From NCBI RefSeq assembly GCF_003971255.1, contig NZ_CP034660.1:62001-126000 (forward strand): a DNA stretch of 64,000 bases. Direction: 5' to 3'. Every line of letters begins with the position of its first letter. The stretch's first letter is position 1. The notes beneath the pieces are model-generated. The model was not told where the DNA came from, did not search any database, and saw only the letters and a program-made list of their open reading frames with translations. This stretch comes from Colwellia sp. Arc7-635. Lineage in GTDB: Bacteria > Pseudomonadota > Gammaproteobacteria > Enterobacterales > Alteromonadaceae. A program made the translations under genes and the position numbers. Below, piece after piece: positions 1 to 64,000 of the stretch.

Positions 1-715
1 TATCTTGCTTAATTAATGGAATGTTGAAGTACTTACTTATTAATAAACCGGCGCTACCTGAGCAGTCGATAAATAAGTCACCTTCAATTAATTGCCCATC
101 TTTAGTTGCTAGCTTTTCAATATCACCTGACGGGCTAGCCAGAATATTTTCGATATGGGCAACAATATGTTTAACCGCTAATTTTTTCGTACAATGTTGT
201 TGTAGTAATGTGGCAAACTTTCCTGCATTCAGGTGGTAACCGTAGTTCGCAACGCCAGCATAAGCGGGTGTGGTAAACTGTTTTGGTGCTAAACCTGCTT
301 CACAAACATGGTATTGAGCATTGACCGTGCCAGCAAATGGTTGTTTTTGTTGTTGTTCCTGCCAGTGTCTCGACAAGTTTACTTCGGTATAACCTTCTGG
401 TGTCATGAAAGGGTGATAATAAAAGTCACCGCTTTGCGCACTCTGCCAATTGATGAATTTTGAACCTTGCTTAAATGAAGCATCACATTGTTGAATAAAC
501 TCAAGCTCAGTAATGCCAATTTTATCTAAGGTGTTGCGCATTGACGGCCAAGTACCTTCGCCAACGCCTATGCTTTTTACATCTGGAGATTCTATTAGGG
601 TAATTTCAAGTGCTTGTTGTTCGGCAATTCTGTGTTCGGCAGCAATAACCCCAGCGGTTAGCCAACCCGCACTACCGCCACCCACAATGACTATTTTTTT
701 TACGACCTTATCCAT
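1..715 (-). CDS. Tryptophan-halogenase-like FAD-dependent protein (3' part cut by window edge)
   Basis: Reads leftwards from ATG at 715 and runs off the window without a stop; 238 codons are visible. The N-terminus carries a dinucleotide-binding motif (IVGGGSAGWLTAG, residues 9-21) and then the GVGEGTWPS segment, which matches the flavin-contacting GVGEAT-type motif of PrnA-family tryptophan halogenases. The diagnostic WxWxIP motif lies beyond the edge, so true halogenase activity cannot be judged. Members of this family are often found beside TonB-dependent receptors in polysaccharide loci of Alteromonadales, Caulobacter and Xanthomonas; here the receptor is immediately upstream on the same strand, but a terminator-like hairpin lies between. 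Family assignment is solid; the substrate is unknown. Confidence 0.85.
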   Translation of the reverse strand, partial: MDKVVKKIVIVGGGSAGWLTAGVIAAEHRIAEQQALEITLIESPDVKSIGVGEGTWPSMRNTLDKIGITELEFIQQCDASFKQGSKFINWQSAQSGDFYYHPFMTPEGYTEVNLSRHWQEQQQKQPFAGTVNAQYHVCEAGLAPKQFTTPAYAGVANYGYHLNAGKFATLLQQHCTKKLAVKHIVAHIENILASPSGDIEKLATKDGQLIEGDLFIDCSGSAGLLISKYFNIPLIKQD

Positions 716-833
716 CACTTTACCTAATATTAAAAATAGGAGATTACGAAGTTGTCTACTTTCAATTATGCTTATTACGCAGTATTTACTCTTAACACTA
801 CATGGTTATTGTTTTGATATTGTCATTAAAAAC

Positions 834-859
834 AAAAAGCCGCAATCATGCGGCTTTTT
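834..859 (-). terminator. Rho-independent terminator after the TonB-dependent receptor
   Basis: Inverted repeat AGCCGCA / TGCGGCT with a 4-nt loop, flanked by A5 and T5 runs, 15 bases past the stop of the receptor gene. On the minus strand the stem is followed by a T run. The symmetry means it could also act on plus-strand transcripts. Confidence 0.85.
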
Positions 860-873
860 AATTTCAGCTAGGT

Positions 874-3800
874 TTAGAAGGTATAACGAGCACCTAATGC
901 AAAGCGAGCACCTAAATCTTCTAAACGCCAAAGTTGAGCTTGTGTTCGACCGTGAGTTCGCGAAGATTCCTCAGTAATATTAATCCCTTCGAAGAAAACT
1001 GACAGCTCTTCATTAACTTGATATGCCACGTTAAAGTCGATTTGAGAGTAAGATTCGGTATAACCGGGTTCATTAATATACTGTGCTTGAGTATTTAAGA
1101 ACTTATCACGCCAGTTGTAAGCAATACGTGCTTGAAAACCATCTTTTTCGTACATGGCAACAAGGTTGGCAGTATCACTTAAGCCCACTAATGCAAACTG
1201 AGTAACTGTTGGATCACCATTGTTATCAAAGCCTATATCACCATTGACTGTCGTGTAGTTTGCTTGAAAACCAAAACCACTATCGCCAAAGAAGTGTTGT
1301 ACCGCGAATTCCATACCGTAAATGTTAGCTTCTTTATTGTTAACATATTTTGATACGGTGAAGTCCATTAATGGATCGTCGGCGTTTGGATGAATATCGT
1401 AAGCTTGTTCAAATTGATCTCCTGTCATGGAGTTGAAATCGACACCATTTTCCATTGCTGCAACCATAGAGAACAAATTAGTATCAGTAACTTGTAATCC
1501 TAAACCCTCTAATGCAGCACGCGCTGCTAAAGCACGCGGGCCAGCTGTCGCATCTCGTAAACCGTAGACATTTTCAGTGACCGGCTGACGGCCAGTAAAG
1601 TTACTAACGCGTTTGTCGTAAAAGCCGACTGAAACATAGCTGGTGTCTTCGAAATACCACTCGGCAGAAATATCGACGTTATCTGATTCAAGCGGTACTA
1701 AGCTCGGATCACCACTGGCCGCTGTACCCAGTTGTGCACCGGATAAGATCGTTGGGTTACTTGGACCGCTAACACCACCTGGCGCCGCACTTAGCTGATC
1801 ATAACGTGGGCGTGCGATAGTTTTACTATAGGAAAAACGTGCTTTGACGTTTTGAACCACTTCGAGATCAAAATCAAAACTTGGCAGTAAATGGTCATAG
1901 CTTGACGAGCCAGTAAATACTTGTGCAGCGCCACCATTTTTAACATTAAAATCATTATTACCTTCCCAAACTACCTCGGTAGGTAAGGCAATGTTATCGT
2001 TAGAATCAACATCAGTAGTAGAATATCTTAATCCCGCACTTAAGTTATATGGCATGCCACCGAGTTCACCATTCAGTTGTAATTGGAAAAAAACTGAACT
2101 GACATCTTCTTTAATTTTACGGTTAGTGTTGTACGGGTCGTGTGCTAGAAAGTCAAAGCCATAAGTATCACCAGCCCATGCGCCAATTCTTGAAGCGCTA
2201 CCTGTAACACCTTCAGCATATACACCTGTACTACTATAATCGTCGATTAAGCTTGGAATATTAACGGGGGTTAGAAAATCTTCTGGCAGTTCTCCTGGAT
2301 TCTCAATACCCCAGTTACCCATAGTATGGCGAGTGTCCGATTGTAAGGCGTGACTTTCCATTGAGCGAGACTCAATACCAAACTCGATACTACCTTCTTC
2401 AAATTCGTACAAACCACTTAAGCGTATTTGGTCAATTTCTGTTTTTTGTGAGGCACGAGTTTTATCTAAAATTGAGGTACCAATATCGGAATTGTCTAAT
2501 TGATTATTACAATTGAGTCTTTGGACCATATTGCCATTACCGTCATCAACAAGATAACAATCATCAAAAGTCATTAGTAGATCAGGTAAACCATTATTGA
2601 AGTTCACGCCTTGTGCGGCAGCAACGTTGGCACCTAAACCGGCATTTACCCAACTACCATATTTTGCACCAGGGCGACTATCAGCGGAAGAACTATGACC
2701 ATCAAATGTCACAGTAAATTGGTCATTCACTTCGTACAGTAAATTTAAGCCAATAGATTTATTTTCATTTATTTGATTAAGTTCTTGTTGGGCTAAGCCT
2801 AAATCACGAGGATTTTGGTCGCGACGTTCTTCACTATAACCAATCGGCGTTTTAACGGTATTATCATCAAAAGTTAATGCCGATTTATAGGTATCCATCC
2901 AAATAGATTGTTCAGCGCGATTCGCGTGAATATCTTGTTTTGAATAAGTGTAATCAAGGGTTGCTGTTAGCTTATCGACTGGACGATATTGTAAGGTTAC
3001 TTGGGCATTGGTACGTTCACGTTCGTTATCTTGTACAAAATAGCGCAAGTCAGACGGTAAAGAAAATAATTGCCCTGCTGCTGGTGCATTGTTGAGCGAT
3101 ACCGGCGTACCGTCTTGTTGTTGCGGAATGCTTGAAATATCGTCATAGGCATTAGTACGCCATTGATTGACGAATGCGCCAGCTACTGAGCTATCTCTGC
3201 GCTGAAAGTTAGCAGTAATAGAGGCACCAAAACGTTCATCGTCATCGGTCCAGCTTAATAAACCTGAAAGCTCAGGCGTAACATCAGTACCAACACGGTT
3301 TGTTGTATCATGTAAGGCTTTAGCGCCAAAGCTTGCATGCATACCCGGGTTATCGAGCGGCTTGCCAGTAACAATATCAATTGTTGCGCCTATACCACCC
3401 GTCGCAATATTGGCACGGCCAGTTTTGTAAACTGAAACTGATTGTATGGCGTCTGAAGATAAATTAGCAAAATCGAATGCACGCGTACTGTTATCGCCTA
3501 ATGATGCGCCAGGCATAGTACGGCCATTAAGCGTCACCATATTATAATCAGGACCAAAACCACGAACAGTTATTTTACTACCTTCACCGTTAGAGCGATC
3601 AATCGATACCCCAGTAATGCGCTGTAGTGACTCTGCTAAGTTAGTATCTGGAAATTTACCTATATCTTCAGCTGAAATAGCATCAACAACACCACTAGCA
3701 TCACGTTTTAGTCTTGTAGACTCTTTAATACTTGAACGCATCCCCGTCACTTGAATGACTTCTATTTCTTTTTCAGCACTTGTTGTTTCTTCTGCATATA

Positions 3801-3879
3801 CTGGTGCAATTGAGCTTACGCCTAATATTAGCGATAAACTTGTTGCTATGCGTGATTTTTTATATGTTTTTGTATTCAC
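874..3879 (-). CDS. TonB-dependent receptor (Xanthomonas/Caulobacter oligosaccharide type)
   Basis: About 1001 aa. It has a signal peptide (ending near PVYA), a TonB-box-like stretch (IEVIQVTG), a plug domain with typical segments (DIGKFPDTNLAESLQRITGV, ITVRGFGPDYNMVTLNGR) and a long beta-barrel ending in a terminal Phe (ARYTF), as expected for BAM substrates. Length and plug match the TIGR01782-like receptors used for sugar oligomers. In-frame starts exist at 3900 (ATG), 3885 (ATG) and 3879 (GTG); GTG 3879 is chosen because GGGGAG lies 6 nt before it. Two identical palindromic operators sit upstream, and a divergent sugar-catabolic operon begins at 4319. It probably imports cello-oligosaccharides or their oxidised forms across the outer membrane (inference). 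Confidence 0.9.
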   Translation of the reverse strand: MNTKTYKKSRIATSLSLILGVSSIAPVYAEETTSAEKEIEVIQVTGMRSSIKESTRLKRDASGVVDAISAEDIGKFPDTNLAESLQRITGVSIDRSNGEGSKITVRGFGPDYNMVTLNGRTMPGASLGDNSTRAFDFANLSSDAIQSVSVYKTGRANIATGGIGATIDIVTGKPLDNPGMHASFGAKALHDTTNRVGTDVTPELSGLLSWTDDDERFGASITANFQRRDSSVAGAFVNQWRTNAYDDISSIPQQQDGTPVSLNNAPAAGQLFSLPSDLRYFVQDNERERTNAQVTLQYRPVDKLTATLDYTYSKQDIHANRAEQSIWMDTYKSALTFDDNTVKTPIGYSEERRDQNPRDLGLAQQELNQINENKSIGLNLLYEVNDQFTVTFDGHSSSADSRPGAKYGSWVNAGLGANVAAAQGVNFNNGLPDLLMTFDDCYLVDDGNGNMVQRLNCNNQLDNSDIGTSILDKTRASQKTEIDQIRLSGLYEFEEGSIEFGIESRSMESHALQSDTRHTMGNWGIENPGELPEDFLTPVNIPSLIDDYSSTGVYAEGVTGSASRIGAWAGDTYGFDFLAHDPYNTNRKIKEDVSSVFFQLQLNGELGGMPYNLSAGLRYSTTDVDSNDNIALPTEVVWEGNNDFNVKNGGAAQVFTGSSSYDHLLPSFDFDLEVVQNVKARFSYSKTIARPRYDQLSAAPGGVSGPSNPTILSGAQLGTAASGDPSLVPLESDNVDISAEWYFEDTSYVSVGFYDKRVSNFTGRQPVTENVYGLRDATAGPRALAARAALEGLGLQVTDTNLFSMVAAMENGVDFNSMTGDQFEQAYDIHPNADDPLMDFTVSKYVNNKEANIYGMEFAVQHFFGDSGFGFQANYTTVNGDIGFDNNGDPTVTQFALVGLSDTANLVAMYEKDGFQARIAYNWRDKFLNTQAQYINEPGYTESYSQIDFNVAYQVNEELSVFFEGINITEESSRTHGRTQAQLWRLEDLGARFALGARYTF

Positions 3880-3937
3880 TTGCATCTCCCCTCGAGACAT
3901 TTAATCACATTCAATCTAGATATTCACAAAGTAATTT

Positions 3938-3951
3938 TGTAAGCGCTTACA
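3938..3951. promoter_or_regulatory. LacI-type operator 1 (upstream of receptor)
   Basis: Perfect 14-bp palindrome TGTAAGCGCTTACA with the central CG step typical of LacI-family operators. It lies about 60 bp upstream of the receptor start. An identical copy starts 55 bp further upstream, which would suit cooperative or looping repression. No LacI-family regulator gene is in the window. Confidence 0.75.
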
Positions 3952-3992
3952 TTTCGTATTTTTTTAAAAAGCGTTTTAAACTCAATTGTTTT

Positions 3993-4006
3993 TGTAAGCG
4001 CTTACA
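3993..4006. promoter_or_regulatory. LacI-type operator 2 (identical copy)
   Basis: Second perfect copy of TGTAAGCGCTTACA, with 41 bp between the two. The rest of the 3901-4318 interval is very AT-rich and holds only the operators and presumably the divergent promoters; short reading frames there have no coding character. Confidence 0.75.
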
Positions 4007-4180
4007 TAAAGTTAGTTTAAAAAAATATTAACGTCAATAGTTTTTTGTCTATTAATTGAACTGATAAATTTACTTGCTTGATTAATAAGAATTTAAATCA
4101 TCTCTATTTGTTATCAAAATGTATATTTTTCTGCTTGTATTTATCTGATTTAGTTAAAAAGCATAACATGTTAAAAATAA

Positions 4181-4196
4181 ATGAAAGCGCTTTCAT
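4181..4196. promoter_or_regulatory. LacI-type operator 3 (upstream of transporter operon)
   Basis: Perfect 16-bp palindrome ATGAAAGCGCTTTCAT, about 120 bp before the transporter start. It shares the AAGCGCTT core with operators 1 and 2 but has different flanks, so it may bind the same regulator with different affinity or a paralogous one. Confidence 0.65.
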
Positions 4197-4318
4197 TTCT
4201 AGGGGTTTTATGAGTAAACTAAAAAAGTGCAGTAAGTTACTTGGCAAAAATAAGACGTAAACAACGTTGAATAGCTTCTGTAATAACGTTTTGCTAGCTA
4301 AATAATTAGGGTTGAACT

Positions 4319-5668
4319 ATGCAAATTCTTAAATTGAAAGAAAAAATATCTTATGCCTGTGGTGATGTTGCCTCGAATTTTTATTGGCGGGTATTTGATG
4401 TCTTCTTATTTATATTTTATACCGATGTCTTTGGTCTGCACCCAGGCGCTGTTGGCACCATGATGTTAGTCACGCGATTAATTGATGCTTTCTCAGATCC
4501 TTTGATGGGGGCATTAGCCGACCGAACAGAAACACGTTTTGGTAAATTTCGTCCATATTTGTTGTGGGGAATAATACCGTTAGTTGCTGCAGGTGTGCTG
4601 GTGTTCACTGTGCCTGATCTGGACAGTGATGGTAAGTTGATATGGGCATATGCGACTTATATTTTTATGATGCTAGCTTACACGTTTATTAATGTTCCTT
4701 ATGGTGCCTTACTCGGTGTTATGACTGGAGATAGCCAAGAGCGTACCACTTTAACTAGCTTTCGGTTTATTGGTGCATTTTCTGGTGGTAGTTTAGTTGC
4801 ATATTTTACGCCGACCTTGGTGAATGAACTAGGTCAAGGTGACCAAGCGCTAGGTTGGCAATTAACCATGGCGTTATACGGTATTATCGCTGCTATTTTA
4901 TTTGTCATCAGCTTTTACAACACTCGAGAGCGTATTTCACCGCCGCAAAAGCAGCCAACCCCTATTCGTACTGACATTAAAGATTTGTTTAACAACAAAC
5001 CTTGGATAATTCTTTTTAGTCTGGCCTTGATTGTCATGATGACGATTACCTTGAGAGCAAGTTCAGGCACCTTTTACTTTAAGTATTACGTCGGTAGAGA
5101 AGATCTCATTGGCAGCTTTTCATTTGTGTATATGATTTCTCTAGCTTTGGGAGCTGCATGCACACCATTAATGACGAAGTTTTTTGATAAACGCACATTG
5201 TTAATGGTGCTAATGGTCGTTGTTGCAGTACTTTCCAGTGCTTTCTACTTGCTAGACAGAACGCAAATAACGACGATGTTTGCACTGCAAATTATTATTG
5301 GCTTTTGTTTAGGACCAAAGTCACCCTTGGTTTTTTCCATGTATGCCGATACGGCGGACTATTCTGAATGGAAAAATGGCCGTCGTGCTACCGCGATGAT
5401 TTTCTCTGCAGCGGCCTTTGCACAAAAACTTGGTGGTGCTTTTGCCGGCGCAATGATGGGATGGTTGTTAGCGTCTTTAGGTTATGTTGCAAATCAGGTG
5501 CAATCGCAAGATTCCTCATACGGCATTGTGCTCTTGATGACACTTATTCCTGGAGCTTTTGCCATTATCTCTGTTTTCATTATTCGTTGTTATTCACTGT
5601 CTGATACTGAAGTATCAAAATTACAAAAAGTTCTGAGCGAACGAGTGCCAGTACAGGAGTTAAAATAA
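4319..5668 (+). CDS. GPH-family sugar:cation symporter
   Basis: 449 aa, hydrophobic throughout with about 12 predicted membrane segments. The N-terminal region (LKEKISYACGDVASNFYW, then RLIDAFSDPLMGALADRT and RFGKFRPYLLWG) is typical of the glycoside-pentoside-hexuronide (MelB/XylP-like) family of major-facilitator symporters. It is the first gene of the rightward operon, and the phosphorylase start codon follows its stop directly. By context it should carry the disaccharide or aldonic acid made in the periplasm across the inner membrane (inference). Regulation is probably through the LacI-type operator at 4181-4196. Confidence 0.88.
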   Translation: MQILKLKEKISYACGDVASNFYWRVFDVFLFIFYTDVFGLHPGAVGTMMLVTRLIDAFSDPLMGALADRTETRFGKFRPYLLWGIIPLVAAGVLVFTVPDLDSDGKLIWAYATYIFMMLAYTFINVPYGALLGVMTGDSQERTTLTSFRFIGAFSGGSLVAYFTPTLVNELGQGDQALGWQLTMALYGIIAAILFVISFYNTRERISPPQKQPTPIRTDIKDLFNNKPWIILFSLALIVMMTITLRASSGTFYFKYYVGREDLIGSFSFVYMISLALGAACTPLMTKFFDKRTLLMVLMVVVAVLSSAFYLLDRTQITTMFALQIIIGFCLGPKSPLVFSMYADTADYSEWKNGRRATAMIFSAAAFAQKLGGAFAGAMMGWLLASLGYVANQVQSQDSSYGIVLLMTLIPGAFAIISVFIIRCYSLSDTEVSKLQKVLSERVPVQELK

Positions 5669-8077
5669 ATGAGTGATAGTAAGCAATCTTCAACCGGCCA
5701 AACTCCTTGGTATCAACATGATGAAGTGGACAATCGCATCAGCTGCTTTGATCCGATCACAATGAAATTCGCCAGTGGCTTTTTATGGAATAAAACCATG
5801 ATGATCCACATGAATTGTCGAGGCTATGCGGTTAGTCAGTTTATGCAACCAGAGCCAAGTAAGTATTCAGCGGCACCAAATATCGAAGCGCAAACCTTTA
5901 TGCAGCCTGAGCAAGGTTATTTCGCTCATCATCCCGGACGCTTTTTCTATGTTAAATGTCATGATACTGACGAAGTGTTTTCATTACCTTATGAGCCGAT
6001 GCGTAAATCATTAGACAAGTTTACTTTTTCTATCGGACTGGCTGATATTGTTTGGCGTATTGAGCATCTGGCGATTGAGTTTATTCTAACACTGTCATTA
6101 GCAGAAGAAGGGGCGCATGAATTATGGCAACTTGAGGTTAAAAACCTAAGTGATGACGTGAAAAATATCAGTATTTATCCTTGTTTTTCTATCGGTTATA
6201 AATCTTGGATGAACCAGTCAGCTGACTATTATTCAACAAGCAATGCCATTATTGCCAGTAGTGTTAAACCATATCAAAAACTGACCGACTATTATAAAAA
6301 TCAACAATTAAAGGATGGCACATTTTTATTAGCGGATACTGCGCCAACGAGCTGGACAAGTAATCAACAAGCATTTGAAGGTGAGGGTGGAGTGCACTTT
6401 CCGGATGCCATTAAAGCGAAAAAATTAGCACAAGAAGCTGCTTGCTATGAAACACCCATCGCAGTGATGCAATACGACGTTAGCTTAGCAGTGCAACAAA
6501 CTGCCGGGTACAAATTTATTTTTGGCGCCTGTAAAGACCAAGCAGAAGTTGATGATATTCGAAAACAGTACTTTCAAAACACGACAGCTTTTGAGCAACG
6601 TCAATTAGGCTACCAACGTTACATTGATCAATCTCAGCATCACTTTCATCTCGAGTGTGAAGACAAGGCATTAAATCAGTTTGTTAATCATTGGTTGCCT
6701 AGACAAGTGTTCTATCATGGTGACAGTAATAGGTTAACCACAGATCCTCAAACACGTAACTATTTACAAGATGCCATCGGTATGTGCTTTATTGCCCCTG
6801 AGAAAACTAAGCAAGTGCTACTGACAACGTTGTCTCAACAAAAACGCAATGGTTGCTTGCCTGACGGCATACTTTTACACCCTGATGCAGAGATCAAATA
6901 CATCAATTTAATTCCGCACAGCGACCATTGTGTGTGGCTTCCTATTTGTTTAAAAGTTTATTTAGATGAAACAAATGATCTGGATATTCTTCAAGAAAAA
7001 ATTGCCTTTGCTGACAATAGTGAACTCTCAACAGTCGCTGAACATGTTGAGCTAGCCTTAGATTATTTACTTAATGCCACCAATGATAGAGGCTTAAGTT
7101 TTATCGAGCAAGGTGATTGGTGCGACCCGCTTAACATGGTTGGACACAAAGGTAAGGGGGTTTCAAGTTGGTTGTCACTGGCGAGCGCTTATGCCTTGCA
7201 GCAATGGTGTCTTATCAAAGAAAATTATACTTCGAGTCAAGATGGCAAATTGGCCGAATACCAATATGCCGCACAAGCGCTGAATGACGCAGTTAACAAG
7301 CACCTATGGGACGGTAACTGGTATGCACGTGGTATTACCGATGACAATAAATGCTTTGGTATTGCTGATGATGTTCAAGGGCGAATCTTTTTAAATCCAC
7401 AAAGTTGGGCGATGCTGAGTGGCGCTGCTGACAAAGTTAATATTGATAACTTATTGCACGAAATAGACCAGCAGTTATTAACACCGTTCGGACCCATGAT
7501 GTTAGCGCCAAGCTATACAAAAATGCGCGAAGATGTTGGTCGCTTAACACAGAAATATCCCGGTACCGCTGAAAACGGTTCGGTATATAACCATGCCAGT
7601 GCCTTTTATGCTTTTAGTTTATTTAAAATAGGGCAAGCAGATAAGGCATTAGCGATTATCCAGCAAATGTTAAGCAGCGAAAAAGATGTGTTAATCCGTC
7701 AGCAATTACCTGGTTTTATTCCTAATTATTATCGTGGCGCCTATCAGCAATTTCCTGATATGGCCGGCCGTTCCAGTCAGCTGTTTAACACCGGCACAGT
7801 TGCATGGGTATATCGCTGCATTATTGAAGAGTTGTGTGGTTTGAAGGGCGAAGCCGGTAGCTTAATTGTTGCACCTAAAATGCCATCGCATTGGCAAAAA
7901 ATGACTGTAAAACGTCAATTCTTGAATGCACACTTTATCGTGAAAATATATCGTGATGAAAGCGTGACAAAACAGCTGACGATTATTGACGGTAAGTCTT
8001 CTAGCACCAATAAAGTGGAAAATATTCAAGCAGGCAAAAGTTATTGTCTGGACGTGTTATTACCTTTTTTAAGTTAA
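5669..8077 (+). CDS. GH94 phosphorylase, probable cellobionic acid phosphorylase
   Basis: 802 aa, cytoplasmic (no signal peptide), a usual length for GH94. The catalytic general-acid region reads EQGDWCDPLN, with the expected Asp at residue 486. Further on, GRLTQKYPGTAENG has Arg625 and Lys629 four residues apart. From memory, the Saccharophagus degradans cellobionic acid phosphorylase uses Arg609 and Lys613, also four apart, to bind the carboxylate of gluconate; Gln183 here may match its Gln190. The next gene is a gluconokinase, which fits a reaction giving glucose-1-phosphate plus gluconate. RBS AGGAG lies 9 nt before the ATG. Cellobiose or chitobiose phosphorylase is the alternative; family confidence is high, specificity moderate. 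Confidence 0.9.
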   Translation: MSDSKQSSTGQTPWYQHDEVDNRISCFDPITMKFASGFLWNKTMMIHMNCRGYAVSQFMQPEPSKYSAAPNIEAQTFMQPEQGYFAHHPGRFFYVKCHDTDEVFSLPYEPMRKSLDKFTFSIGLADIVWRIEHLAIEFILTLSLAEEGAHELWQLEVKNLSDDVKNISIYPCFSIGYKSWMNQSADYYSTSNAIIASSVKPYQKLTDYYKNQQLKDGTFLLADTAPTSWTSNQQAFEGEGGVHFPDAIKAKKLAQEAACYETPIAVMQYDVSLAVQQTAGYKFIFGACKDQAEVDDIRKQYFQNTTAFEQRQLGYQRYIDQSQHHFHLECEDKALNQFVNHWLPRQVFYHGDSNRLTTDPQTRNYLQDAIGMCFIAPEKTKQVLLTTLSQQKRNGCLPDGILLHPDAEIKYINLIPHSDHCVWLPICLKVYLDETNDLDILQEKIAFADNSELSTVAEHVELALDYLLNATNDRGLSFIEQGDWCDPLNMVGHKGKGVSSWLSLASAYALQQWCLIKENYTSSQDGKLAEYQYAAQALNDAVNKHLWDGNWYARGITDDNKCFGIADDVQGRIFLNPQSWAMLSGAADKVNIDNLLHEIDQQLLTPFGPMMLAPSYTKMREDVGRLTQKYPGTAENGSVYNHASAFYAFSLFKIGQADKALAIIQQMLSSEKDVLIRQQLPGFIPNYYRGAYQQFPDMAGRSSQLFNTGTVAWVYRCIIEELCGLKGEAGSLIVAPKMPSHWQKMTVKRQFLNAHFIVKIYRDESVTKQLTIIDGKSSSTNKVENIQAGKSYCLDVLLPFLS

Positions 8078-8100
8078 CTCTCAGTAAAGTAGGCGTGATT

Positions 8101-8655
8101 ATGACTAAGTTATTTATTATTATGGGCGTTAGCGGCAGTGGCAAGTCAACTGTTGCTGAACAATTAGCAGAAAAACTCGATTATCACTACATAGATGCAG
8201 ATGACTTCCATAGCGAAAGCGCCAAGCTAAAAATGGCCGCAGGTGAAGCGCTTACCGATGAACTTAGAGCACAATGGATGGAGCGCTTACAGCGCTTTTT
8301 AAGACAGAAATTAAAGAAAAAACAGTCGATAGTTTTAGCTAACTCAGCCTTAAAAAAAGTACATCGGGATATGCTTCGAGTGCTTGGTTTTAACGCGTGT
8401 TTTTTTTTCTTGGAAGGCAGTGAAAATTTAATTGCCGAGCGTATGAAAAAACGGTCGGCGCATTTTTTCCCCGTCGCTTTATTGCATAGTCAATTTCAAA
8501 GTCTTGAGCATCCAAAAGTATCACAACAAGTTGGTGATGAGCTTGATATTATCAGTATTAATATAGAGCAAAGTCGACCGTCGATAATGACGGAAATTGA
8601 ACAAGTGGCAATAAAGTTTATTGAAAATAATTTAGTCGTTTCTTGTGTTGTATAG
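8101..8655 (+). CDS. Gluconokinase (GntK family)
   Basis: 184 aa from ATG 8101. An earlier in-frame start at 8044 would overlap the phosphorylase and is less likely. It has a Walker A loop MGVSGSGKST, the DADDFH segment that contacts gluconate in GntK-type kinases, and the C-terminal ALLHSQFQSLEHP motif of the family. It should phosphorylate gluconate to 6-phosphogluconate, feeding the Entner-Doudoroff or pentose-phosphate pathway. The family's usual HxDRWPWL-type segment is diverged here (LTDELRAQWMERL). Its position just after the GH94 gene is the best contextual evidence that the phosphorylase releases gluconate. Confidence 0.85.
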   Translation: MTKLFIIMGVSGSGKSTVAEQLAEKLDYHYIDADDFHSESAKLKMAAGEALTDELRAQWMERLQRFLRQKLKKKQSIVLANSALKKVHRDMLRVLGFNACFFFLEGSENLIAERMKKRSAHFFPVALLHSQFQSLEHPKVSQQVGDELDIISINIEQSRPSIMTEIEQVAIKFIENNLVVSCVV

Positions 8656-8671
8656 TCTTTAGGAAGGTAAG

Positions 8672-9463
8672 ATGAAAACAAAAAAACTCAATAGCTTTGC
8701 TAGCGCATTATTACTTAGCAGCTTACCTGCTTTGATAAATATGAGCTACGCGCTTGAGGCTAAGCACACCGATGTTGCACCTAAAATAGATGGTGTAATG
8801 GATACGTTATGGCAAGCAGCACCATGGCAACCAATCGATCAACATATTTTAGGGGAAATGCCGAGCAAGGAAGATTTTTCTGGTCGTTTTAAAGTGATAT
8901 GGGACGAAAATAAAATTTACCTTTTGGCTGAAATTCAAGATGACATCCTGTTTGATAGCCACCCAGATCCATTAGATGCTTATTGGGATGATGATTGTTT
9001 AGAAATTTTTATTGATGAAGACAGATCGGGTGGCGAGCACCAATTTAACTTCAATGCTTTTGCCTATCATATCTCGCTAGACAATCAAGTGGTTGATATT
9101 GGCTATAAAACCAAAAATGGCCAGGCTGATTTTATGCTTTTTAACGATCATCTGAACAGCGCTTGGCGTCGTCAAAGTGAACAACCGAACCGTTTGATCT
9201 GGGAAGTCGCGTTAGATGTTTATGACGATAGTTTTAGTTACACCACCAATAAAGCTAATGTTAAAGAATTTAACCAAGCACAACCGGTCAAGCTTTCGGC
9301 AAATAAAACCTTGGGCTTTATGTTGGCTTATTGTGATAACGACGGTAGCGAAAGCCGAGAACATTTTATCGGTTCAGTGGCCATTGAGCCTAAAAATGGT
9401 GATAAAAACTTGGGTTATAAAGATGCAGGTGTTTTCGCGCCATTAAAATTAGTGCATGAGTAA
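8672..9463 (+). CDS. Secreted CBM9-like carbohydrate-binding protein
   Basis: 263 aa with a Sec signal peptide (cleavage near SYALEA). The mature part resembles the CBM9/DOMON-like beta-sandwich: PKIDGVMDTLWQAAPWQ at the start, VIWDENKIYLLAEIQDD, then DDDCLEIFIDEDRSGGEHQF. No catalytic domain is fused. A strong RBS (AGGAAGG) precedes the ATG and it follows the gluconokinase by 16 nt, so it belongs to the same operon. It may be a periplasmic or surface sugar-capture protein; a redox (cytochrome-like) role, as in some DOMON proteins, cannot be excluded but no heme ligands are evident. Confidence 0.8.
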   Translation: MKTKKLNSFASALLLSSLPALINMSYALEAKHTDVAPKIDGVMDTLWQAAPWQPIDQHILGEMPSKEDFSGRFKVIWDENKIYLLAEIQDDILFDSHPDPLDAYWDDDCLEIFIDEDRSGGEHQFNFNAFAYHISLDNQVVDIGYKTKNGQADFMLFNDHLNSAWRRQSEQPNRLIWEVALDVYDDSFSYTTNKANVKEFNQAQPVKLSANKTLGFMLAYCDNDGSESREHFIGSVAIEPKNGDKNLGYKDAGVFAPLKLVHE

Positions 9464-9574
9464 GTGCAGCTTACGGATGGATTTTATAACTCCTGACTAA
9501 AGCTAACATCTTGACCGTAGGTGATTAAATCCGTTACTGTTGCTGCAGTTATCTTGAATAGAGTACGGTAAATT

Positions 9575-10012
9575 ATGGTTAATGTTGATGTGGTGCAAGA
9601 GATTGCTGCTGGTGCCAGTGATGTGAGTAAAATATTACTCGATCATCAAAATGCAGGGCTATTTTTTGATGCAAAATTTATCGTTGCTAAAACCGCAGAC
9701 GACGGTGAAATTTTTGGTGGTAAAGGCGCTATTCGTACTTTAAACGTAGCAGGCGTGAAATTCTCCGAGCAAATATTGATCGCCAATTCAAGCCATATTC
9801 GTTATGCCATTATTGGTGACCGACCGCTGCGAGGTCATCAAGGAAATATTTATCTTGATGAACAAAATCCTGCTTTGACATCGGTTCGTTACACTATCGT
9901 TTGCCAAGCGCCCAAATGGCTACCAGATAAATTAGTCGAGTTTTTGCTGTCGCAAGCAATGAAAAAAGCCCTCGTTAAGATTAACCAACATTTTCTTGCT
10001 TTGGCTAGTTAG
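9575..10012 (+). CDS. SRPBCC-fold protein (polyketide cyclase/START-like)
   Basis: 145 aa, no signal peptide. Alternating strands and the C-terminal amphipathic helix (KLVEFLLSQAMKKALVKINQ) resemble small SRPBCC proteins that bind hydrophobic ligands. No catalytic residues can be assigned. It lies 111 bp after the CBM9-like gene and 3 nt before glpK, so it is probably cotranscribed with the latter. The ribosome site is weak. The function is not known from sequence. Confidence 0.6.
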   Translation: MVNVDVVQEIAAGASDVSKILLDHQNAGLFFDAKFIVAKTADDGEIFGGKGAIRTLNVAGVKFSEQILIANSSHIRYAIIGDRPLRGHQGNIYLDEQNPALTSVRYTIVCQAPKWLPDKLVEFLLSQAMKKALVKINQHFLALAS

Positions 10013-10015
10013 TCT

Positions 10016-11506
10016 GTGAGCATACAAAAACAATACTTATTAGCCATCGACCAAGGCACAACCAGTAGTCGAGCCATTATCTTTAACGCACAGGGCGAGC
10101 TTGTTGCTAGTGCGTTTGAAGAGTTCGCACAAATTTATCCTGCTGATGGTTGGGTAGAGCACGACCCTCAAGTTATTTGGCAAACCACATTAGCAACTTG
10201 TAAAGCGGCACTCGCGAAAAGTAATTTAAAGGCCAGTGACGTTGCCTCGATTGGCATTACGAATCAACGTGAAACCACTATCGTTTGGGATAAAAATAGT
10301 GGTGAGGTAATTTACAACGCCATTGTTTGGCAAGACCGACGCACGGCAACACGCTGTGAAGGTTTAAAGAAAAACCCTGATCTTGTCGCTAACGTGCAAG
10401 AAAAAACTGGGTTGTTAATTGATCCATATTTCTCAGCCAGTAAAATTGAATGGCTATTAGATAACGTTGCTGGTGCGCGAGAAAAAGCACAAGCGGGTGA
10501 ATTATGTTTTGGTACAGTTGATACCTTCTTACTTTGGCAGTTAACGGCCGGTAAAGTGTTTGCAACAGATGCCACTAACGCCTCGCGTACTTTGTTATTT
10601 AACATTACTGAAAACTGCTGGGATCAAGAGTTGCTAGCGCTGTTTAATATTCCAGAGACAATGCTACCCGAAGTTAAAAACAGTGCCGATAACTTTGGCC
10701 ATACCGACCGCCAACATTTTGGTGAAGCTATCGCGATTAGTGCCATGATTGGCGACCAACAAGCGGCATTAGTGGGGCAGGCATGTTTTAAAAAAGGCAT
10801 GATGAAAAGTACCTACGGCACGGGTTGCTTTGTTATCGTCAATACAGGTTCAGAAATATTATATTCACAGCATAAAATGTTAAGCACTGTCGCGTATCGT
10901 TTAAACAATAAAAGCACCTATGCGCTTGAAGGCAGTATTTTTATGGCTGGCGCAACCATGAAATGGATACGTGACGGCTTGGCGTTAATTACTGATGTTG
11001 GCGAAAGTCAGTTGATAGCGGAATCTATGCAAGAGGAAAATCATGTCTATTTAGTGCCTGCTTTTACTGGTTTAGGTGCGCCGCATTGGCAACCCGATGC
11101 CCGTGGTGCAATTATTGGACTGACGCGTGATAGCGGCATTAAAGAAATTGTTACCGCGGCTTTGGCGTCTGTAGCTTATCAAAGCCGAGACTTGCTTATC
11201 GCTATGGAGCAAGACGGTATTAAAACCACGCAACTGCGTGTTGATGGCGGCATGGTGGTTAATGATTGGTTGTTACAGTTTCTGGCCGATACTTTAGATT
11301 TGGTGATTGAACGGCCAAACATTATTGAAACCTCGGCATCAGGCGCCGCCATGTTGGCAGCTTTGCAGCAAGGTATATTTAGTAGTGTTGAGCAGGCTGC
11401 GCAATCATGGCAAGTACAAGCCAAGTTCGTTCCTAAGATGAGTGAAGAAAGTCGTCATCGTCATTATCAAGGTTGGTTAGCAGCATTACAAAAAGTCATT
11501 GACTGA
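10016..11506 (+). CDS. glpK: Glycerol kinase
   Basis: 496 aa, GTG start. FGGY-family motifs are intact: DQGTTSSRAIIFN near the N-terminus, GITNQRETTIVWD, AIVWQDRRT, FGTVDTFLLW, ISAMIGDQQAALVGQ, KSTYGTGCF and YLVPAFTGLGAPHW. It converts glycerol and ATP to sn-glycerol-3-phosphate in the cytoplasm. The gene is separated from any glpF, glpD or glpR in this window and sits behind the oxidised-cellobiose genes, 3 nt after the SRPBCC gene. This linkage may be incidental. The substrate call rests on close agreement with GlpK motifs rather than other FGGY kinases. Confidence 0.92.
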   Translation: MSIQKQYLLAIDQGTTSSRAIIFNAQGELVASAFEEFAQIYPADGWVEHDPQVIWQTTLATCKAALAKSNLKASDVASIGITNQRETTIVWDKNSGEVIYNAIVWQDRRTATRCEGLKKNPDLVANVQEKTGLLIDPYFSASKIEWLLDNVAGAREKAQAGELCFGTVDTFLLWQLTAGKVFATDATNASRTLLFNITENCWDQELLALFNIPETMLPEVKNSADNFGHTDRQHFGEAIAISAMIGDQQAALVGQACFKKGMMKSTYGTGCFVIVNTGSEILYSQHKMLSTVAYRLNNKSTYALEGSIFMAGATMKWIRDGLALITDVGESQLIAESMQEENHVYLVPAFTGLGAPHWQPDARGAIIGLTRDSGIKEIVTAALASVAYQSRDLLIAMEQDGIKTTQLRVDGGMVVNDWLLQFLADTLDLVIERPNIIETSASGAAMLAALQQGIFSSVEQAAQSWQVQAKFVPKMSEESRHRHYQGWLAALQKVID

Positions 11507-11584
11507 TATGACTGTATAAATAAACAGTTTTAAGTGCTAAGCTATTAATAAGTCCAACAGTCTTTGCACTACTCTACATTATAA

Positions 11585-11621
11585 ATAAGTTAATATTTTG
11601 ATAGATAAGTTAATATTTTGA
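11585..11621 (+). repeat. 17-bp direct repeat across the topB start
   Basis: ATAAGTTAATATTTTGA occurs at 11585-11601 and again at 11605-11621, a 20-bp period. The second copy contains the TTG start codon of topB. No clear Shine-Dalgarno sequence is present, so the duplication forms the whole leader. Confidence 0.8.
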
Positions 11622-13564
11622 AACTATATATCGCTGAAAAACCCAGTTTGGGTCGGGCAATTGCTGCGGCATTGCCCAAACCGCAAAAAAATCATCAAGG
11701 TTACATTACCCTTGCCAACGGTGATGTGGTGAGTTGGTGCATTGGACATATTCTTGAACAAGCTGATCCTGAAAACTATGACCCAGCCTTTAAAAAGTGG
11801 CAAATGGCCCATTTACCGATTGTGCCTGAGCAATGGCAATTAAAACCCAAAGCACAAACGCGTGCCCAACTTACCGTTTTACGAAAATTAGTGAAGCAAG
11901 CAGATGACATAGTGCATGCTGGCGACCCTGATCGTGAAGGGCAGTTGCTCGTCGATGAAGTGATTGAGTTTTTCAAAGTGCCGGTGAAGAAAAAGCAAAA
12001 TATTCAACGTTTATTGATCAGTGATTTAAATTTACCAGCCGTGCAAAGATCGCTAGCCAATATGCAAAGCAATCAATTATTTATGCCACTATCTATTTCC
12101 GCTTTAGCACGTTCTAGGGCTGATTGGCTCTATGGTATTAACCTCACTCGTGCTTATACATTACAAGGTCAAAAGGCTGGTTTTAACAGTGTGTTATCAG
12201 TAGGGCGAGTTCAAACCCCTCTTTTAGGTTTGGTGGTACGTCGCCAACAAGAAATTGACAACTTTATCGCGAAAGACTTTTATGAAGTGCATGCGCACTT
12301 ACTGACCAATAAACAAGAGCCGTTTATTGCAAAGTGGCAGCCGAGCGAAGCGTGCCAACCTCATATGGATGAAGATGGGCGTGTACTTAATCGCGCTTTA
12401 GCTGAAAATGTTGTTAGTCGAATTGAAAATAAAATGGCAGAGGTAAGTGCCGTTGATGAGCAACAGAAAAAACAAGCAGCTCCTTTACCTTATAATTTAT
12501 CGTCATTACAAATTGATGCGGCAAAAATATATGCTTTGAATGCCAAGTTAGTCTTGGACGTGTGTCAGGCGTTATATGAAAAGCATAAACTGATCACCTA
12601 TCCACGCTCAGATTGTCGCTATTTACCGAAAGAGCATCACGCACAAGCGGAAGGTATTATTGCCATGCTAGCCAGTGCTAACGAAAACTATGGCAAGTTT
12701 GCGCAAGGTGCTAATAGCGCATTAAAAAGTAAAGCTTGGAACAGTGCTAAAGTTACTGCGCATCATGCCATTATACCGACAGAAAAATCAGCCAATAATT
12801 TAAGCTTAAACCCTTTTGAAAAGAATATTTATTTCCTGATTGTGCGACAGTATTTAGCGCAGTTTTATCCTGCTTATCAATACAACCAGTGTCGGGTGGA
12901 AATATTAATTGCTGGCGGAAAATTTTTAGCAAATGCGAAAACGCCTATCGCGCAAGGTTGGAAGGTTTTATTTCAGCGTGCTAAAAGTAAGCCAGACAGC
13001 TCAACTCAAGATAATGATGACAAGCTAAATAATCAGCTTTTACCAAAATTGGTCGCAGGCGAGAAAATACACTGTGATCATGGTGAATTAATAAGTCGTA
13101 TGACTCAAGCGCCTAAGCCTTTTACCGATGCAAGTTTATTAAGTGCCATGACAGGTATTGCTCGATTTGTTAGCGATAACGAAATAAAGAAGCTGTTAAG
13201 AGATACCGATGGTTTGGGTACTGAAGCAACCCGTGCGGGGATTATTGATTTACTTTTTAAGCGTGGTTACTTAGAGCGTAGAGGCAAAAACATTCATGCC
13301 ACGGTAGTGGGGACTTCGTTAATTAATGCTTTGCCGATCGCCGCTACCATGCCAGATATGACCGCACATTGGGAAGCCACACTGACTAATATTAGTGAGA
13401 AAAAAAGTCGTTACGAGCACTTAATTACTCCTTTAACAGCAACGATATCTGAGATGATTCGACAATCAGAGCAACAATCTTTTGCGCATCTACCCAAGGT
13501 GCCTTTTAAGCGTAAAGCCAAAGCAAAAAAGAAAAACACCTGGAAAAAAACAGCAGCTAAATAA
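11618..13564 (+). CDS. topB: DNA topoisomerase III
   Basis: 648 aa, TTG start inside a short direct repeat. N-terminal Toprim domain (YIAEKPSLGRAIAAALP; HAGDPDREGQLLVDEV), then the type IA core. The active-site Tyr is residue 328 in LITYPRSDCRYLP, the same number as in E. coli TopB. The conserved GLGTEATRAGIID segment is near residue 540. The C-terminus is a Lys-rich tail that may bind DNA. The enzyme relaxes and decatenates single-stranded or hemicatenated DNA. There is no operon partner: glpK ends 111 bp before, and a convergent LysR gene follows. Confidence 0.95.
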   Translation: MKLYIAEKPSLGRAIAAALPKPQKNHQGYITLANGDVVSWCIGHILEQADPENYDPAFKKWQMAHLPIVPEQWQLKPKAQTRAQLTVLRKLVKQADDIVHAGDPDREGQLLVDEVIEFFKVPVKKKQNIQRLLISDLNLPAVQRSLANMQSNQLFMPLSISALARSRADWLYGINLTRAYTLQGQKAGFNSVLSVGRVQTPLLGLVVRRQQEIDNFIAKDFYEVHAHLLTNKQEPFIAKWQPSEACQPHMDEDGRVLNRALAENVVSRIENKMAEVSAVDEQQKKQAAPLPYNLSSLQIDAAKIYALNAKLVLDVCQALYEKHKLITYPRSDCRYLPKEHHAQAEGIIAMLASANENYGKFAQGANSALKSKAWNSAKVTAHHAIIPTEKSANNLSLNPFEKNIYFLIVRQYLAQFYPAYQYNQCRVEILIAGGKFLANAKTPIAQGWKVLFQRAKSKPDSSTQDNDDKLNNQLLPKLVAGEKIHCDHGELISRMTQAPKPFTDASLLSAMTGIARFVSDNEIKKLLRDTDGLGTEATRAGIIDLLFKRGYLERRGKNIHATVVGTSLINALPIAATMPDMTAHWEATLTNISEKKSRYEHLITPLTATISEMIRQSEQQSFAHLPKVPFKRKAKAKKKNTWKKTAAK

Positions 13565-13577
13565 AGTTACGGTTAAT

Positions 13578-13613
13578 TTTAAAAGTAACTTTAAAAGTAA
13601 CTTTAAAAGTAAG
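13578..13613 (+). repeat. Three 12-bp tandem repeats after topB
   Basis: Three copies of TTTAAAAGTAAC (last base G in the third copy). Together with AAAGTTAC just upstream they can form AAAGTTAC/GTAACTTT hairpins, so the repeats could serve as alternative terminator arms for topB. Confidence 0.7.
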
Positions 13614-13646
13614 TTTGAAATAAGTACTCAATGCTCTACTCGTATT

Positions 13647-14537
13647 CTATGAGCAATTTATAAATAAAGACTTCATAAAGTCGTAGAACACGTCAGTTTT
13701 ACGGGTTGTTAAGCTATTTTGTGGTCGTAAAAACCATACAGGCGCATCACTTTGTGCCATTACATTAGGCATCACTTCAACTAACGTTTCGTTATCCAGT
13801 TCATTATTAATCGCTATTTTCGATTTAATCGTAATACCGTGCCCAGCGATAGCGGCTTGCGTCATATTGTCTGAATTGGAAATAGTGAAACGGGTTTTTG
13901 CATTAAAGTTTTGTATTTTCCCTTGTTCATCAAATAGCTTTAGTTGTCGCTGCCAGGGTAAACATACCCAATTATGCTCGGCGAGTTCACCTAAGTTAGT
14001 CGGCATACCATTTTTTTCAATATAGCTCGGTGCGGCACACAGTATGCGACTGTTGTTAACTAACTTGCGTGATAATAAACCGGAGTCATTTAACTGCCCA
14101 ACCCTTATCGCGACGTCTTGAGCGTCATCGACAACATTGACAAAGTGGTCGTTGATGAGGAAATCGAGCTTTAGTTCAGGATAAGTATCTTCAAATTGGG
14201 TTAGCTTAGGCATGACATATTTGGAAAAAACCCAAGGCGGCATGGTTACTCTGAGTAAACCACTTACTGATGAACTGCGAGCGCCAATGCTGTGTTCGGC
14301 ATCATGTAAAGCCTCCATAATTGCGCCGACACGCGTGTAAAAAATTTCTCCAGCAGGCGATAAACGCACACGACGACTGTCTCTAAACACCAAAACAGTT
14401 GAGAGTTCGCGCTCTAGCTTACTTAAGCGATGACTCACCGTTGCGGGTGATAAACGTTGCTCACGTGCGGCAGCTAAAACACCTTTGTTTTCTACTACGG
14501 CAATAAAAGTTTCTAAATCGCTTAAGTTATACATCAC
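13647..14537 (-). CDS. LysR-family transcriptional regulator
   Basis: 296 aa, usual length. Winged helix-turn-helix at residues 1-62 (NLSDLETFIAVVENKG, SHRLSKLERELSTVLVFRDSRR), then a two-lobed effector domain (FSKYVMPKLTQFEDTYPELK onwards). It is divergent from the peroxiredoxin-like gene at 14657 with 119 bp between; LysR proteins commonly control such neighbours. That interval is AT-rich and includes an ATTTTCGAATGAAGCTTTCA stretch, but no operator can be fixed by eye. It belongs to the large group of LysR proteins with unknown ligands. Confidence 0.9.
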   Translation of the reverse strand: MMYNLSDLETFIAVVENKGVLAAAREQRLSPATVSHRLSKLERELSTVLVFRDSRRVRLSPAGEIFYTRVGAIMEALHDAEHSIGARSSSVSGLLRVTMPPWVFSKYVMPKLTQFEDTYPELKLDFLINDHFVNVVDDAQDVAIRVGQLNDSGLLSRKLVNNSRILCAAPSYIEKNGMPTNLGELAEHNWVCLPWQRQLKLFDEQGKIQNFNAKTRFTISNSDNMTQAAIAGHGITIKSKIAINNELDNETLVEVMPNVMAQSDAPVWFLRPQNSLTTRKTDVFYDFMKSLFINCS

Positions 14538-14656
14538 AACGTCATTATTTGCTTTTCAATGTTTAATATTTTCGAATGAAGCTTTCACTTTTGCAATGTT
14601 TATTTAAATAAGTGAAACACTATAATAGCAAATAGTTTTATCACTGAGGTTTTATC

Positions 14657-15307
14657 ATGAGTTTAAAAGCACAAATTGACGCATATAATGTACAAAAAGA
14701 AGCCAACTTACCGGCTGAAGTTTTAGCATTAATGAACACCACTAACGAAGAGCTTATTGCTCAGCATGTTAAAGACAATGCCTTACAAGTTGGTCAAAAA
14801 GTTGAAAATTTCAGTCTAGCGAATCACCGTGGTGATACAGTAGAGTTAACTGAATTATTGGCAAAAGGCCCAGTAATTATTAGCTTTTACCGAGGCGGTT
14901 GGTGCCCATATTGTAATCTAGAGTTAAAAGCACTGAACGACTATTTACCGAAATTTAAAACCCATAATGCTCAACTAGTGGCAGTCTCGCCTCAGTTACC
15001 TGATGAAACATTATCAACAGCACAAAAGAATGAGCTTGAATTTGACGTGCTTTCAGATGTGAGCAATACCGTGGCGAATCAATTTGGTTTGTTATTTACT
15101 TTAGATGAGCGTATTCAAAGCTTATATACCGGGTTTGGTATCGACTTTGAAAACTACTACGGCGACAAAAGTTTTAAATTACCACTGCCGGCGACTTATG
15201 TTATTAATCAAGACGGCATTATCACCTACGCATTTCTCAGTGAAGATTACACCTTACGTGCAGAGCCTGAAGACGTACTCAATGCCCTACAAGCGGAAAA
15301 TATTTAA
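14657..15307 (+). CDS. Peroxiredoxin-like (AhpC/TSA) protein
   Basis: 216 aa, cytoplasmic. Thioredoxin-fold domain from about residue 45, with the FYRGGWCPYCN motif giving a CxxC pair (Cys83, Cys86). Classical AhpC proteins instead have TxxC with a distant resolving Cys, so this belongs to the peroxiredoxin-like group with a vicinal CxxC. The N-terminal 45 residues are helical (LKAQIDAYNVQKEANLPAEV). It probably reduces peroxides or acts as a thiol oxidoreductase. Its stop overlaps the next start by one base (TAATG), implying translational coupling. The divergent LysR gene is the likely regulator. Confidence 0.85.
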   Translation: MSLKAQIDAYNVQKEANLPAEVLALMNTTNEELIAQHVKDNALQVGQKVENFSLANHRGDTVELTELLAKGPVIISFYRGGWCPYCNLELKALNDYLPKFKTHNAQLVAVSPQLPDETLSTAQKNELEFDVLSDVSNTVANQFGLLFTLDERIQSLYTGFGIDFENYYGDKSFKLPLPATYVINQDGIITYAFLSEDYTLRAEPEDVLNALQAENI

Positions 15308-16068
15308 TGTCAGTTTTACAATCACTCAAAACACTTACGCTTTCACTTTTTGTTAGTGCGAGCCTTTTCTCTGGAATTGCCATGGCTGATGAAGCACCAA
15401 GCAAACCGAAAGTACTTATTTTTGATGTTAACGAAACCTTACTTGATTTAACGTCAATGCGAACGTCTATTGGTCAAGCCCTAGGTGGCCGCGAAGACTT
15501 ATTGCCACTTTGGTTTTCTACCATGTTGCATCACTCGCTTGTTTCTACCGTAATGAATGACTATCACGACTTTGGTCAAATAGGTGTTGCGTCATTATTA
15601 ATGGTGGCACAAAACAACAATATTGATCTTACCAGTGAGCAAGCTAAAACTGCGATTGTAACGCCACTATTAACTTTGCCGCCGCATAGCGATGTAAAAG
15701 CAGGCTTGGCCAAACTGAAAGCGCAAGGTTACAAGCTAGTTAGTTTAACGAATTCTTCAAATAAAGGCGTTAAAGCACAGTTTGAAAGTGCGGGTTTAAC
15801 GTCATACTTTGATGAGCGTTACAGTATTGAAGATATCAAAATTTATAAGCCTGATTTACGTGCTTACGAATGGGTACTTAAAAAGCTCAACGTTAAACCG
15901 AATGAAGCTATGATGGTTGCAGCCCATGGTTGGGATGTAGCTGGTGCAAAAGAAGCTGGCTTGCAAACCACTTTTATTGCTCGCCCGGGTAAAGCGCTTT
16001 ATCCGTTAGCTAAAAAGCCTGATCACGTAGTGAAAGACTTAGCTGAATTGGTGACGTTACTTAAATAA
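15307..16068 (+). CDS. Exported haloacid-dehalogenase-like (HAD type II) hydrolase
   Basis: 253 aa. A Sec signal peptide (residues 1-28, SLFSGIAMADEA) precedes a complete HAD core: nucleophile Asp40 in IFDVNETLLDL, motif II SLTNSSNKG, the motif III Lys in IKIYKPDLRAYEWVL, and AAHGWDVAGAKEAG near the end. The last motif matches type II L-2-haloacid dehalogenases, most of which are cytoplasmic; a signal peptide is unusual. It is translationally coupled to the peroxiredoxin-like gene. The substrate could be a haloacid or a phosphorylated metabolite; sequence alone does not decide. Confidence 0.85.
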   Translation: MSVLQSLKTLTLSLFVSASLFSGIAMADEAPSKPKVLIFDVNETLLDLTSMRTSIGQALGGREDLLPLWFSTMLHHSLVSTVMNDYHDFGQIGVASLLMVAQNNNIDLTSEQAKTAIVTPLLTLPPHSDVKAGLAKLKAQGYKLVSLTNSSNKGVKAQFESAGLTSYFDERYSIEDIKIYKPDLRAYEWVLKKLNVKPNEAMMVAAHGWDVAGAKEAGLQTTFIARPGKALYPLAKKPDHVVKDLAELVTLLK

Positions 16069-16092
16069 CCAAACTCTGAAAAAATAAAAAAT

Positions 16093-16131
16093 AAAACGGT
16101 CAATGTTAATTACTACATTGGCCGTTTTTTT
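16093..16131 (+). terminator. Terminator after the peroxiredoxin/HAD pair
   Basis: Stem ACGG-T-CAATGT pairing with ACATTG-G-CCGT around an 8-nt loop, followed by T7; 25 bases after the HAD stop codon. Confidence 0.85.
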
Positions 16132-16147
16132 ATGCGCTAAATAATAT

Positions 16148-16413
16148 TATACCCAAGCCACTTGAAGATGCAGGATTCAGCAAGTCGAGAAAGGGTTAGC
16201 ACCAAGGCATTGATTGAAGAAAATGGTTGTTCCATTGTCGAAATCAATAACGCCGGAGATGACCCTTTATCGGCTTGCCCGAAGGGAGCTAAGCTAGAAA
16301 ACCAGCCCCGCGTTGCAGCACTTGATAAGGGAATAACCATTGTCTTCGTGCTGCGCCTTGACCTGATTTCCTAGCTTAGCTCTGAAACTGTATCTTCAAG
16401 GGGTTTGGGTATA
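16148..16413. mobile_element. 266-bp MITE-like element
   Basis: Non-coding element with 25-bp terminal inverted repeats starting TATACCCAA (16148-16172) and ending TTGGGTATA (16389-16413); the ends differ at 3 of 25 positions. An internal inverted repeat (18 of 20 matches: about 16286-16305 against 16361-16382) adds secondary structure. There is no transposase, so any movement would need an enzyme elsewhere. The TA at each outer edge would fit Tc1/mariner (IS630) style insertion, but no longer target duplication is visible. Short reading frames inside it on both strands are products of its symmetry, not genes. Confidence 0.75.
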
Positions 16414-16668
16414 GTTTGTAACTAAATAGGCTGCTACTAGATTTTTTGAGCACTTGTATTGTGAGTATTCTTGGCCTTTTCCTACCTGAATTTTTTCATA
16501 TAGCAGTATTTTTTCTGGTCTAAAAAGGCATTATTAAAAGTGTCTAGGGGGTAATTTACTTAATCTAAATTTTTTCTTAAATTTGTGGAAAAATTTATTT
16601 CAATTCGAATAACAAAATACTACCGCTAACTTATTGTTAGTAGAGGGTAATTGACTTTTTGTAATTAC

Positions 16669-16684
16669 TTGACCATTTGGTCAA
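16669..16684. promoter_or_regulatory. Inverted repeat upstream of the secreted nuclease
   Basis: TTGACCATTTGGTCAA: 7-bp arms around a TT spacer, about 100 bp before the nuclease start, a plausible operator. The remaining 16414-16784 stretch is AT-rich, non-coding and shows no other clear element; it also includes TAACTTATTGTTAG, a weaker dyad. Confidence 0.45.
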
Positions 16685-16784
16685 TGGTTAAAAAACCTTC
16701 ATTTTAGCGTAACAATAATTTAACATTCAAGGTACAGAATATCGATAGATAATTCTGAATAATAATAATACGGGAGTGTATGTG

Positions 16785-19700
16785 GTGAATATTTTTTTAC
16801 GAAAAAATTTCAGCAGTGTTAAGTCAAACCTAGCAAGTACAGCAGTATTTACTATCTTTACCGGTAGTGTATTAGCTTCGTCAATGGTTAACGCGGATGA
16901 AATATGGAGCGAAAACTTCGATGCTGCAGGCGTCGATGGTAAAGGAGCGGTCTTCAATCAAGTTGACTTAAGTGGTATAACCAAATGGTCAATAGATGTA
17001 AGTTCAGCGCAACTTACTGCAACATCTGATTGGTTTAAAGTTAGAAGTGGTAAGTTTGAAGGTCGAGATTTAGACGGATCAGCCATTTGGTTGTCTGAAG
17101 CTATCGACATTAGTACTTTTTCCAATGTAAACGTATCGGTCAATGCCGCAGAAGATGGCAATCATGAAGGAACTGACTTTCTTGATGTTGCTTATGCCAT
17201 TGATGGTGGTGAGTTTGTTAATGTAGAAAACTTTCAAGGTAAAGGCGATGCGTCGCATACCTTAGTTGATGACTTTACTAGTGCCGTAGTTACTGCCGCA
17301 ATTGCTGAAGGTAGTTCTTTAGTTATTCGCGTTAGTATGAAGAATAATGCTGGCTCTGAATATATTAGTATCGACAATGTTGTTGTTACAGGTAATAACG
17401 GTAGCGTAGAGCCACCGATTGATCCGCCGATTGACCCACCAATAGATCCTCCGGTTGAGCCACCAGTAACCGATACGATTATTGATGCTTGTTTCAATTG
17501 CCCAGATTTAAGTAAAGTGGCATCAGCAAGTGATTTTGATGACAGTATTTATTATGCTGACGTACATTCTTCGTTGACGAATCAAGCTACATCTACTGAG
17601 CTTCGTGGCGCTATTAATGGTGCGATTAGTGTTAATCATAATGTCTTAAGTTACTCTGAAGTTTGGACAGCATTGACACAAACAGATGAAGACCCGCTTA
17701 ATCACGATAATGTTATTTTGTTATACCGTGGTCTTTCATTAGCTAAATTCTCTAATGGTAGCGGTCCGCAATCTTCAAATCCAGATAATTGGAATCGTGA
17801 ACATGTTTGGGCAAAAAGTCACGGCTTTCCAAGTTCAAGCGCTTCAGCTTATACCGATATTCATCACTTAAGACCCACTGATATTTCAGTTAACTCTTCA
17901 CGTGGCAATCTAGATTTTGATTATAGCGACAATGCTTTATCAGAAGCGCCTCAGAATAGAGTTGATGGTAATTCATTTGAGCCTCGTGATGCGGTTAAAG
18001 GTGATGTTGCCCGTATGACTTTTTATATGGATGTACGCTATGAAGGTGCTGAACCACAAACACCAGATTTAACTTTAGTTGATATGTTAACGAGTACAGG
18101 TGAGCCTAGATTAGGTAAGTTATGTGCTTTACTTGCTTGGCATGAAGCTGACCCGGTTGACAGTTACGAGCAAGAGCGTAATAACCGTATTTTTGAATTC
18201 CAAGGTAACCGTAACCCGTTTATTGACCATCCTGAGTGGGCAACACAAGTATTTACTAATGCCTGTGACGGAACGACACCTCCGGATCCGATTGACCCGA
18301 CACCTGTAGACCCAGTTGACCCGGTTGATCCAACACCAGTTGATCCAGTAGACCCTACACCGCCATCAAGCAGTTCTGCTTTATTTATATCAGAATATGT
18401 TGAAGGTAGTAGCTTTAACAAAGCGGTTGAAATATTTAACCCAACCAACACAACGGTATCGTTATCAGGTTACCAGCTTAAACTTTATGGTAATGGTAGT
18501 ACTGAACCAACCATAACGGCTGATTTATCAGGTGAAGTGTTAGCGAATGACGTAGTTGTTCTTGGCTCTACACAAATAACTGAGGACAGCGCATTAAAGC
18601 CCTTAGTTGATATGGCAAGTAGCGCGGTCAACTTTAATGGTGATGACTACTTTGAGTTAGTTAAAGATGGAGAACTAGTTGATTCATTTGGCGTTAAAGG
18701 CGAAAGAACTAGCTGGGCGTCAAACACCACGCTAGTGAGAAAAAATACTGTTAGCAGTGGCGATAAGAACGTGAGTGATGCTTTCGTTGTTGCTAATGAA
18801 TGGGACAGCTATCCGTCAAATACTTTTAGCTTTTTAGGCTCTCATAGCTTTGATGGTACTGTGGTTGACCCAGGTCCAGATCCTGAACCTGAAGAACCAT
18901 CGTTAATCGGTATGTGTGGCGATAGCGCTGAACTTATCAGTGCTATTCAAGGCAATGGCGATGCTTCACCAATGATAGGACAAAACAAAGTTGTTGAGGG
19001 TGTTGTAACCTCTGTTGTCGATAGTTTATCTGGTTTCTTCTTGCAAGAAGAATCACAAGATAACGATAGCGATTCAGCAACCTCAGAAGCTATTTTTGTT
19101 TACCTAGATGGTAAAGGTGATGCCCCAAGCGCAGGTACTGTTGTACGTGCTAAAGGTGATATCAGCGAGTTTTTCAATCGTACTCAATTAACGCTTAGTG
19201 AAAGTGTTGTTGATTGTGGTGTTGGTGGTACCGTCGCTGCAGTTAATGTCACTATGCCAGTGGCTAGTTTAAATGATTGGGAATCAATGGAAGGTATGAA
19301 AGTTACTTTTGAGCAAAAGCTACATGTAACTGATACCTTTACTTTGGCAAGATTTGGTCAAATTAGTTTGTCTAAGGGACGATTACTTATTCCAACTAAT
19401 ATCTATGAGCCAGGCTCTAGTCAAGCAATAGCACTAGCGGATAGAAATAAGCGTAATGTGATTGTGCTTGATGATCAAAATAATAGCCAAAATCCTGAAT
19501 TTGTACCTTTTCCAAATTCTGGCTTGAGCTACAACAATGGTGTTCGATTAGGTGACGCAGTTGATAATATTACCGGTATTTTAGATTATAGCTTCAGTAC
19601 TTATCGTATTTTACCTACGCAAGAACCTACCTTCCTTGGTAATAATCAACGTCAAGCTTCACCAACTATTGGTTCAGAAAGTGAAGTTAAAGTCGCTAGC

Positions 19701-20822
19701 TTTAATGTTTTAAATTACTTTAATGGTGATGGCCAAGGCAGTGGTTTCCCAACCGCACGTGGCGCTGATACCTTTGAAGAATTTACCCGTCAAAGTGATA
19801 AAATAGTCGCTGCTTTAGCTGAAATTAATGCTGATGTTGTTGGTTTAATGGAAATAGAAAATGATGGCTTTGACGAGTTATCTGCTATTGCCGACCTAAC
19901 CGATAAACTAAATAGCGTAGTGGGTGCTAATACTTATCAATATATCAGTATCGATGCGACTGAATTAGGTGGCGATGCTATTGCGGTTGGTTTGCTTTAT
20001 AAACCTGCTACGGTATCACTTGCTGGTAATGCGGTAACAACCAATGAAACACCGTTCGATTTTGGTAACCGTCAACCGTTAGTACAATCGTTTACCTCTA
20101 ATACCAGTGGTGAAACGTTTACCGTTGCTGTTAACCATTTTAAATCAAAAGGTAGCTGTGGTAGTGCCTCTGGTGGTAATGCGGATCAAAACGACGGACA
20201 AGTTTGTTGGAATGAGCTTCGTACTCAAGCGGCAAATAAACTGGTGTCGTGGTTAGATTCGAAACCAACTGATGCTGACACTGATAATATTTTAATTATT
20301 GGTGACCTTAATGCTTACGGCATGGAAGATCCAATACGAGCAATTACAGCGACGGGTTATCACAACCTTATTGCTGAAAAAATTGGTCAAGGCGCTTATT
20401 CTTATGCCTTTGGTGGTGAAAGTGGTTACTTAGATCATGCCTTGGCATCAAGTAGTTTAAATGCTTTTGTAGACTCGGTTGATGAGTGGCATATTAATGC
20501 TGATGAGCCGGTTGCTTTTGATTACAACATTGAAAGAAAGTCAGATAACCAATTAGCGACTTACTATGGCAGCGATGCTTACCGTGCCTCTGATCATGAC
20601 CCTGTTATCGTATCATTTACTTTTAATACGCCTGAAGTATTGATTGGCGATTTTGATAAAGATGCGGATATTGATATTGCTGACATTAGAACTTTTATCG
20701 GTATGTTAAGAGCCGGCGAAAGCTTTGATTTAAGCTACGACTTAAATAACGATGGTCAAGTAAGTATGCTCGATGCTCGTGTGCTTATGCAGAGCTGTAC
20801 TCGTAGTCGCTGTGCAATGTAA
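16785..20822 (+). CDS. Secreted multidomain nuclease: endonuclease I + LTD + ExeM/NucH + dockerin
   Basis: About 1345 aa. GTG 16785 is preferred over GTG 16776 or 16782 because GGGAG lies 8 nt upstream. Order: long signal peptide (SMVNADE); beta-sandwich (residues about 40-205); Pro/Asp linker (PPIDPPIDPP); endonuclease I domain with NREHVWAKS and DIHHLRPTD (about 235-490); second linker (DPVDPTPVDPVDP); lamin-tail-like domain (about 531-690); OB-like segment from about 705; endonuclease/exonuclease/phosphatase domain (FNVLNYF, MEIENDGFDEL, IGDLNAYG, SDHDPVIV; about 965-1280); dockerin type I pair (DFDKDADIDIADI and DLNNDGQVSMLDA; about 1286-1335). It carries two unrelated nuclease active sites. 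ExeM relatives often end in a GlyGly-CTERM anchor; here a dockerin takes that place. It probably degrades extracellular DNA for phosphate or nucleosides. Confidence 0.92.
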   Translation: MNIFLRKNFSSVKSNLASTAVFTIFTGSVLASSMVNADEIWSENFDAAGVDGKGAVFNQVDLSGITKWSIDVSSAQLTATSDWFKVRSGKFEGRDLDGSAIWLSEAIDISTFSNVNVSVNAAEDGNHEGTDFLDVAYAIDGGEFVNVENFQGKGDASHTLVDDFTSAVVTAAIAEGSSLVIRVSMKNNAGSEYISIDNVVVTGNNGSVEPPIDPPIDPPIDPPVEPPVTDTIIDACFNCPDLSKVASASDFDDSIYYADVHSSLTNQATSTELRGAINGAISVNHNVLSYSEVWTALTQTDEDPLNHDNVILLYRGLSLAKFSNGSGPQSSNPDNWNREHVWAKSHGFPSSSASAYTDIHHLRPTDISVNSSRGNLDFDYSDNALSEAPQNRVDGNSFEPRDAVKGDVARMTFYMDVRYEGAEPQTPDLTLVDMLTSTGEPRLGKLCALLAWHEADPVDSYEQERNNRIFEFQGNRNPFIDHPEWATQVFTNACDGTTPPDPIDPTPVDPVDPVDPTPVDPVDPTPPSSSSALFISEYVEGSSFNKAVEIFNPTNTTVSLSGYQLKLYGNGSTEPTITADLSGEVLANDVVVLGSTQITEDSALKPLVDMASSAVNFNGDDYFELVKDGELVDSFGVKGERTSWASNTTLVRKNTVSSGDKNVSDAFVVANEWDSYPSNTFSFLGSHSFDGTVVDPGPDPEPEEPSLIGMCGDSAELISAIQGNGDASPMIGQNKVVEGVVTSVVDSLSGFFLQEESQDNDSDSATSEAIFVYLDGKGDAPSAGTVVRAKGDISEFFNRTQLTLSESVVDCGVGGTVAAVNVTMPVASLNDWESMEGMKVTFEQKLHVTDTFTLARFGQISLSKGRLLIPTNIYEPGSSQAIALADRNKRNVIVLDDQNNSQNPEFVPFPNSGLSYNNGVRLGDAVDNITGILDYSFSTYRILPTQEPTFLGNNQRQASPTIGSESEVKVASFNVLNYFNGDGQGSGFPTARGADTFEEFTRQSDKIVAALAEINADVVGLMEIENDGFDELSAIADLTDKLNSVVGANTYQYISIDATELGGDAIAVGLLYKPATVSLAGNAVTTNETPFDFGNRQPLVQSFTSNTSGETFTVAVNHFKSKGSCGSASGGNADQNDGQVCWNELRTQAANKLVSWLDSKPTDADTDNILIIGDLNAYGMEDPIRAITATGYHNLIAEKIGQGAYSYAFGGESGYLDHALASSSLNAFVDSVDEWHINADEPVAFDYNIERKSDNQLATYYGSDAYRASDHDPVIVSFTFNTPEVLIGDFDKDADIDIADIRTFIGMLRAGESFDLSYDLNNDGQVSMLDARVLMQSCTRSRCAM

Positions 20823-20867
20823 TCATATTTTTTATAACAACAATAAATTTTAAAAATAGGAAAAATA

Positions 20868-21476
20868 ATGAAAAAATTATTAATACTTTTAACCTTTTGG
20901 TGTACTGCTATTACCGCCAATGCTTCATTAATCACGATTGATATTGAAGATAAAGTTTATGGCATTAACGATACGTTAACTGCCAATATATACATCTCTG
21001 AATTGGAAGGGGCCCTAGGAATTCAAACGTTAGTTTCGGGTTTTACATTTGACTTTGACTTTACAAAAAGCCTACTAGATTTTGGTCAAGTCACCTTCGG
21101 TGATAAGCTTGATGTAGATAGCTTCTTTGGTATTCCGAGCAACGCCGTGGGGTTATATAATCCTGGTGATTCTTTTGTTAAAGTGAGTGAAGAGACGGTA
21201 GCAGATTCTATTGACTTAGATATTGCGCAAGGCGGACTTTCACGCTTTTTACTCGCTTCAATTGATTTTACTGTGTTAGGCAATGGGCAGGCTATATTTG
21301 GATTAAGTAATATTGCTATTTTTGATGACTTTGCAACATCACATGATTTTATCTCTGGTGAAGGCAATACGGCAAGATTAGGTAATCAAGTAAGTGTTCC
21401 AGAGCCAAGCACTATAGCTATTTTTGCTTTAGCATTATTAATGCTTGTGAACACGACAAGAAAAGCAAAGCACTAA
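20868..21476 (+). CDS. PEP-CTERM protein with cohesin-like domain
   Basis: 202 aa. Signal peptide (ending TANASL), one beta-rich domain (residues about 20-170), then a PEP-CTERM tail: VPEPS at 177-181, a hydrophobic helix and a basic end (TTRKAKH). The tail marks it for exosortase/EpsH-type processing at the envelope; no exosortase is in this window. The domain (TLTANIYISELEG, GFTFDFDFTKSLLDFGQV) resembles cohesin-like folds, judged by eye only. RBS TAGGAAAAATA is good. It lies 45 bp after the dockerin-bearing nuclease with no terminator between, so the two are probably cotranscribed and could be an anchor-cargo pair. Confidence 0.8.
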   Translation: MKKLLILLTFWCTAITANASLITIDIEDKVYGINDTLTANIYISELEGALGIQTLVSGFTFDFDFTKSLLDFGQVTFGDKLDVDSFFGIPSNAVGLYNPGDSFVKVSEETVADSIDLDIAQGGLSRFLLASIDFTVLGNGQAIFGLSNIAIFDDFATSHDFISGEGNTARLGNQVSVPEPSTIAIFALALLMLVNTTRKAKH

Positions 21477-21492
21477 AAATATTAAGTTAATC

Positions 21493-21549
21493 ATACCTAC
21501 TAGTCTGAACGCTTAATCTAAGCATTCACTAGTAGGTATACCTTTCTAT
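21493..21549 (+). terminator. Long hairpin closing the nuclease/PEP-CTERM unit
   Basis: Outer 12-bp stem ATACCTACTAGT / ACTAGTAGGTAT and inner stem GCTTA/TAAGC with a 3-nt loop, separated by small mismatches. It begins 17 bases after the stop. The downstream T tract is weak, so it may act as a terminator or an mRNA-stabilising hairpin. Confidence 0.55.
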
Positions 21550-21668
21550 AAAATCAATATTTACTCACTGAAAACAAGACTTTAGTTATTTTTAAAAACT
21601 AGGTAAGCTGTCAGCTGAAAATTAAACTAGTTAATAACTTAACTGGTCTTACGAATAAGGACATCAGC

Positions 21669-23867
21669 ATGGCATTACGCTTTGTTATTACAACATTTAT
21701 TGGTTTTATCTTTCTATCTTTACCCGCTTTTTCACAAACGGACAGTATTGGTCCTACAGTAGACGAATTGTTAGTAAAGCGAGATATAGCCGCAAAATCA
21801 TTCACCAGCAGTGCTGTAATATTAAGTCGTCGGGGTGATGTAGTTATCGATGATAAAGGCTTTGAAATAAGCCATTACTACAATGCTATTTATATTGCTG
21901 ATGACACTGCAGTAAAAGACTATTCAAAGTTAGTTAGTCAGTTCAATTCGTATTATCAAGAAAAGAAAATAGACTTTGCCCGTGTTATTACATCTGAAGG
22001 TAAAGTTATAGAAATGCAAAAAGACGCCATTTCACTCGTTTCTAGTAACAGTGGTGACTATTTTGATGAAGGTAAGCAGTATGAGTTTGCGTTACCCCAG
22101 TTAAAGGCGGGGAGCATCATTGAATATCAAGCCACTACGCAGCAAATAAAACCTTATATCGAGAAAGAATGGTTCTCAAGTATTAACTTCCATTTTGTAA
22201 AGTTTTTACCCAGCATTAACTGGTTAAGAATTGATCCTGTATTAGAAACAACCAACACGTTAACCGTGCCAAAAAACATCGAACTATCTATCGTCAATTA
22301 CAATATTGACATAGAGCCTAAGCTAACTAAAACGGCAAAAAACAAAATATATACATGGCGTACAACTCATCAAAAAGGGCTAGAGTTAGAGACAGAAATG
22401 CCGAGCCTAGATGACATTTTACCGACAGTTCACCTATCCACGATACAAGACTGGAGTACAGTTAATCGATGGTTTAATACTCTATATTTACCCACACAAA
22501 AATCAGATGAAACAATCGTTGAGTTAGCCAAAACTATATTTCATCAAGATATGAACGAGTATGAAAAAATAAAAGCCGTGTTTGATTATATGCAAAAAAA
22601 TGTTCGTTATATTGGTGCCCATGTAAATCGCGGTGGCTATAAGCCTCATTTGGCTAGTGAGGTATTAAGTCAAGCTTATGGTGACTGCAAAGATCAAACC
22701 GTACTGATCATTGCCTTATTAAAACAAGCAGGCATAGCAGCATACCCAGCATTGATTAATTCGTATCCAGGGGCAAAGTTTAGCGATGAATTGCCCATGC
22801 TAAATTTTGATCACATGATCACTTATGTTGAAACAAAAACCGCTAAATACTGGTTGGATACAAGTGGTGAAACGGGAACCTTTCCTGGCATAAATCTGAA
22901 TTTAGAAGACAAAAAAGCATTAGTTGTTGATGAAAAAGAGGGGCGGATTTTACAACTACCTGCCACGACAAGTGCAGATAACATTGCCACAGTGAATATC
23001 GATTTTTCGCTTGATAAAACGGTCATTAATGCGCATGTTGCGTTAGATTTGTCTGGACATGTTGAAACTAATTTACGAAATTTCATACAATTTTCACCAA
23101 ACGCATTAGCCGCGACTGAACAAATAATGTCACCGTTATTATTTAATACTCGTATCAGTGATTTTAAAAACTCAGATCCTATCGATATTACAAAATCATT
23201 CACATTATCAGCAAATTTTAGTGATATTGCAGAAATTACATCTGATATTGATAATTTTAGATATAGCTATGATTTTAGTTCTATTTTAAGTGTATTTACC
23301 TCGTTTAGTAACCTAGCACCTGTTGCAACCCGAAAATTTGATTTTGTTGTACTACAGCCAATTACAGTGGTTATAAATTCATTCTATCCACAACCTTGGG
23401 CAAACTCAGAATTAGGTTATAGCCAACCAGCACAAAACATTGAAAATAAGTTTTTTGAATTAACGCACCAAGTACAAGAAAAAGATAATGGTGTTTATGT
23501 AACATCAACCTTCGTGTTACCAAAGCAAGTGGTTAAAATTGATGACTATGCTGACTTTTATCAGCAGGTGAATGATTTTCCAGCGCACTCGCAAAGCTTA
23601 TTTGTGTTTCTAAAGCCTTCACTGTCGACACCTAAATTTGTGACCAGTAGCGGTTCTGACATATCGAGTAAAATTCAGCACACCAAAAACTTGTTAGAGC
23701 AATCCCAATTCGTTCAAGCACTTGTTGTCATTCAAGAGGTTATTGCTGAGAACGAAAGTAATGGTGAAGCACAATACCTTTTAGGTTTAGCACTTGGCTT
23801 TGCCGGTAAAGATGTGAAGTCTGAACAAGCTTTTGAGCGTGCAGAGCAACTTGGCTATCAGTATTAG
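21669..23867 (+). CDS. DUF3857/transglutaminase-like protein with C-terminal TPR
   Basis: 732 aa, signal peptide (FLSLPAFSQ). N-terminal DUF3857 domain (residues about 55-240), then a transglutaminase-like core: Cys340 in YGDCKDQT, His in NFDHMITYV, Asp in YWLDTSGE. These form the expected Cys-His-Asp triad. The C-terminal about 65 residues resemble TPR helices (GEAQYLLGLALGFAGKD). Such proteins are envelope-located and often sit near exopolysaccharide or PEP-CTERM genes; substrates are generally unknown. The following lipoprotein gene starts 10 bp after its stop, so the two form a pair. A hydrolase/peptidase role instead of crosslinking is equally possible. Confidence 0.88.
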   Translation: MALRFVITTFIGFIFLSLPAFSQTDSIGPTVDELLVKRDIAAKSFTSSAVILSRRGDVVIDDKGFEISHYYNAIYIADDTAVKDYSKLVSQFNSYYQEKKIDFARVITSEGKVIEMQKDAISLVSSNSGDYFDEGKQYEFALPQLKAGSIIEYQATTQQIKPYIEKEWFSSINFHFVKFLPSINWLRIDPVLETTNTLTVPKNIELSIVNYNIDIEPKLTKTAKNKIYTWRTTHQKGLELETEMPSLDDILPTVHLSTIQDWSTVNRWFNTLYLPTQKSDETIVELAKTIFHQDMNEYEKIKAVFDYMQKNVRYIGAHVNRGGYKPHLASEVLSQAYGDCKDQTVLIIALLKQAGIAAYPALINSYPGAKFSDELPMLNFDHMITYVETKTAKYWLDTSGETGTFPGINLNLEDKKALVVDEKEGRILQLPATTSADNIATVNIDFSLDKTVINAHVALDLSGHVETNLRNFIQFSPNALAATEQIMSPLLFNTRISDFKNSDPIDITKSFTLSANFSDIAEITSDIDNFRYSYDFSSILSVFTSFSNLAPVATRKFDFVVLQPITVVINSFYPQPWANSELGYSQPAQNIENKFFELTHQVQEKDNGVYVTSTFVLPKQVVKIDDYADFYQQVNDFPAHSQSLFVFLKPSLSTPKFVTSSGSDISSKIQHTKNLLEQSQFVQALVVIQEVIAENESNGEAQYLLGLALGFAGKDVKSEQAFERAEQLGYQY

Positions 23868-23877
23868 GAGCACAGTA

Positions 23878-25257
23878 GTGAAAATTATTTATACCAGTTT
23901 CATAATATTCTTTCTCAGTGCTTGTGTAAGTACGCAAAAAAATCAGACAATAAAAATGTCTGCTGGCGCGTTGAAAGAGCAACAACTTTTCGTTAATGGT
24001 ACTAACTATCAAAAAGATACGGTGGCATTAACCGAATTAGCGGTTATTCGATTACAGCGGTACGAAGCGAACAAAAACCTATTTTACCTAAATCAGGTTA
24101 TATCTATCTATGAGGAACTGTTCAAACGCCAGCCTTATAATAATGAAGTTTTATTACAGTTTTATCGCTTAAACCTTTTTAAAGGCATTGCAACGAACAA
24201 CTATGATGTAGAACATTGGCAGGCGTTCTATCAACAACAACCTTTTTTACAAAAAATTGATATAGCACCGCCGACATATATGACTTTGCCACTTGCAGCC
24301 AGAGATAGTTTAAGTACTGTTGAGCGTATTAACATATTGCAAAAAACAGTAAAGGATAATCCGTACTTTGTTAATGGTTATATGGACCTTTCAGCAGCAT
24401 ACGCGAAGCAAAATAAAGCACAGTTATCATTATTTTTATTAGAAACTGCAGCAATATATAACCCGAAGAATAGCGATATATTAGGGCTATTAAATGAATT
24501 TAGAGTAGATAAAATATTTGATGAAATCTGTCAAAATGACGTAAGTGATAATTTGATTCAAGCATTCGAAGACTATAAGTTTTTAGTAAAAACTTCGCCA
24601 AACGACGCCTATTATCATATGCAATTTAGCACAGTATTACGCCTAATGGGGCGAATGCGTATGTCGTCTTTTTCTGCTAAAAAAGCCGCGTCTATTGACG
24701 CTAAATATCAAGGTGCTTTAGCCGAAGCTGAGTTTTGGCTTGGCAATAATAACGCTGTAAGCGCATATTTTGCAGCCAAGGATATTACGAGTTTTGAAAC
24801 GGAAGACTTATATCTAAATATTTTATTTAATGTCGTTAATTTCAACTGGCAGCAAGCTGCTAATATAACGGAAGAATACATTACGAGAAATGATAGAAGT
24901 TTTTACGGTGTACTTTACGGCGCACACGCTTTTAAAATGTTAGGGCAAGAAGATAGCGCAAAGCAAATAACCACAAAGGGATTAATTAACCTTCACGTTA
25001 AACCTTGGCAGCAACAGATGTTAAATTTTGCTAATCAACAAATTACCTCCAAAGAGCTAATGGCAGCGAGTAAAGACAGCTGTAATAAATCAGAGGCTTA
25101 TTTTATTCGTGGTTTAACCGATATAAAATCTGGAAAAATGGCTGATGCTCAGCAAAACATGGAGGCTGTTGAGGGCTTAAATATTTATCCATTCTATGAA
25201 TATGCGGGTGCTAAGCAAATAGTGACGCGACTCAAAAGTATTTCACCTGAGCATTAG
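23878..25257 (+). CDS. TPR-containing lipoprotein
   Basis: 459 aa. GTG 23878 is chosen because AGGAG lies 7 nt upstream and because it places a lipoprotein signal at the very N-terminus (FFLSAC, lipobox Cys at residue 16 by this start). The rest is helical with repeated TPR-like segments (FVNGYMDLSAAYAKQNKAQL; AYYHMQFSTVLRLMGR; FYGVLYGAHAFKMLGQ). It is likely a periplasmic-facing outer-membrane scaffold acting with the transglutaminase-like protein upstream. No enzymatic motif is seen. Confidence 0.85.
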   Translation: MKIIYTSFIIFFLSACVSTQKNQTIKMSAGALKEQQLFVNGTNYQKDTVALTELAVIRLQRYEANKNLFYLNQVISIYEELFKRQPYNNEVLLQFYRLNLFKGIATNNYDVEHWQAFYQQQPFLQKIDIAPPTYMTLPLAARDSLSTVERINILQKTVKDNPYFVNGYMDLSAAYAKQNKAQLSLFLLETAAIYNPKNSDILGLLNEFRVDKIFDEICQNDVSDNLIQAFEDYKFLVKTSPNDAYYHMQFSTVLRLMGRMRMSSFSAKKAASIDAKYQGALAEAEFWLGNNNAVSAYFAAKDITSFETEDLYLNILFNVVNFNWQQAANITEEYITRNDRSFYGVLYGAHAFKMLGQEDSAKQITTKGLINLHVKPWQQQMLNFANQQITSKELMAASKDSCNKSEAYFIRGLTDIKSGKMADAQQNMEAVEGLNIYPFYEYAGAKQIVTRLKSISPEH

Positions 25258-25289
25258 TTGAAAATAGAGGAGCTAGTTCAACATTTTTA

Positions 25290-25328
25290 TAACGCTGCAT
25301 GATGAAGATATTAATATCAGCAGCGTTA
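25290..25328. terminator. Convergent hairpin between lipoprotein and GNAT gene
   Basis: TAACGCTGC / GCAGCGTTA stem (9 bp) with a loop that can itself pair (TGAT/ATCA). It lies between two convergent genes and could serve both strands; the T tract is poor. Confidence 0.5.
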
Positions 25329-25391
25329 GTTGATTAATTACCTGCATTGAATAGGCGTGTATATTCTGTAGGTACTAGCCAATCAAATTTA

Positions 25392-26018
25392 TTAACGGAT
25401 AGTTTGCGGGCTAGCCATAAATACTTTAAAAGGTAATGGTGCCTCTAACGCACTGTCATCAATAGCTAAATAGCTAAAGCCAGAATGTTCGAAGAATGTC
25501 ACTAATTGCTCGTTATTCAAGCTGTCATCGATTAAATTCATCGCTTGGTAATACGCTTTATTTTCTTCTGTTTCACAATCTTGTGCATCAAGAAACAAGT
25601 TCATCGGCATACTAAGTACCGAAATTGACTGTGCTTTGCTGTAGTGTTGAGCTATTTCTTGTAATAAAAACTTAGCAACACCTTGCTGACGAAATGCAGG
25701 TAAAACACTAATCGCTTCAATCAAAATATGATCTTTAGCTTTAACATCTACTTTTACTTGTAGTTTTTCGACCAAATCGGCAGCAATATTTTGTTTTTTA
25801 AAGAATAAGTTTAATGGAACTTCCCAATCAGTAGCATCTTGCTGGCTCAATAACTCATAGCTTTCATCAGCACCACGATGTTTATTCAACGTAATTATTT
25901 CTATTTCCGCTTTGGCAATAACTTGGTCTTGATCATTTTTAACATTAATTTCTTGCACTACTTGCCAGTCAAAAGCGCTTTTAATTTCTGGTTGTTTAAA
26001 TTCTATGGTTAAGTTCAT
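25392..26018 (-). CDS. GNAT-fold acetyltransferase-like protein
   Basis: 208 aa, cytoplasmic. The segment ISVLPAFRQQGVAKFLLQEI matches motif A of GNAT proteins (strand, then the Q/R-x-x-G-x-G/A acetyl-CoA loop, here RQQGVA, then a helix). The N-terminal 90 residues are beta-rich and not recognised. The C-terminal LVTFFEHSGFSYL looks like the usual last helix and strand. The substrate is unknown. It is a stand-alone gene. Confidence 0.65.
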   Translation of the reverse strand: MNLTIEFKQPEIKSAFDWQVVQEINVKNDQDQVIAKAEIEIITLNKHRGADESYELLSQQDATDWEVPLNLFFKKQNIAADLVEKLQVKVDVKAKDHILIEAISVLPAFRQQGVAKFLLQEIAQHYSKAQSISVLSMPMNLFLDAQDCETEENKAYYQAMNLIDDSLNNEQLVTFFEHSGFSYLAIDDSALEAPLPFKVFMASPQTIR

Positions 26019-26200
26019 GGTATTTCAGTGCTTTCGATAACCGTTGTATTCTAAAGGTGAAAAGCAACTGCCTTAAGTTTGTTGGCGTAGTAAGGTTAAA
26101 TCACTACAGATTGAAATAATGTGGCGTTTATACCATTAGTCGGGCCGTCTAACCACAACTTGCTGTTATTTTAGCGGCAAAATTTTGCTATTAAGCATAT

Positions 26201-27051
26201 TTAGTGAGTTAAAAAATAGTCACGATAGTATTGAATAAATGCAGGGTTATTACGTTCGTTTTCTCGCCATGCTGTTATAGCTGTTTGATACTCTGCGGTA
26301 GGCTTAATTTCTTTTAGTATAGTGTTGATTTGCTGAATAACTTTTTCCCCCAAGCGTTTTTAGGACAAGCAATAGCACCAATATTATAGGCAGGTATATT
26401 TTCTATTGCATAAGCGGCTAGTTGGCCAGTGGACTGAGGATTCTTCATTAAATAGTGCTGAATTTCATAAGGGTAGGCAATACTAATGTCGACTCGCTCT
26501 CGTTCAATCATTTGAAATACACGGTTAAGATCAATGTTGTCTACTTGCACAATGTTTTCAGCATGCTCATGCCTTTTAAAAATATCGTCAATAATATTGC
26601 CATAAGAGCGATTTTTTACATGACCGAAGATTAAAGAGTTTTGTTGAAGAATTTTTTCTAAACTGACTTGTCCGTTATTTAAAAAGGGTAATATTTTTTC
26701 CGGTTTAGCAATAACCCGATTATTTGCATTAAGTATCGATGCATTTGAAAAAATCATCTCTTTTTCGCGTTCAGGTGTTATGTAAAGCGCAGGATGACAA
26801 GCTTGTTTACCGGCTTTGATATCAGCAATGGCTCTAGCCAAAGTGGTTATCGGCATTTCATGTTGATAGTCAGGCATTTGTTCAATAATCATTTGTAGAC
26901 TTTGTTGCACAAACCCTTGGCCTTTATTCTCGCCAAAATTAAAGGTACCAGGAGGTCTATGGTAGGTTTGCCACAAAATAGTGTCTTTTGCCGACACAGA
27001 AAAAGGCAGCATGACTAGCATTAACAAATAACCAAAAGACCTTGTGAACAT
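26201..27051 (-). pseudogene. Periplasmic solute-binding-like protein, frameshifted near the C-terminus
   Basis: The signal peptide (LPFSVSA) and a type-2 periplasmic binding fold (RPPGTFNFGENKGQGFVQQS; GHVKNRSYGNIIDDIFKRHE) resemble the SBP_bac_3/TIGR02285-like group. The continuous frame stops at 26314 after KKLFSKSTLY. Reading one frame over after AWG gives EKVIQQINTILKEIKPTAEY and then a natural end YYRDYFLTH with a stop at 26201-26203. One base is therefore missing in or next to the C5/T5 run at 26342-26351 (G5A5 on the coding strand). The restored protein would be about 283 aa. Sequencing error, slippage or decay are all possible. No permease genes are adjacent, so this is likely not an ABC transporter partner. 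Confidence 0.8.
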
Positions 27052-27354
27052 TTGTTACTAAACCATGACGATAAATAAAGGTAGGAAGTAATATACTTTT
27101 AATTCTGACACTTGTGCAAGTTTTTGTATAAATTGTAGGCAATAAAGTATGGTTTTATTATTTTTATACCTTATAGCCTATATGAGGTCTTATAAAATAT
27201 AACGATTTTTAGGGACGATGTTAGTTGTTCGGATAACTTAGTTAAGCATTAGCGTACATTTTCAGCCTACTCACAGAAAAATCTTCATAAGTAAACACTT
27301 TTAATATCCCAGTTATTAGCAACAGAAAAATACTCATACTAGACTTGCTATAAC
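27052..27354. other. Intergenic stretch, nothing recognised
   Basis: 303 AT-rich bases between the binding-protein start and the adaptor stop. It must hold the leftward promoter for the binding-protein gene. No hairpin, repeat or coding region stands out. Confidence 0.5.
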
Positions 27355-28410
27355 CTATTGCACGACCACTTGCTGCCCTTCATTCAGACGCTCAGCACCG
27401 CGAATAGCTACGTTATCGCCATCTTTTAAATCACCTTCAATGCTAACGCGATCAAAAGTGCCATTTTGCACAATTACCGGCAAACGGTGCACTTTATTGT
27501 CAACACCTATCTTCACTACATAAGTACCATCCATACGTAGGATCAGTGCATCGCGGTGGACAGTTAAGGTGTTTTTAGTTGCTTGAATGGGCACGGTAAC
27601 TTTAACAAGTTGCCCGGCAGCCCATGACTCATTTAAATGTGTAGGAATATTAATTCGCACTTCAAAGGTTTGTGATTTTGCATCTGCGCTTGGGATCAAG
27701 GCACTAATTTTAGCGTTAATCATCTGCCCACTAGCACTGATATTCAAACTATGGCCTTTACGGATAAACGCTAAGTATTTAATCGGCACAAACAGGCGTA
27801 CTTCTAAATGCTCAGTGTCGAGAAGTTTCAACAAGCTATCGCTACGATTAACATCAGTACCTGCTCGTACGATGCGTTCGGTAATAACACCTGAGAATGG
27901 TGCGGTGACATTGGCGCGTTGTATCTGGTCGTTAATCTGTTGTAATTTTAAGTCGGCAATTTCAATATCTGTTTTGGCTAAATCATACTGTGATTGGGTT
28001 TGATCAAGCTGAAACTGTGATGCCGAATTACTTTTTTTAAGCTTCTGTAAACGTTGTACTTCATTCTGTAAATAGTTGACATTAATTTTGGCACGCTTTA
28101 ATTGTGCTTGTTGCTCTAGCTGCATCAATTTTAAAGGTAATAAGTCCATTTTTACCAATACATCACCCGCTTGCACCATGCTACCGGGTTCAGCGAGCCA
28201 TTCAATACGACCATTAACACCAGCCGTAACAGGTACATATGAACGGCTGTGTATGGTGGCCATTAAATCAGTGGTCGCACTTAAATCCATTACCTTAACC
28301 TGATCAACTTTAACCGGTTTAGGTGCAGGACCTTCAGCGGCAATGGTATTCCCTGCAAGTAATATACTGGCACCGAGTATGGCGCTAATAACTTTTTTCA
28401 TTGTAAACAT
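27355..28410 (-). CDS. RND efflux periplasmic adaptor (membrane fusion protein)
   Basis: 351 aa, signal peptide (LLAGNTIAAEG). Typical adaptor layout: beta-strand and lipoyl half (GRIEWLAEPGSMVQAGDVLV), helical hairpin (residues about 95-165, LQLEQQAQLKRAKINVNYL-like), second lipoyl half (VTAPFSGVITERIVRAGTDV), beta-barrel and membrane-proximal domain. It lies 10 bp after the pump gene in the same operon; the order pump then adaptor is the reverse of the common acrAB order. No outer-membrane TolC-like gene is nearby, so a channel encoded elsewhere must be used. Confidence 0.9.
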   Translation of the reverse strand: MFTMKKVISAILGASILLAGNTIAAEGPAPKPVKVDQVKVMDLSATTDLMATIHSRSYVPVTAGVNGRIEWLAEPGSMVQAGDVLVKMDLLPLKLMQLEQQAQLKRAKINVNYLQNEVQRLQKLKKSNSASQFQLDQTQSQYDLAKTDIEIADLKLQQINDQIQRANVTAPFSGVITERIVRAGTDVNRSDSLLKLLDTEHLEVRLFVPIKYLAFIRKGHSLNISASGQMINAKISALIPSADAKSQTFEVRINIPTHLNESWAAGQLVKVTVPIQATKNTLTVHRDALILRMDGTYVVKIGVDNKVHRLPVIVQNGTFDRVSIEGDLKDGDNVAIRGAERLNEGQQVVVQ

Positions 28411-28420
28411 GGGACTTCCT

Positions 28421-31400
28421 TTAATGATTACTTGCTAATGATGTTGGCTCAGTATTAAGCTCATCAGCATGACTTTGTTTGTTACGACTATCAGTATCAA
28501 CGGCGGTGTCTTTGCCGTTGAGTCGCAATAAACTTGGAAATAGCACTAAGGTAAAAATAGCGCTGACGGTCATACCGCCAACAATCACGGTCGCTAAACC
28601 ACGATAAATTTCACTACCAACGCCTGGCATTAACATCAACGGCAACATACCAAATAAACTGGTTAACGTGCTCATATAAACCGGTCTAGCGCGAATGCGT
28701 ACGGCTTGTGCAACGGCGTTGTGAGTCGATAATCCTTCGCGTTCACCTTCCCGAGTTTGATCCACCAGTAAAATCGCGTTGTTAACCACTAAACCTAAGA
28801 GGATGATAAAGCCGATCATGGTCATTAAATCGAGCGATTGAAACGTAAACACATTCAATAAGTTTAACGCTAATACCCCACCCGCGACCGCCATCGGCAT
28901 AACGAGTAGTACTAATAAACTATCTTTCGCTGACTTAAATAATGCCGTCATCAATAAAAATAAAATCAGTAACGCTAGTACAAAGTTTTTCAACATATCA
29001 TTGATAGCATTAGCCATTTCATTGGCATTACCACTGAGTAAAATAGAAGAGTCAGCAGGCAGCAGAGCATTCATTGAGGGTAAAACGCTCGCTTCAATCG
29101 AGTTCAATGCCTCTTCAAGCGACATATCTGCTGGCGGTGAAACTTGTAAACTAATGGTACGTTTCCCGTCAACGCGACGTAATTGAGTTGGTCCCGCTGT
29201 TCGGGTTATTTCGGTAAGCTCGCCAATGGTTTGAACACCCGCTAATGGCGAATGAATCGGCAAAGAGGCAAGTTCGTCAGGTGTATTCCATTGTTTACCA
29301 CGTAAAATCACATTAACGCGGTCATTACCATCGAAGTACTCACTAATAAACAAACCACTAGTATAAGCGCGAATAGCATTAGCAACGTCACGACGCGTTA
29401 AACCTGCCTGTGAAATACGTTGGTCATTCGGTACGAGCTTAAGTTCAGGTTCAGATAAGCTCAAACTAGGGTTTGGAAAGGCGGTTGTGCCAGTCATATT
29501 TTCGTTAATAGCGTCAATGCCCGCTTGAGCAACGGTCATTAAACTTTCAATATCAGGACCTTTAATGTCGATATCAATAGTGCGGCCATTACCACCACCA
29601 GAAACATTGATCATTGAGCCCCTAAATATGAATACTTGTGTGTCAGGTAAATTAGCCATCACTTTCGTTCTGACTTCTTGCATTAGTTCTTCAACACGGG
29701 TTGGGTCATCAGCGTAAATAAAGCCACCAGTTGAACCTGAGCCATAAGAATAAAAGTTATAACTTTTTATTTTTGGCATTTTTTCACCGCTTAAATAAGG
29801 CGCCAAACGCTCTTTAACTAAACTAGCAAATTCATGTTCAATAAAGTCAACGTTACCACCTGGCGGCATATTCAGGCTGTAAAAAAAGCCATCGGTTGGG
29901 GCACGAGGCATAAAGTCGGTTTTAGGCATCATAAGCATAGTCACCAGAATCGAGCCACCGAGCAGGGCAGCTATCCAGCTAAAACGTTTGATGGTTGAAT
30001 TGGTTAATCGCATCACTAACAGAGTCAACTTTTCCCAATAATGGGCAAAAGGATCTGGCGTTTCATCCGCTTTTAACCAGTATTTGCTGGCGATAGGAAT
30101 AATAGTAATGGCCGAGACCAGTGAAGCAATAACGGCAATAGAAAGTGTCAGTGCTAAATCAGAAAATAGCTGGCCTTCAATGCCTTTCATAAATAAAATC
30201 GGCAAAAATATTGCGACACTGGTTGCGGTTGAAGCAAACAGCGCCCCCGTTACTTGCAAGGCTCCGCGCATAACCGCTTTGTTATTGTCCATGCCTAAAC
30301 TGCGCAACCTGACAATATTTTCTTGCACAATAATCGCCGCATCTAAAACTAAACCAACAGAAAAGGCTAAACCGGCTAGTGAAATAACATTTAAACTGCG
30401 ATCGAATGCCGCCAAGGTGATAAACGCCACCATTAACGAGACGGGAATAGTCGCAGCAATAATCAGCGTATTACGAATGCCGCGTAAGAATAACCAGAGA
30501 ATAATTAAGGCCAGTAATACCCCTAAACCTAAGTTATTTTGTACCAGCTCTAGGGCATTTCTTATATGTACTGACGCATCAAAGCTAAGCTCTATGACCA
30601 AACCTGCGGCTTTCATTGGGCCAGCATTGAGTTCTTTAATGGCTATATTAATTTCATCTAGCAAGGCAACGGTGTTGGCATCGTTTTGACGCTTCAAGGT
30701 GAAATAATAGGAAGGTTGCCCACTACGTAAATTAAAGCCAAAGCGATCAACTAAGGTATTTTCCACGGTAGCGACATCTTTTAAATAGATAGGTCGGTCA
30801 CCACTGAAACTGATGATCATATCGGTTAAATTTTCTACGCTATATTGCCCAGAAAATCGTACGGTATATTGTCGGCGACCAACATCTGCTACACCGGCAG
30901 AAACATCACTGGCACGAGCAATAGTTGAACTGATATCGGCAATGGATAAGCCCAGAGAAGCAGTACGCATGGGATCAAAAGTAATGCGTAATTCACGCGG
31001 GCGAGAGCTATTTAAGTTAACTTGCCCCATGCCTGGAATGCGCGAAAAACGTGGTTTAACTACGTCTTCAATTAACTTTTGATATAAGCCTAAATCTGTA
31101 TTTGCGTTATCGGGTAAGGTTTTAATCATTAATGACGCGGTATTTGGTCCACCGCGACCACCGCCAGCCGATACGACTGGCTCTATCGCATCTAAAGGTA
31201 GTGGCGGCGCTTGATTAAGATTATTAATCACATCAAGCATAGCGCGCTGCATATCAGCACCCACGTCAAAAGCGAGAGTTATATTACCAAAGCCGCGTTG
31301 AATGTTGGTCGTAACCTTAGTCACTCCTTGAGTGTTTTTTACAACATTCTCAATGGGTTCAATGATCACTGATTCCATTTCGGCAGGTGCTGCACTGCGC

Positions 31401-31552
31401 CAGCCTGTCGAAATAGTAATTTGTGGTTGTTCAATATCAGGGGTTAATTGAATGGGCAATTTAAGCACGCTCATAAAACCAAACACCATGACCAAAGCAA
31501 CAATGACAATAATGGCCGCTGGATTTTTTAAAGCGCTGCGCGTTAAGTTCAT
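28421..31552 (-). CDS. RND-family efflux permease (HAE1-like)
   Basis: 1043 aa, 12 membrane segments with two large periplasmic loops (AcrB layout). N-terminus MNLTRSALKNPAAIIVIVAL; porter-domain segment PQITISTGWRSAAPAEMESV. At the AcrB Asp407/Asp408 position TM4 reads GLVLDAAIIVQEN, giving Asp404 then Ala405; at the Lys940 position TM10 reads GLVVNNAILLVD, giving Asn924. The proton relay is thus reduced to one Asp, as in some RND subgroups, so proton coupling may differ from AcrB. Substrates are unknown. Divergence from the heavy-metal (CusA) group is clear because its Met pairs and motifs are missing. Confidence 0.9.
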   Translation of the reverse strand: MNLTRSALKNPAAIIVIVALVMVFGFMSVLKLPIQLTPDIEQPQITISTGWRSAAPAEMESVIIEPIENVVKNTQGVTKVTTNIQRGFGNITLAFDVGADMQRAMLDVINNLNQAPPLPLDAIEPVVSAGGGRGGPNTASLMIKTLPDNANTDLGLYQKLIEDVVKPRFSRIPGMGQVNLNSSRPRELRITFDPMRTASLGLSIADISSTIARASDVSAGVADVGRRQYTVRFSGQYSVENLTDMIISFSGDRPIYLKDVATVENTLVDRFGFNLRSGQPSYYFTLKRQNDANTVALLDEINIAIKELNAGPMKAAGLVIELSFDASVHIRNALELVQNNLGLGVLLALIILWLFLRGIRNTLIIAATIPVSLMVAFITLAAFDRSLNVISLAGLAFSVGLVLDAAIIVQENIVRLRSLGMDNNKAVMRGALQVTGALFASTATSVAIFLPILFMKGIEGQLFSDLALTLSIAVIASLVSAITIIPIASKYWLKADETPDPFAHYWEKLTLLVMRLTNSTIKRFSWIAALLGGSILVTMLMMPKTDFMPRAPTDGFFYSLNMPPGGNVDFIEHEFASLVKERLAPYLSGEKMPKIKSYNFYSYGSGSTGGFIYADDPTRVEELMQEVRTKVMANLPDTQVFIFRGSMINVSGGGNGRTIDIDIKGPDIESLMTVAQAGIDAINENMTGTTAFPNPSLSLSEPELKLVPNDQRISQAGLTRRDVANAIRAYTSGLFISEYFDGNDRVNVILRGKQWNTPDELASLPIHSPLAGVQTIGELTEITRTAGPTQLRRVDGKRTISLQVSPPADMSLEEALNSIEASVLPSMNALLPADSSILLSGNANEMANAINDMLKNFVLALLILFLLMTALFKSAKDSLLVLLVMPMAVAGGVLALNLLNVFTFQSLDLMTMIGFIILLGLVVNNAILLVDQTREGEREGLSTHNAVAQAVRIRARPVYMSTLTSLFGMLPLMLMPGVGSEIYRGLATVIVGGMTVSAIFTLVLFPSLLRLNGKDTAVDTDSRNKQSHADELNTEPTSLASNH

Positions 31553-31723
31553 TCAATTATTCCAAAAATTATACTAGTAGCAGTATAAATTGTTCTGCTA
31601 CTAGTGCGCGTAGGCTTAAGGCAAAGTGCCGAAATATTGCGATAGAAAGCACTTTTGATACATTTGATTACATTTGTCGGCCGATGTAGAGAATTCGAAA
31701 TATAAAGCTGACAGTTGATTTCC

Positions 31724-31754
31724 TAGCTTAGCGATTAATTTAATCGCTAAGCTA
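31724..31754. repeat. 14-bp perfect inverted repeat upstream of the RND operon
   Basis: TAGCTTAGCGATTA / TAATCGCTAAGCTA with a 3-nt spacer. The 17 bases TGATTTCCTAGCTTAGC overlapping its left arm (31717-31733) also occur inside the MITE at 16364-16380, so this may be a relic of a related element. It lies in the 31553-31948 gap, which otherwise holds only the second hairpin. Confidence 0.7.
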
Positions 31755-31788
31755 TTTATAAATAAAGTTTTTTCTGGCTATAGCAATG

Positions 31789-31835
31789 CTTTAGTTAATA
31801 AGTCGCTGCAGACAGTTGCGACTTATTAACTAAAG
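31789..31835. repeat. 18-bp perfect inverted repeat
   Basis: Arms CTTTAGTTAATAAGTCGC and its exact complement, separated by 11 nt. It lies about 114 bp beyond the stop of the small membrane-protein gene and about 240 bp upstream of the RND gene. It could be a terminator for the leftward unit starting at 32937, or part of the RND control region. Confidence 0.7.
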
Positions 31836-31948
31836 TTATTGTTGAGTACAATTATGTTAAGACTTTAGCTACTACGTTCTAGTAAAACAGTGATCCCTTT
31901 TAACGTGTTTTACTACTTACTTGCCGTAGCATTGATGTTGATAAGCGA

Positions 31949-32368
31949 TTAATCGGGCAACTTTTCGTCTAGTGCTTTTAAAGAACGTAAAAACAAACCT
32001 AAACCACCCATGGCTAGCACCAATATCACAATTAAATCAAACGATGTCATGGTCTTAAATGAGAAGCGTATTGATGAAATAACACCAAAAATTAAGCCGG
32101 TAATAGCGCCTAAAGAAAGTATCCAGCCAAAAATATTTCTACTATTATAAAAAATAAGCCCAACACCGAACATAAACGGGATCATCACCATACCGCTGGT
32201 AATATTATAGTTGCCACCCATGGCAGAAAAACCATATAAGCGCATACTCATACCAAAATTTGATGTTACTGTGATGGCGTTTAATAACATATAAAATCCA
32301 CCACACATCATGATCAGACCAATAAAAAAATGTCCTAATCCACCTGAAGTACCACCTGCTCCTTTCAT
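31949..32368 (-). CDS. Small integral membrane protein, family not recognised
   Basis: 139 aa with about four hydrophobic segments (FFIGLIMMCGGFYMLL; MVMIPFMFGVGLIFY; ILSLGAITGLIFGVI; LIVILVLAMGGLGLFL), a Gly-rich N-terminus and an acidic end. It follows the zinc-ribbon gene by 20 bp and shares its promoter in the 33101-33149 palindrome. I do not recognise a domain. Its linkage to a flotillin-type operon through a shared promoter suggests an envelope role. Confidence 0.7.
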   Translation of the reverse strand: MKGAGGTSGGLGHFFIGLIMMCGGFYMLLNAITVTSNFGMSMRLYGFSAMGGNYNITSGMVMIPFMFGVGLIFYNSRNIFGWILSLGAITGLIFGVISSIRFSFKTMTSFDLIVILVLAMGGLGLFLRSLKALDEKLPD

Positions 32369-32388
32369 GATTTTTCCTTTATGCTTTA

Positions 32389-32937
32389 TTATTTTTCAGC
32401 TGAGTACGGATCTTCAGCCAATAAGTAGGCTCTTAAATCAGCTTTATTAGGTTGTTGGTACAACCATTCACGTAGCGCTTTAATTTTTGTGTAAGTTTCT
32501 TCACCAAATTTATCTTGGTATATCTCAGCAAAGTTATCTTTCGTACTGTTAGTGCGAATGTTTCTCTGCCAATGCGTTGTTAAAACAGAGTTTAATGAAC
32601 CCGCTAAATTTTCTTTTTTAAGTAGCTCCCATTCACCCTTATCTAACCAAACACCACCAACACTTGCACTATAGTCAATGCGATGATCTGTGGTTGTTGA
32701 TAGTTTAAACTTACGCATAATAGTACCTGTTACGGGGCATAATAATGCTTGCTTTGATTCATCAATATCATATTGCAGGCTTTCATCAAATGAAAACTCT
32801 GGGTTGCGCTCTTTCCAAGCAACATAATCTTCAATCAAAATCCAATTACCGTGACAGTTAGTGCAAGTGTGCGATCTAAACTGGCCTTCGAGAAAACTAG
32901 GGGTTAATTCACCTTGCTTACAACTAGTACATTTCAT
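32389..32937 (-). CDS. Zinc-ribbon (zf-TFIIB-like) protein
   Basis: 182 aa. The N-terminal zinc ribbon has Cys3-x2-Cys6 and Cys25-x2-Cys28 (CTSC, CTNC) followed by HGNWIL, the pattern of zf-TFIIB proteins. A second, degenerate half (LLCPVTGTIMRKFK, then GGVWLDKGEWELL) repeats the theme; the GGVWLDKGE part is the hallmark of that family's C-terminal side. It is acidic, with no membrane segment. Function is unknown. It is transcribed leftwards, divergently from the YqiJ-like/flotillin/ATPase operon. Confidence 0.8.
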   Translation of the reverse strand: MKCTSCKQGELTPSFLEGQFRSHTCTNCHGNWILIEDYVAWKERNPEFSFDESLQYDIDESKQALLCPVTGTIMRKFKLSTTTDHRIDYSASVGGVWLDKGEWELLKKENLAGSLNSVLTTHWQRNIRTNSTKDNFAEIYQDKFGEETYTKIKALREWLYQQPNKADLRAYLLAEDPYSAEK

Positions 32938-33100
32938 TGCTAATACATCCTTTTAACATTTGATTAGTAATACAATAACCAATTTTTTGGCTATTGTTAA
33001 ATTATTGTCATTAGAATTATCCATTAAATCAAAATGCTAGATAGCTTTTAATTTAATGATTTATTACGGGTGCTATGATAATTTGTTGTTATAAATATGT

Positions 33101-33149
33101 TAATTACTATACCTCTTTGACATAATATGTCAAAGAGGTATAGTAATTA
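33101..33149. promoter_or_regulatory. 49-bp palindrome carrying two symmetrical divergent promoters
   Basis: Two 24-bp arms, exactly complementary, around a single central A (33125). On the plus strand TTGACA (33117-33122), a 16-bp spacer and TATAGT (33139-33144) make a near-consensus sigma70 promoter pointing to 33218. By symmetry the minus strand has the same hexamers (-35 at 33133-33128, -10 at 33111-33106) pointing to 32937. The two promoters overlap, so RNA polymerase could serve only one direction at a time. The arms could also be a regulator site or a cruciform. Confidence 0.75.
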
Positions 33150-33217
33150 GTCATAAACTTTATATTAAATAAAGTTAAACCTAGGTTAATGTTGGCTATT
33201 TGCTTTAAGGATGAACT

Positions 33218-33856
33218 ATGGAACAACTGTTTGAAGTCGCGTCACAATTTCCTACCGTAATCTATTCAGCGTTACTCGGTATCGTTGTTGTTTATTGGCT
33301 TGTTGGCGTATTAGGACTTATCGATCTCGATTTAGGCGGTGATGCAGACCTAGACCTAGATATCGACAGTGATGTTGATGTTTCTGTCGGCGGACTTACC
33401 GGTTTAATGCTCACTTTCGGACTCACAGGTGTACCGTTTACCCTCGTTATTAGCATCGTTATTCTTATTTGCTGGTTAATCAGCTTCTATCTACAATTTT
33501 ATCTACTGACTTGGTTACCCGATGGCTGGTTATATTATTTAATGGCAACCATAAGCTGTTGTGCAATTTTCTTAATATCATTACCGATCACCGCAATTGT
33601 TATACGACCGTTAAAAGGCATGTTTAAAAGCGTACAGGCAACGAGTAGTCATCATTTAGTGGGTAAAGAGGCGACTATTGCAACCAGTAGCGTCAGCGAA
33701 AAATTTGGTCAGGCGCGGGTATTTAATGACGGGGCAGAGATATTAATCGATGTGCGTTGTGACCCCGAACACATATTAAAAGCAGGCGATAAAGTACTGG
33801 TTATTGAGTACTTACAAGCAGGCCATGCTTATATCGTCGCACCTTATACACCCTAA
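33218..33856 (+). CDS. YqiJ-like membrane protein (OB-fold, NfeD-related)
   Basis: 212 aa. N-terminal membrane segment (VIYSALLGIVVVYWLVGVLG), a striking Asp-rich stretch (about residues 37-57, alternating Asp with Leu, Ile or Val), two or three further membrane segments, and a C-terminal cytosolic beta-domain (LVGKEATIATSS to HAYIVAPY) resembling the OB fold of NfeD/YqiJ proteins. Such proteins pair with flotillin-type SPFH proteins, and one follows here 85 bp downstream. It probably forms a membrane microdomain complex with it. The Asp-rich part might bind divalent cations (inference). Confidence 0.8.
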   Translation: MEQLFEVASQFPTVIYSALLGIVVVYWLVGVLGLIDLDLGGDADLDLDIDSDVDVSVGGLTGLMLTFGLTGVPFTLVISIVILICWLISFYLQFYLLTWLPDGWLYYLMATISCCAIFLISLPITAIVIRPLKGMFKSVQATSSHHLVGKEATIATSSVSEKFGQARVFNDGAEILIDVRCDPEHILKAGDKVLVIEYLQAGHAYIVAPYTP

Positions 33857-33941
33857 CTTTTTACAAAAATATAATTCAAACAAACCTAACTCATAAAGCC
33901 ACCTAGTGTGTGGCTGTTGTTTAAAATAAGAGGAAGAACAC

Positions 33942-35924
33942 ATGGTAATGGAACCACTTTATTTAGCGATAGGAATTGGCGCACTTTTCGTCTTTTCACT
34001 TTTAATCATGGTGGCTAAGTTTTATCACAAAGTAGAACAAGGCCAAGCATTGATCATCAACAAACTCAGGGCAGAGCCGGAAATAAGCACCACAGGTGGT
34101 ATGGTTATTCCTATTATCCATAAAAAAGAAATTATGGATATTTCGACAAAACGCATGATGTTAGAACGAAAAGGGCGTTCGGGTCTTATTTGTCAGGACA
34201 ACATTCGTGCTGACATAATTATTACCTTTTACATTCGCGTTAACGAAACTAAAGAAGACATTTTACGTGTTGCCAAACAAGTAGGTTGTGATCGTTCTTC
34301 GTACCCTGAAACGTTACAAGAGCTTTTTGAAGCGAAGTTTTCTGAGGCACTTAAAACGGTAGGTAAACAACTAAACTTTACCGAGCTATTTACTCAACGT
34401 GATATTTTCAGAGATAAAATTAAAGAAGTTATCGGCCAAGATTTATCGGGCTATGTACTAGAAGATGTTGCTATCGATTTTCTAGAGCAAACATCAATTC
34501 ATGATTTAGACCCAAATAACATTATGGACGCTGAAGGTATTCGACGTATTACTGAATTAACCGCGCAACAAAGCGTGCAAACTAATGATTTAAAACGCCA
34601 AGAAGAAATTCGCATTAAACGTCAAAACATCGATGCCAAAGAAAAGGGCCTAGAACTTGACCGCCAATTAGCTGATGCGCAAGCTAAGCAAACGCGAGAA
34701 ATATCTTCAGTACAAGCGCGCGAAGAAGCCGAAACCGCCAAAATTGTACAAGAAGAACTTTGTAAATCTGAGCAGGCAAGAATAGACACTGAACAAGTGG
34801 TTGCCGTTGCTGAAGAAAACAAACAGCGTGAAGCCGACATTGCTGAGCAAAATCGTTTTAGAGCCGTTGCTATCGAAGAAGAAAAAGTAAAACGTGCTCG
34901 TCAAGTTGAAGAAATTGACCGTGAAAAAGAAGTTGAAACGCTTCGTATCGACAAAGAAAAAGCACTAGAAATAGAACGTAAAAATATTGCTGAAGTTCAA
35001 CGTGAACGCATTATGGTTGAAAAAGGCGTTGCACAAGAAGAAGAGCTTATTAAAGATTTACGCGTAGTTTCTGAAGCTAATCGTCAAAAAGATGAGCAAG
35101 TAATTAAAGCGAAAGGCGAAGCAGAGCAAGCACTGGTTAAAGATATTGAATCAGCTAAAGCGCAAGAACAAGCTGCTGAACATATTGCTAGAAAAATGCA
35201 AACCATCGCAGAAGCTGAATTAAAAACAGCAAGTAAACAAGCAGAGTCTAAGAAAATATTAGCCGAAGGTAACCAAGCAGAAGCTGCGTCTCAAGGACTT
35301 GCAGAAGCTCAAATTACCTTAGCTCAAGCTGATGCACACGAAAGACAAGGTGAAGCGGAAGCTAAATCACTTGAACTTAAATTGACCGCTGAAGCGAAAG
35401 GTATACAAGAGAAAGCCTTGGCAGAAGCAACCGGTTTACGCGAAAAACAAGATGTGCTTAACGCCATGTCAGAACAAGCTCGAGAGTTTGAAACCTTTGG
35501 CTTACGTCTAAACCAAGAACGTGAATTAACTTTAGCGAAACTAGAGAACAGCGTTGATTTAGCCGAGAAACAAGCAGGCGTGTTAGCCACAGCATTGAGC
35601 GAAGCCAATATTAATATTATGGGCGGCGATGGCGAGTTCTTACGTCAATTTATGAGTTCTATTACAGTCGGTAAGTCGATTGATGGCTTAGTCAATGAAA
35701 GTGAGACAGTAAAAACCTTATTTAAAGATCACTTAAATGGCGACCGTAACATTATGGACGATTTAGGCGGTGTACTAGCGGGTGCGGCTACAACAAGCGA
35801 AACCATGAAAAACATCAATATGTCTAAGTTACTATCAACATTAAACAATGCTGACGATGCACAAAAAAGCATGTTGGCTAACTTGTTGAACTTAGGCGGC
35901 CAAAGCGCTTCAGATAAAAAATAG
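33942..35924 (+). CDS. Flotillin-like SPFH protein (YqiK type)
   Basis: 660 aa. One N-terminal membrane anchor (LAIGIGALFVFSLLIMVAKF), SPFH/band 7 domain (about residues 30-200, VEQGQALIINKLRAEPEIST onwards), then a very long Glu/Ala/Lys/Gln coiled coil (about 205-530) and a C-terminal tail with GGDGEFLRQFMSSITVGKSI. RBS AGAGGAAG precedes the ATG. Flotillin homologues scaffold membrane microdomains and influence fluidity and stress responses. It is followed by a giant ATPase gene after 106 bp, apparently in the same operon. Confidence 0.9.
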   Translation: MVMEPLYLAIGIGALFVFSLLIMVAKFYHKVEQGQALIINKLRAEPEISTTGGMVIPIIHKKEIMDISTKRMMLERKGRSGLICQDNIRADIIITFYIRVNETKEDILRVAKQVGCDRSSYPETLQELFEAKFSEALKTVGKQLNFTELFTQRDIFRDKIKEVIGQDLSGYVLEDVAIDFLEQTSIHDLDPNNIMDAEGIRRITELTAQQSVQTNDLKRQEEIRIKRQNIDAKEKGLELDRQLADAQAKQTREISSVQAREEAETAKIVQEELCKSEQARIDTEQVVAVAEENKQREADIAEQNRFRAVAIEEEKVKRARQVEEIDREKEVETLRIDKEKALEIERKNIAEVQRERIMVEKGVAQEEELIKDLRVVSEANRQKDEQVIKAKGEAEQALVKDIESAKAQEQAAEHIARKMQTIAEAELKTASKQAESKKILAEGNQAEAASQGLAEAQITLAQADAHERQGEAEAKSLELKLTAEAKGIQEKALAEATGLREKQDVLNAMSEQAREFETFGLRLNQERELTLAKLENSVDLAEKQAGVLATALSEANINIMGGDGEFLRQFMSSITVGKSIDGLVNESETVKTLFKDHLNGDRNIMDDLGGVLAGAATTSETMKNINMSKLLSTLNNADDAQKSMLANLLNLGGQSASDKK

Positions 35925-36030
35925 TTTCATCATCGTTCATTGTTTATTGACCATTGATATTAAGTACAAATAAGGCCATGTGCAGTTATCCGTAAAAAGG
36001 TAATTGCACAATAGCTTCATGGAGTTTTAC

Positions 36031-39000
36031 ATGACAGATAAGGATAGCGTCACTAATCAGGCTGTAGCAGAAGGTGGTTCATACGAACTTATTCAGCGCA
36101 GATTATCAGCCTTAGGAAGTGATCTTAACACGCAAATTAAGCAGCTAAACGACGAACGTATTGTTACGTTTGGCTCCACAGATATGAAAGTTGATGCTCG
36201 TGTACGAGTAAGAACTGAGCATAATTGTGTTGCGCGAGATATTGCCGCCATTGGCGATACGTTACTTTTTGGCTATAACGTCTTTTTAGGCTTAAAGCGA
36301 AATATTACCGTTGCCGATGTTTTTAGTTTGCATCAAATTAAAGGTGACGGTGATGACATCGAAATTATTGATGTGCCTCTTCAAGGCAGTTTTCTGGAAA
36401 ACCCTGAATTTGTCCGCGATTTTGATGAATTATATACCTATTACAAAAAAACCTTTCTAGCCCATGTTTATCGCCAAGGTAGTAAAGTGTTTGCCATATT
36501 TCGCATTGGTGAACGTCTTGACGATATTCGTGTATTTCGTTGGGGAATCGATGTAGATCAAAATGTTACCTATATTGATAACCGTGGCGAACGCGATATT
36601 AAACAACCTGAAAATTTTGATTTTGAATGGCATAAAGTATCACGCGAACAACAAGAGCAAGGTAAGCACCCGCATTTTAATTTATATGACACGCTTTTTG
36701 TTGAAGCCATTGGCGGCTCGATCACCCTTAAAGTTGAAAACAACACCGAAGCCGGACAAGGCATATATTCTGAACCGGTTGATGACGAACATCAGTCGAT
36801 AGACGACGCCGAAATTCATTACGCCCGCGTTGGCGAACTTATCTTATTGAAGATAAAACCGTACCGTGAAACCGAAACACGGCATTTAATTTTTAACAGC
36901 AAAACACAACAAGTGATCAGGCAAGATGCCATTGCTCATGCTTGTATTCAGCTACCTGAAGATCACGGTATTATTTTTCCTGGCGGTTATTATCTGCAAA
37001 GTGGTGAACATAAAAGCTTTGAAGACAATGCCGAAGACTTACAACTGCACCGCGTTGTAAAATCACCAAACGGTGAAGACTTTCTTTATATTTTCTATGA
37101 ACCAAATGAAGGGCAATATGCTTTATTTGGCTATAACCTGATCACCAGAACGCTACAAAACCCTATTTATGGCCACGGGCAAAGCTTGTATAACAATGGC
37201 CGTGCGGTTGTTTTTAATGCTGAATCAGAGCCTTCGCGCGTGCATGCTATGCAAATATGGCAAACACCATTTTGCAGTGAAGAGTTTGCCAGTAATCAAC
37301 CTGCGGATAACAGTTTTTTCGGCAAAATTGGTAACCCTGAACTGGTTCGAGGTATTTCAGATTTATACAGCGTAGCAAAACTGATCGCGGTTAAAACACC
37401 GAGTGCGCAGCATTTTAATGACTTGGTAAAAGAGTCTCAGCAAATTTTTGACAAGTATCACTGGCTTAATGACCAAGACCTTAGCCAATTGCATGATTTA
37501 ATCAAACAAGTCGCCACAACCTCAGAGTTGGTGTTAGACGAGTATGAAAAAGTCAGCAGCATTAAAGAAAATTCTGATGTTGTATTACTGCAAGCGCAAA
37601 AAAAACTTGCCGAGTTAAGCTCACAAGTTCAAGTTTCAATTTTTGATAATGCCAAGCAGTTTGTTGATAGCTTATCGGCTTTTGCAGAGTTTAAAGGGCA
37701 ATTAATTTCTCATAAAGAATTACGCTATATCGATGTTGAAGAAATAACATCGATGGAAAGTAACTTAGATACCTTAACAAAAGATCTTAGCCAAGCAACG
37801 GCTGACTTTCTGCAACAAGACGATGCCTTAGCGCCTTATCAAAAAACTATTATTGAATTAGAAAGCGCAATAGAAAACAGTGAATCTGTCACTGCACTAA
37901 AACCGGTACGTGAAGAAATAGCCACCTTGGTTGAAGGTTTGGAATTACTCAATCGCACCATGCTTTCGCTAGAAATTGAAGACAGCCGACAACGAACACG
38001 CATTCTCGAAGATATTTCAACGGTATTTAGCCAAATAAACCGCGTTAAAGCCAATGCTGATTTAGCCGCGAAAAGTGTCGGTAGTGAAGAAGCTCGCGCT
38101 GAATTTGGTGCGCGCTTTAAATTACTAGGGCAGAGTGTAACCAGTGCATTAAATGCCAGCGATACGCCGCAAGCTTGCGATCAGCAACTGTCTCAAATAC
38201 TGATCCAATTAGAAGATTTAGAAAGCCAATTTAGTGATTACGATGATTTTTATAATGAAATAATCACCAAAAGAGACGAAATATACGATAACTTCGAGCA
38301 GCATAAACAGCAGCTTATGGACGCTCAACAACGTCGCTGTCTTAACTTAATGTCTGCCGCCGAACGTATTATGGCCGGTGTTATTCGTCGTAGCCAATCA
38401 TTCAGTGAACAAGACAAATTAAACAGCTACTTTGCTGGCGACCCTATGGTAGCCAAGCTAAGACAATTAATTGCACAACTGCGCGAGCTTGACGACAACG
38501 TTAGAGCCGATGATATTGATGCACAATTAAAAAATGCCAAAGAACAGGGTATTAGAGCACTCAGAGATAAAACTGATATTTATTCAGCCGACGGTAGTTT
38601 AGTTAAAATAGGCGATCACCAATTTTCAGTAAACCGACAAAAACTAGAGCTAACCTTATTACCGCGTGACGGTGAAATGGTGCTACATGTTAGTGGTAGT
38701 GAATATTTTGAAAGCCTGGCACCCGAGTTATTCGCCGGTACTGAGTACTTATGGCAACAAGCGTTAATTTCAGAATCTGATCAGGTTTATCGCGGAGAAT
38801 ACTTAGCGGCAACGTTACTATTTGAAGCCGAACAATTAGGTAAAGCTAAACTCGATAACTTAATCGCTGCCGGTAATAATAATGAACTCGCTGATCTGGT
38901 AAAAAAAGCCGCTGAACCACGATATCAAGAAGGTTATGATAAAGGCGTACATGATGCCGATGCCGCCTTAATTCTAACGCAGCTACTTACCTTACGTGCC

Positions 39001-41259
39001 TCCATTGGCTTGTTAGCATATCCGGTGGCCGAGCGAAGACTTGCGGTACTGTTTTTCTCGACGGCGTTAGACAAAAATGCCCAAGAAGCACTATTACAAC
39101 GCAGCCATAATCTTCATATTATGGAAGAAACCTTTGGTGATAATCAATTACGTCAGCAGCTTATTCAAGAGCTAGCCACGTTATTAGACGCCTATCTAGA
39201 ACAGCAACCTTGGTTGCAATCAGACACGTTATTATCAGCCACTTACCTGCTACAAGAATTGGCTTTAGCAGAGCAAAATTTTGTTATAAAAGAAAGCAGC
39301 GCCGAGCTAGCAAGCCAGTTAAAAAGTCAGTTAAAACATAAAAGTTTGGACGCACAAGTCAGTGGCGCATTGTCGGGCTGTTCAACGCTAGCGCAAAAAT
39401 ATCAGCTGCATTGGGCGTGGTTAGAATCATTTTCTACGCACCAAGAAATGGCTGTGCATAGCGATGTGCTTGCTGAAGCCTCACTCTTTATGTTGATGGA
39501 AGAACAATGTCAGTTCTATACCTCACATGCCGACACTGAATGTGTTGTGGAAGGTTTACTCGGACAACATGGGCAAATTACCGATAGAAAAATTAACATT
39601 AACTATCAAGAGTTCATTACTCGACTTCGTCAATTTAGCCATGTGCATGTACCGGCATTTAAAGGTTTTCATGAGAAAAAACAAAAGCTATTAGCGGCGC
39701 AACGTAAACGACTACGTTTAGAAGAGTTTAAGCCCAATGCTTTATCTTCGTTCGTGCGTAACAAATTGATTAATGATGTTTATTTCCCAATTATAGGCAC
39801 TAACTTAGCGAAACAAATTGGTGCTGCCGGTAATAATAAACGCTCAGATTTAATGGGTTTATTATTGTTAATATCACCACCAGGCTATGGTAAAACAACA
39901 CTTATTGAGTACGTTGCCAGCAAACTTGGTATGACCTTTTTCAAGATAAATTGTCCATCAATCGGCCATGATCAGTTATCACTAGACCCTGCCCAAGCGA
40001 ATAACTCAACGGCTAAAAACGAAGTTGAAAAAATCAATTTAGCCTTCGAAATGGGCAACAACGTCATGTTGTATCTTGATGATATTCAACACACTAATCC
40101 TGAATTTTTACAGAAGTTTATCTCGTTATGTGATGGTTCAAGAAAAGTTGACGGCGTATGGAATGGCGAGAGCAAAACCTATGATATGCGCGGCAAAAAA
40201 TTCGCCGTAGTCATGGCGGGCAACCCTTACACAGAATCAGGAGAAGCATTTAGCATTCCTGACATGCTTGCCAACCGAGCAGACATTTATAACTTAGGCG
40301 ACACCTTAAGTGGTCGCGAACACGAATTCTCATTAAGTTTTATTGAAAACAGCTTAACCAGTAACGCTTACATTGCACCACTTGCTACACGTGAGATGGA
40401 TGACTTATATAACTTAGTTAAAATTGCTGATGGCGAACCCATTGCCACCACAGAACTCAAGCATAGTTATTCTCAAGCTGAAGTGAATGAAATAGTTGCG
40501 GTGATCCAGCGCATTCGTAAAATTCAAGAAACGGTTTTAAAAGCGAATCAACAATACATAGCCTCTGCTGCACAAGACGATAAATACCGCACTGAACCGC
40601 CGTTCAAGCTGCAAGGTAGTTATCGTAATATGAACAAAATGGCAGAAAAAGTTGTGCCGGTGATGACCGAAGAAGAAGTGGAACAACTGATTGTTGACCA
40701 TTATCGCGGTGAAGCGCAAACACTGACGGTGGGCGCTGAAGAAAACTTATTGAAACTGGCCGAACTGCGCGACAATCAAACCAGCGAACAAATCACACGC
40801 TGGCAACAAATTAAAGCCGACTTTGTTCGTCATCAAAGCCTAGGCGATAGTGACAACCCAGTAGCAGCTATCGCTAGTCAAATATCACTATTACAAAAGG
40901 GACTAACGCAAATAGGTGAGGCATTACAACAACCTGAATCTAAAGGTTTAGAAGTGTTAAATGAAACACTAGCCAGCCTTAAGCTACAAGTGAACGTTGA
41001 GCAGCCAGCACAACAAGAACAGCAAGAATTAGCACAAACACTGGCACTGTTTTCACAGCATATGGAAGCATTTCTCACGCCTTTAGTGACCACACTGCAA
41101 AGCAATAAGCATGTTGATATTGAAATGATAGAGGCGATAAAAGCGTTGAACTTGAACACAGGGAAATCAGTAAAAAGCTCTGAAACCCACATCCAAAAAA
41201 TCAGTAGAGAATTACTGCAAGATAGAGAAAATAATGCTGATGGGACGGTTGTTGATTAA
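36031..41259 (+). CDS. Giant AAA ATPase (DUF3686 / 'DNA repair ATPase' type)
   Basis: About 1742 aa. ATG 36031 is chosen because GGAG lies 6 nt upstream; in-frame TTG 36004 and ATG 36019 are alternatives. The N-terminal half (residues about 40-480) is beta-rich and resembles the DUF3686 region of proteins loosely called DNA repair ATPases. A long coiled-coil section follows (about 500-870), and near the C-terminus an AAA core: Walker A SPPGYGKTT (from residue 1282), Walker B NVMLYLDDIQH, sensor-1-like VVMAGNPYTESG. There is no nuclease or helicase motif. Operon position behind a flotillin suggests a membrane-linked remodelling ATPase; the 'DNA repair' label has little support here. Confidence 0.85.
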   Translation: MTDKDSVTNQAVAEGGSYELIQRRLSALGSDLNTQIKQLNDERIVTFGSTDMKVDARVRVRTEHNCVARDIAAIGDTLLFGYNVFLGLKRNITVADVFSLHQIKGDGDDIEIIDVPLQGSFLENPEFVRDFDELYTYYKKTFLAHVYRQGSKVFAIFRIGERLDDIRVFRWGIDVDQNVTYIDNRGERDIKQPENFDFEWHKVSREQQEQGKHPHFNLYDTLFVEAIGGSITLKVENNTEAGQGIYSEPVDDEHQSIDDAEIHYARVGELILLKIKPYRETETRHLIFNSKTQQVIRQDAIAHACIQLPEDHGIIFPGGYYLQSGEHKSFEDNAEDLQLHRVVKSPNGEDFLYIFYEPNEGQYALFGYNLITRTLQNPIYGHGQSLYNNGRAVVFNAESEPSRVHAMQIWQTPFCSEEFASNQPADNSFFGKIGNPELVRGISDLYSVAKLIAVKTPSAQHFNDLVKESQQIFDKYHWLNDQDLSQLHDLIKQVATTSELVLDEYEKVSSIKENSDVVLLQAQKKLAELSSQVQVSIFDNAKQFVDSLSAFAEFKGQLISHKELRYIDVEEITSMESNLDTLTKDLSQATADFLQQDDALAPYQKTIIELESAIENSESVTALKPVREEIATLVEGLELLNRTMLSLEIEDSRQRTRILEDISTVFSQINRVKANADLAAKSVGSEEARAEFGARFKLLGQSVTSALNASDTPQACDQQLSQILIQLEDLESQFSDYDDFYNEIITKRDEIYDNFEQHKQQLMDAQQRRCLNLMSAAERIMAGVIRRSQSFSEQDKLNSYFAGDPMVAKLRQLIAQLRELDDNVRADDIDAQLKNAKEQGIRALRDKTDIYSADGSLVKIGDHQFSVNRQKLELTLLPRDGEMVLHVSGSEYFESLAPELFAGTEYLWQQALISESDQVYRGEYLAATLLFEAEQLGKAKLDNLIAAGNNNELADLVKKAAEPRYQEGYDKGVHDADAALILTQLLTLRASIGLLAYPVAERRLAVLFFSTALDKNAQEALLQRSHNLHIMEETFGDNQLRQQLIQELATLLDAYLEQQPWLQSDTLLSATYLLQELALAEQNFVIKESSAELASQLKSQLKHKSLDAQVSGALSGCSTLAQKYQLHWAWLESFSTHQEMAVHSDVLAEASLFMLMEEQCQFYTSHADTECVVEGLLGQHGQITDRKININYQEFITRLRQFSHVHVPAFKGFHEKKQKLLAAQRKRLRLEEFKPNALSSFVRNKLINDVYFPIIGTNLAKQIGAAGNNKRSDLMGLLLLISPPGYGKTTLIEYVASKLGMTFFKINCPSIGHDQLSLDPAQANNSTAKNEVEKINLAFEMGNNVMLYLDDIQHTNPEFLQKFISLCDGSRKVDGVWNGESKTYDMRGKKFAVVMAGNPYTESGEAFSIPDMLANRADIYNLGDTLSGREHEFSLSFIENSLTSNAYIAPLATREMDDLYNLVKIADGEPIATTELKHSYSQAEVNEIVAVIQRIRKIQETVLKANQQYIASAAQDDKYRTEPPFKLQGSYRNMNKMAEKVVPVMTEEEVEQLIVDHYRGEAQTLTVGAEENLLKLAELRDNQTSEQITRWQQIKADFVRHQSLGDSDNPVAAIASQISLLQKGLTQIGEALQQPESKGLEVLNETLASLKLQVNVEQPAQQEQQELAQTLALFSQHMEAFLTPLVTTLQSNKHVDIEMIEAIKALNLNTGKSVKSSETHIQKISRELLQDRENNADGTVVD

Positions 41260-41404
41260 CAGTTGTAAATGATTTGGCTGTGATCTGATAGCCAAATTAA
41301 TTATGGCGTGATAAGCAAATATTATGGTTAATATATTAAAACAGAGATAGAGAATTACATGTGTTCGAATAAGGTGACTTGCTTCATACGTTATTGCATA
41401 AAGT

Positions 41405-42328
41405 ATGTCTGAAATATTTAATTATAAACAAAATCAGCCCATTACTTGGTTCCATAAAAAATTGGAAAAGTCGAATCAACATTGCCTGTATTGTGGGGAT
41501 TACATTGGGATAAATTCAGGTGTAAAGTCTAATAAAGAGCATTTGATTGCACGCAGATTTGTACCCCCTGAATATTTCACTTCAACAGATTTCAACTTCA
41601 TTTTCAGATGTTGTATACCTTGTAATAATCGTAAATCTAATATTGAACGACACTTGTCAACCACCAGCCTTCTTAGTAGTGATGCTAGGTTGCATGATGA
41701 AATAGTTGATTTTCTAGCATTAAATAAGGCAAATAAAGACTACCATCCTGAGAATAAAGGTAAGTTAGTTATTAATAGTACAGTTAAAAATAACTTCGAT
41801 ATTAATTCTCACGAAATGAAAGTTAATGGTGACTTTTTTTCTCCGCCTCAATCAGATAAAAGTTACGTTGAAGAATTGTCATACAGACACATACAAGGGT
41901 TGTTCTCATTGATGACAAGCAAAAATCCATTAAGTACAGAAGGTACGAGTATTTTGTCTGGCAAGTCCTTTCACATTTTTGGTATTTATCCTAAAAATGA
42001 TTGGGGGAACAGCCAAATAGCATACTTCATCCAAAAAACTTTAAGTTGGTCATCGTTTTGGAACGAAAGTGTAGCGAGAGGTTTTTTTAAAGCAATGATC
42101 TTAGGCCCAAAAGAAGAGCAAGATGGCTGGATGTGGGCTTTAGAGTGGAATAAATCTATCAGGATTATTGGTGCTCTTGTAAAAGAACAACATCTATCTA
42201 GAGTGTACCCTGATATCCCTGAAATAAAATGGTCTCCATGGATACAAAGTGAAAATGGAGAGATCCGTACGACAAAATACAAACCGCTAAATGGAGCAGA
42301 TACTTTATTTAGAGAAAATAGTGAGTAA
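41405..42328 (+). CDS. HNH endonuclease-like protein
   Basis: 307 aa. The N-terminal HNH region has Cys27-x2-Cys30 (CLYC), Glu45-His46 (KEHLIARRF) and Cys70-x2-Cys73 followed by Asn-Asn (CCIPCNN): the usual zinc-finger HNH arrangement. The C-terminal 200 residues are not recognised and may bind a target or partner. It lies 145 bp after the giant ATPase gene with no clear terminator, but its start lacks a strong RBS and the sequence is more AT-rich than its neighbours, suggesting later arrival. It could be a defence or mobile-element nuclease. Confidence 0.7.
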   Translation: MSEIFNYKQNQPITWFHKKLEKSNQHCLYCGDYIGINSGVKSNKEHLIARRFVPPEYFTSTDFNFIFRCCIPCNNRKSNIERHLSTTSLLSSDARLHDEIVDFLALNKANKDYHPENKGKLVINSTVKNNFDINSHEMKVNGDFFSPPQSDKSYVEELSYRHIQGLFSLMTSKNPLSTEGTSILSGKSFHIFGIYPKNDWGNSQIAYFIQKTLSWSSFWNESVARGFFKAMILGPKEEQDGWMWALEWNKSIRIIGALVKEQHLSRVYPDIPEIKWSPWIQSENGEIRTTKYKPLNGADTLFRENSE

Positions 42329-42336
42329 AATAGTAA

Positions 42337-42361
42337 GTCGCTCAAAATTGAAGTGAGCGAT
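42337..42361. terminator. Hairpin after the HNH gene
   Basis: TCGCTCA / TGAGCGA stem (7 bp plus a G-T pair) with a 9-nt loop, 9 bases after the stop. No long T tract; the terminator function is tentative. Confidence 0.4.
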
Positions 42362-42596
42362 ACAATATCTAATCCAACCGTACTCTCTTATTCAAATATA
42401 TAACGACTTGAATATGTAAAAGTGATTATTAGAGTTAATTACATTTAGTGGTTGATAGTCCCAAACATTGTGCGCAGAAACACATATCCATAATTAACTT
42501 CAAACCTAAAATGTTATAAATTCAGAATTTACACTTTATAATTACAATGTCTTCGAACATTAGCAAAGTGTCTTCATTATACTTTCTTCATAATAA

Positions 42597-43781
42597 TTAA
42601 ACCGCCTGCCCACAAGCCACGCCGCTGCTCCATGCAAACTGGAAGTTATAACCGCCTAACCAGCCTGTTACATCTATCGCTTCTCCAATGAAATATAAGC
42701 CTTTGGCTTTCTTGGCTTCAAAGGTTTTTGAGCTCAGTTCGTCGGTGTCTACACCGCCTAAAGTCACTTCGGCGGTTCTATAGCCTTCGGTGCCATTCGG
42801 TTTTATCTGCCATTGATGTAGGTATTGGCTTAAGTAGGTGATTTCATCGTTGCTGATTTGGTTAATCGCTTTATCTGAAATGTCTTTTTGTTTGATTAAC
42901 GCTTCAATAAAGCGTTTAGGTAATACCGTTGATAACATGTTTTTTAACGACTTTTGGCCACTGGTTTCACGCCATTCATTGATCAAGTCATCGATTGGTG
43001 TCTCTGGTAACAAGTTAATGGTTACGGCTTGTCCTGAGCGCCAAAATGACGAAATTTGTAATATAGCTGGGCCAGATAAACCCCGATGGGTAAATAATAT
43101 GTTTTCTTTGAAGTTGGTGCCGTCTTCGCTGGTAACTTCGGTGGCAATGCTGATACCTGATAAGCCATCAAACTTTTGCTTGTCGTGATCATGCAAGGTA
43201 AATGGCACTAATGCTGCGGTGGTCGGTAATACTTTTAAACCGAATTGTTCTGCAACTTTATAGCCTATTGGGCTAGCGCCTAATTTCGGCATTGTTAAGC
43301 CACCAGAGGCAACAATCAATGACTCGCATTGATAGCTTTCGCCTGCCGTTTCAATCAAGTAACCGGTATCATTTTTACTGACAGATATAACTTCGCTACG
43401 TAGTGCAATATCAACACCGGCCCATTCACATTCGGTCATCAAAATGTCGACGATGTCTTGTGCGCTATTGTCACAAAATAATTGCCCTAATGTTTTGTGG
43501 TGATAGTTAAGGCCGTGGCGGTCTACTAGCTCGATAAAGTCTTGGGCGCTATATCGGCTAAGTGCTGATTTAGTAAAGTGTGGGTTCTGACAAAGGTAGT
43601 TTTCTGGGCTGGCGTTTTCATTGGTGAAATTACAGCGTCCGCCACCAGAAATGAGTATTTTTCTGCCCGGTTTTTTACCCATATCTACTACAGTAACACT
43701 ACGACCACGATAGCCAGCAGTTGCTGCTGCCATTAAGCCTGCTGCGCCTGCACCAATAATAACTACATCAGAAAATATCAA
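42597..43781 (-). CDS. HI0933/YhiN-family FAD-dependent oxidoreductase
   Basis: 394 aa, TTG start with AGG 8 nt upstream. N-terminal FAD-binding motif VVIIGAGAAGLMAAATAG, family signature KPGRKILISGGGRCNFTN, and GEAIDVTGWLGGYNFQFAWSS at the C-terminus, all typical of the TIGR00275/HI0933 flavoproteins. Some homologues may act on tRNA or small-molecule redox, but the reaction is not established. It is monocistronic and faces the HNH gene. Confidence 0.9.
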   Translation of the reverse strand: MIFSDVVIIGAGAAGLMAAATAGYRGRSVTVVDMGKKPGRKILISGGGRCNFTNENASPENYLCQNPHFTKSALSRYSAQDFIELVDRHGLNYHHKTLGQLFCDNSAQDIVDILMTECEWAGVDIALRSEVISVSKNDTGYLIETAGESYQCESLIVASGGLTMPKLGASPIGYKVAEQFGLKVLPTTAALVPFTLHDHDKQKFDGLSGISIATEVTSEDGTNFKENILFTHRGLSGPAILQISSFWRSGQAVTINLLPETPIDDLINEWRETSGQKSLKNMLSTVLPKRFIEALIKQKDISDKAINQISNDEITYLSQYLHQWQIKPNGTEGYRTAEVTLGGVDTDELSSKTFEAKKAKGLYFIGEAIDVTGWLGGYNFQFAWSSGVACGQAV

Positions 43782-43931
43782 CGAAATAACCTAGTTTATG
43801 TTTTTAATAGCGGCATTATACGTGAGTTAGTTTGGTAGGGCGATAAGATAAAAAATGCTAAATTTTTGATCCAAATTTAACTGAAAGCGTTTTATAATCA
43901 TCGCATTAGTATGATTTTTAGGATTAAAACG

Positions 43932-44480
43932 ATGACAGTTACACAAAATTCTTTGTCAGGCACCACGAAAATATTACATATATTGGTAGCACTTGGCATG
44001 ATTGGCTTACTTGCTGTTGGCCTTTATATGAGTGAATACGAGGTGTTTTTTCTCTACGATATTCATAAGTCGGTAGGCGCTATTATGTTTGTTTTAGCGC
44101 TAACTCGTGTTTTATGGCGTGTGAAAAAAGGCTGGCCAAGTGCGGTGGGTGTAGCGAGTAAAATTCAACATATGATCGCTAAAGCCGTGCATTGGATATT
44201 GATTTTTTCTACGGTACTTTTCCCGTTGTCGGGCTTAATGATGTCGATTGGTGGCGGTCATGGTTTAGCTATTTTTGGTTTAGAAATAGTGTCTGAAACA
44301 CTTGATGCGGCTGGTGAAACGGTTGCCCTTAATGGCGCTATTGGTGGTTTAGGCCATGAGATTCATGAAACTATTGTTTACTTTGTTATTGCGGCAATTG
44401 TTTTACATGTTGCGGGTGCTTTGAAGCATCACTTTGTTGATAAAGATGAAACTATTACGCGCATGTTCACTTTTAAGTAG
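43932..44480 (+). CDS. Cytochrome b561
   Basis: 182 aa from ATG 43932 (AGGA 9 nt upstream; an earlier in-frame ATG at 43911 is less likely). Four membrane helices with His residues at the heme-ligand positions: KILHILVAL (helix 1), YDIHKSVGA (helix 2), AVHWILIF (helix 3) and VLHVAGALKHHF (helix 4). This is the prokaryotic di-heme b561 (YodB/YceJ) type, an inner-membrane electron carrier between ubiquinol and periplasmic acceptors. It stands alone with its own terminator. Confidence 0.9.
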   Translation: MTVTQNSLSGTTKILHILVALGMIGLLAVGLYMSEYEVFFLYDIHKSVGAIMFVLALTRVLWRVKKGWPSAVGVASKIQHMIAKAVHWILIFSTVLFPLSGLMMSIGGGHGLAIFGLEIVSETLDAAGETVALNGAIGGLGHEIHETIVYFVIAAIVLHVAGALKHHFVDKDETITRMFTFK

Positions 44481-44492
44481 CAGGTATACGTT

Positions 44493-44525
44493 AAGGGTGA
44501 AAACATTCTGTTTTTGCCCTTTTTC
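44493..44525 (+). terminator. Terminator after cytochrome b561
   Basis: Imperfect 12-bp stem (AAGGGTGAAAAC against GTTTTTGCCCTT) ending in T5, 12 bases past the stop codon. Confidence 0.7.
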
Positions 44526-44724
44526 TATCATGTAAACGCGGAACCGCAACCATTAAATCTCTGCTATAAAAATTCTATTCTCTTATATTTTTCCTTTTTT
44601 ATTTTAGTTCCTACTTTACTGGTTTCAGTTGACGCTTGATCTGTTTTTATTGTCGCCTCGTATTGCTAGCCCTTTATTTTCAAGCTTTGTAAAGAATCGT
44701 ATGGATAAGTAAAGAAGTGCAAAG

Positions 44725-44832
44725 ATGTCCTTTATTGAAGAACTAATTGTTAAAGTCGCGCTCTACAACATGCTCAATCAGCTGTTTTCAGGTGTGAGTA
44801 TTGATGAGCTGGCAGTTAATTCTGCGCAGTAA
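44725..44832 (+). CDS. Possible 35-aa small protein
   Basis: ATG 44725 to TAA 44832, preceded by AAAGAAG at 6-nt spacing. The product (MSFIEELIVKVALYNMLNQL, then an acidic end) has an amphipathic helical look. Its stop overlaps the next in-frame ATG at 44832 (TAATG), which would couple it to the acidic lipoprotein. There is no homology evidence; it may be only a leader. The remaining 44526-44724 bases show nothing else. Confidence 0.35.
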   Translation: MSFIEELIVKVALYNMLNQLFSGVSIDELAVNSAQ

Positions 44833-44858
44833 TGGCAACTAACTTTATGGAAAAATAT

Positions 44859-46379
44859 ATGCGTTCTAAATCCAACCTATTCTTAACTGTTTCATCTACA
44901 AAGGTAATGTTACTTGTTTCTGCATTAATGCTTGCCGGTTGTGGTGGCAGTGATGACGATTCTGACGTCGGTTATGTGAAGTTTTATAATAGTTCGAAAA
45001 ATGCACCTGAAATTCTCCTGACTATTGACCAAGATCTTGAGTCGGATGACGACGACGATGACGATAACTTTGAAGTGACGTTTTATGGTACGGCATACAC
45101 CGATGCTTTGATTAATTATGAAATAGATAAAGGTACATACTTTTATGAAATGGGCTGGCAGGATGAAGACAGTGATGACCGTGACGATTTAGCACTTGTT
45201 GCGCAAGGGCAAACAAATGTGACTAAGGACACTATTCAATTGTTAGTGTTAGCTGGTGATGTTGCTGCACCAGAAGTTGAAGAATATAGTATTGAGTTAC
45301 TTGACGACGATGAAGATGATGATAATGACTTATTCAATATGCGTGTGTTAAACATGCATCCGGATTCAGACGGTGTCGATGTTTATATGTCAGAGTCAGA
45401 TGAAACCTTTAATGAGGCGACATTGGTAGGGCAATATAACTACAAACAATTATCAGATAATCAGAAATTTGAGCAAGACGAGTATATTTTTTATATTACT
45501 AAATCAGGTACAGAAGAAGTTTTATTTACTTCAGACGATATAGATTACTCCTACCCATCACAATACGTAATGATTGTACGTGAAAATACCGGTTCAGGTA
45601 CTTCACCTTACGCATTAGATAAAATGTCTAACTCGTCAATCACTGAATATTTAGACACAGATTCAGAGGCACAATTTAGAGCTTATAACGCGATTAGACA
45701 ACACGAATTAATACCAAACTATACCGGCACATTAGATATTTATATTAATGGTGTTGATGACGAAGCTGAAATACAAGGGCTTGAACGTGGTAGCTACAGT
45801 GCCACTAAAGTGCAAGATAAAGGCGATTACAGCTTAGATTTAGTCATACCAAATACGACTGAATCATTACTAAGTAATCATTTGTTGGGCTTAGCAGAAA
45901 ACACCAATAAAACGGTTTTCTTTTACTTAAACGAAGAAGACGTGGATCTTGATGGTGACGGTAACGTCGATGAAAATAACGATGGTATTGTTGATGAAAT
46001 TGAAGTCACTATTCATTCGTTAGTGGTTAACAATAGCACGCGAGAAAGTATCTACGATCACCAAATTGATATGATTAACTTAGTTGATAATGACGACTTC
46101 AACTTTGTTAAGTTCTACTTTGTACGTAGCGATGAAACAATAGAAACTGCCTTGTATAACCGCAGTGCAGTTTATACTCAACCAGAGTCTATTTATCTAC
46201 AAAACAATACTTATCAGGTGTTTGCTGTAGCAGACGTGGATAGCAGCGAAGTCATTTTATCGAGTTTTGAAATGATATTGGATGAAGAGTCAGACGAACT
46301 ATTTTTAGTTGTTGAAGCTGATGCCAATGAACCTACTGGTTATCGCGTGGAAATGCTAAAACAAACTGACGACGAGTAA
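44859..46379 (+). CDS. Acidic lipoprotein (DUF4397-like repeats)
   Basis: 506 aa from ATG 44859. Lipoprotein signal with lipobox LAGC at the end of a hydrophobic helix, then a Gly-Gly-Ser spacer and several Asp runs (for example seven Asp in a row). Three or four beta-rich repeats start with similar strands (GYVKFYNSSKNAPEILLTID; FNMRVLNMHPDSDGVDVYM; NFVKFYFVRSDETIETALYN), resembling DUF4397 domains. A calcium-loop-like DLDGDGNVDENNDGIVDE is near residue 365. ATG 44832 upstream in frame would add nine residues. Probably an outer-membrane lipoprotein; role unknown. Confidence 0.75.
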   Translation: MRSKSNLFLTVSSTKVMLLVSALMLAGCGGSDDDSDVGYVKFYNSSKNAPEILLTIDQDLESDDDDDDDNFEVTFYGTAYTDALINYEIDKGTYFYEMGWQDEDSDDRDDLALVAQGQTNVTKDTIQLLVLAGDVAAPEVEEYSIELLDDDEDDDNDLFNMRVLNMHPDSDGVDVYMSESDETFNEATLVGQYNYKQLSDNQKFEQDEYIFYITKSGTEEVLFTSDDIDYSYPSQYVMIVRENTGSGTSPYALDKMSNSSITEYLDTDSEAQFRAYNAIRQHELIPNYTGTLDIYINGVDDEAEIQGLERGSYSATKVQDKGDYSLDLVIPNTTESLLSNHLLGLAENTNKTVFFYLNEEDVDLDGDGNVDENNDGIVDEIEVTIHSLVVNNSTRESIYDHQIDMINLVDNDDFNFVKFYFVRSDETIETALYNRSAVYTQPESIYLQNNTYQVFAVADVDSSEVILSSFEMILDEESDELFLVVEADANEPTGYRVEMLKQTDDE

Positions 46380-46456
46380 TGTTCTGCCCTAGTTGAGTGC
46401 GCGCAGTTAAGTTACGCAGTTAATAGCGTGTAATTTTACAGTATTGCGCTAAATTA

Positions 46457-46492
46457 AAAGGCCTGCTTGTAATATACAAGCAGGCCTTTTTT
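46457..46492. terminator. Bidirectional terminator between lipoprotein and ferritin
   Basis: Perfect 15-bp stem AAAGGCCTGCTTGTA and its complement with a 3-nt loop, followed by T on the plus strand and preceded by A on the left, serving both convergent genes. Confidence 0.9.
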
Positions 46493-46533
46493 AGTCAACG
46501 CGTTTTAGAGCGAGACAAGTGTATTTTGAATGA

Positions 46534-47061
46534 CTAAGCAGAAGGTGTCGTCATGATGCTACCGCCACCAGTTTTTGCCATTTCAGCTAAATCTTTATCA
46601 ACAAAGAACAGGGCATGACCGTCATGACCTACTAAGTTAATTTTATCTAACACACTTTTAAATAACGTTTCTTCTTCGTGTTGCTCAGCAACATACCATT
46701 GTAGAAAGTTAAAAGTAGAATAATCTTGGTTACTAAATGCTTGGTGCGCCAAGCTGTTAATGTGTTCAGTAATTTCACATTCGTGCTGATAAGTTTTTTC
46801 AAAAACATCGGCTAATGATTCAAACTCATGTGGTGGCGCATCAATAGTACCTAAAATAGGTAAAGCACCTGTTTCACTAACATAAGTGAATAAACGGGTC
46901 ATGTGATCCATTTCTTCTGCAGCATGCTTACGCATAAACATTGCAGCACCTTCAAAACCTTTTTCTTCACACCAAGCGCTCATTTGTAAATACAAATTTG
47001 AAGAATAAAATTCTAAGTTGATCTGATTGTTTAACTGCTTAACCATTTCAGGTTTTAACAT
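46534..47061 (-). CDS. ftnA: Non-heme ferritin
   Basis: 175 aa, usual length for bacterial FtnA. The ferroxidase-centre ligands are in place: Glu17-type [17 protein letters not shown], the EEMDHM helix motif (Glu-Glu-x-x-His), and EQHEEETLF in the fourth helix. It stores iron as a mineral core. RBS GAGGT. It sits beside a peroxiredoxin, consistent with joint handling of iron and peroxide, but has its own 5' region. Confidence 0.93.
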
Positions 47062-47254
47062 GGTGCTACCTCGTAGTGCGTTTTGTCACATAAATAATGC
47101 TGAGCAGTGTGCGTTAATACGAAGCTTAATTCAAGCTATATATTTATAAATCCCTTATAAAACAAGGCTTGCAGGCAAACGATAATGGTTTTTATTTATC
47201 TTACTTTAACGCTTTAAGCAGGGTGATTTATCGTAGCACAGCGTAAATAAGGCA

Positions 47255-47281
47255 ATAAAAAAGGGAGCATCGGCTCCCTTT
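47255..47281 (-). terminator. Terminator after the peroxiredoxin
   Basis: AAAGGGAGC / GCTCCCTTT stem with a 4-nt loop; on the minus strand it is followed by a T run (A6 at 47257-47262 on the plus strand). Confidence 0.85.
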
Positions 47282-47320
47282 AACACCCAAATAGCTTAGG
47301 TGTGAATGATTAACGCTATG

Positions 47321-47794
47321 CTATAGCTGGTTTAAAATTGTTTCAGCATTACTGACTTCAAATTCTTTTGGCTTTTCAACGTTCAAGTTAGTGACCACAC
47401 CATTGTCGATAATCATTGAATAACGTTGTGAGCGTAAACCACCAAACGCGGCTGTTTCCATTTCAAGACCCAGTGCTTTGGTGTAACTGCCATCGCCATC
47501 AGCAAGCATCATTAAGTTTTCAGCATTTTGTGCTTTGCCCCATGCAGCCATAACGAAAGCGTCATTCACTGATAAACAAATAATAGCATCAATACCTTTT
47601 GCTTTTAGGTCATCAGCAGAGACAACATAACCAGGTAAATGGGCGACTGAACATGTAGGTGTAAATGCACCAGGAACAGCAAAAACGACCACTTTTTTGT
47701 TGGCAAAAAGCTCGTCGGTATTGTGGGTGATCATCTCACCGTCTTTTAATTCTTGTAGCTGCCCAGTCGGCATTGTTGCATTGACTTCAATCAT
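47321..47794 (-). CDS. Peroxiredoxin, Prx5-type
   Basis: 157 aa. Peroxidatic Cys48 sits in VPGAFTPTCSVAHLPGY, the Prx5/AhpE-like signature, followed by SVNDAFVMAAWGKAQ, also characteristic. No glutaredoxin domain is fused, so external glutathione/glutaredoxin or thioredoxin is needed as reductant. It removes hydroperoxides in the cytoplasm. RBS AGGAAA is good. Monocistronic, with its own terminator. Confidence 0.93.
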   Translation of the reverse strand: MIEVNATMPTGQLQELKDGEMITHNTDELFANKKVVVFAVPGAFTPTCSVAHLPGYVVSADDLKAKGIDAIICLSVNDAFVMAAWGKAQNAENLMMLADGDGSYTKALGLEMETAAFGGLRSQRYSMIIDNGVVTNLNVEKPKEFEVSNAETILNQL

Positions 47795-48034
47795 AATATT
47801 TCCTGTTTGTCGTTAATTTTATATCCGTAGCTATTGCAGCTGTGGTAAGCGGAAAATGGTTAGTCTCTTGTTAAATACTGCTACAAGAAGATTCATTTTG
47901 TCTATGCGCTTTACAGCTAGTGTTTGTTGGCGTAAAGCTCACCTTAAGATATAAATATGGGCATAACGCTAGAAATACAACATATTCGTCGTTGTTTATC
48001 GGTTTATCTATGCTATTTCAGCGAAAAGATTGGC

Positions 48035-49974
48035 TTAACTCGCTTGCTGTAAGGTCTCGCTAATACCAGAAACATGATTGCTAACGTCTTGTGCAATGTT
48101 TTCTGCTAATTTTTGCGATTGACTAACTTCCTGGTCGACATTGGTCATCGCCGTTTCAAAGGTAATGAAATGTTCTCTTTGTATCGTGATTTGCTCTAGT
48201 GTATTTAAGGCAACCTCGGAAGAAACCTTCGCTTGCTCGGTCACCTCAATCGCTGTTTTTTGCAATTCGTCTGCAATATTCTGCTGATTAGCAGATGCTT
48301 TCTCTATATCGATAATCGTCGATTGAATTGAGTTGGTCGCACTTTGTAATTGTTCGAGTTTTGCCGATATTTGCTTTAATGATTCCTGCGTTTTTCCGGC
48401 TAGTTGTCTCACTTCATCGGCAACAACAGAAAATCCTCGGCCGTGTTCTCCTGCTCTAGCGGCTTCAATGGCGGCATTCAACGCAAGTAAGTTGGTTTGG
48501 TCAGCAATGGCGGCAATAACGTCAACAATTGAAGTAACACTGTTTACCGATTGAGAAAGTGAGGTGATCGCGGTTTTACTTTGTTGCGCCGCGATATTGG
48601 TTGACTCACTGGCGTGTAAAACTTGGCTGACACGATCCTGGCTGGCCTCCATCGCTTGTTGTGTTGCTTGGGCATTACCCACTACTTGGCTTGATAAATC
48701 GTTAACTGTTTCAGTCGCTTGCCCAAGTGCGGCCATAATTTGACGTGCGCCTTGTACATGTTCACTGGTGCTTGCGGAAGATTGATAGATATTTTGTACT
48801 TGGCTTTCCATTGCTTTTAAGGCGTTGGCAACGAGATCGAGCTGATGCGCTTTTTGGCGATCATCATTGGCGAGCTTATTGACCATTTCATTAAAGCTTG
48901 AAGATATTTCGCCCAACTCAGTTTTGATAGATATTCCTTCGATATTATCGACTTTTCCTTGTTCGACAAGGGCAACAAAACTATCACGTAATTTACGTAG
49001 TGGGTTTAAAATTACGGTCCGCTGTAAGGCATAGTTTGCCACTAAAAAAGTATTAAAAATGCAGTCAAGCCAATGACTATCGACATCAACTGTTGATTTA
49101 GCTGTTTTTGCTCGTCAACAATGGTGGTTTCACCGGTCAATATAATTTGCTCTAACGTTGCAACATCGTTGGCTAATTGTTGTATACCTTGCTGACTACT
49201 AAGTTTCAGCGTTTGTGTATTATTAAATTCGGTCATATATCGGCTAGCGAGTGAATTAAGTTCGTCGATAGCTTCACTTGCTAAGTCTTCGCTATCTTCT
49301 TCGTCGGCAAAAAAATCATCTTTGTCAACTTCAGCATAAATGGCTAAATCAGGCATATTTGTTAGCTTTTTTACTAAGTTTCTTAACTCGCTAGTAATCA
49401 CGGTAATGTAATTGGCGTCACTGGTGTCATCCAGAAAATATTTTTCTCTACTGTGAATTAATTCATTGATACTTTTAGTAATATTTTGCGTAGAAACTAG
49501 GTAATTGGCACGTTGTTGTTGATTCAATACTTGGCTTTGTTGGGCGTAATTAGCGATAGCAAAGGTCAATGACAACATGCTTTGCTCGGCATTACGAAGA
49601 AGGGCAAGTGGATCGCCACTGAGCTTACCTAATGCGCGATATTTTGTCGTAATATCGTGGTCTAGCTTTGCGGTGTTTTGTGCGATATTAGCCGTTAACG
49701 CGGGTAAATTTAATTGTTGGCTTTGAGTGTTAATCTGCGCCAATTGTTCCTGCGCAGTATTGAGTAAACTAGCATCACCTGATTGTAGATATTGGGCAAT
49801 GGTTCGATAAAAGGTCACGGTAGTTGCTGATTTAAGCGTTTGATAACTCGCTAGTTGAGCCCTACTAGAGGTGAGCGAGTTACCGACATGGTACATAGTC
49901 GTTAAAAAAACTGCGGCAAATAAACTGATCGCAATTACTGATATTTTTGAAAAACTTGAAACCCGCACTGGCAT
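48035..49974 (-). pseudogene. Methyl-accepting chemotaxis protein split by one-base frameshift
   Basis: The N-terminal part (49974 to 49042) has TM1, a helical periplasmic sensor domain (about residues 35-290) and the beginning of TM2, ending at [10 protein letters not shown]. The next frame, from 49042, continues TM2 as [16 protein letters not shown], then HAMP and the signalling hairpin ([17 protein letters not shown]) to 48035. One missing T in the T6 run (A6 at 49044-49049 on the plus strand) restores a single receptor of about 646 aa. The stop overlaps a GTG (TAGTG), so weak restart cannot be excluded, but the split within TM2 argues against two natural genes. The ligand is unknown. Confidence 0.85.
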
Positions 49975-50220
49975 CCAACCTTGTTATTAACGTCTCCTAA
50001 CGATGCTGAATTTTCACGTTTTTATATGACAGTTTGGTTACGGTTGAATGACACTAATATGACAAATTTATTGATGGTATCGCGGTGAATAAATAACGCT
50101 GTGCTTGTTCCTGCTTAACTGAGCAATATTGATAGTGTTTTATATATCAATGGGTTGGGTTTATTTTGTTAAAAACAATGCATTAGTGATCATAGCTAAA
50201 CTCACCCTAAGGTTAAATCA

Positions 50221-50245
50221 ACACCTAGCGATTATCACTAGGTGT
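50221..50245 (-). terminator. Hairpin after ndh
   Basis: ACACCTAG / CTAGGTGT stem (8 bp, 9-nt loop) 11 bases beyond the ndh stop; only a short T-rich tail on the minus strand. Confidence 0.55.
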
Positions 50246-50255
50246 CCCATGCAAA

Positions 50256-51560
50256 TTAATGCAATTTCATTTTTGGACGTACGACGCGCAATATTTTTTC
50301 GCTGATCCACAACGCCAAGGTTTTAGCGCCGCCATGAATAGCAAGTTGATGCATTCGATATAACGACACATACATGAAGCGGGCAATCTTACCTTCAATA
50401 AAAAAACTATTACTGGTGAGGTTACCCATTAAGTTACCTACCGTGCTGTAGCGCGATAAATTAACCAATGAACCATAGTCGTTGTACTGAAATTTTATCA
50501 ATGGTCGCTGTTTTAATGTCGCAATAAGGTTCTTTTCAATACATTGTGCCATTTGATGGGCTGATTGTGCACGAGGGGGCACTTGCTTACCATCGTCTAA
50601 CGTAAAGGCGCAGCAATCACCTAAAACAAAAATACTGTCATCGACTGTGCTTTGTAAAAATTGATTCACCTGAATTTGATTACTACGGGTGAGCTCAAAC
50701 ACAGCTAAGTCTTTGATAAAGTCCGGGGCTTTAACACCTGCTGCCCATAACATAATGTCAGCATTAATATGCTCATCATCTTTGGTAATAAAGCCTTGCG
50801 CACTGGCTTCTTTTACTTGCGTTTGTTCACGCACATTCACACCCAGCTTTAATAATTCGCGTTTGGCACTAATGGCAATACGCTCAGGCAGCGCGGGTAA
50901 AATACGCGGACCTGCTTCAATTAAGTGAATATGTAGGCGCTTAGAAGACATGTTAGTTAAACCGTATAGCTTTAAAAGTTCTGATACATGATATAGCTCG
51001 GCTGAAAGCTCAACCCCAGTTGCGCCAGCTCCTACAATGGCAATATTGAGAGATTGTTGTTGGTTGTCGTCTTGATGTAAACGAGTAAAGCTATCAAGTA
51101 AGGTATGCTGAAAACGTTCTGCTTGCTGATTTGAATCTAAAAAGTAGCAATGTTCTTTAATGCCAGGGGTATTAAAATCGTTACTTACGCTGCCAACTGC
51201 AATAACAAGGTAGTCATAATGTACAGTTCGCTCAGGCAAAATAGCATGGCCTAAGTCGTCAGAAAGTGGCGCTAGAGTAATACATTTTTTGCTTTGATCA
51301 AGTTGGTAAAAAGTACCTAACTGGAATCGGTAATGATGCTTAGCAGCATGAGCAGAATAAACCACACCATCTAAATCGGGATCAATAGAGCCCGTTGCAA
51401 CTTCATGCAGTAATGGCTTCCAAATATGGGTACGATTCTTATCAATAAGGAGTATATCTGCGTGCTTTTTTCTTCCTAGCTTATGTCCTAATTGAGTTGC
51501 CAGCTCTAATCCACCGGCTCCACCGCCAATAACGACGATTTTAGGTATGGTGTTGCTCAT
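50256..51560 (-). CDS. ndh: Type II NADH dehydrogenase (NDH-2)
   Basis: 434 aa. Two dinucleotide-binding motifs: IVVIGGGAGGLELATQLG at the N-terminus (FAD) and NIAIVGAGATGVELSAELYH in the middle (NADH). The quinone-site-type segment PPRAQSAHQMAQ and a C-terminal amphipathic region for membrane attachment (SLYRMHQLAIHGGAKTLALW) fit NDH-2. It oxidises NADH and reduces ubiquinone without pumping protons. Monocistronic. Confidence 0.92.
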   Translation of the reverse strand: MSNTIPKIVVIGGGAGGLELATQLGHKLGRKKHADILLIDKNRTHIWKPLLHEVATGSIDPDLDGVVYSAHAAKHHYRFQLGTFYQLDQSKKCITLAPLSDDLGHAILPERTVHYDYLVIAVGSVSNDFNTPGIKEHCYFLDSNQQAERFQHTLLDSFTRLHQDDNQQQSLNIAIVGAGATGVELSAELYHVSELLKLYGLTNMSSKRLHIHLIEAGPRILPALPERIAISAKRELLKLGVNVREQTQVKEASAQGFITKDDEHINADIMLWAAGVKAPDFIKDLAVFELTRSNQIQVNQFLQSTVDDSIFVLGDCCAFTLDDGKQVPPRAQSAHQMAQCIEKNLIATLKQRPLIKFQYNDYGSLVNLSRYSTVGNLMGNLTSNSFFIEGKIARFMYVSLYRMHQLAIHGGAKTLALWISEKILRVVRPKMKLH

Positions 51561-51898
51561 AGTATTATCCTAAAAAAATAAAAACTCATTAAACTTACAA
51601 ACCGCTCATATTGATTGTATTCAGAATTTCTCAGCCGTACCACAGGAGAATATCGGCTCTTTTTGTATCATCAATATAGAGGTACGCTTGAACGACTATT
51701 TTCTTTCACCGATAAACCTAATTGTTGTGCAGTAGCGAACAGTATCAGAAGTCTATTCATGGCGTTTGCTAATTAACTTATGTATCTATACTTAAGACGT
51801 AGGTCAAGCGATTGAAATATTTACCTAAACGTGAAATCATGTTGGCAATACTGAACGGACTTCAATTTGAAGAAGAATCTATGTTTAAAGGAAAACAC
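51561..51898. other. Intergenic stretch between ndh and the TPR/TonB-C gene
   Basis: 338 bases that must hold divergent promoters. In-frame codons extend upstream of the chosen start of the next gene to 51812, but they would place a charged stretch before the signal peptide and lack an RBS. No repeat or hairpin stands out. Confidence 0.45.
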
Positions 51899-52984
51899 AT
51901 GACTCTAAAATGGACTTATTTATACCTAATAATAACAGCTCTGTTATTTAGCACTAACGCAAACTCAGAAGAAACATTAAACACTCAGTTCAAAGCTGCT
52001 TATTACTCATATCAAGATGCGGTAAAAAGTGATGACCTAGATGCGCAATATAAATATGCCAAAGAGGCTTATGAATTAGGCAAAAAATTCTACGGTGACA
52101 TTGATATTAATACCGCAAATTTAGCGCTAATATTAGCTCAACAACACCTCAATAAAAATCAAGAAAAAGCAGCAACGCCAGTTCTCTTAAAAGCCTTAAA
52201 TATTTTCAAAAGTGAATATGGGGATAATGCCATAGAGCTTGCTGAAGTCTATATTCTTTTAGGCCAATCTCTGCCTTATAACGAAAGTGAAAAAGCGATT
52301 AGTTATTATCAATCTGCTTTAAATATTGCTGAAGAAAATGAAAAAGAACATCCTCATTTTAATGCGCAAATACAATTAGATGCAGGCATCGAATTACTTC
52401 GTGTAGGCTCTAGAAAAAGTAAGGCAATTTTAACGGCGCAAAAGTTTTTTACAGAAAACTTACTTAAAAATGATAAACGAGTTGTTAGAGCTAACTTTTT
52501 TGCCGGTAAATATCATTTAGCACGCAAAAAATATCGCAAAGCTGTTGATGATTTTCAGGCTAATTTACCAGTATTTGAGGCTTTAGACGGTGCTACTCAT
52601 CCTTTAGAGCTAAGCACGCATGCATTTATGATTCACGCGCTAGAAAAATCAAATAAAAGTGATGAAGCGACCAAGCATTGTATTGCTATTGGTTCAATGA
52701 AACCATGGGATGACAGTCAAGAACAAATGCCTTTATTTAGAACTAACCCTCAATACCCAATGGATTATGCTAAAAAAGGAAAGTCAGGTTGGGTAGAGGT
52801 AGGTTTTACTGTTTCTGATTTTGGCACCGTGAAAGAGGCAAAAATATTAAACTCTAAAGGTGGTAGTAAATTTGAAAAATCATCTTTGGCTGCATTAGAA
52901 AAATGGCGCTACGCACCTAAATTTGAAGATGGAAAACCTACTGAAGCATACGCCACTGTGCGTTTAGATTTTAAGATGGATTAG
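51899..52984 (+). CDS. Periplasmic TPR protein with C-terminal TonB-like domain
   Basis: 361 aa from ATG 51899 (AAAGGA 7 nt upstream). Signal peptide (LLFSTNANSEE), helical TPR-like region (residues about 25-255), and a TonB C-terminal-type domain at about 275-361 (RTNPQYPMDYAKKGKSGWVE; FEKSSLAALEKWRYAP). It has no N-terminal anchor for ExbB/D coupling and no Pro-rich spacer, so it is probably not a classical TonB; similar proteins with a TonB-C fold may bind other envelope partners. Confidence 0.8.
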   Translation: MTLKWTYLYLIITALLFSTNANSEETLNTQFKAAYYSYQDAVKSDDLDAQYKYAKEAYELGKKFYGDIDINTANLALILAQQHLNKNQEKAATPVLLKALNIFKSEYGDNAIELAEVYILLGQSLPYNESEKAISYYQSALNIAEENEKEHPHFNAQIQLDAGIELLRVGSRKSKAILTAQKFFTENLLKNDKRVVRANFFAGKYHLARKKYRKAVDDFQANLPVFEALDGATHPLELSTHAFMIHALEKSNKSDEATKHCIAIGSMKPWDDSQEQMPLFRTNPQYPMDYAKKGKSGWVEVGFTVSDFGTVKEAKILNSKGGSKFEKSSLAALEKWRYAPKFEDGKPTEAYATVRLDFKMD

Positions 52985-53048
52985 TTTTCTCTTTTTGTTC
53001 AGCTAGTAGATAGGTGAATGATAGCGTTGGTTAATTTAGTTATTTTAT

Positions 53049-53066
53049 GCGCGTTTGCCAACGCGC
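53049..53066. terminator. Short GC-rich hairpin between convergent genes
   Basis: GCGCGTT / AACGCGC stem with a TGCC loop between the TPR/TonB-C gene and the DUF3325 gene, followed by TTATTTC; a probable terminator. Confidence 0.6.
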
Positions 53067-53098
53067 TTATTTCATCTCATGTTGTTCTGCTAGAGCAC

Positions 53099-53413
53099 TT
53101 ACCCCTTAGGTTTGAATGGGACAATGATAAACGCTAAACAGTGCGGTTTATATGTCAGCAATACGGCTAAGAATGTCGATACTAGTGTCGCTGTTGCTAA
53201 ACTATAGACCAGACCCAATGCCCAGCCCCAACTATATACTGCGTAAACAATGGCAGTCGTCAGTAATAAATAACCACTGACTCTAAAAGTTAAAACTGTA
53301 CTTTTAGCGAGTCGTTGAGCTTGACTCATTACTTGACTGTAATGACGAGTAAGAGAAAGGCTTAACAAGGTAAAAGCAAGCAATTGCAGTAATATTTGCA
53401 TTAGAATTAACAT
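53099..53413 (-). CDS. DUF3325-like small membrane protein (iron cluster)
   Basis: 104 aa with three hydrophobic segments (LMQILLQLLAFTLLSLSL; YLLLTTAIVYAVYSWGWALG; ATLVSTFLAVLLT). Small proteins of this kind (DUF3325) recur at the ends of siderophore-receptor clusters together with PepSY and DUF3649 proteins, as here. It lies 76 bp after the PepSY gene. Function is unknown; perhaps a subunit of a membrane reductase. Confidence 0.8.
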   Translation of the reverse strand: MLILMQILLQLLAFTLLSLSLTRHYSQVMSQAQRLAKSTVLTFRVSGYLLLTTAIVYAVYSWGWALGLVYSLATATLVSTFLAVLLTYKPHCLAFIIVPFKPKG

Positions 53414-53489
53414 AGTAGATTAAAGTCTCTCATCTGGTTTAGCTTTGGCTGCGCTTATTAACATACAGCATTTTATTAATACAACGTTG

Positions 53490-55031
53490 TTAGGGTTGTA
53501 CTGTTTTATTGTCTTTGTTTTTTATTAAAACAGCTGCAAGCGCAAAGCAAGCGGCAAATAACAACATGGTTAGGTCAAACCCTAACATCAACCAATCACT
53601 GTTTTGCGCACTGGCAAGCAAGCTATGCTCAGTGGTTAATATATTACCGAGGGGCAACAGTGCGTAAGCAATTGCCGCGATCCAGAGCATGCTTTTCCAG
53701 ACTTTATCCGTTGAACTTACCGCACAAAAACAGATACATGCCGCGAATACTATAAAGAGAGAATGTACCTCCCATGCGGCACGATTTACCATTGCTAATG
53801 GTAATAAGCGATTACTCCAAAAATAACCCGCAATGGCAATAGGTAAACCCACGATCACTGCCGCATTTAATCTGTCGATTAAGTTGATAAATGTTGTCTG
53901 TTGTTTTTGGCGTTTTTTCACCCAGATAATCATGCCTGAAGCTATCATCGCTGCACCGAGTAATCCTGATATAAAATAAAGCCAACGTAAGTAAATATCT
54001 GCAAACAAGCCTTCATGTAAGTGCTCTAATATGTCATATACTTTTGCTGCGCTGTGGGCTTTACCCAATGATTGTTCTAGTTGAACTTGACCATTTACCA
54101 TGCGATAAGTCATCAGTGTTGCAAACTCTAGGCCTTCATCACCTTCAAACCAAACTTCAAAACCGGGCTGTTCGGTATTACGGTCAATTAAGCCAAGATA
54201 ACTGACGGTTTGATTCTCATAGCGAGTTTTCGCATCGGTTAATATGGCTTTAAGGGATAGTTCTGTAGTATTTAAATCAATAATTTGTTGCTGCTTATCC
54301 TCTACTTGCGATTCATCGTAAAACTGTCGATGCATTTTTTTACTTACGCCGTAGGTATTATCAATGACGGGAAAAAATGATACGCCCATCAATAAAATAA
54401 GGCCGCTGTAGGTGATCATTAAATGAAAAGGCAATGGCAGTACGCTAAAAACATTATGAATATCTAGCCAAGAACGAAGCCCTTTACCTTTTCGAAAAGT
54501 AAAAAACTCAATGAAAATCTTTTTGTGAATAATCACCCCAGTCACTAAGCCGATTAACATAAATAATGTTGCTAAACTGGTCACGAGATAACCCATAACA
54601 ACAGGCACATAGTGTAAGTTATAATGCAGGCGATACAAGGTTTCACCACCACTGGTGTCACGGGCGGTAATAGCCTTGCCCGTATCGGGAGTCAGGAATT
54701 TTTTGTGCCATTGTCTAGCCGTACCTAATTCAGCGTTAGCGGGCTGAAACCACGAAATACCAATATATGGATCGCGGCTAGACGGATAGCTTATATACCA
54801 TTGTGTAGCATCAGCAGCTAAAGTAGTGAGTTGTTGTTCGGCGCTGGTTAATACTGAAAAATCATCTATCGGTTTGTTAACAATAGCTATTTCAGGTTTC
54901 ATCCAACGGTCTATTTCATTTTCAAAATAACCGGCACTACCGGTAACAAAAATGAAAAATAATAGCCAAGCAAAGGCAAAGCCTGCCCACGTATGCAACC
55001 AGCCCATAGACTGTCTGAATCTAGGTTTCAT
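53490..55031 (-). CDS. PepSY-associated membrane protein (iron-siderophore reductase type)
   Basis: 513 aa. The N-terminal helix (WLHTWAGFAFAWLLFFIFVT) begins with the RQSMGWLHTWAG motif of PepSY-TM proteins. Long periplasmic loops, further helices with conserved His (WLDIHNVFSVLPLPFHLMI; DILEHLHEGLFA) and a helical C-terminus follow. Relatives in siderophore clusters are thought to reduce Fe(III)-siderophores at the inner membrane using heme or flavin; the His pattern is compatible with heme. Its start overlaps the stop of the preceding gene (TAATG), implying translational coupling. Confidence 0.88.
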   Translation of the reverse strand: MKPRFRQSMGWLHTWAGFAFAWLLFFIFVTGSAGYFENEIDRWMKPEIAIVNKPIDDFSVLTSAEQQLTTLAADATQWYISYPSSRDPYIGISWFQPANAELGTARQWHKKFLTPDTGKAITARDTSGGETLYRLHYNLHYVPVVMGYLVTSLATLFMLIGLVTGVIIHKKIFIEFFTFRKGKGLRSWLDIHNVFSVLPLPFHLMITYSGLILLMGVSFFPVIDNTYGVSKKMHRQFYDESQVEDKQQQIIDLNTTELSLKAILTDAKTRYENQTVSYLGLIDRNTEQPGFEVWFEGDEGLEFATLMTYRMVNGQVQLEQSLGKAHSAAKVYDILEHLHEGLFADIYLRWLYFISGLLGAAMIASGMIIWVKKRQKQQTTFINLIDRLNAAVIVGLPIAIAGYFWSNRLLPLAMVNRAAWEVHSLFIVFAACICFCAVSSTDKVWKSMLWIAAIAYALLPLGNILTTEHSLLASAQNSDWLMLGFDLTMLLFAACFALAAVLIKNKDNKTVQP

Positions 55032-55336
55032 TAAACAGAAATTCCATTAAAGTAATGATTAAAGCAGTACACTAATAAGCAGGGGACAAGCACGCCAATA
55101 CCCGCGCGAAGTGTTGTTTTAGCAGCAAAGACAAATATCACGGTTACGGTATAGATGATAAAAGTGCACATTAATCCGGTGATAATGCTGTTAATTTTAT
55201 CGCCGGGTAAGTGCAGTGCAATTGCTATAGCACTTAACACTGAGAATAAATAACCACCGACCAAGGCGATAAGCACACGGCAGGTGATATTAAAGGCAAC
55301 TAAATGCTTTGTTTTGAAGTTCATAAACTTGCTCAT
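55031..55336 (-). CDS. DUF3649-like small membrane protein
   Basis: 101 aa, three hydrophobic segments (VLIALVGGYLFSVLSAIAIA; LMCTFIIYTVTVIFVFAAK; GIGVLVPCLLVYCFNHYF). Matches by size and position the DUF3649 'iron transporter' proteins lying between a TonB-dependent receptor and a PepSY protein. RBS AGG lies 7 nt before the ATG. A strong hairpin separates it from the receptor gene, so expression relative to the receptor may be reduced. Confidence 0.8.
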   Translation of the reverse strand: MSKFMNFKTKHLVAFNITCRVLIALVGGYLFSVLSAIAIALHLPGDKINSIITGLMCTFIIYTVTVIFVFAAKTTLRAGIGVLVPCLLVYCFNHYFNGISV

Positions 55337-55344
55337 ACCTACAG

Positions 55345-55379
55345 TAGGTGTTCATAAAATCACGCTTTATGAACACCTA
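55345..55379 (-). terminator. Intercistronic hairpin after the iron receptor
   Basis: Perfect 14-bp stem TAGGTGTTCATAAA / TTTATGAACACCTA with a 7-nt loop in the 55-bp gap between receptor and DUF3649 gene. Likely a partial terminator or mRNA-protecting hairpin that keeps receptor expression above that of the downstream genes. Confidence 0.65.
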
Positions 55380-55391
55380 ATGTCACAGTGA

Positions 55392-57532
55392 TTAAAATTG
55401 ATATGAAGCCGTTAGACGAATATCTCGACCTGATTCTTTAATACCCACAACACTTTCGTAACCGGGGATATGCCCATAGTCGGCAATACTGCCATGGCTG
55501 CGGTATGTCTCATCAAATAAGTTTTGTACGGATAAGTCAAATCTAAGGTTATCAATAGGTTCGTAAGTTACATAGGCATCAAACAAGTCATAGCCAGGCT
55601 TGTCTATTGTTTCTAATGCAGTTACCCAGCCTAGCTCAATAGAGCGATGAAATACGTCAATGTCATTTAAATTTGCAACATGGTTATAGTTCATACCTAG
55701 CTTTATTTGCTCATTAACTTGGTAGTTAAAATGAATATTAAATGAGTCACCTATCGCATTACCTAAGCCACCATATTCATAGGCAGCCATATCAACACCA
55801 TCGAGTATGACCGTACTGTAACCTGATGCGTCATCTGCATCTGGCCAAATAAATGCGGCATTGTTCAGCTCAACATTGTTGTGGCTATAACTGAAAATGA
55901 CATCAAATTTATCGCCTTGATAGCCAGCAACAAGTTCTACACCTTTGGTTTCTAAATCGCCGATGTTTTCATAATAGACTCCTTCACCGCCTTTGAATTT
56001 GTCAAACACAACATCGTTGATCACGCTTAAATAGGCAGAGGCTTCAAATAACCAAGTGCCATCGTTATAAACTAAACCTAACTCAGTGTTATCAACATCT
56101 TCTGGTGCAAGGTTTTGATTTGGTGTTAACTCGCCTACGGTGAAAGCATCGGCAACTTGTCTACCACGTAATGCTTGGGCGTAACCTGCTGAGAGTTTTA
56201 CTGTTTCTGTAAAGCTATACTCAAAGCCAATATTGCCGCTAAAACCATCTTGTTTATCCGTAGAGAATTCATCTGTCGATGTAACTGGCGCGCCACTAGC
56301 ATCGGTTTCAACAATCCACACGCCATCAACTTTTATCCAGTTTGCTTCAACACCGCTGTGCTCAAGATCATAAGCATCATAACGAGCACCGAAGCTTAAT
56401 AATAATTCATCAGTCAATTGCCAATGGTCTTGCACATAGACACCAGTTACCGTGCCTTTTTCATCAAAAATACCACCAAAATCTTCATAAGATTGAGAAT
56501 GTACCTTATCTACCTTTTGCTCAACGCCGTAGGTCAGGCTATGCATGTCTAAATCACTGGTATTTCGAATATCAAAACCGGTAGTTTTAATTGCCGCATC
56601 CCACGTATAAAGTTCACGCTTAAATGATGACTCAGTACTGTAGAGTGTTGTTTCAAGATTCACTAAATTATTAAGGTACCAGGCATGATTTAATACAATA
56701 GTTTCACGCTTGCCCCATGATGCAAATAATGGATCGCCAGCAAGTGGGGCCCAGTTAGTTTGCTTGCCAAATTCACCTTCTTCTTTACGGTTTTCGTAAC
56801 TTAATGATAAATCTTGATTCTCAGTCAGTGCAGCATTTACTTTAATAAAACTAAGCGTTTGATCAGCCGCAGTACCAGGAATTTCGTTACCATCTCCGTC
56901 ATCCATATTGTTGCGGCTCACATTCACATATGAAGCAAGCACGCCTACCTCATCTGTTAACTTGCCATATAAAGAAATGCTTTCTTTGTGACCATCATTG
57001 GTGAAGTAACTTGCTTTTGCTATACCGCCAAACCGTTCATCTTTTCTCAGTAAATTGTCAGCGCTTTTTGTTTTAAAACGAATAGCGCCGCCTACGGCAC
57101 CCGTACCTGATGTCGCCTCACCAGCGCCCGCTTGTACTTCAATACTTTGTAATAGCTCAGGCTCTATGGCTACGCGGCCAATATGATGAAATAGCGTACT
57201 GGTTTGCGGTGCACCATCAACGGTGACATTGACCATTGAGTCTTCCATACCGCGAACAAAGATTTTTTGGGCAATACCCAATGAGCCACCCACGGTAACT
57301 GAAGGGGTATAACGAAAAATATCTTCTAAGTCGTTTGCTTGATAATTTTCTAATTCTTCAGGGTAATTTCTGAGTTAGTTGTGGCGCCTACAACGGTGAT
57401 TCTTTCAATGTTTTTGTCTTTAGGCTTAGTTTCAGTTTGCTCAGCGTATACGTTAGTACTACAGCAAACGGCAAGGATAGCGCTGGTGATACTATTTTTT
57501 AAAAAACTTGTTCTAGTGACTAAAAATGACAT
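55392..57532 (-). pseudogene. Siderophore-type TonB-dependent receptor, one-base frameshift near the N-terminus
   Basis: Reading starts at ATG 57532 with a signal peptide (STNVYAEQ) and a TonB-box-like segment (IERITVVGATTN), then hits a stop after SEITLKN. In the next frame the plug continues naturally (PEELENYQANDLEDIFRY, TPSVTVGGSLGIAQKIFVRG) to a terminal Phe barrel end (RLTASYQF). One C missing in the CCC run (GGG at 57361-57363 on the plus strand) restores ATT-ACC-CCT-GAA and a protein of about 713 aa. The restored plug matches receptors of the hemin/siderophore group. The Fur box upstream and the surrounding genes point to iron uptake. All else is intact, so sequencing error is quite possible. 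Confidence 0.85.
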
Positions 57533-57563
57533 GGGTATATCTCAAATAACTGTTAAATAGCTA

Positions 57564-57582
57564 AATGAGAATTATTACCATT
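57564..57582 (-). promoter_or_regulatory. Fur box upstream of the iron receptor
   Basis: AATGAGAATTATTACCATT resembles the 19-bp consensus GATAATGATAATCATTATC (inverted hexamers around an A/T core). It lies 32 bp before the receptor start, where iron-loaded Fur would block transcription. Confidence 0.7.
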
Positions 57583-57620
57583 TGTGACGGTTAAAGATAC
57601 GACTTTTACATTTGTTACAT

Positions 57621-58958
57621 TTAAGTCATAGGAATGATGATCGTAACCATTAAGCCACCCTTTAGGTGATTATCAGCACTAATTTTTGCTCGAACACTGT
57701 TCAGATGACGTTTAGCTAAAGCTAATCCAAGTCCAAAGCTATCGCTCTCAGTCATGTGAGCATTATCCACTCGAAAGAAGGGGTTAAAGATACGTGCTAA
57801 ATATTGCTCTGGGATACCCGGACCTTGGTCGATAATATTGAGGCAATAATGTTGATCACATGGTGTTAATTCTACCTGTACCGATTTACCAAACGGTGTA
57901 TAGCGTAAGGCATTACGAATAACGTTTTCTATTGCTGAGCCTAACGCTTTATGACTACTGTTGTGGATGATGGCATTACTTGGACAGTCGAGTGTGAGTT
58001 TTCTGTCAGGGTATTCAAATTTTGCATCGTCAATCAACACATCAAGCAAGTCGACTAAATCGACATCTTCTTGCTGAATAATGGGTTTTTCATTTTCTAA
58101 CCAGGCTAAAGTAAGCGTGTCTTCTACTAATTTTCTAATGTGCTGAGACTCTCGACTGATACGTTCTAAATGATATTGACTCTCTTGAATTTCAAAACTA
58201 TTAACCGCTATATCTAAACGCGTTAGAGGGGTTCGTAGCTCATGTGATAAGTCTGAAATAAGCTCTCGCTGATTTAAGATTAGCTCTCCAATACGACTGG
58301 CCATTTGATCAAAGGTTGAGGCTAGATGCGATAATTCATCGTTGCGGTTACCTAAATGTTTTTTAACGCGAACATTATAGTCGCCTTCGCTAAACGCAGT
58401 TGTTGCTTTATCAAGGCGACGTAACGGTGTAATGATATGTCGATAGAGTAATACAGACAGTAAAATCAAAATTGCTAGCGGCATAAAAATTTGCATCGCC
58501 ATACGTGTGGTCAGCCAATAAGTGCCAGGACGCATTCGCTCAGGTAATTGAATCAAAAAACTGACATTGCCTTGCGAAAAAGGTAACTCCATTATTGGGT
58601 TACTTTTAAAATATAAATGGATTTTCCAATCAATACTACGACCATAATGATAAGTAATCCCCGTGCTATTTTTGGGGTATTCACCGGCGATATGTATAGT
58701 TTTAAAACCTGCGACAGAGACCCGAGTATTCTCCTCCCTTTTAATTGTATTAAGTAAATTTTCAAGTTGCTGCTGCTGGCCTGATAAATACAACCGTTCC
58801 GCTTCGTTGCCCCAGGCTTTTAACTGCATACGGTCTTTATCGGCGATAAAACTCATACTTTCTTCTGTTTGTGTTGTTAGTGCATTGAGTGCATAAAAAA
58901 AAGCGACTAAACCAGTCGCAAGAATAAGGCATAATTTCCACAGTATTTTTCGATTCAT
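57621..58958 (-). CDS. Sensor histidine kinase (PfeS/PirS-like)
   Basis: 445 aa. TM1 (residues about 9-28), periplasmic domain (about 30-155), TM2 (FMPLAILILLSVLLYRHI), HAMP, then HisKA with His239 in SDLSHELRTPLTRL, and a HATPase domain with N-box NVIRNALRYTP, G1 DQGPGIP and G2 FGLGLALAK. Its ATG overlaps the regulator's stop (ATGA), so the two are translationally coupled. Being sandwiched between a Fur-box promoter and a siderophore receptor suggests it senses a ferric siderophore or low iron (inference, as in Pseudomonas PfeRS). Confidence 0.88.
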   Translation of the reverse strand: MNRKILWKLCLILATGLVAFFYALNALTTQTEESMSFIADKDRMQLKAWGNEAERLYLSGQQQQLENLLNTIKREENTRVSVAGFKTIHIAGEYPKNSTGITYHYGRSIDWKIHLYFKSNPIMELPFSQGNVSFLIQLPERMRPGTYWLTTRMAMQIFMPLAILILLSVLLYRHIITPLRRLDKATTAFSEGDYNVRVKKHLGNRNDELSHLASTFDQMASRIGELILNQRELISDLSHELRTPLTRLDIAVNSFEIQESQYHLERISRESQHIRKLVEDTLTLAWLENEKPIIQQEDVDLVDLLDVLIDDAKFEYPDRKLTLDCPSNAIIHNSSHKALGSAIENVIRNALRYTPFGKSVQVELTPCDQHYCLNIIDQGPGIPEQYLARIFNPFFRVDNAHMTESDSFGLGLALAKRHLNSVRAKISADNHLKGGLMVTIIIPMT

Positions 58959-59647
58959 TTAAAGCAATATCCTTTTCCATGCACGGTTTGTAATCGCTCT
59001 CCTAGCCAATTTGCTTCGTTGAGTTTTCTTCTTACACGACTTAAATGCATATCTAAACTTCGATCATAGGCACCTAGTTTTTTATTGAGCACGGTTTGGT
59101 ATAAATCGGCTTTACTCACAATGATATCTTGCTGTGAAACTAGCGCCCAAAGTAACTTAAACTGAATAGTGGTAAATTCGATTTCTTGATGATTGACATA
59201 AATAACTTGTTTGCCAGCATTAAGTGTCAAGCCATCGATATTTATTTCTGTTCGACTTTTAGGGTTAGCATTGGCATTCGGTTTGCTGCGTCTGAGGATA
59301 CTTTCAATTCTCAGCAGTAATTCTTGGGTGTTAAATGGCTTAGCGACATAATCATCTGCCCCATGACTTAAACCCAAAATACGCTCTTCTTCAGCGCCTT
59401 TAGCCGAAATCATAATCACCGGTTGTTGGCTTGTCTCTCGAAGGGTTTTCAATAATGAAACACCATCTAATTTAGGTAGCACTTTATCGAGTAAAATAAG
59501 GTGGTGCTGTTGCGATAAAGCTGACTTTAAGCCGGAAACGCCATCAAAGCATTGCTCCACGCAATAGCCTAGTTTGACGAGTAAATCGGTGAGGTAATTA
59601 TTTAACGTACTATCGTCTTCAATTAATAAAATACTAATTTTTGACAT
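58955..59647 (-). CDS. OmpR-family response regulator (PfeR/PirR-like)
   Basis: 230 aa from ATG 59647. A TTG upstream at 59668 would overlap the Fur box and is rejected. Receiver domain with acidic pocket (LLIEDDST), phospho-acceptor Asp54 (LILLDKVLPKLDG), Thr/Ser and Lys later (VIMISAKG, DYVAKPFN). C-terminal winged helix (EINIDGLTLNAGKQVIYVN; YDRSLDMHLSRVRRKL). First gene of a regulator-kinase pair under a Fur box, so low iron should raise it. Confidence 0.9.
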   Translation of the reverse strand: MSKISILLIEDDSTLNNYLTDLLVKLGYCVEQCFDGVSGLKSALSQQHHLILLDKVLPKLDGVSLLKTLRETSQQPVIMISAKGAEEERILGLSHGADDYVAKPFNTQELLLRIESILRRSKPNANANPKSRTEINIDGLTLNAGKQVIYVNHQEIEFTTIQFKLLWALVSQQDIIVSKADLYQTVLNKKLGAYDRSLDMHLSRVRRKLNEANWLGERLQTVHGKGYCFK

Positions 59648-59667
59648 GAGCCATCCAAAGCGATACA

Positions 59668-59686
59668 AATGATAATTATTATCGTT
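59668..59686 (-). promoter_or_regulatory. Fur box upstream of the response regulator
   Basis: AATGATAATTATTATCGTT is close to the Fur consensus (GATAAT inverted repeats). It lies 20 bp before the start codon. Confidence 0.8.
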
Positions 59687-59864
59687 TGAATGATAGTCAC
59701 ATTGATACTTGAAGTAAACACTTGATGTTGTCTTCGTATGAGTCTTATTTTTTATTGAATCTCATAGCAATGCAGGAGAGCGATAAACTGAAAGTTTCAG
59801 ATTCAGTTAAATAGGGTCATGTTGATGCAGGTAGCTGTACTTATTTAGTAAAGTGAACATCAGA

Positions 59865-59900
59865 TTTTTATCTGAAATAATCTGATGTTCATAACTGCCA
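59865..59900 (-). terminator. Hairpin after rsmJ
   Basis: GAACATCAGATT / AATCTGATGTTC 12-bp stem with a 12-nt loop that can also form CAGAT/ATCTG. It lies 62 bp beyond the rsmJ stop in the gap before the Fur-controlled promoter. T tract poor. Confidence 0.5.
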
Positions 59901-59962
59901 AGTTGTCGCTAAAATCAAAGGATGGTTTTAGTGATTAAGTGCAACTTAGCTCAAAACAGCGT

Positions 59963-60754
59963 TTAGTTATTTTTTGGAATCGCTTGATTAACATAAACAT
60001 CAAAGCGATTTTTCTTCATATTTATGCTAGTTGATGGTGTTTTACCTGCCAGTGGTGGCGCATAACTAGGGCGTTTAACCACCACACGATATTTTGCTAA
60101 GGCAATGGCTGGCGCAAGTAAGTTGTCAGCATCAAGATCTTCACCCACGAGCGACTGAAATACGCGCATTTCTTTCTTAACCGCGGCCGACTTTTCACGA
60201 TGTGGATACATGGGATCAAGGTAAATCACATCTGGCGCCTCAGCTAAGGTCATATTTTCAATCGATGAGGAATTAATTAAGCTCATGCGATCGGTAATAT
60301 CATTAATTTCAGTGCTTAGCTTAGCGCGTTCTAAACCATCTTCTAATAAAGCGGCGACGATAGGCATACGTTCCATCATGGTAACGTAGCAACCTAAAGT
60401 AGCGAGCACAAAGGCATCACGGCCTAAGCCTGCGGTGGCGTCTAATACATTCGGGGTAAAACCATGTTTTAATCCGACGGCTTTAGCAATGTCTTGACCT
60501 CGGCCACCACCAAACTTACGGCGATGCGCTGTGGCGCCGTCAACAAAATCAACGCAAATAGCGCCTAGTTTTGGTTCATCAAGCTTACTTAGTTCTAAGC
60601 GTTGTAGGTTAACTTGTAAGGCGAATAATAGTTCAGGATGATTTTTTATGGCAGCAATATCGCCGATATAATCAAGTTGCCACTTTTTGGCAATTTTTTT
60701 TGCTTTGTCGATGTCGACAGCATCAACATAGGCAACGGCAACTTTATTCAACAT
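59963..60754 (-). CDS. rsmJ: 16S rRNA m2G1516 methyltransferase
   Basis: 263 aa. SAM-binding motif [19 protein letters not shown], catalytic motif [15 protein letters not shown] and upstream [20 protein letters not shown], the signature of RsmJ (YhiQ). It methylates G1516 of 16S rRNA. It is the last gene of the unit opdA-tag-rsmJ; the start overlaps the end of the glycosylase gene by 11 nt. In E. coli prlC and rsmJ are direct neighbours. Confidence 0.93.
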
Positions 60755-61457
60755 TGGCGACTTCTTCTAAAAGAATATGATTGTCACCAGTGGCATAAGC
60801 AATAAGGCGACTGAGTTGACCTAATGATAAATCACACTGTTTTTGCCAGTCATTAAAACTGTTTTGAATCGCATTTAAGCTCGATTTAGTTTGAATACCA
60901 CCGGTAATAATGTCGTGCGCACGAAAATACGCTTCGACATCTCGGCTAAGAATAAAAGTGTCTTTACCTAGTGCGCGCAAGGCATAAGGTCCGGTATTGC
61001 CACCAAGGCGTTGTCCGTGCTTTTTTAAATAGGCCCATAAACCGATAATGTCATCGCTAGGCCACTTTGCAATAAACTCAGCAAAGCTATGACCTTGTCG
61101 CTGTTGTTCAAAAATCATTTGACCGTTAGCTTTAATGGTTTTTACTTTATTAAAGTTACGAATGATTTTTGGATCACTGGCTTTTCGTTCCATCATTTCT
61201 TCTGGCATCATCAAGACTTTTTCAATGTTAAAATTGAAAAAACTCTCTTCGAAATTTGGCCATTTATTTTCTACTACACGCCAAACAAAACCTGATTGAA
61301 AGACCTTTTTCGTAAATTCGGATAAAAAGCGGTCGTCAGGTATAGCGGCTAATAAACGATCTTCATTACCAGGCCCAAGTAATATGTTGAGATTGGCTAC
61401 GCCACCCTTGCGGGCAGCGGCACGTTGATAAATGTCGTCAATTTTTTCTAATGCCAT
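60744..61457 (-). CDS. DNA-3-methyladenine glycosylase I-like protein
   Basis: 237 aa from ATG 61457. A longer reading frame would overlap opdA and is rejected. The central [20 protein letters not shown] and [20 protein letters not shown] segments match the Tag superfamily of helix-hairpin-helix glycosylases. It is longer than E. coli Tag (187 aa) and belongs to a marine-type subgroup. It removes 3-methyladenine from alkylated DNA. It lies 4 bp after opdA and overlaps rsmJ. Confidence 0.85.
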
Positions 61458-61461
61458 GTGC

Positions 61462-63504
61462 TTAACCTGTGATGCCGCTATGACGCAGTAAAGCATCAAT
61501 GCTAGGCTCTCGGCCACGGAAGGCTTTAAATAGTTCGCTTGGCTCTTTTGAACCGCCCATTTCAAGCACATTGGTTAAAAAGTCGTGACCAACGCTTTGG
61601 CTGAAAATACCTTCGTCTTCAAAACGAGAGAAAGCATCGCTTGATAAAACTTCAGCCCATTTATAGCTGTAATAACCCGCCGCGTAACCACCACCAAAAA
61701 TATGACCGAAACTGTGTTGGAAGCGGTTGAACTCAGGTGCTTTAATAACAGCGTAATCTTGGCGTACTTGGTTCAATACTTGTTGAATCTCATCACCTTT
61801 TTCTGGTGAGTATTGCGCGTGCATTTTAAAATCGAATAAGCTGAATTCAATTTGACGAAGCATTTGCATCGCCGATTGGAAGTTCTTAGCTGCGAGCATT
61901 TTATCTAGCATATCTTGTGGCAATGCTGCACCCGTTTGATAATGCCCAGAAATAAAACCAAGCGCCTCTGGCTGCCAGCACCAGTTTTCTAAAAACTGGC
62001 TTGGTAATTCAACCGCGTCCCAAGGTACGCCGTTAATGCCAGAAACACCTGCAGCATTAATTTGTGTCAGCATATGATGAATGCCGTGGCCAAACTCATG
62101 GAATAAAGTAACGACTTCGTCATGAGTAAATAGTGCCGGTTTGTCACCGACAGGGCCATTAAAATTACAGGTTAGGTAAGCCACTGGATATTGAATGTCG
62201 CCATTGGCTAATTCACGGCGACCCACGCAATCGTCCATCCAAGCACCGCCGCGTTTTTTTGCACGGGCGTAAAGATCTAAATAGAAGCTACCACGTAGTT
62301 GTTGATTGCTATCGAAAACATCAAAAAACTTAACGTCTTTATGCCAAGTGTCGACACCCTGGCGTTCGCTGATGTTTAAACCAAATAAGCGATGTACCAC
62401 TTCAAATAAACCGGCAACAACTTTGCTTTCAGGGAAGTAAGGACGCAGTTCTTCATCAGAAATGGCGTAACGTTCTTGCTTAAGTTTTTCACTGTAATAC
62501 GGTAAATCCCAAGCTTGTAAATCACTTTGGCCGAAATTCTCTTTCGCAAAAGCGGTAACTTCAACTAAGTCTTGCTTGCCTTGCACTTTTGATTTCACGG
62601 CAAGGTCTTCTAAAAAGCCTAAAACTTCAGCGGTATTGTTAGCCATTTTAGTGGCTAATGACTTATCAGCAAAACTGTCAAAGCCTAATAAGTTAGACAG
62701 TTCGTGACGTAATGAAAGTAACTCAGCCATTATCGGGCTATTGTCATACTCTCCAGCATTTGGACCTAACTCAGAGGCACGAGTCACGTATGCGCGATAC
62801 ATTTTTTCGCGCAATGCTTGATTGTCGCAATAGATCATTACCGGTAAATAGCTTGGAATGTCTAAAGTAAATAACCAACCTGATTTCTCTTGTGATTCAG
62901 CCAATGCTTGTGCCGCTTCTTTTGCACTGTCAGGTAAGCCAGCAAGTTCAGCTTCATCAGTAATGTTGACGCTAAATGCTTGTGTTGCATCGAGAATGTT
63001 ATTACCAAAAGTAGAGCTGAGCTCTGATAAACGCGTCGATATTTCACCGTAGCGTTTTTTGTCTTGTTCGTTAAGGGCAATGCCTGAAAGTTTAAAATCT
63101 CTTAACGCGTTGTTGATCACTTTTTGTTGCGCAGTATTAAGTGTTTTAAAGGCGTCACTGTTACTTAGTTGCTGATAAGCCGCAAACAAGCCTGCATGTT
63201 GGCCAACAAAAGTGCCATATTCAGACAATAGTGGTAAACATGACTCGTAAGCTTCGCGTAGTTCATCGCTATTAACCACTGAATTCATATGCGAAACCGG
63301 TGACCATAATTTACCCAGCACATCATCAACTTCATCTATTGGAGTAACTAAATTAGCCCAGGTAAATTCAGTATTATTAGCTAATACTTCAACAATCGTT
63401 TTTTTGCAATTGGCGATAGCTTCTTCAACCGCAGGTTTAATATGCTCTGGCTTGATTTTAGAGAATTGCGGTAATGATGTATTTTGTAATAATGGATTGG
63501 TCAT
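61462..63504 (-). CDS. prlC: Oligopeptidase A
   Basis: 680 aa from ATG 63504, matching the E. coli start MTNPLL; a GTG three codons upstream (63513) is less likely. M3-family zinc metallopeptidase with the catalytic motif LFHEFGHGIHHML (His-Glu-x-x-His) and the distal Glu segment VELPSQFLENW. It degrades signal peptides and short peptides in the cytoplasm. First gene of the three-gene unit with the glycosylase and rsmJ. Confidence 0.96.
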   Translation of the reverse strand: MTNPLLQNTSLPQFSKIKPEHIKPAVEEAIANCKKTIVEVLANNTEFTWANLVTPIDEVDDVLGKLWSPVSHMNSVVNSDELREAYESCLPLLSEYGTFVGQHAGLFAAYQQLSNSDAFKTLNTAQQKVINNALRDFKLSGIALNEQDKKRYGEISTRLSELSSTFGNNILDATQAFSVNITDEAELAGLPDSAKEAAQALAESQEKSGWLFTLDIPSYLPVMIYCDNQALREKMYRAYVTRASELGPNAGEYDNSPIMAELLSLRHELSNLLGFDSFADKSLATKMANNTAEVLGFLEDLAVKSKVQGKQDLVEVTAFAKENFGQSDLQAWDLPYYSEKLKQERYAISDEELRPYFPESKVVAGLFEVVHRLFGLNISERQGVDTWHKDVKFFDVFDSNQQLRGSFYLDLYARAKKRGGAWMDDCVGRRELANGDIQYPVAYLTCNFNGPVGDKPALFTHDEVVTLFHEFGHGIHHMLTQINAAGVSGINGVPWDAVELPSQFLENWCWQPEALGFISGHYQTGAALPQDMLDKMLAAKNFQSAMQMLRQIEFSLFDFKMHAQYSPEKGDEIQQVLNQVRQDYAVIKAPEFNRFQHSFGHIFGGGYAAGYYSYKWAEVLSSDAFSRFEDEGIFSQSVGHDFLTNVLEMGGSKEPSELFKAFRGREPSIDALLRHSGITG

Positions 63505-64000
63505 AACAGGCACAACTTGTCGATAAATATTGTTAATAAAGGTAAGGGCAAAATTGTTAAATTCAAGTGATGAAATTAATATCTATTAAGGATAATCGGT
63601 GAAATAGTAGATATATATCACTAATTTTTCATCAAATTACATTTTTATTAATAATATTAAATGCCATACTAAATTTTCATGACGTTTTGATCGCTATAAT
63701 TTAGCTAATGACTGATTGAGTTAACTAAGTGGTAGCGAAACGTCAGGCTTTATAGTTAATATCGCACCTCTTTTCCGCAAATTAAACATAAATACTATAG
63801 AGATGTGAATAAGGTGTTTAATTGATCTTCTGTGGCCTTAATTGCCAATAATGGTGAAGAGTTTTGTTGAACAGTCGCGGCTTACTAGCCTTTAAATCAT
63901 TCAATATATTGGATACTTAGGCCACCTGACAATGAACAATTTACTATTTTTATTCTTATATTTCATTCGCACAATGCTTTTTACTGAATTGAGTTCTTGA
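63505..64000. other. Intergenic stretch to window end
   Basis: About 496 AT-rich bases upstream of prlC. It must hold the prlC promoter. No gene, repeat or RNA is recognised; a 22-codon frame at 63932-64000 (MNNLLFLFLYFIRTMLF...) is hydrophobic but unsupported. Confidence 0.5.

Follow-up and report, generated by a model that had tools for sequence, protein, structure and literature searches.

A 49-bp palindrome in Colwellia sp. Arc7-635 amounts to more than a promoter pair: by its recurrence, the central sequence GACATAnTATGTC is an operator-like word. We consider it likely that this centre is the site of a predicted dimeric factor whose regulon, in Colwellia and its relatives, serves membrane maintenance; repression by that factor is held less firmly than the reading as a whole. 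The palindrome lies within the 64,000-nucleotide stretch of contig NZ_CP034660.1 that was analysed here (the window), to which the coordinates below refer.

A perfect palindrome holds two mirror-image promoter-like sequences

The original prediction had described a 49-bp palindrome in which both strands carry TTGACA-N16-TATAGT on opposite sides of a single central base. Its coordinates and sequence were borne out, as the arms (33101-33124 and 33126-33149) were 24/24 paired and 100% complementary around base 33125 (Table 1). This was the longest perfect inverted repeat of the window at spacers of 0-5, the runner-up having an arm of 16. When the window was shuffled 40 times with its dinucleotides preserved, arms reached at most 13 (spacer 0-1), and base composition predicts 7e-10 such repeats. 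The element is single-copy in the 4.74-Mb genome, and the sole exact matches of its 14-mer half-arm were the two arms themselves.

That this symmetrical, overlapping promoter-like pair faces the zinc-ribbon unit on one side and the NfeD/flotillin/ATPase operon on the other was likewise supported at the sequence level, by scan hits on both strands. Each site had 11/12 consensus matches, and the two were the best promoter-like sites in 28000-40000. Since the scan of that region gave 19 sites overall against 31 expected from shuffles, the promoter match alone is weak evidence. The two opposed sequences have overlapping elements, with the -35 boxes at 33117-33122 (+) and 33128-33133 (-) separated by 5 bp; given this geometry, two polymerases could not occupy the palindrome together.

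For the 212-aa NfeD-like protein, neither Pfam nor NCBIfam gave a match at E <= 0.001, and a Pfam search at E <= 10 returned none within the cut-off. Pfam, NCBIfam and PDB sequence searches with the 660-aa flotillin-like protein were also without match.

The second long palindrome of the window (31724-31754, TAGCTTAGCGATTAATTTAATCGCTAAGCTA) has 15-bp arms around one base and a different motif. It sits between a small membrane gene and the gene for a 1043-aa transporter, which we take from its sequence to be of the RND type, and is possibly another operator or a terminator.

Table 1. Features of the palindrome region and loci of this genome that carry the core.
Feature	Position	Strand	Remarks
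49-bp perfect palindrome	33101..33149	.	24-bp arms around A33125
Promoter-like TTGACA-N16-TATAGT towards NfeD/flotillin/ATPase operon	33117..33144	+	Start expected near 33151
Mirror promoter-like TTGACA-N16-TATAGT towards zinc-ribbon unit	33106..33133	-	Start expected near 33099
17-bp operator-like core TTGACATAATATGTCAA	33117..33133	.	Recurs before membrane-type genes; very few matches to reversed controls
Strict 13-bp core GACATAATATGTC	33119-33131	.	Inside the 17-bp core
YqiJ/YuaF/NfeD-like membrane protein, 212 aa	33218..33856	+	Named from its place and its likeness to an operon class in passages of PMC11237479
Flotillin-like protein, 660 aa	33942..35924	+	Named from sequence reading and the operon class in passages of PMC11237479
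Large AAA+ ATPase	36031..41259	+	DUF3686, DUF7902 and AAA domains
Zinc-ribbon protein, 182 aa	32389..32937	-	Zn_ribbon_TFIIB
139-aa membrane protein, second gene of divergent unit	31949..32368	-	KGAGGTSGG-type by sequence reading
Core locus: this palindrome	33119-33131		Exact core
Core locus: NfeD-SPFH operon			Exact core
Core locus: 97-aa/pspA/pspC operon			Exact core
Core locus: YidC-like gene			Two exact copies 27 bp apart
Core locus: lipoprotein operon			Exact core about 4 kb before yjfI
Core locus: yjfI-pspA	G000:C1:3549541-3549593		Two copies 36 bp apart
Core locus: nhaA, then Band_7 gene			Exact core

The palindrome centre recurs upstream of membrane-type genes

Exact copies of the strict core numbered 9 at 7 loci in this genome (reversed control, 0) and 35 in five genomes (control, 0). 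A count over 98 relatives gave 283 exact sites in 50/98 genomes, versus 3 control sites in 3 genomes. At <=1 mismatch, TTTGACATAnTATGTCAAA matched 36/395 family genomes, with a reversed-control match seen in G011, and TTGACATAnTATGTCAA matched 35/35 genomes (control, 2 matches), 34 of these genomes having been preselected by their TTTGACATAnTATGTCAAA match, with G208 and G241 left out of the 36 and G009 added. By this recurrence, a candidate operator of the dimer type lies between or over the opposed promoter-like sequences.

All nine exact cores of this genome are beside membrane-type genes (Table 1). Pfam confirmed NfeD, PspA_IM30, 60KD_IMP, DUF2170, Na_H_antiport_1 and Band_7 on the core-bearing loci, and gave no match for the lipoprotein of the core-bearing operon. 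The YccA-like gene of this genome (Bax1-I; nearest NCBIfam model YccA, under its cut-off) has a copy of the 17-mer with two mismatches. Further core-bearing genes in relatives were htpX-like (Peptidase_M48 in G007, by likeness in G082), yqiJ-like, and a 310-aa SPFH-like gene.

Within the fetched loci, the 17-bp core at <=1 mismatch gave 106 distinct sites: 78 upstream of ten gene classes, labelled by peptide keywords, and 28 unlabelled, some of which (Pseudobutyrivibrio, Clostridia, a chlamydial MAG) are probably due to chance. Operator-like copies were also seen in three genomes (L171, L186, L287) upstream of genes that, from their sequence, are presumably carbonic-anhydrase-like; the copy at L171 has a mismatch within the strict core. 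Among the literature matches listed, judged by title and the start of the abstract, none was found to describe the operator or its regulon, and a literature search with two 13-letter core words matched nothing beyond a plant paper.

The core and its relation to -35 and -10 boxes

We compared the sides of the 78 labelled sites (of 106), counting as -10-like any hexamer with 4 of 6 positions matching, A2 and T6 required, at N16-18 spacing. Exact TTGACA was found on the target side at 72/78 sites and on the opposite side at 52/78, whilst TTGACA together with a -10-like hexamer was found on the target side at 46/78 and on the opposite side at 11/78; 8/11 of these opposite-side boxes belong to the NfeD/flotillin operon. 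The coincidence of core and -35 box was clear at yjfI (28/30) and NfeD/flotillin (12/12). Elsewhere it was weak: a -10-like box was present at 1/12 NfeD-SPFH, 3/6 spfh310, 1/4 yidC-like, 1/5 yqiJ and 0/2 YccA-like sites, and at the lipoprotein operon TTGACA was directed towards the gene in 0/6.

At yjfI-pspA, 16/16 readable Colwellia promoters (from 17 loci, L222-L238, with G003 excluded as its start was not matched) had a first copy of the core with TTGACA, followed by TAAATT. The second copy, 36 bp downstream (37 in G005), reads (A/G)CGACATAnTATGTCGT. Because this second copy keeps the core and has lost the letters of TTGACA, no -35 box being required there, the core is selected apart from the -35 box, and the place of this copy 36-37 bp downstream, so that the two copies flank the -10 box, suggests a repressor.

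The central base, read towards the target, was A at 4 and T at 8 nfeD_flot sites, and A at 20 and T at 10 yjfI sites; it was one-sided in small classes (for example yidC-like and yqiJ). Finding both A and T accords with double-stranded DNA.

A proposed mechanism

We propose that a dimeric transcription factor would bind the palindrome centre through the half-site TTGACATA. The gene-side half-site would double as the -35 box both here and at yjfI-pspA; in the palindrome both half-sites would do so, each with a TATAGT -10 box 16 bp further out. One bound dimer could then cover both -35 boxes, so that the zinc-ribbon unit would be silenced jointly with the NfeD/flotillin/ATPase operon. Membrane stress would release both promoters, and at the freed site the polymerases would still compete, given that the promoters overlap completely. 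From the DNA sequence we infer protein binding, repression, the membrane-stress signal and the firing of both promoters, repression because the core overlaps the -35 box and, at yjfI, has a second copy beyond the -10 box. An activator or a dual regulator may act at the core.

Candidate regulators

A recognised regulator is coded on neither side of the palindrome. The nhaA copy of the site has the gene of an AsnC/Lrp-type protein next to it, but this protein is unlikely to be the regulator. A 13-bp palindrome of 5-3-5 form suits the AsnC/Lrp family, the core was present in 31/32 genomes having an AsnC-type ortholog of at least 80% identity, and in 24/30 fetched loci the AsnC-type gene and an nhaA- or mnhA-like gene were divergently arranged, the core being nearby (with one mismatch in G009). 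However, the correlation between ortholog and core tracks the family tree, and in 6/30 loci there was no site near the AsnC-type gene; the nhaA-like gene was its neighbor in two of these (G047 and G027) and not in the others (G017, G028, G023 and G055). Nor was the AsnC-type ortholog found wherever the operator set occurs. Core-bearing genomes without it include some with 7 to 10 copies (G050, G063, G069, G073, G093, G097), and as the core is also present in 19/66 genomes in which no ortholog reaches 80% identity, the AsnC/Lrp-type protein was not supported as a general regulator.

In G009 (L307, among L294-L310) the gene divergent to the AsnC-type gene is not nhaA but an mnhA-like gene, which we take from its sequence to encode an antiporter subunit; its operator has one mismatch.

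In several genera (L160, L181, L196, L103, L107, L109, L110) the gene immediately upstream of the NfeD-SPFH operator encodes an XRE-domain protein, presumably with membrane segments by our reading of its sequence. Close full-length matches to this protein were found in G004, G015, G016 and G009 of 17 genomes, with a distant second one in G015. As this genome gave no close full-length match, and short HTH or C-terminal stretches only, the membrane XRE protein was rejected as the regulator. The 17-bp core could itself serve as bait for finding the regulator.

Conservation at NfeD/flotillin operons

An NfeD-like ortholog was found in 22 of the 58 genomes searched. The expected conservation of the palindrome upstream of orthologous operons held for the core (at <=1 mismatch) and the NfeD-ward promoter, which were present at 17/22 loci, but not for the full mirror image: a mirror -10 box with long arms was found in 6/22 (G000, G015, G016, G161, G164, G280) and in Colwellia maritima (L100). 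At the G017 locus the core was present only with two mismatches, and in G147, G114, G028 and G077 it was not found in the stretch read upstream of the NfeD ortholog. TTGACA-N16-TAT(A/G/T)GT pointed towards NfeD at 17/17 loci with the core, and also in C. maritima; at the 17 loci the TTGACA on the NfeD side was always intact, with mismatches confined to the far side. The site was at the same place in three genera, going by their handles (g1, g38, g76).

Counted with C. maritima, 7/18 loci with the core at <=1 mismatch had the mirror promoter and 11/18 had no mirror -10. The -10 boxes of the mirrored loci were equal, with TATAGT on both sides in 7/7, and the NfeD-ward box of the unmirrored loci was TATGGT (10/11) or TATTGT (1/11). 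The divergent gene was present and the exact mirror absent in G218, G040, G313, G055, G122, G181, G200, G429 and G361. G133 also had no exact mirror, and in G102 there was no mirror and neither a divergent zinc-ribbon nor a KGAGG gene was seen; the divergent-gene labels were assigned by hand, and G133 and G280 carry none. In C. maritima and in G161, G218 and G040, the site is flanked on its divergent side by the gene for a homolog of the 139-aa membrane protein.

Because 11/18 loci are without the mirror -10 box and in 5/22 the core is degenerate or missing from the stretch read, co-regulation on the zinc-ribbon side is not general. By these comparisons the putative divergent promoter is a lineage feature, superimposed on a conserved operator-like site. 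The mirrored state requires 3 changes on the tree and may have had one origin plus losses.

These loci bear on another explanation, that the palindrome alone forms a two-way switch through mutually exclusive promoters, with no dedicated regulator. With the -35 boxes 5 bp apart the polymerases would have to exclude each other, and the mirrored state does bring equal -10 boxes to the two sides. We nevertheless think a switch of this kind quite improbable: the mirror promoter is missing in most loci with the core, the core precedes many other genes where the -10-like box is mostly one-sided, and its second copies are without TTGACA and would be needless for a pure promoter pair. Since the core recurs and the -10-like box is mostly on the target side, the symmetry would firstly be a property of a dimer-type site rather than of a self-contained two-way switch, and the regulon accords better with the two sides being repressed in common.

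Paired changes in the palindrome arms

Changes in the arms were examined in the seven mirrored sites (the six genomes named above and C. maritima), which are related sequences. In these, 96.4% of cells paired, and 5/24 pairs had changed on both sides. Their covariation score was 0.167, whereas shuffles averaged 0.059 and reached the observed score in 0/500, with slid versions scoring 0.008-0.079. A 13-sequence alignment that included six unmirrored loci gave a weaker result (covariation reached in 2/500, the number of pairs changed on both sides in 55/500).

The flanks of the core were then taken regulon-wide, after near-copies at 85% identity had been removed per class, which left 55 of the 78 labelled and 26 of the 28 unlabelled sites. 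At offsets 9-14 the pairing was 0.464, against 0.318 for permuted partners (0/2000); further out, at offsets 15-24, the labelled sites taken together gave a null result, with 1075/2000 shuffles reaching the observed value. Within single classes the pairing at offsets 9-14 was weak or null, the shuffles reaching the observed value (of 2000) being 114 for NfeD-SPFH, 39 for spfh310, 1400 for yjfI and 859 for nfeD_flot. As the flank pairing of nfeD_flot was null after removal of near-copies, its covariation rests on the test of the seven mirrored sites. Perfect arms were <=11 at 61/78 labelled sites.

The paired changes could reflect selection for symmetry, or homogenisation of the arms by template switching. 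Template switching is a known process, by which the arms of short inverted repeats become identical and spacers can invert (PMC8604942, PMC7202029); the cases described there are coding genes of yeast and mutation in E. coli, whereas here the arms hold a promoter. As a tentative account of the mirror, possible rather than probable, replicative template switching would have started at the small operator palindrome and carried one flank, -10 box included, across to the other side, turning a one-way promoter into a mirror pair whose new member drives the neighboring genes; homogenisation would then hold the arms paired as the sequence drifts. Signs of such an origin are that flanks vary between loci yet pair within a locus, regulon-wide, that both members of some arm pairs have changed, and that mirrored loci carry TATAGT where unmirrored ones carry TATGGT or TATTGT. 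Whether a divergent promoter can arise in a single step from a replication error at an operator is a question for which the mirror-image promoter is naturally suited.

It is very unlikely that the long arms serve to extrude a cruciform under negative supercoiling, which would tune both promoters. Flanks that are locus-specific yet self-complementary at offsets 9-14, the paired changes on both arms of the mirrored sites, and a stable single-strand hairpin (-22.5 kcal/mol, z -11.5) would all suit a cruciform, but the perfect arms are short at most labelled sites, the class-wise permutations were weak or null at offsets 9-14, and pairing was null at offsets 15-24.

A plasmid search with the 1.7 kb surrounding the palindrome found no homologous match, nor did a search of viral contigs with the degenerate long palindrome find one. 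Although a long perfect inverted repeat between genes might be a mobile repeat, a transcription terminator or an RNA hairpin, we rejected these as scarcely credible, because the element is present in one copy rather than several and keeps its place in three genera, the terminator scan gave no terminator-like match at the palindrome, Rfam had no match in 30000-42000 at gathering scores, and the central base may be A or T towards the target, as expected of double-stranded DNA.

Comparison with known systems

Many bacterial regulator-target pairs are known to have divergent, overlapping promoters that share an operator. The palindrome resembles these in its facing promoter-like sequences, central dimer-type site and predicted exclusion of polymerases. 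It differs in that -35 box, spacer and -10 box are exactly mirrored over 49 bp, and in that no recognised regulator flanks it.

The predicted regulon would unite PspA and NhaA with scaffolds of the NfeD/SPFH and flotillin types, a YidC-like insertase and an AAA+ ATPase; in a relative an HtpX-like peptidase would join them. In E. coli, the targets of the Cpx membrane-stress regulon include htpX and yccA. The kinds of target overlap with those found here, through the htpX-like gene (M48 peptidase, G007) and the YccA-like gene with its two-mismatch 17-mer. The operators are unlike, as the Cpx operator is a direct repeat, GTAAA-N5-GTAAA, and the one described here is an inverted repeat.

The gene content of the palindrome operon is of the same kind as that of PSP/flotillin neighborhoods for which YqiJ/YuaF, band-7/flotillin, an AAA+ ATPase, a zinc ribbon and DUF2170-PspA are described in passages of Ravi et al. 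(2024; PMC11237479). The argument of those passages is from gene neighborhoods and domains, whereas here a shared operator-like site would tie such operons to pspA and nhaA loci at other places in this genome. If this is true, the shared operator would open to test the proposal that flotillin operons cooperate with PspA encoded elsewhere.
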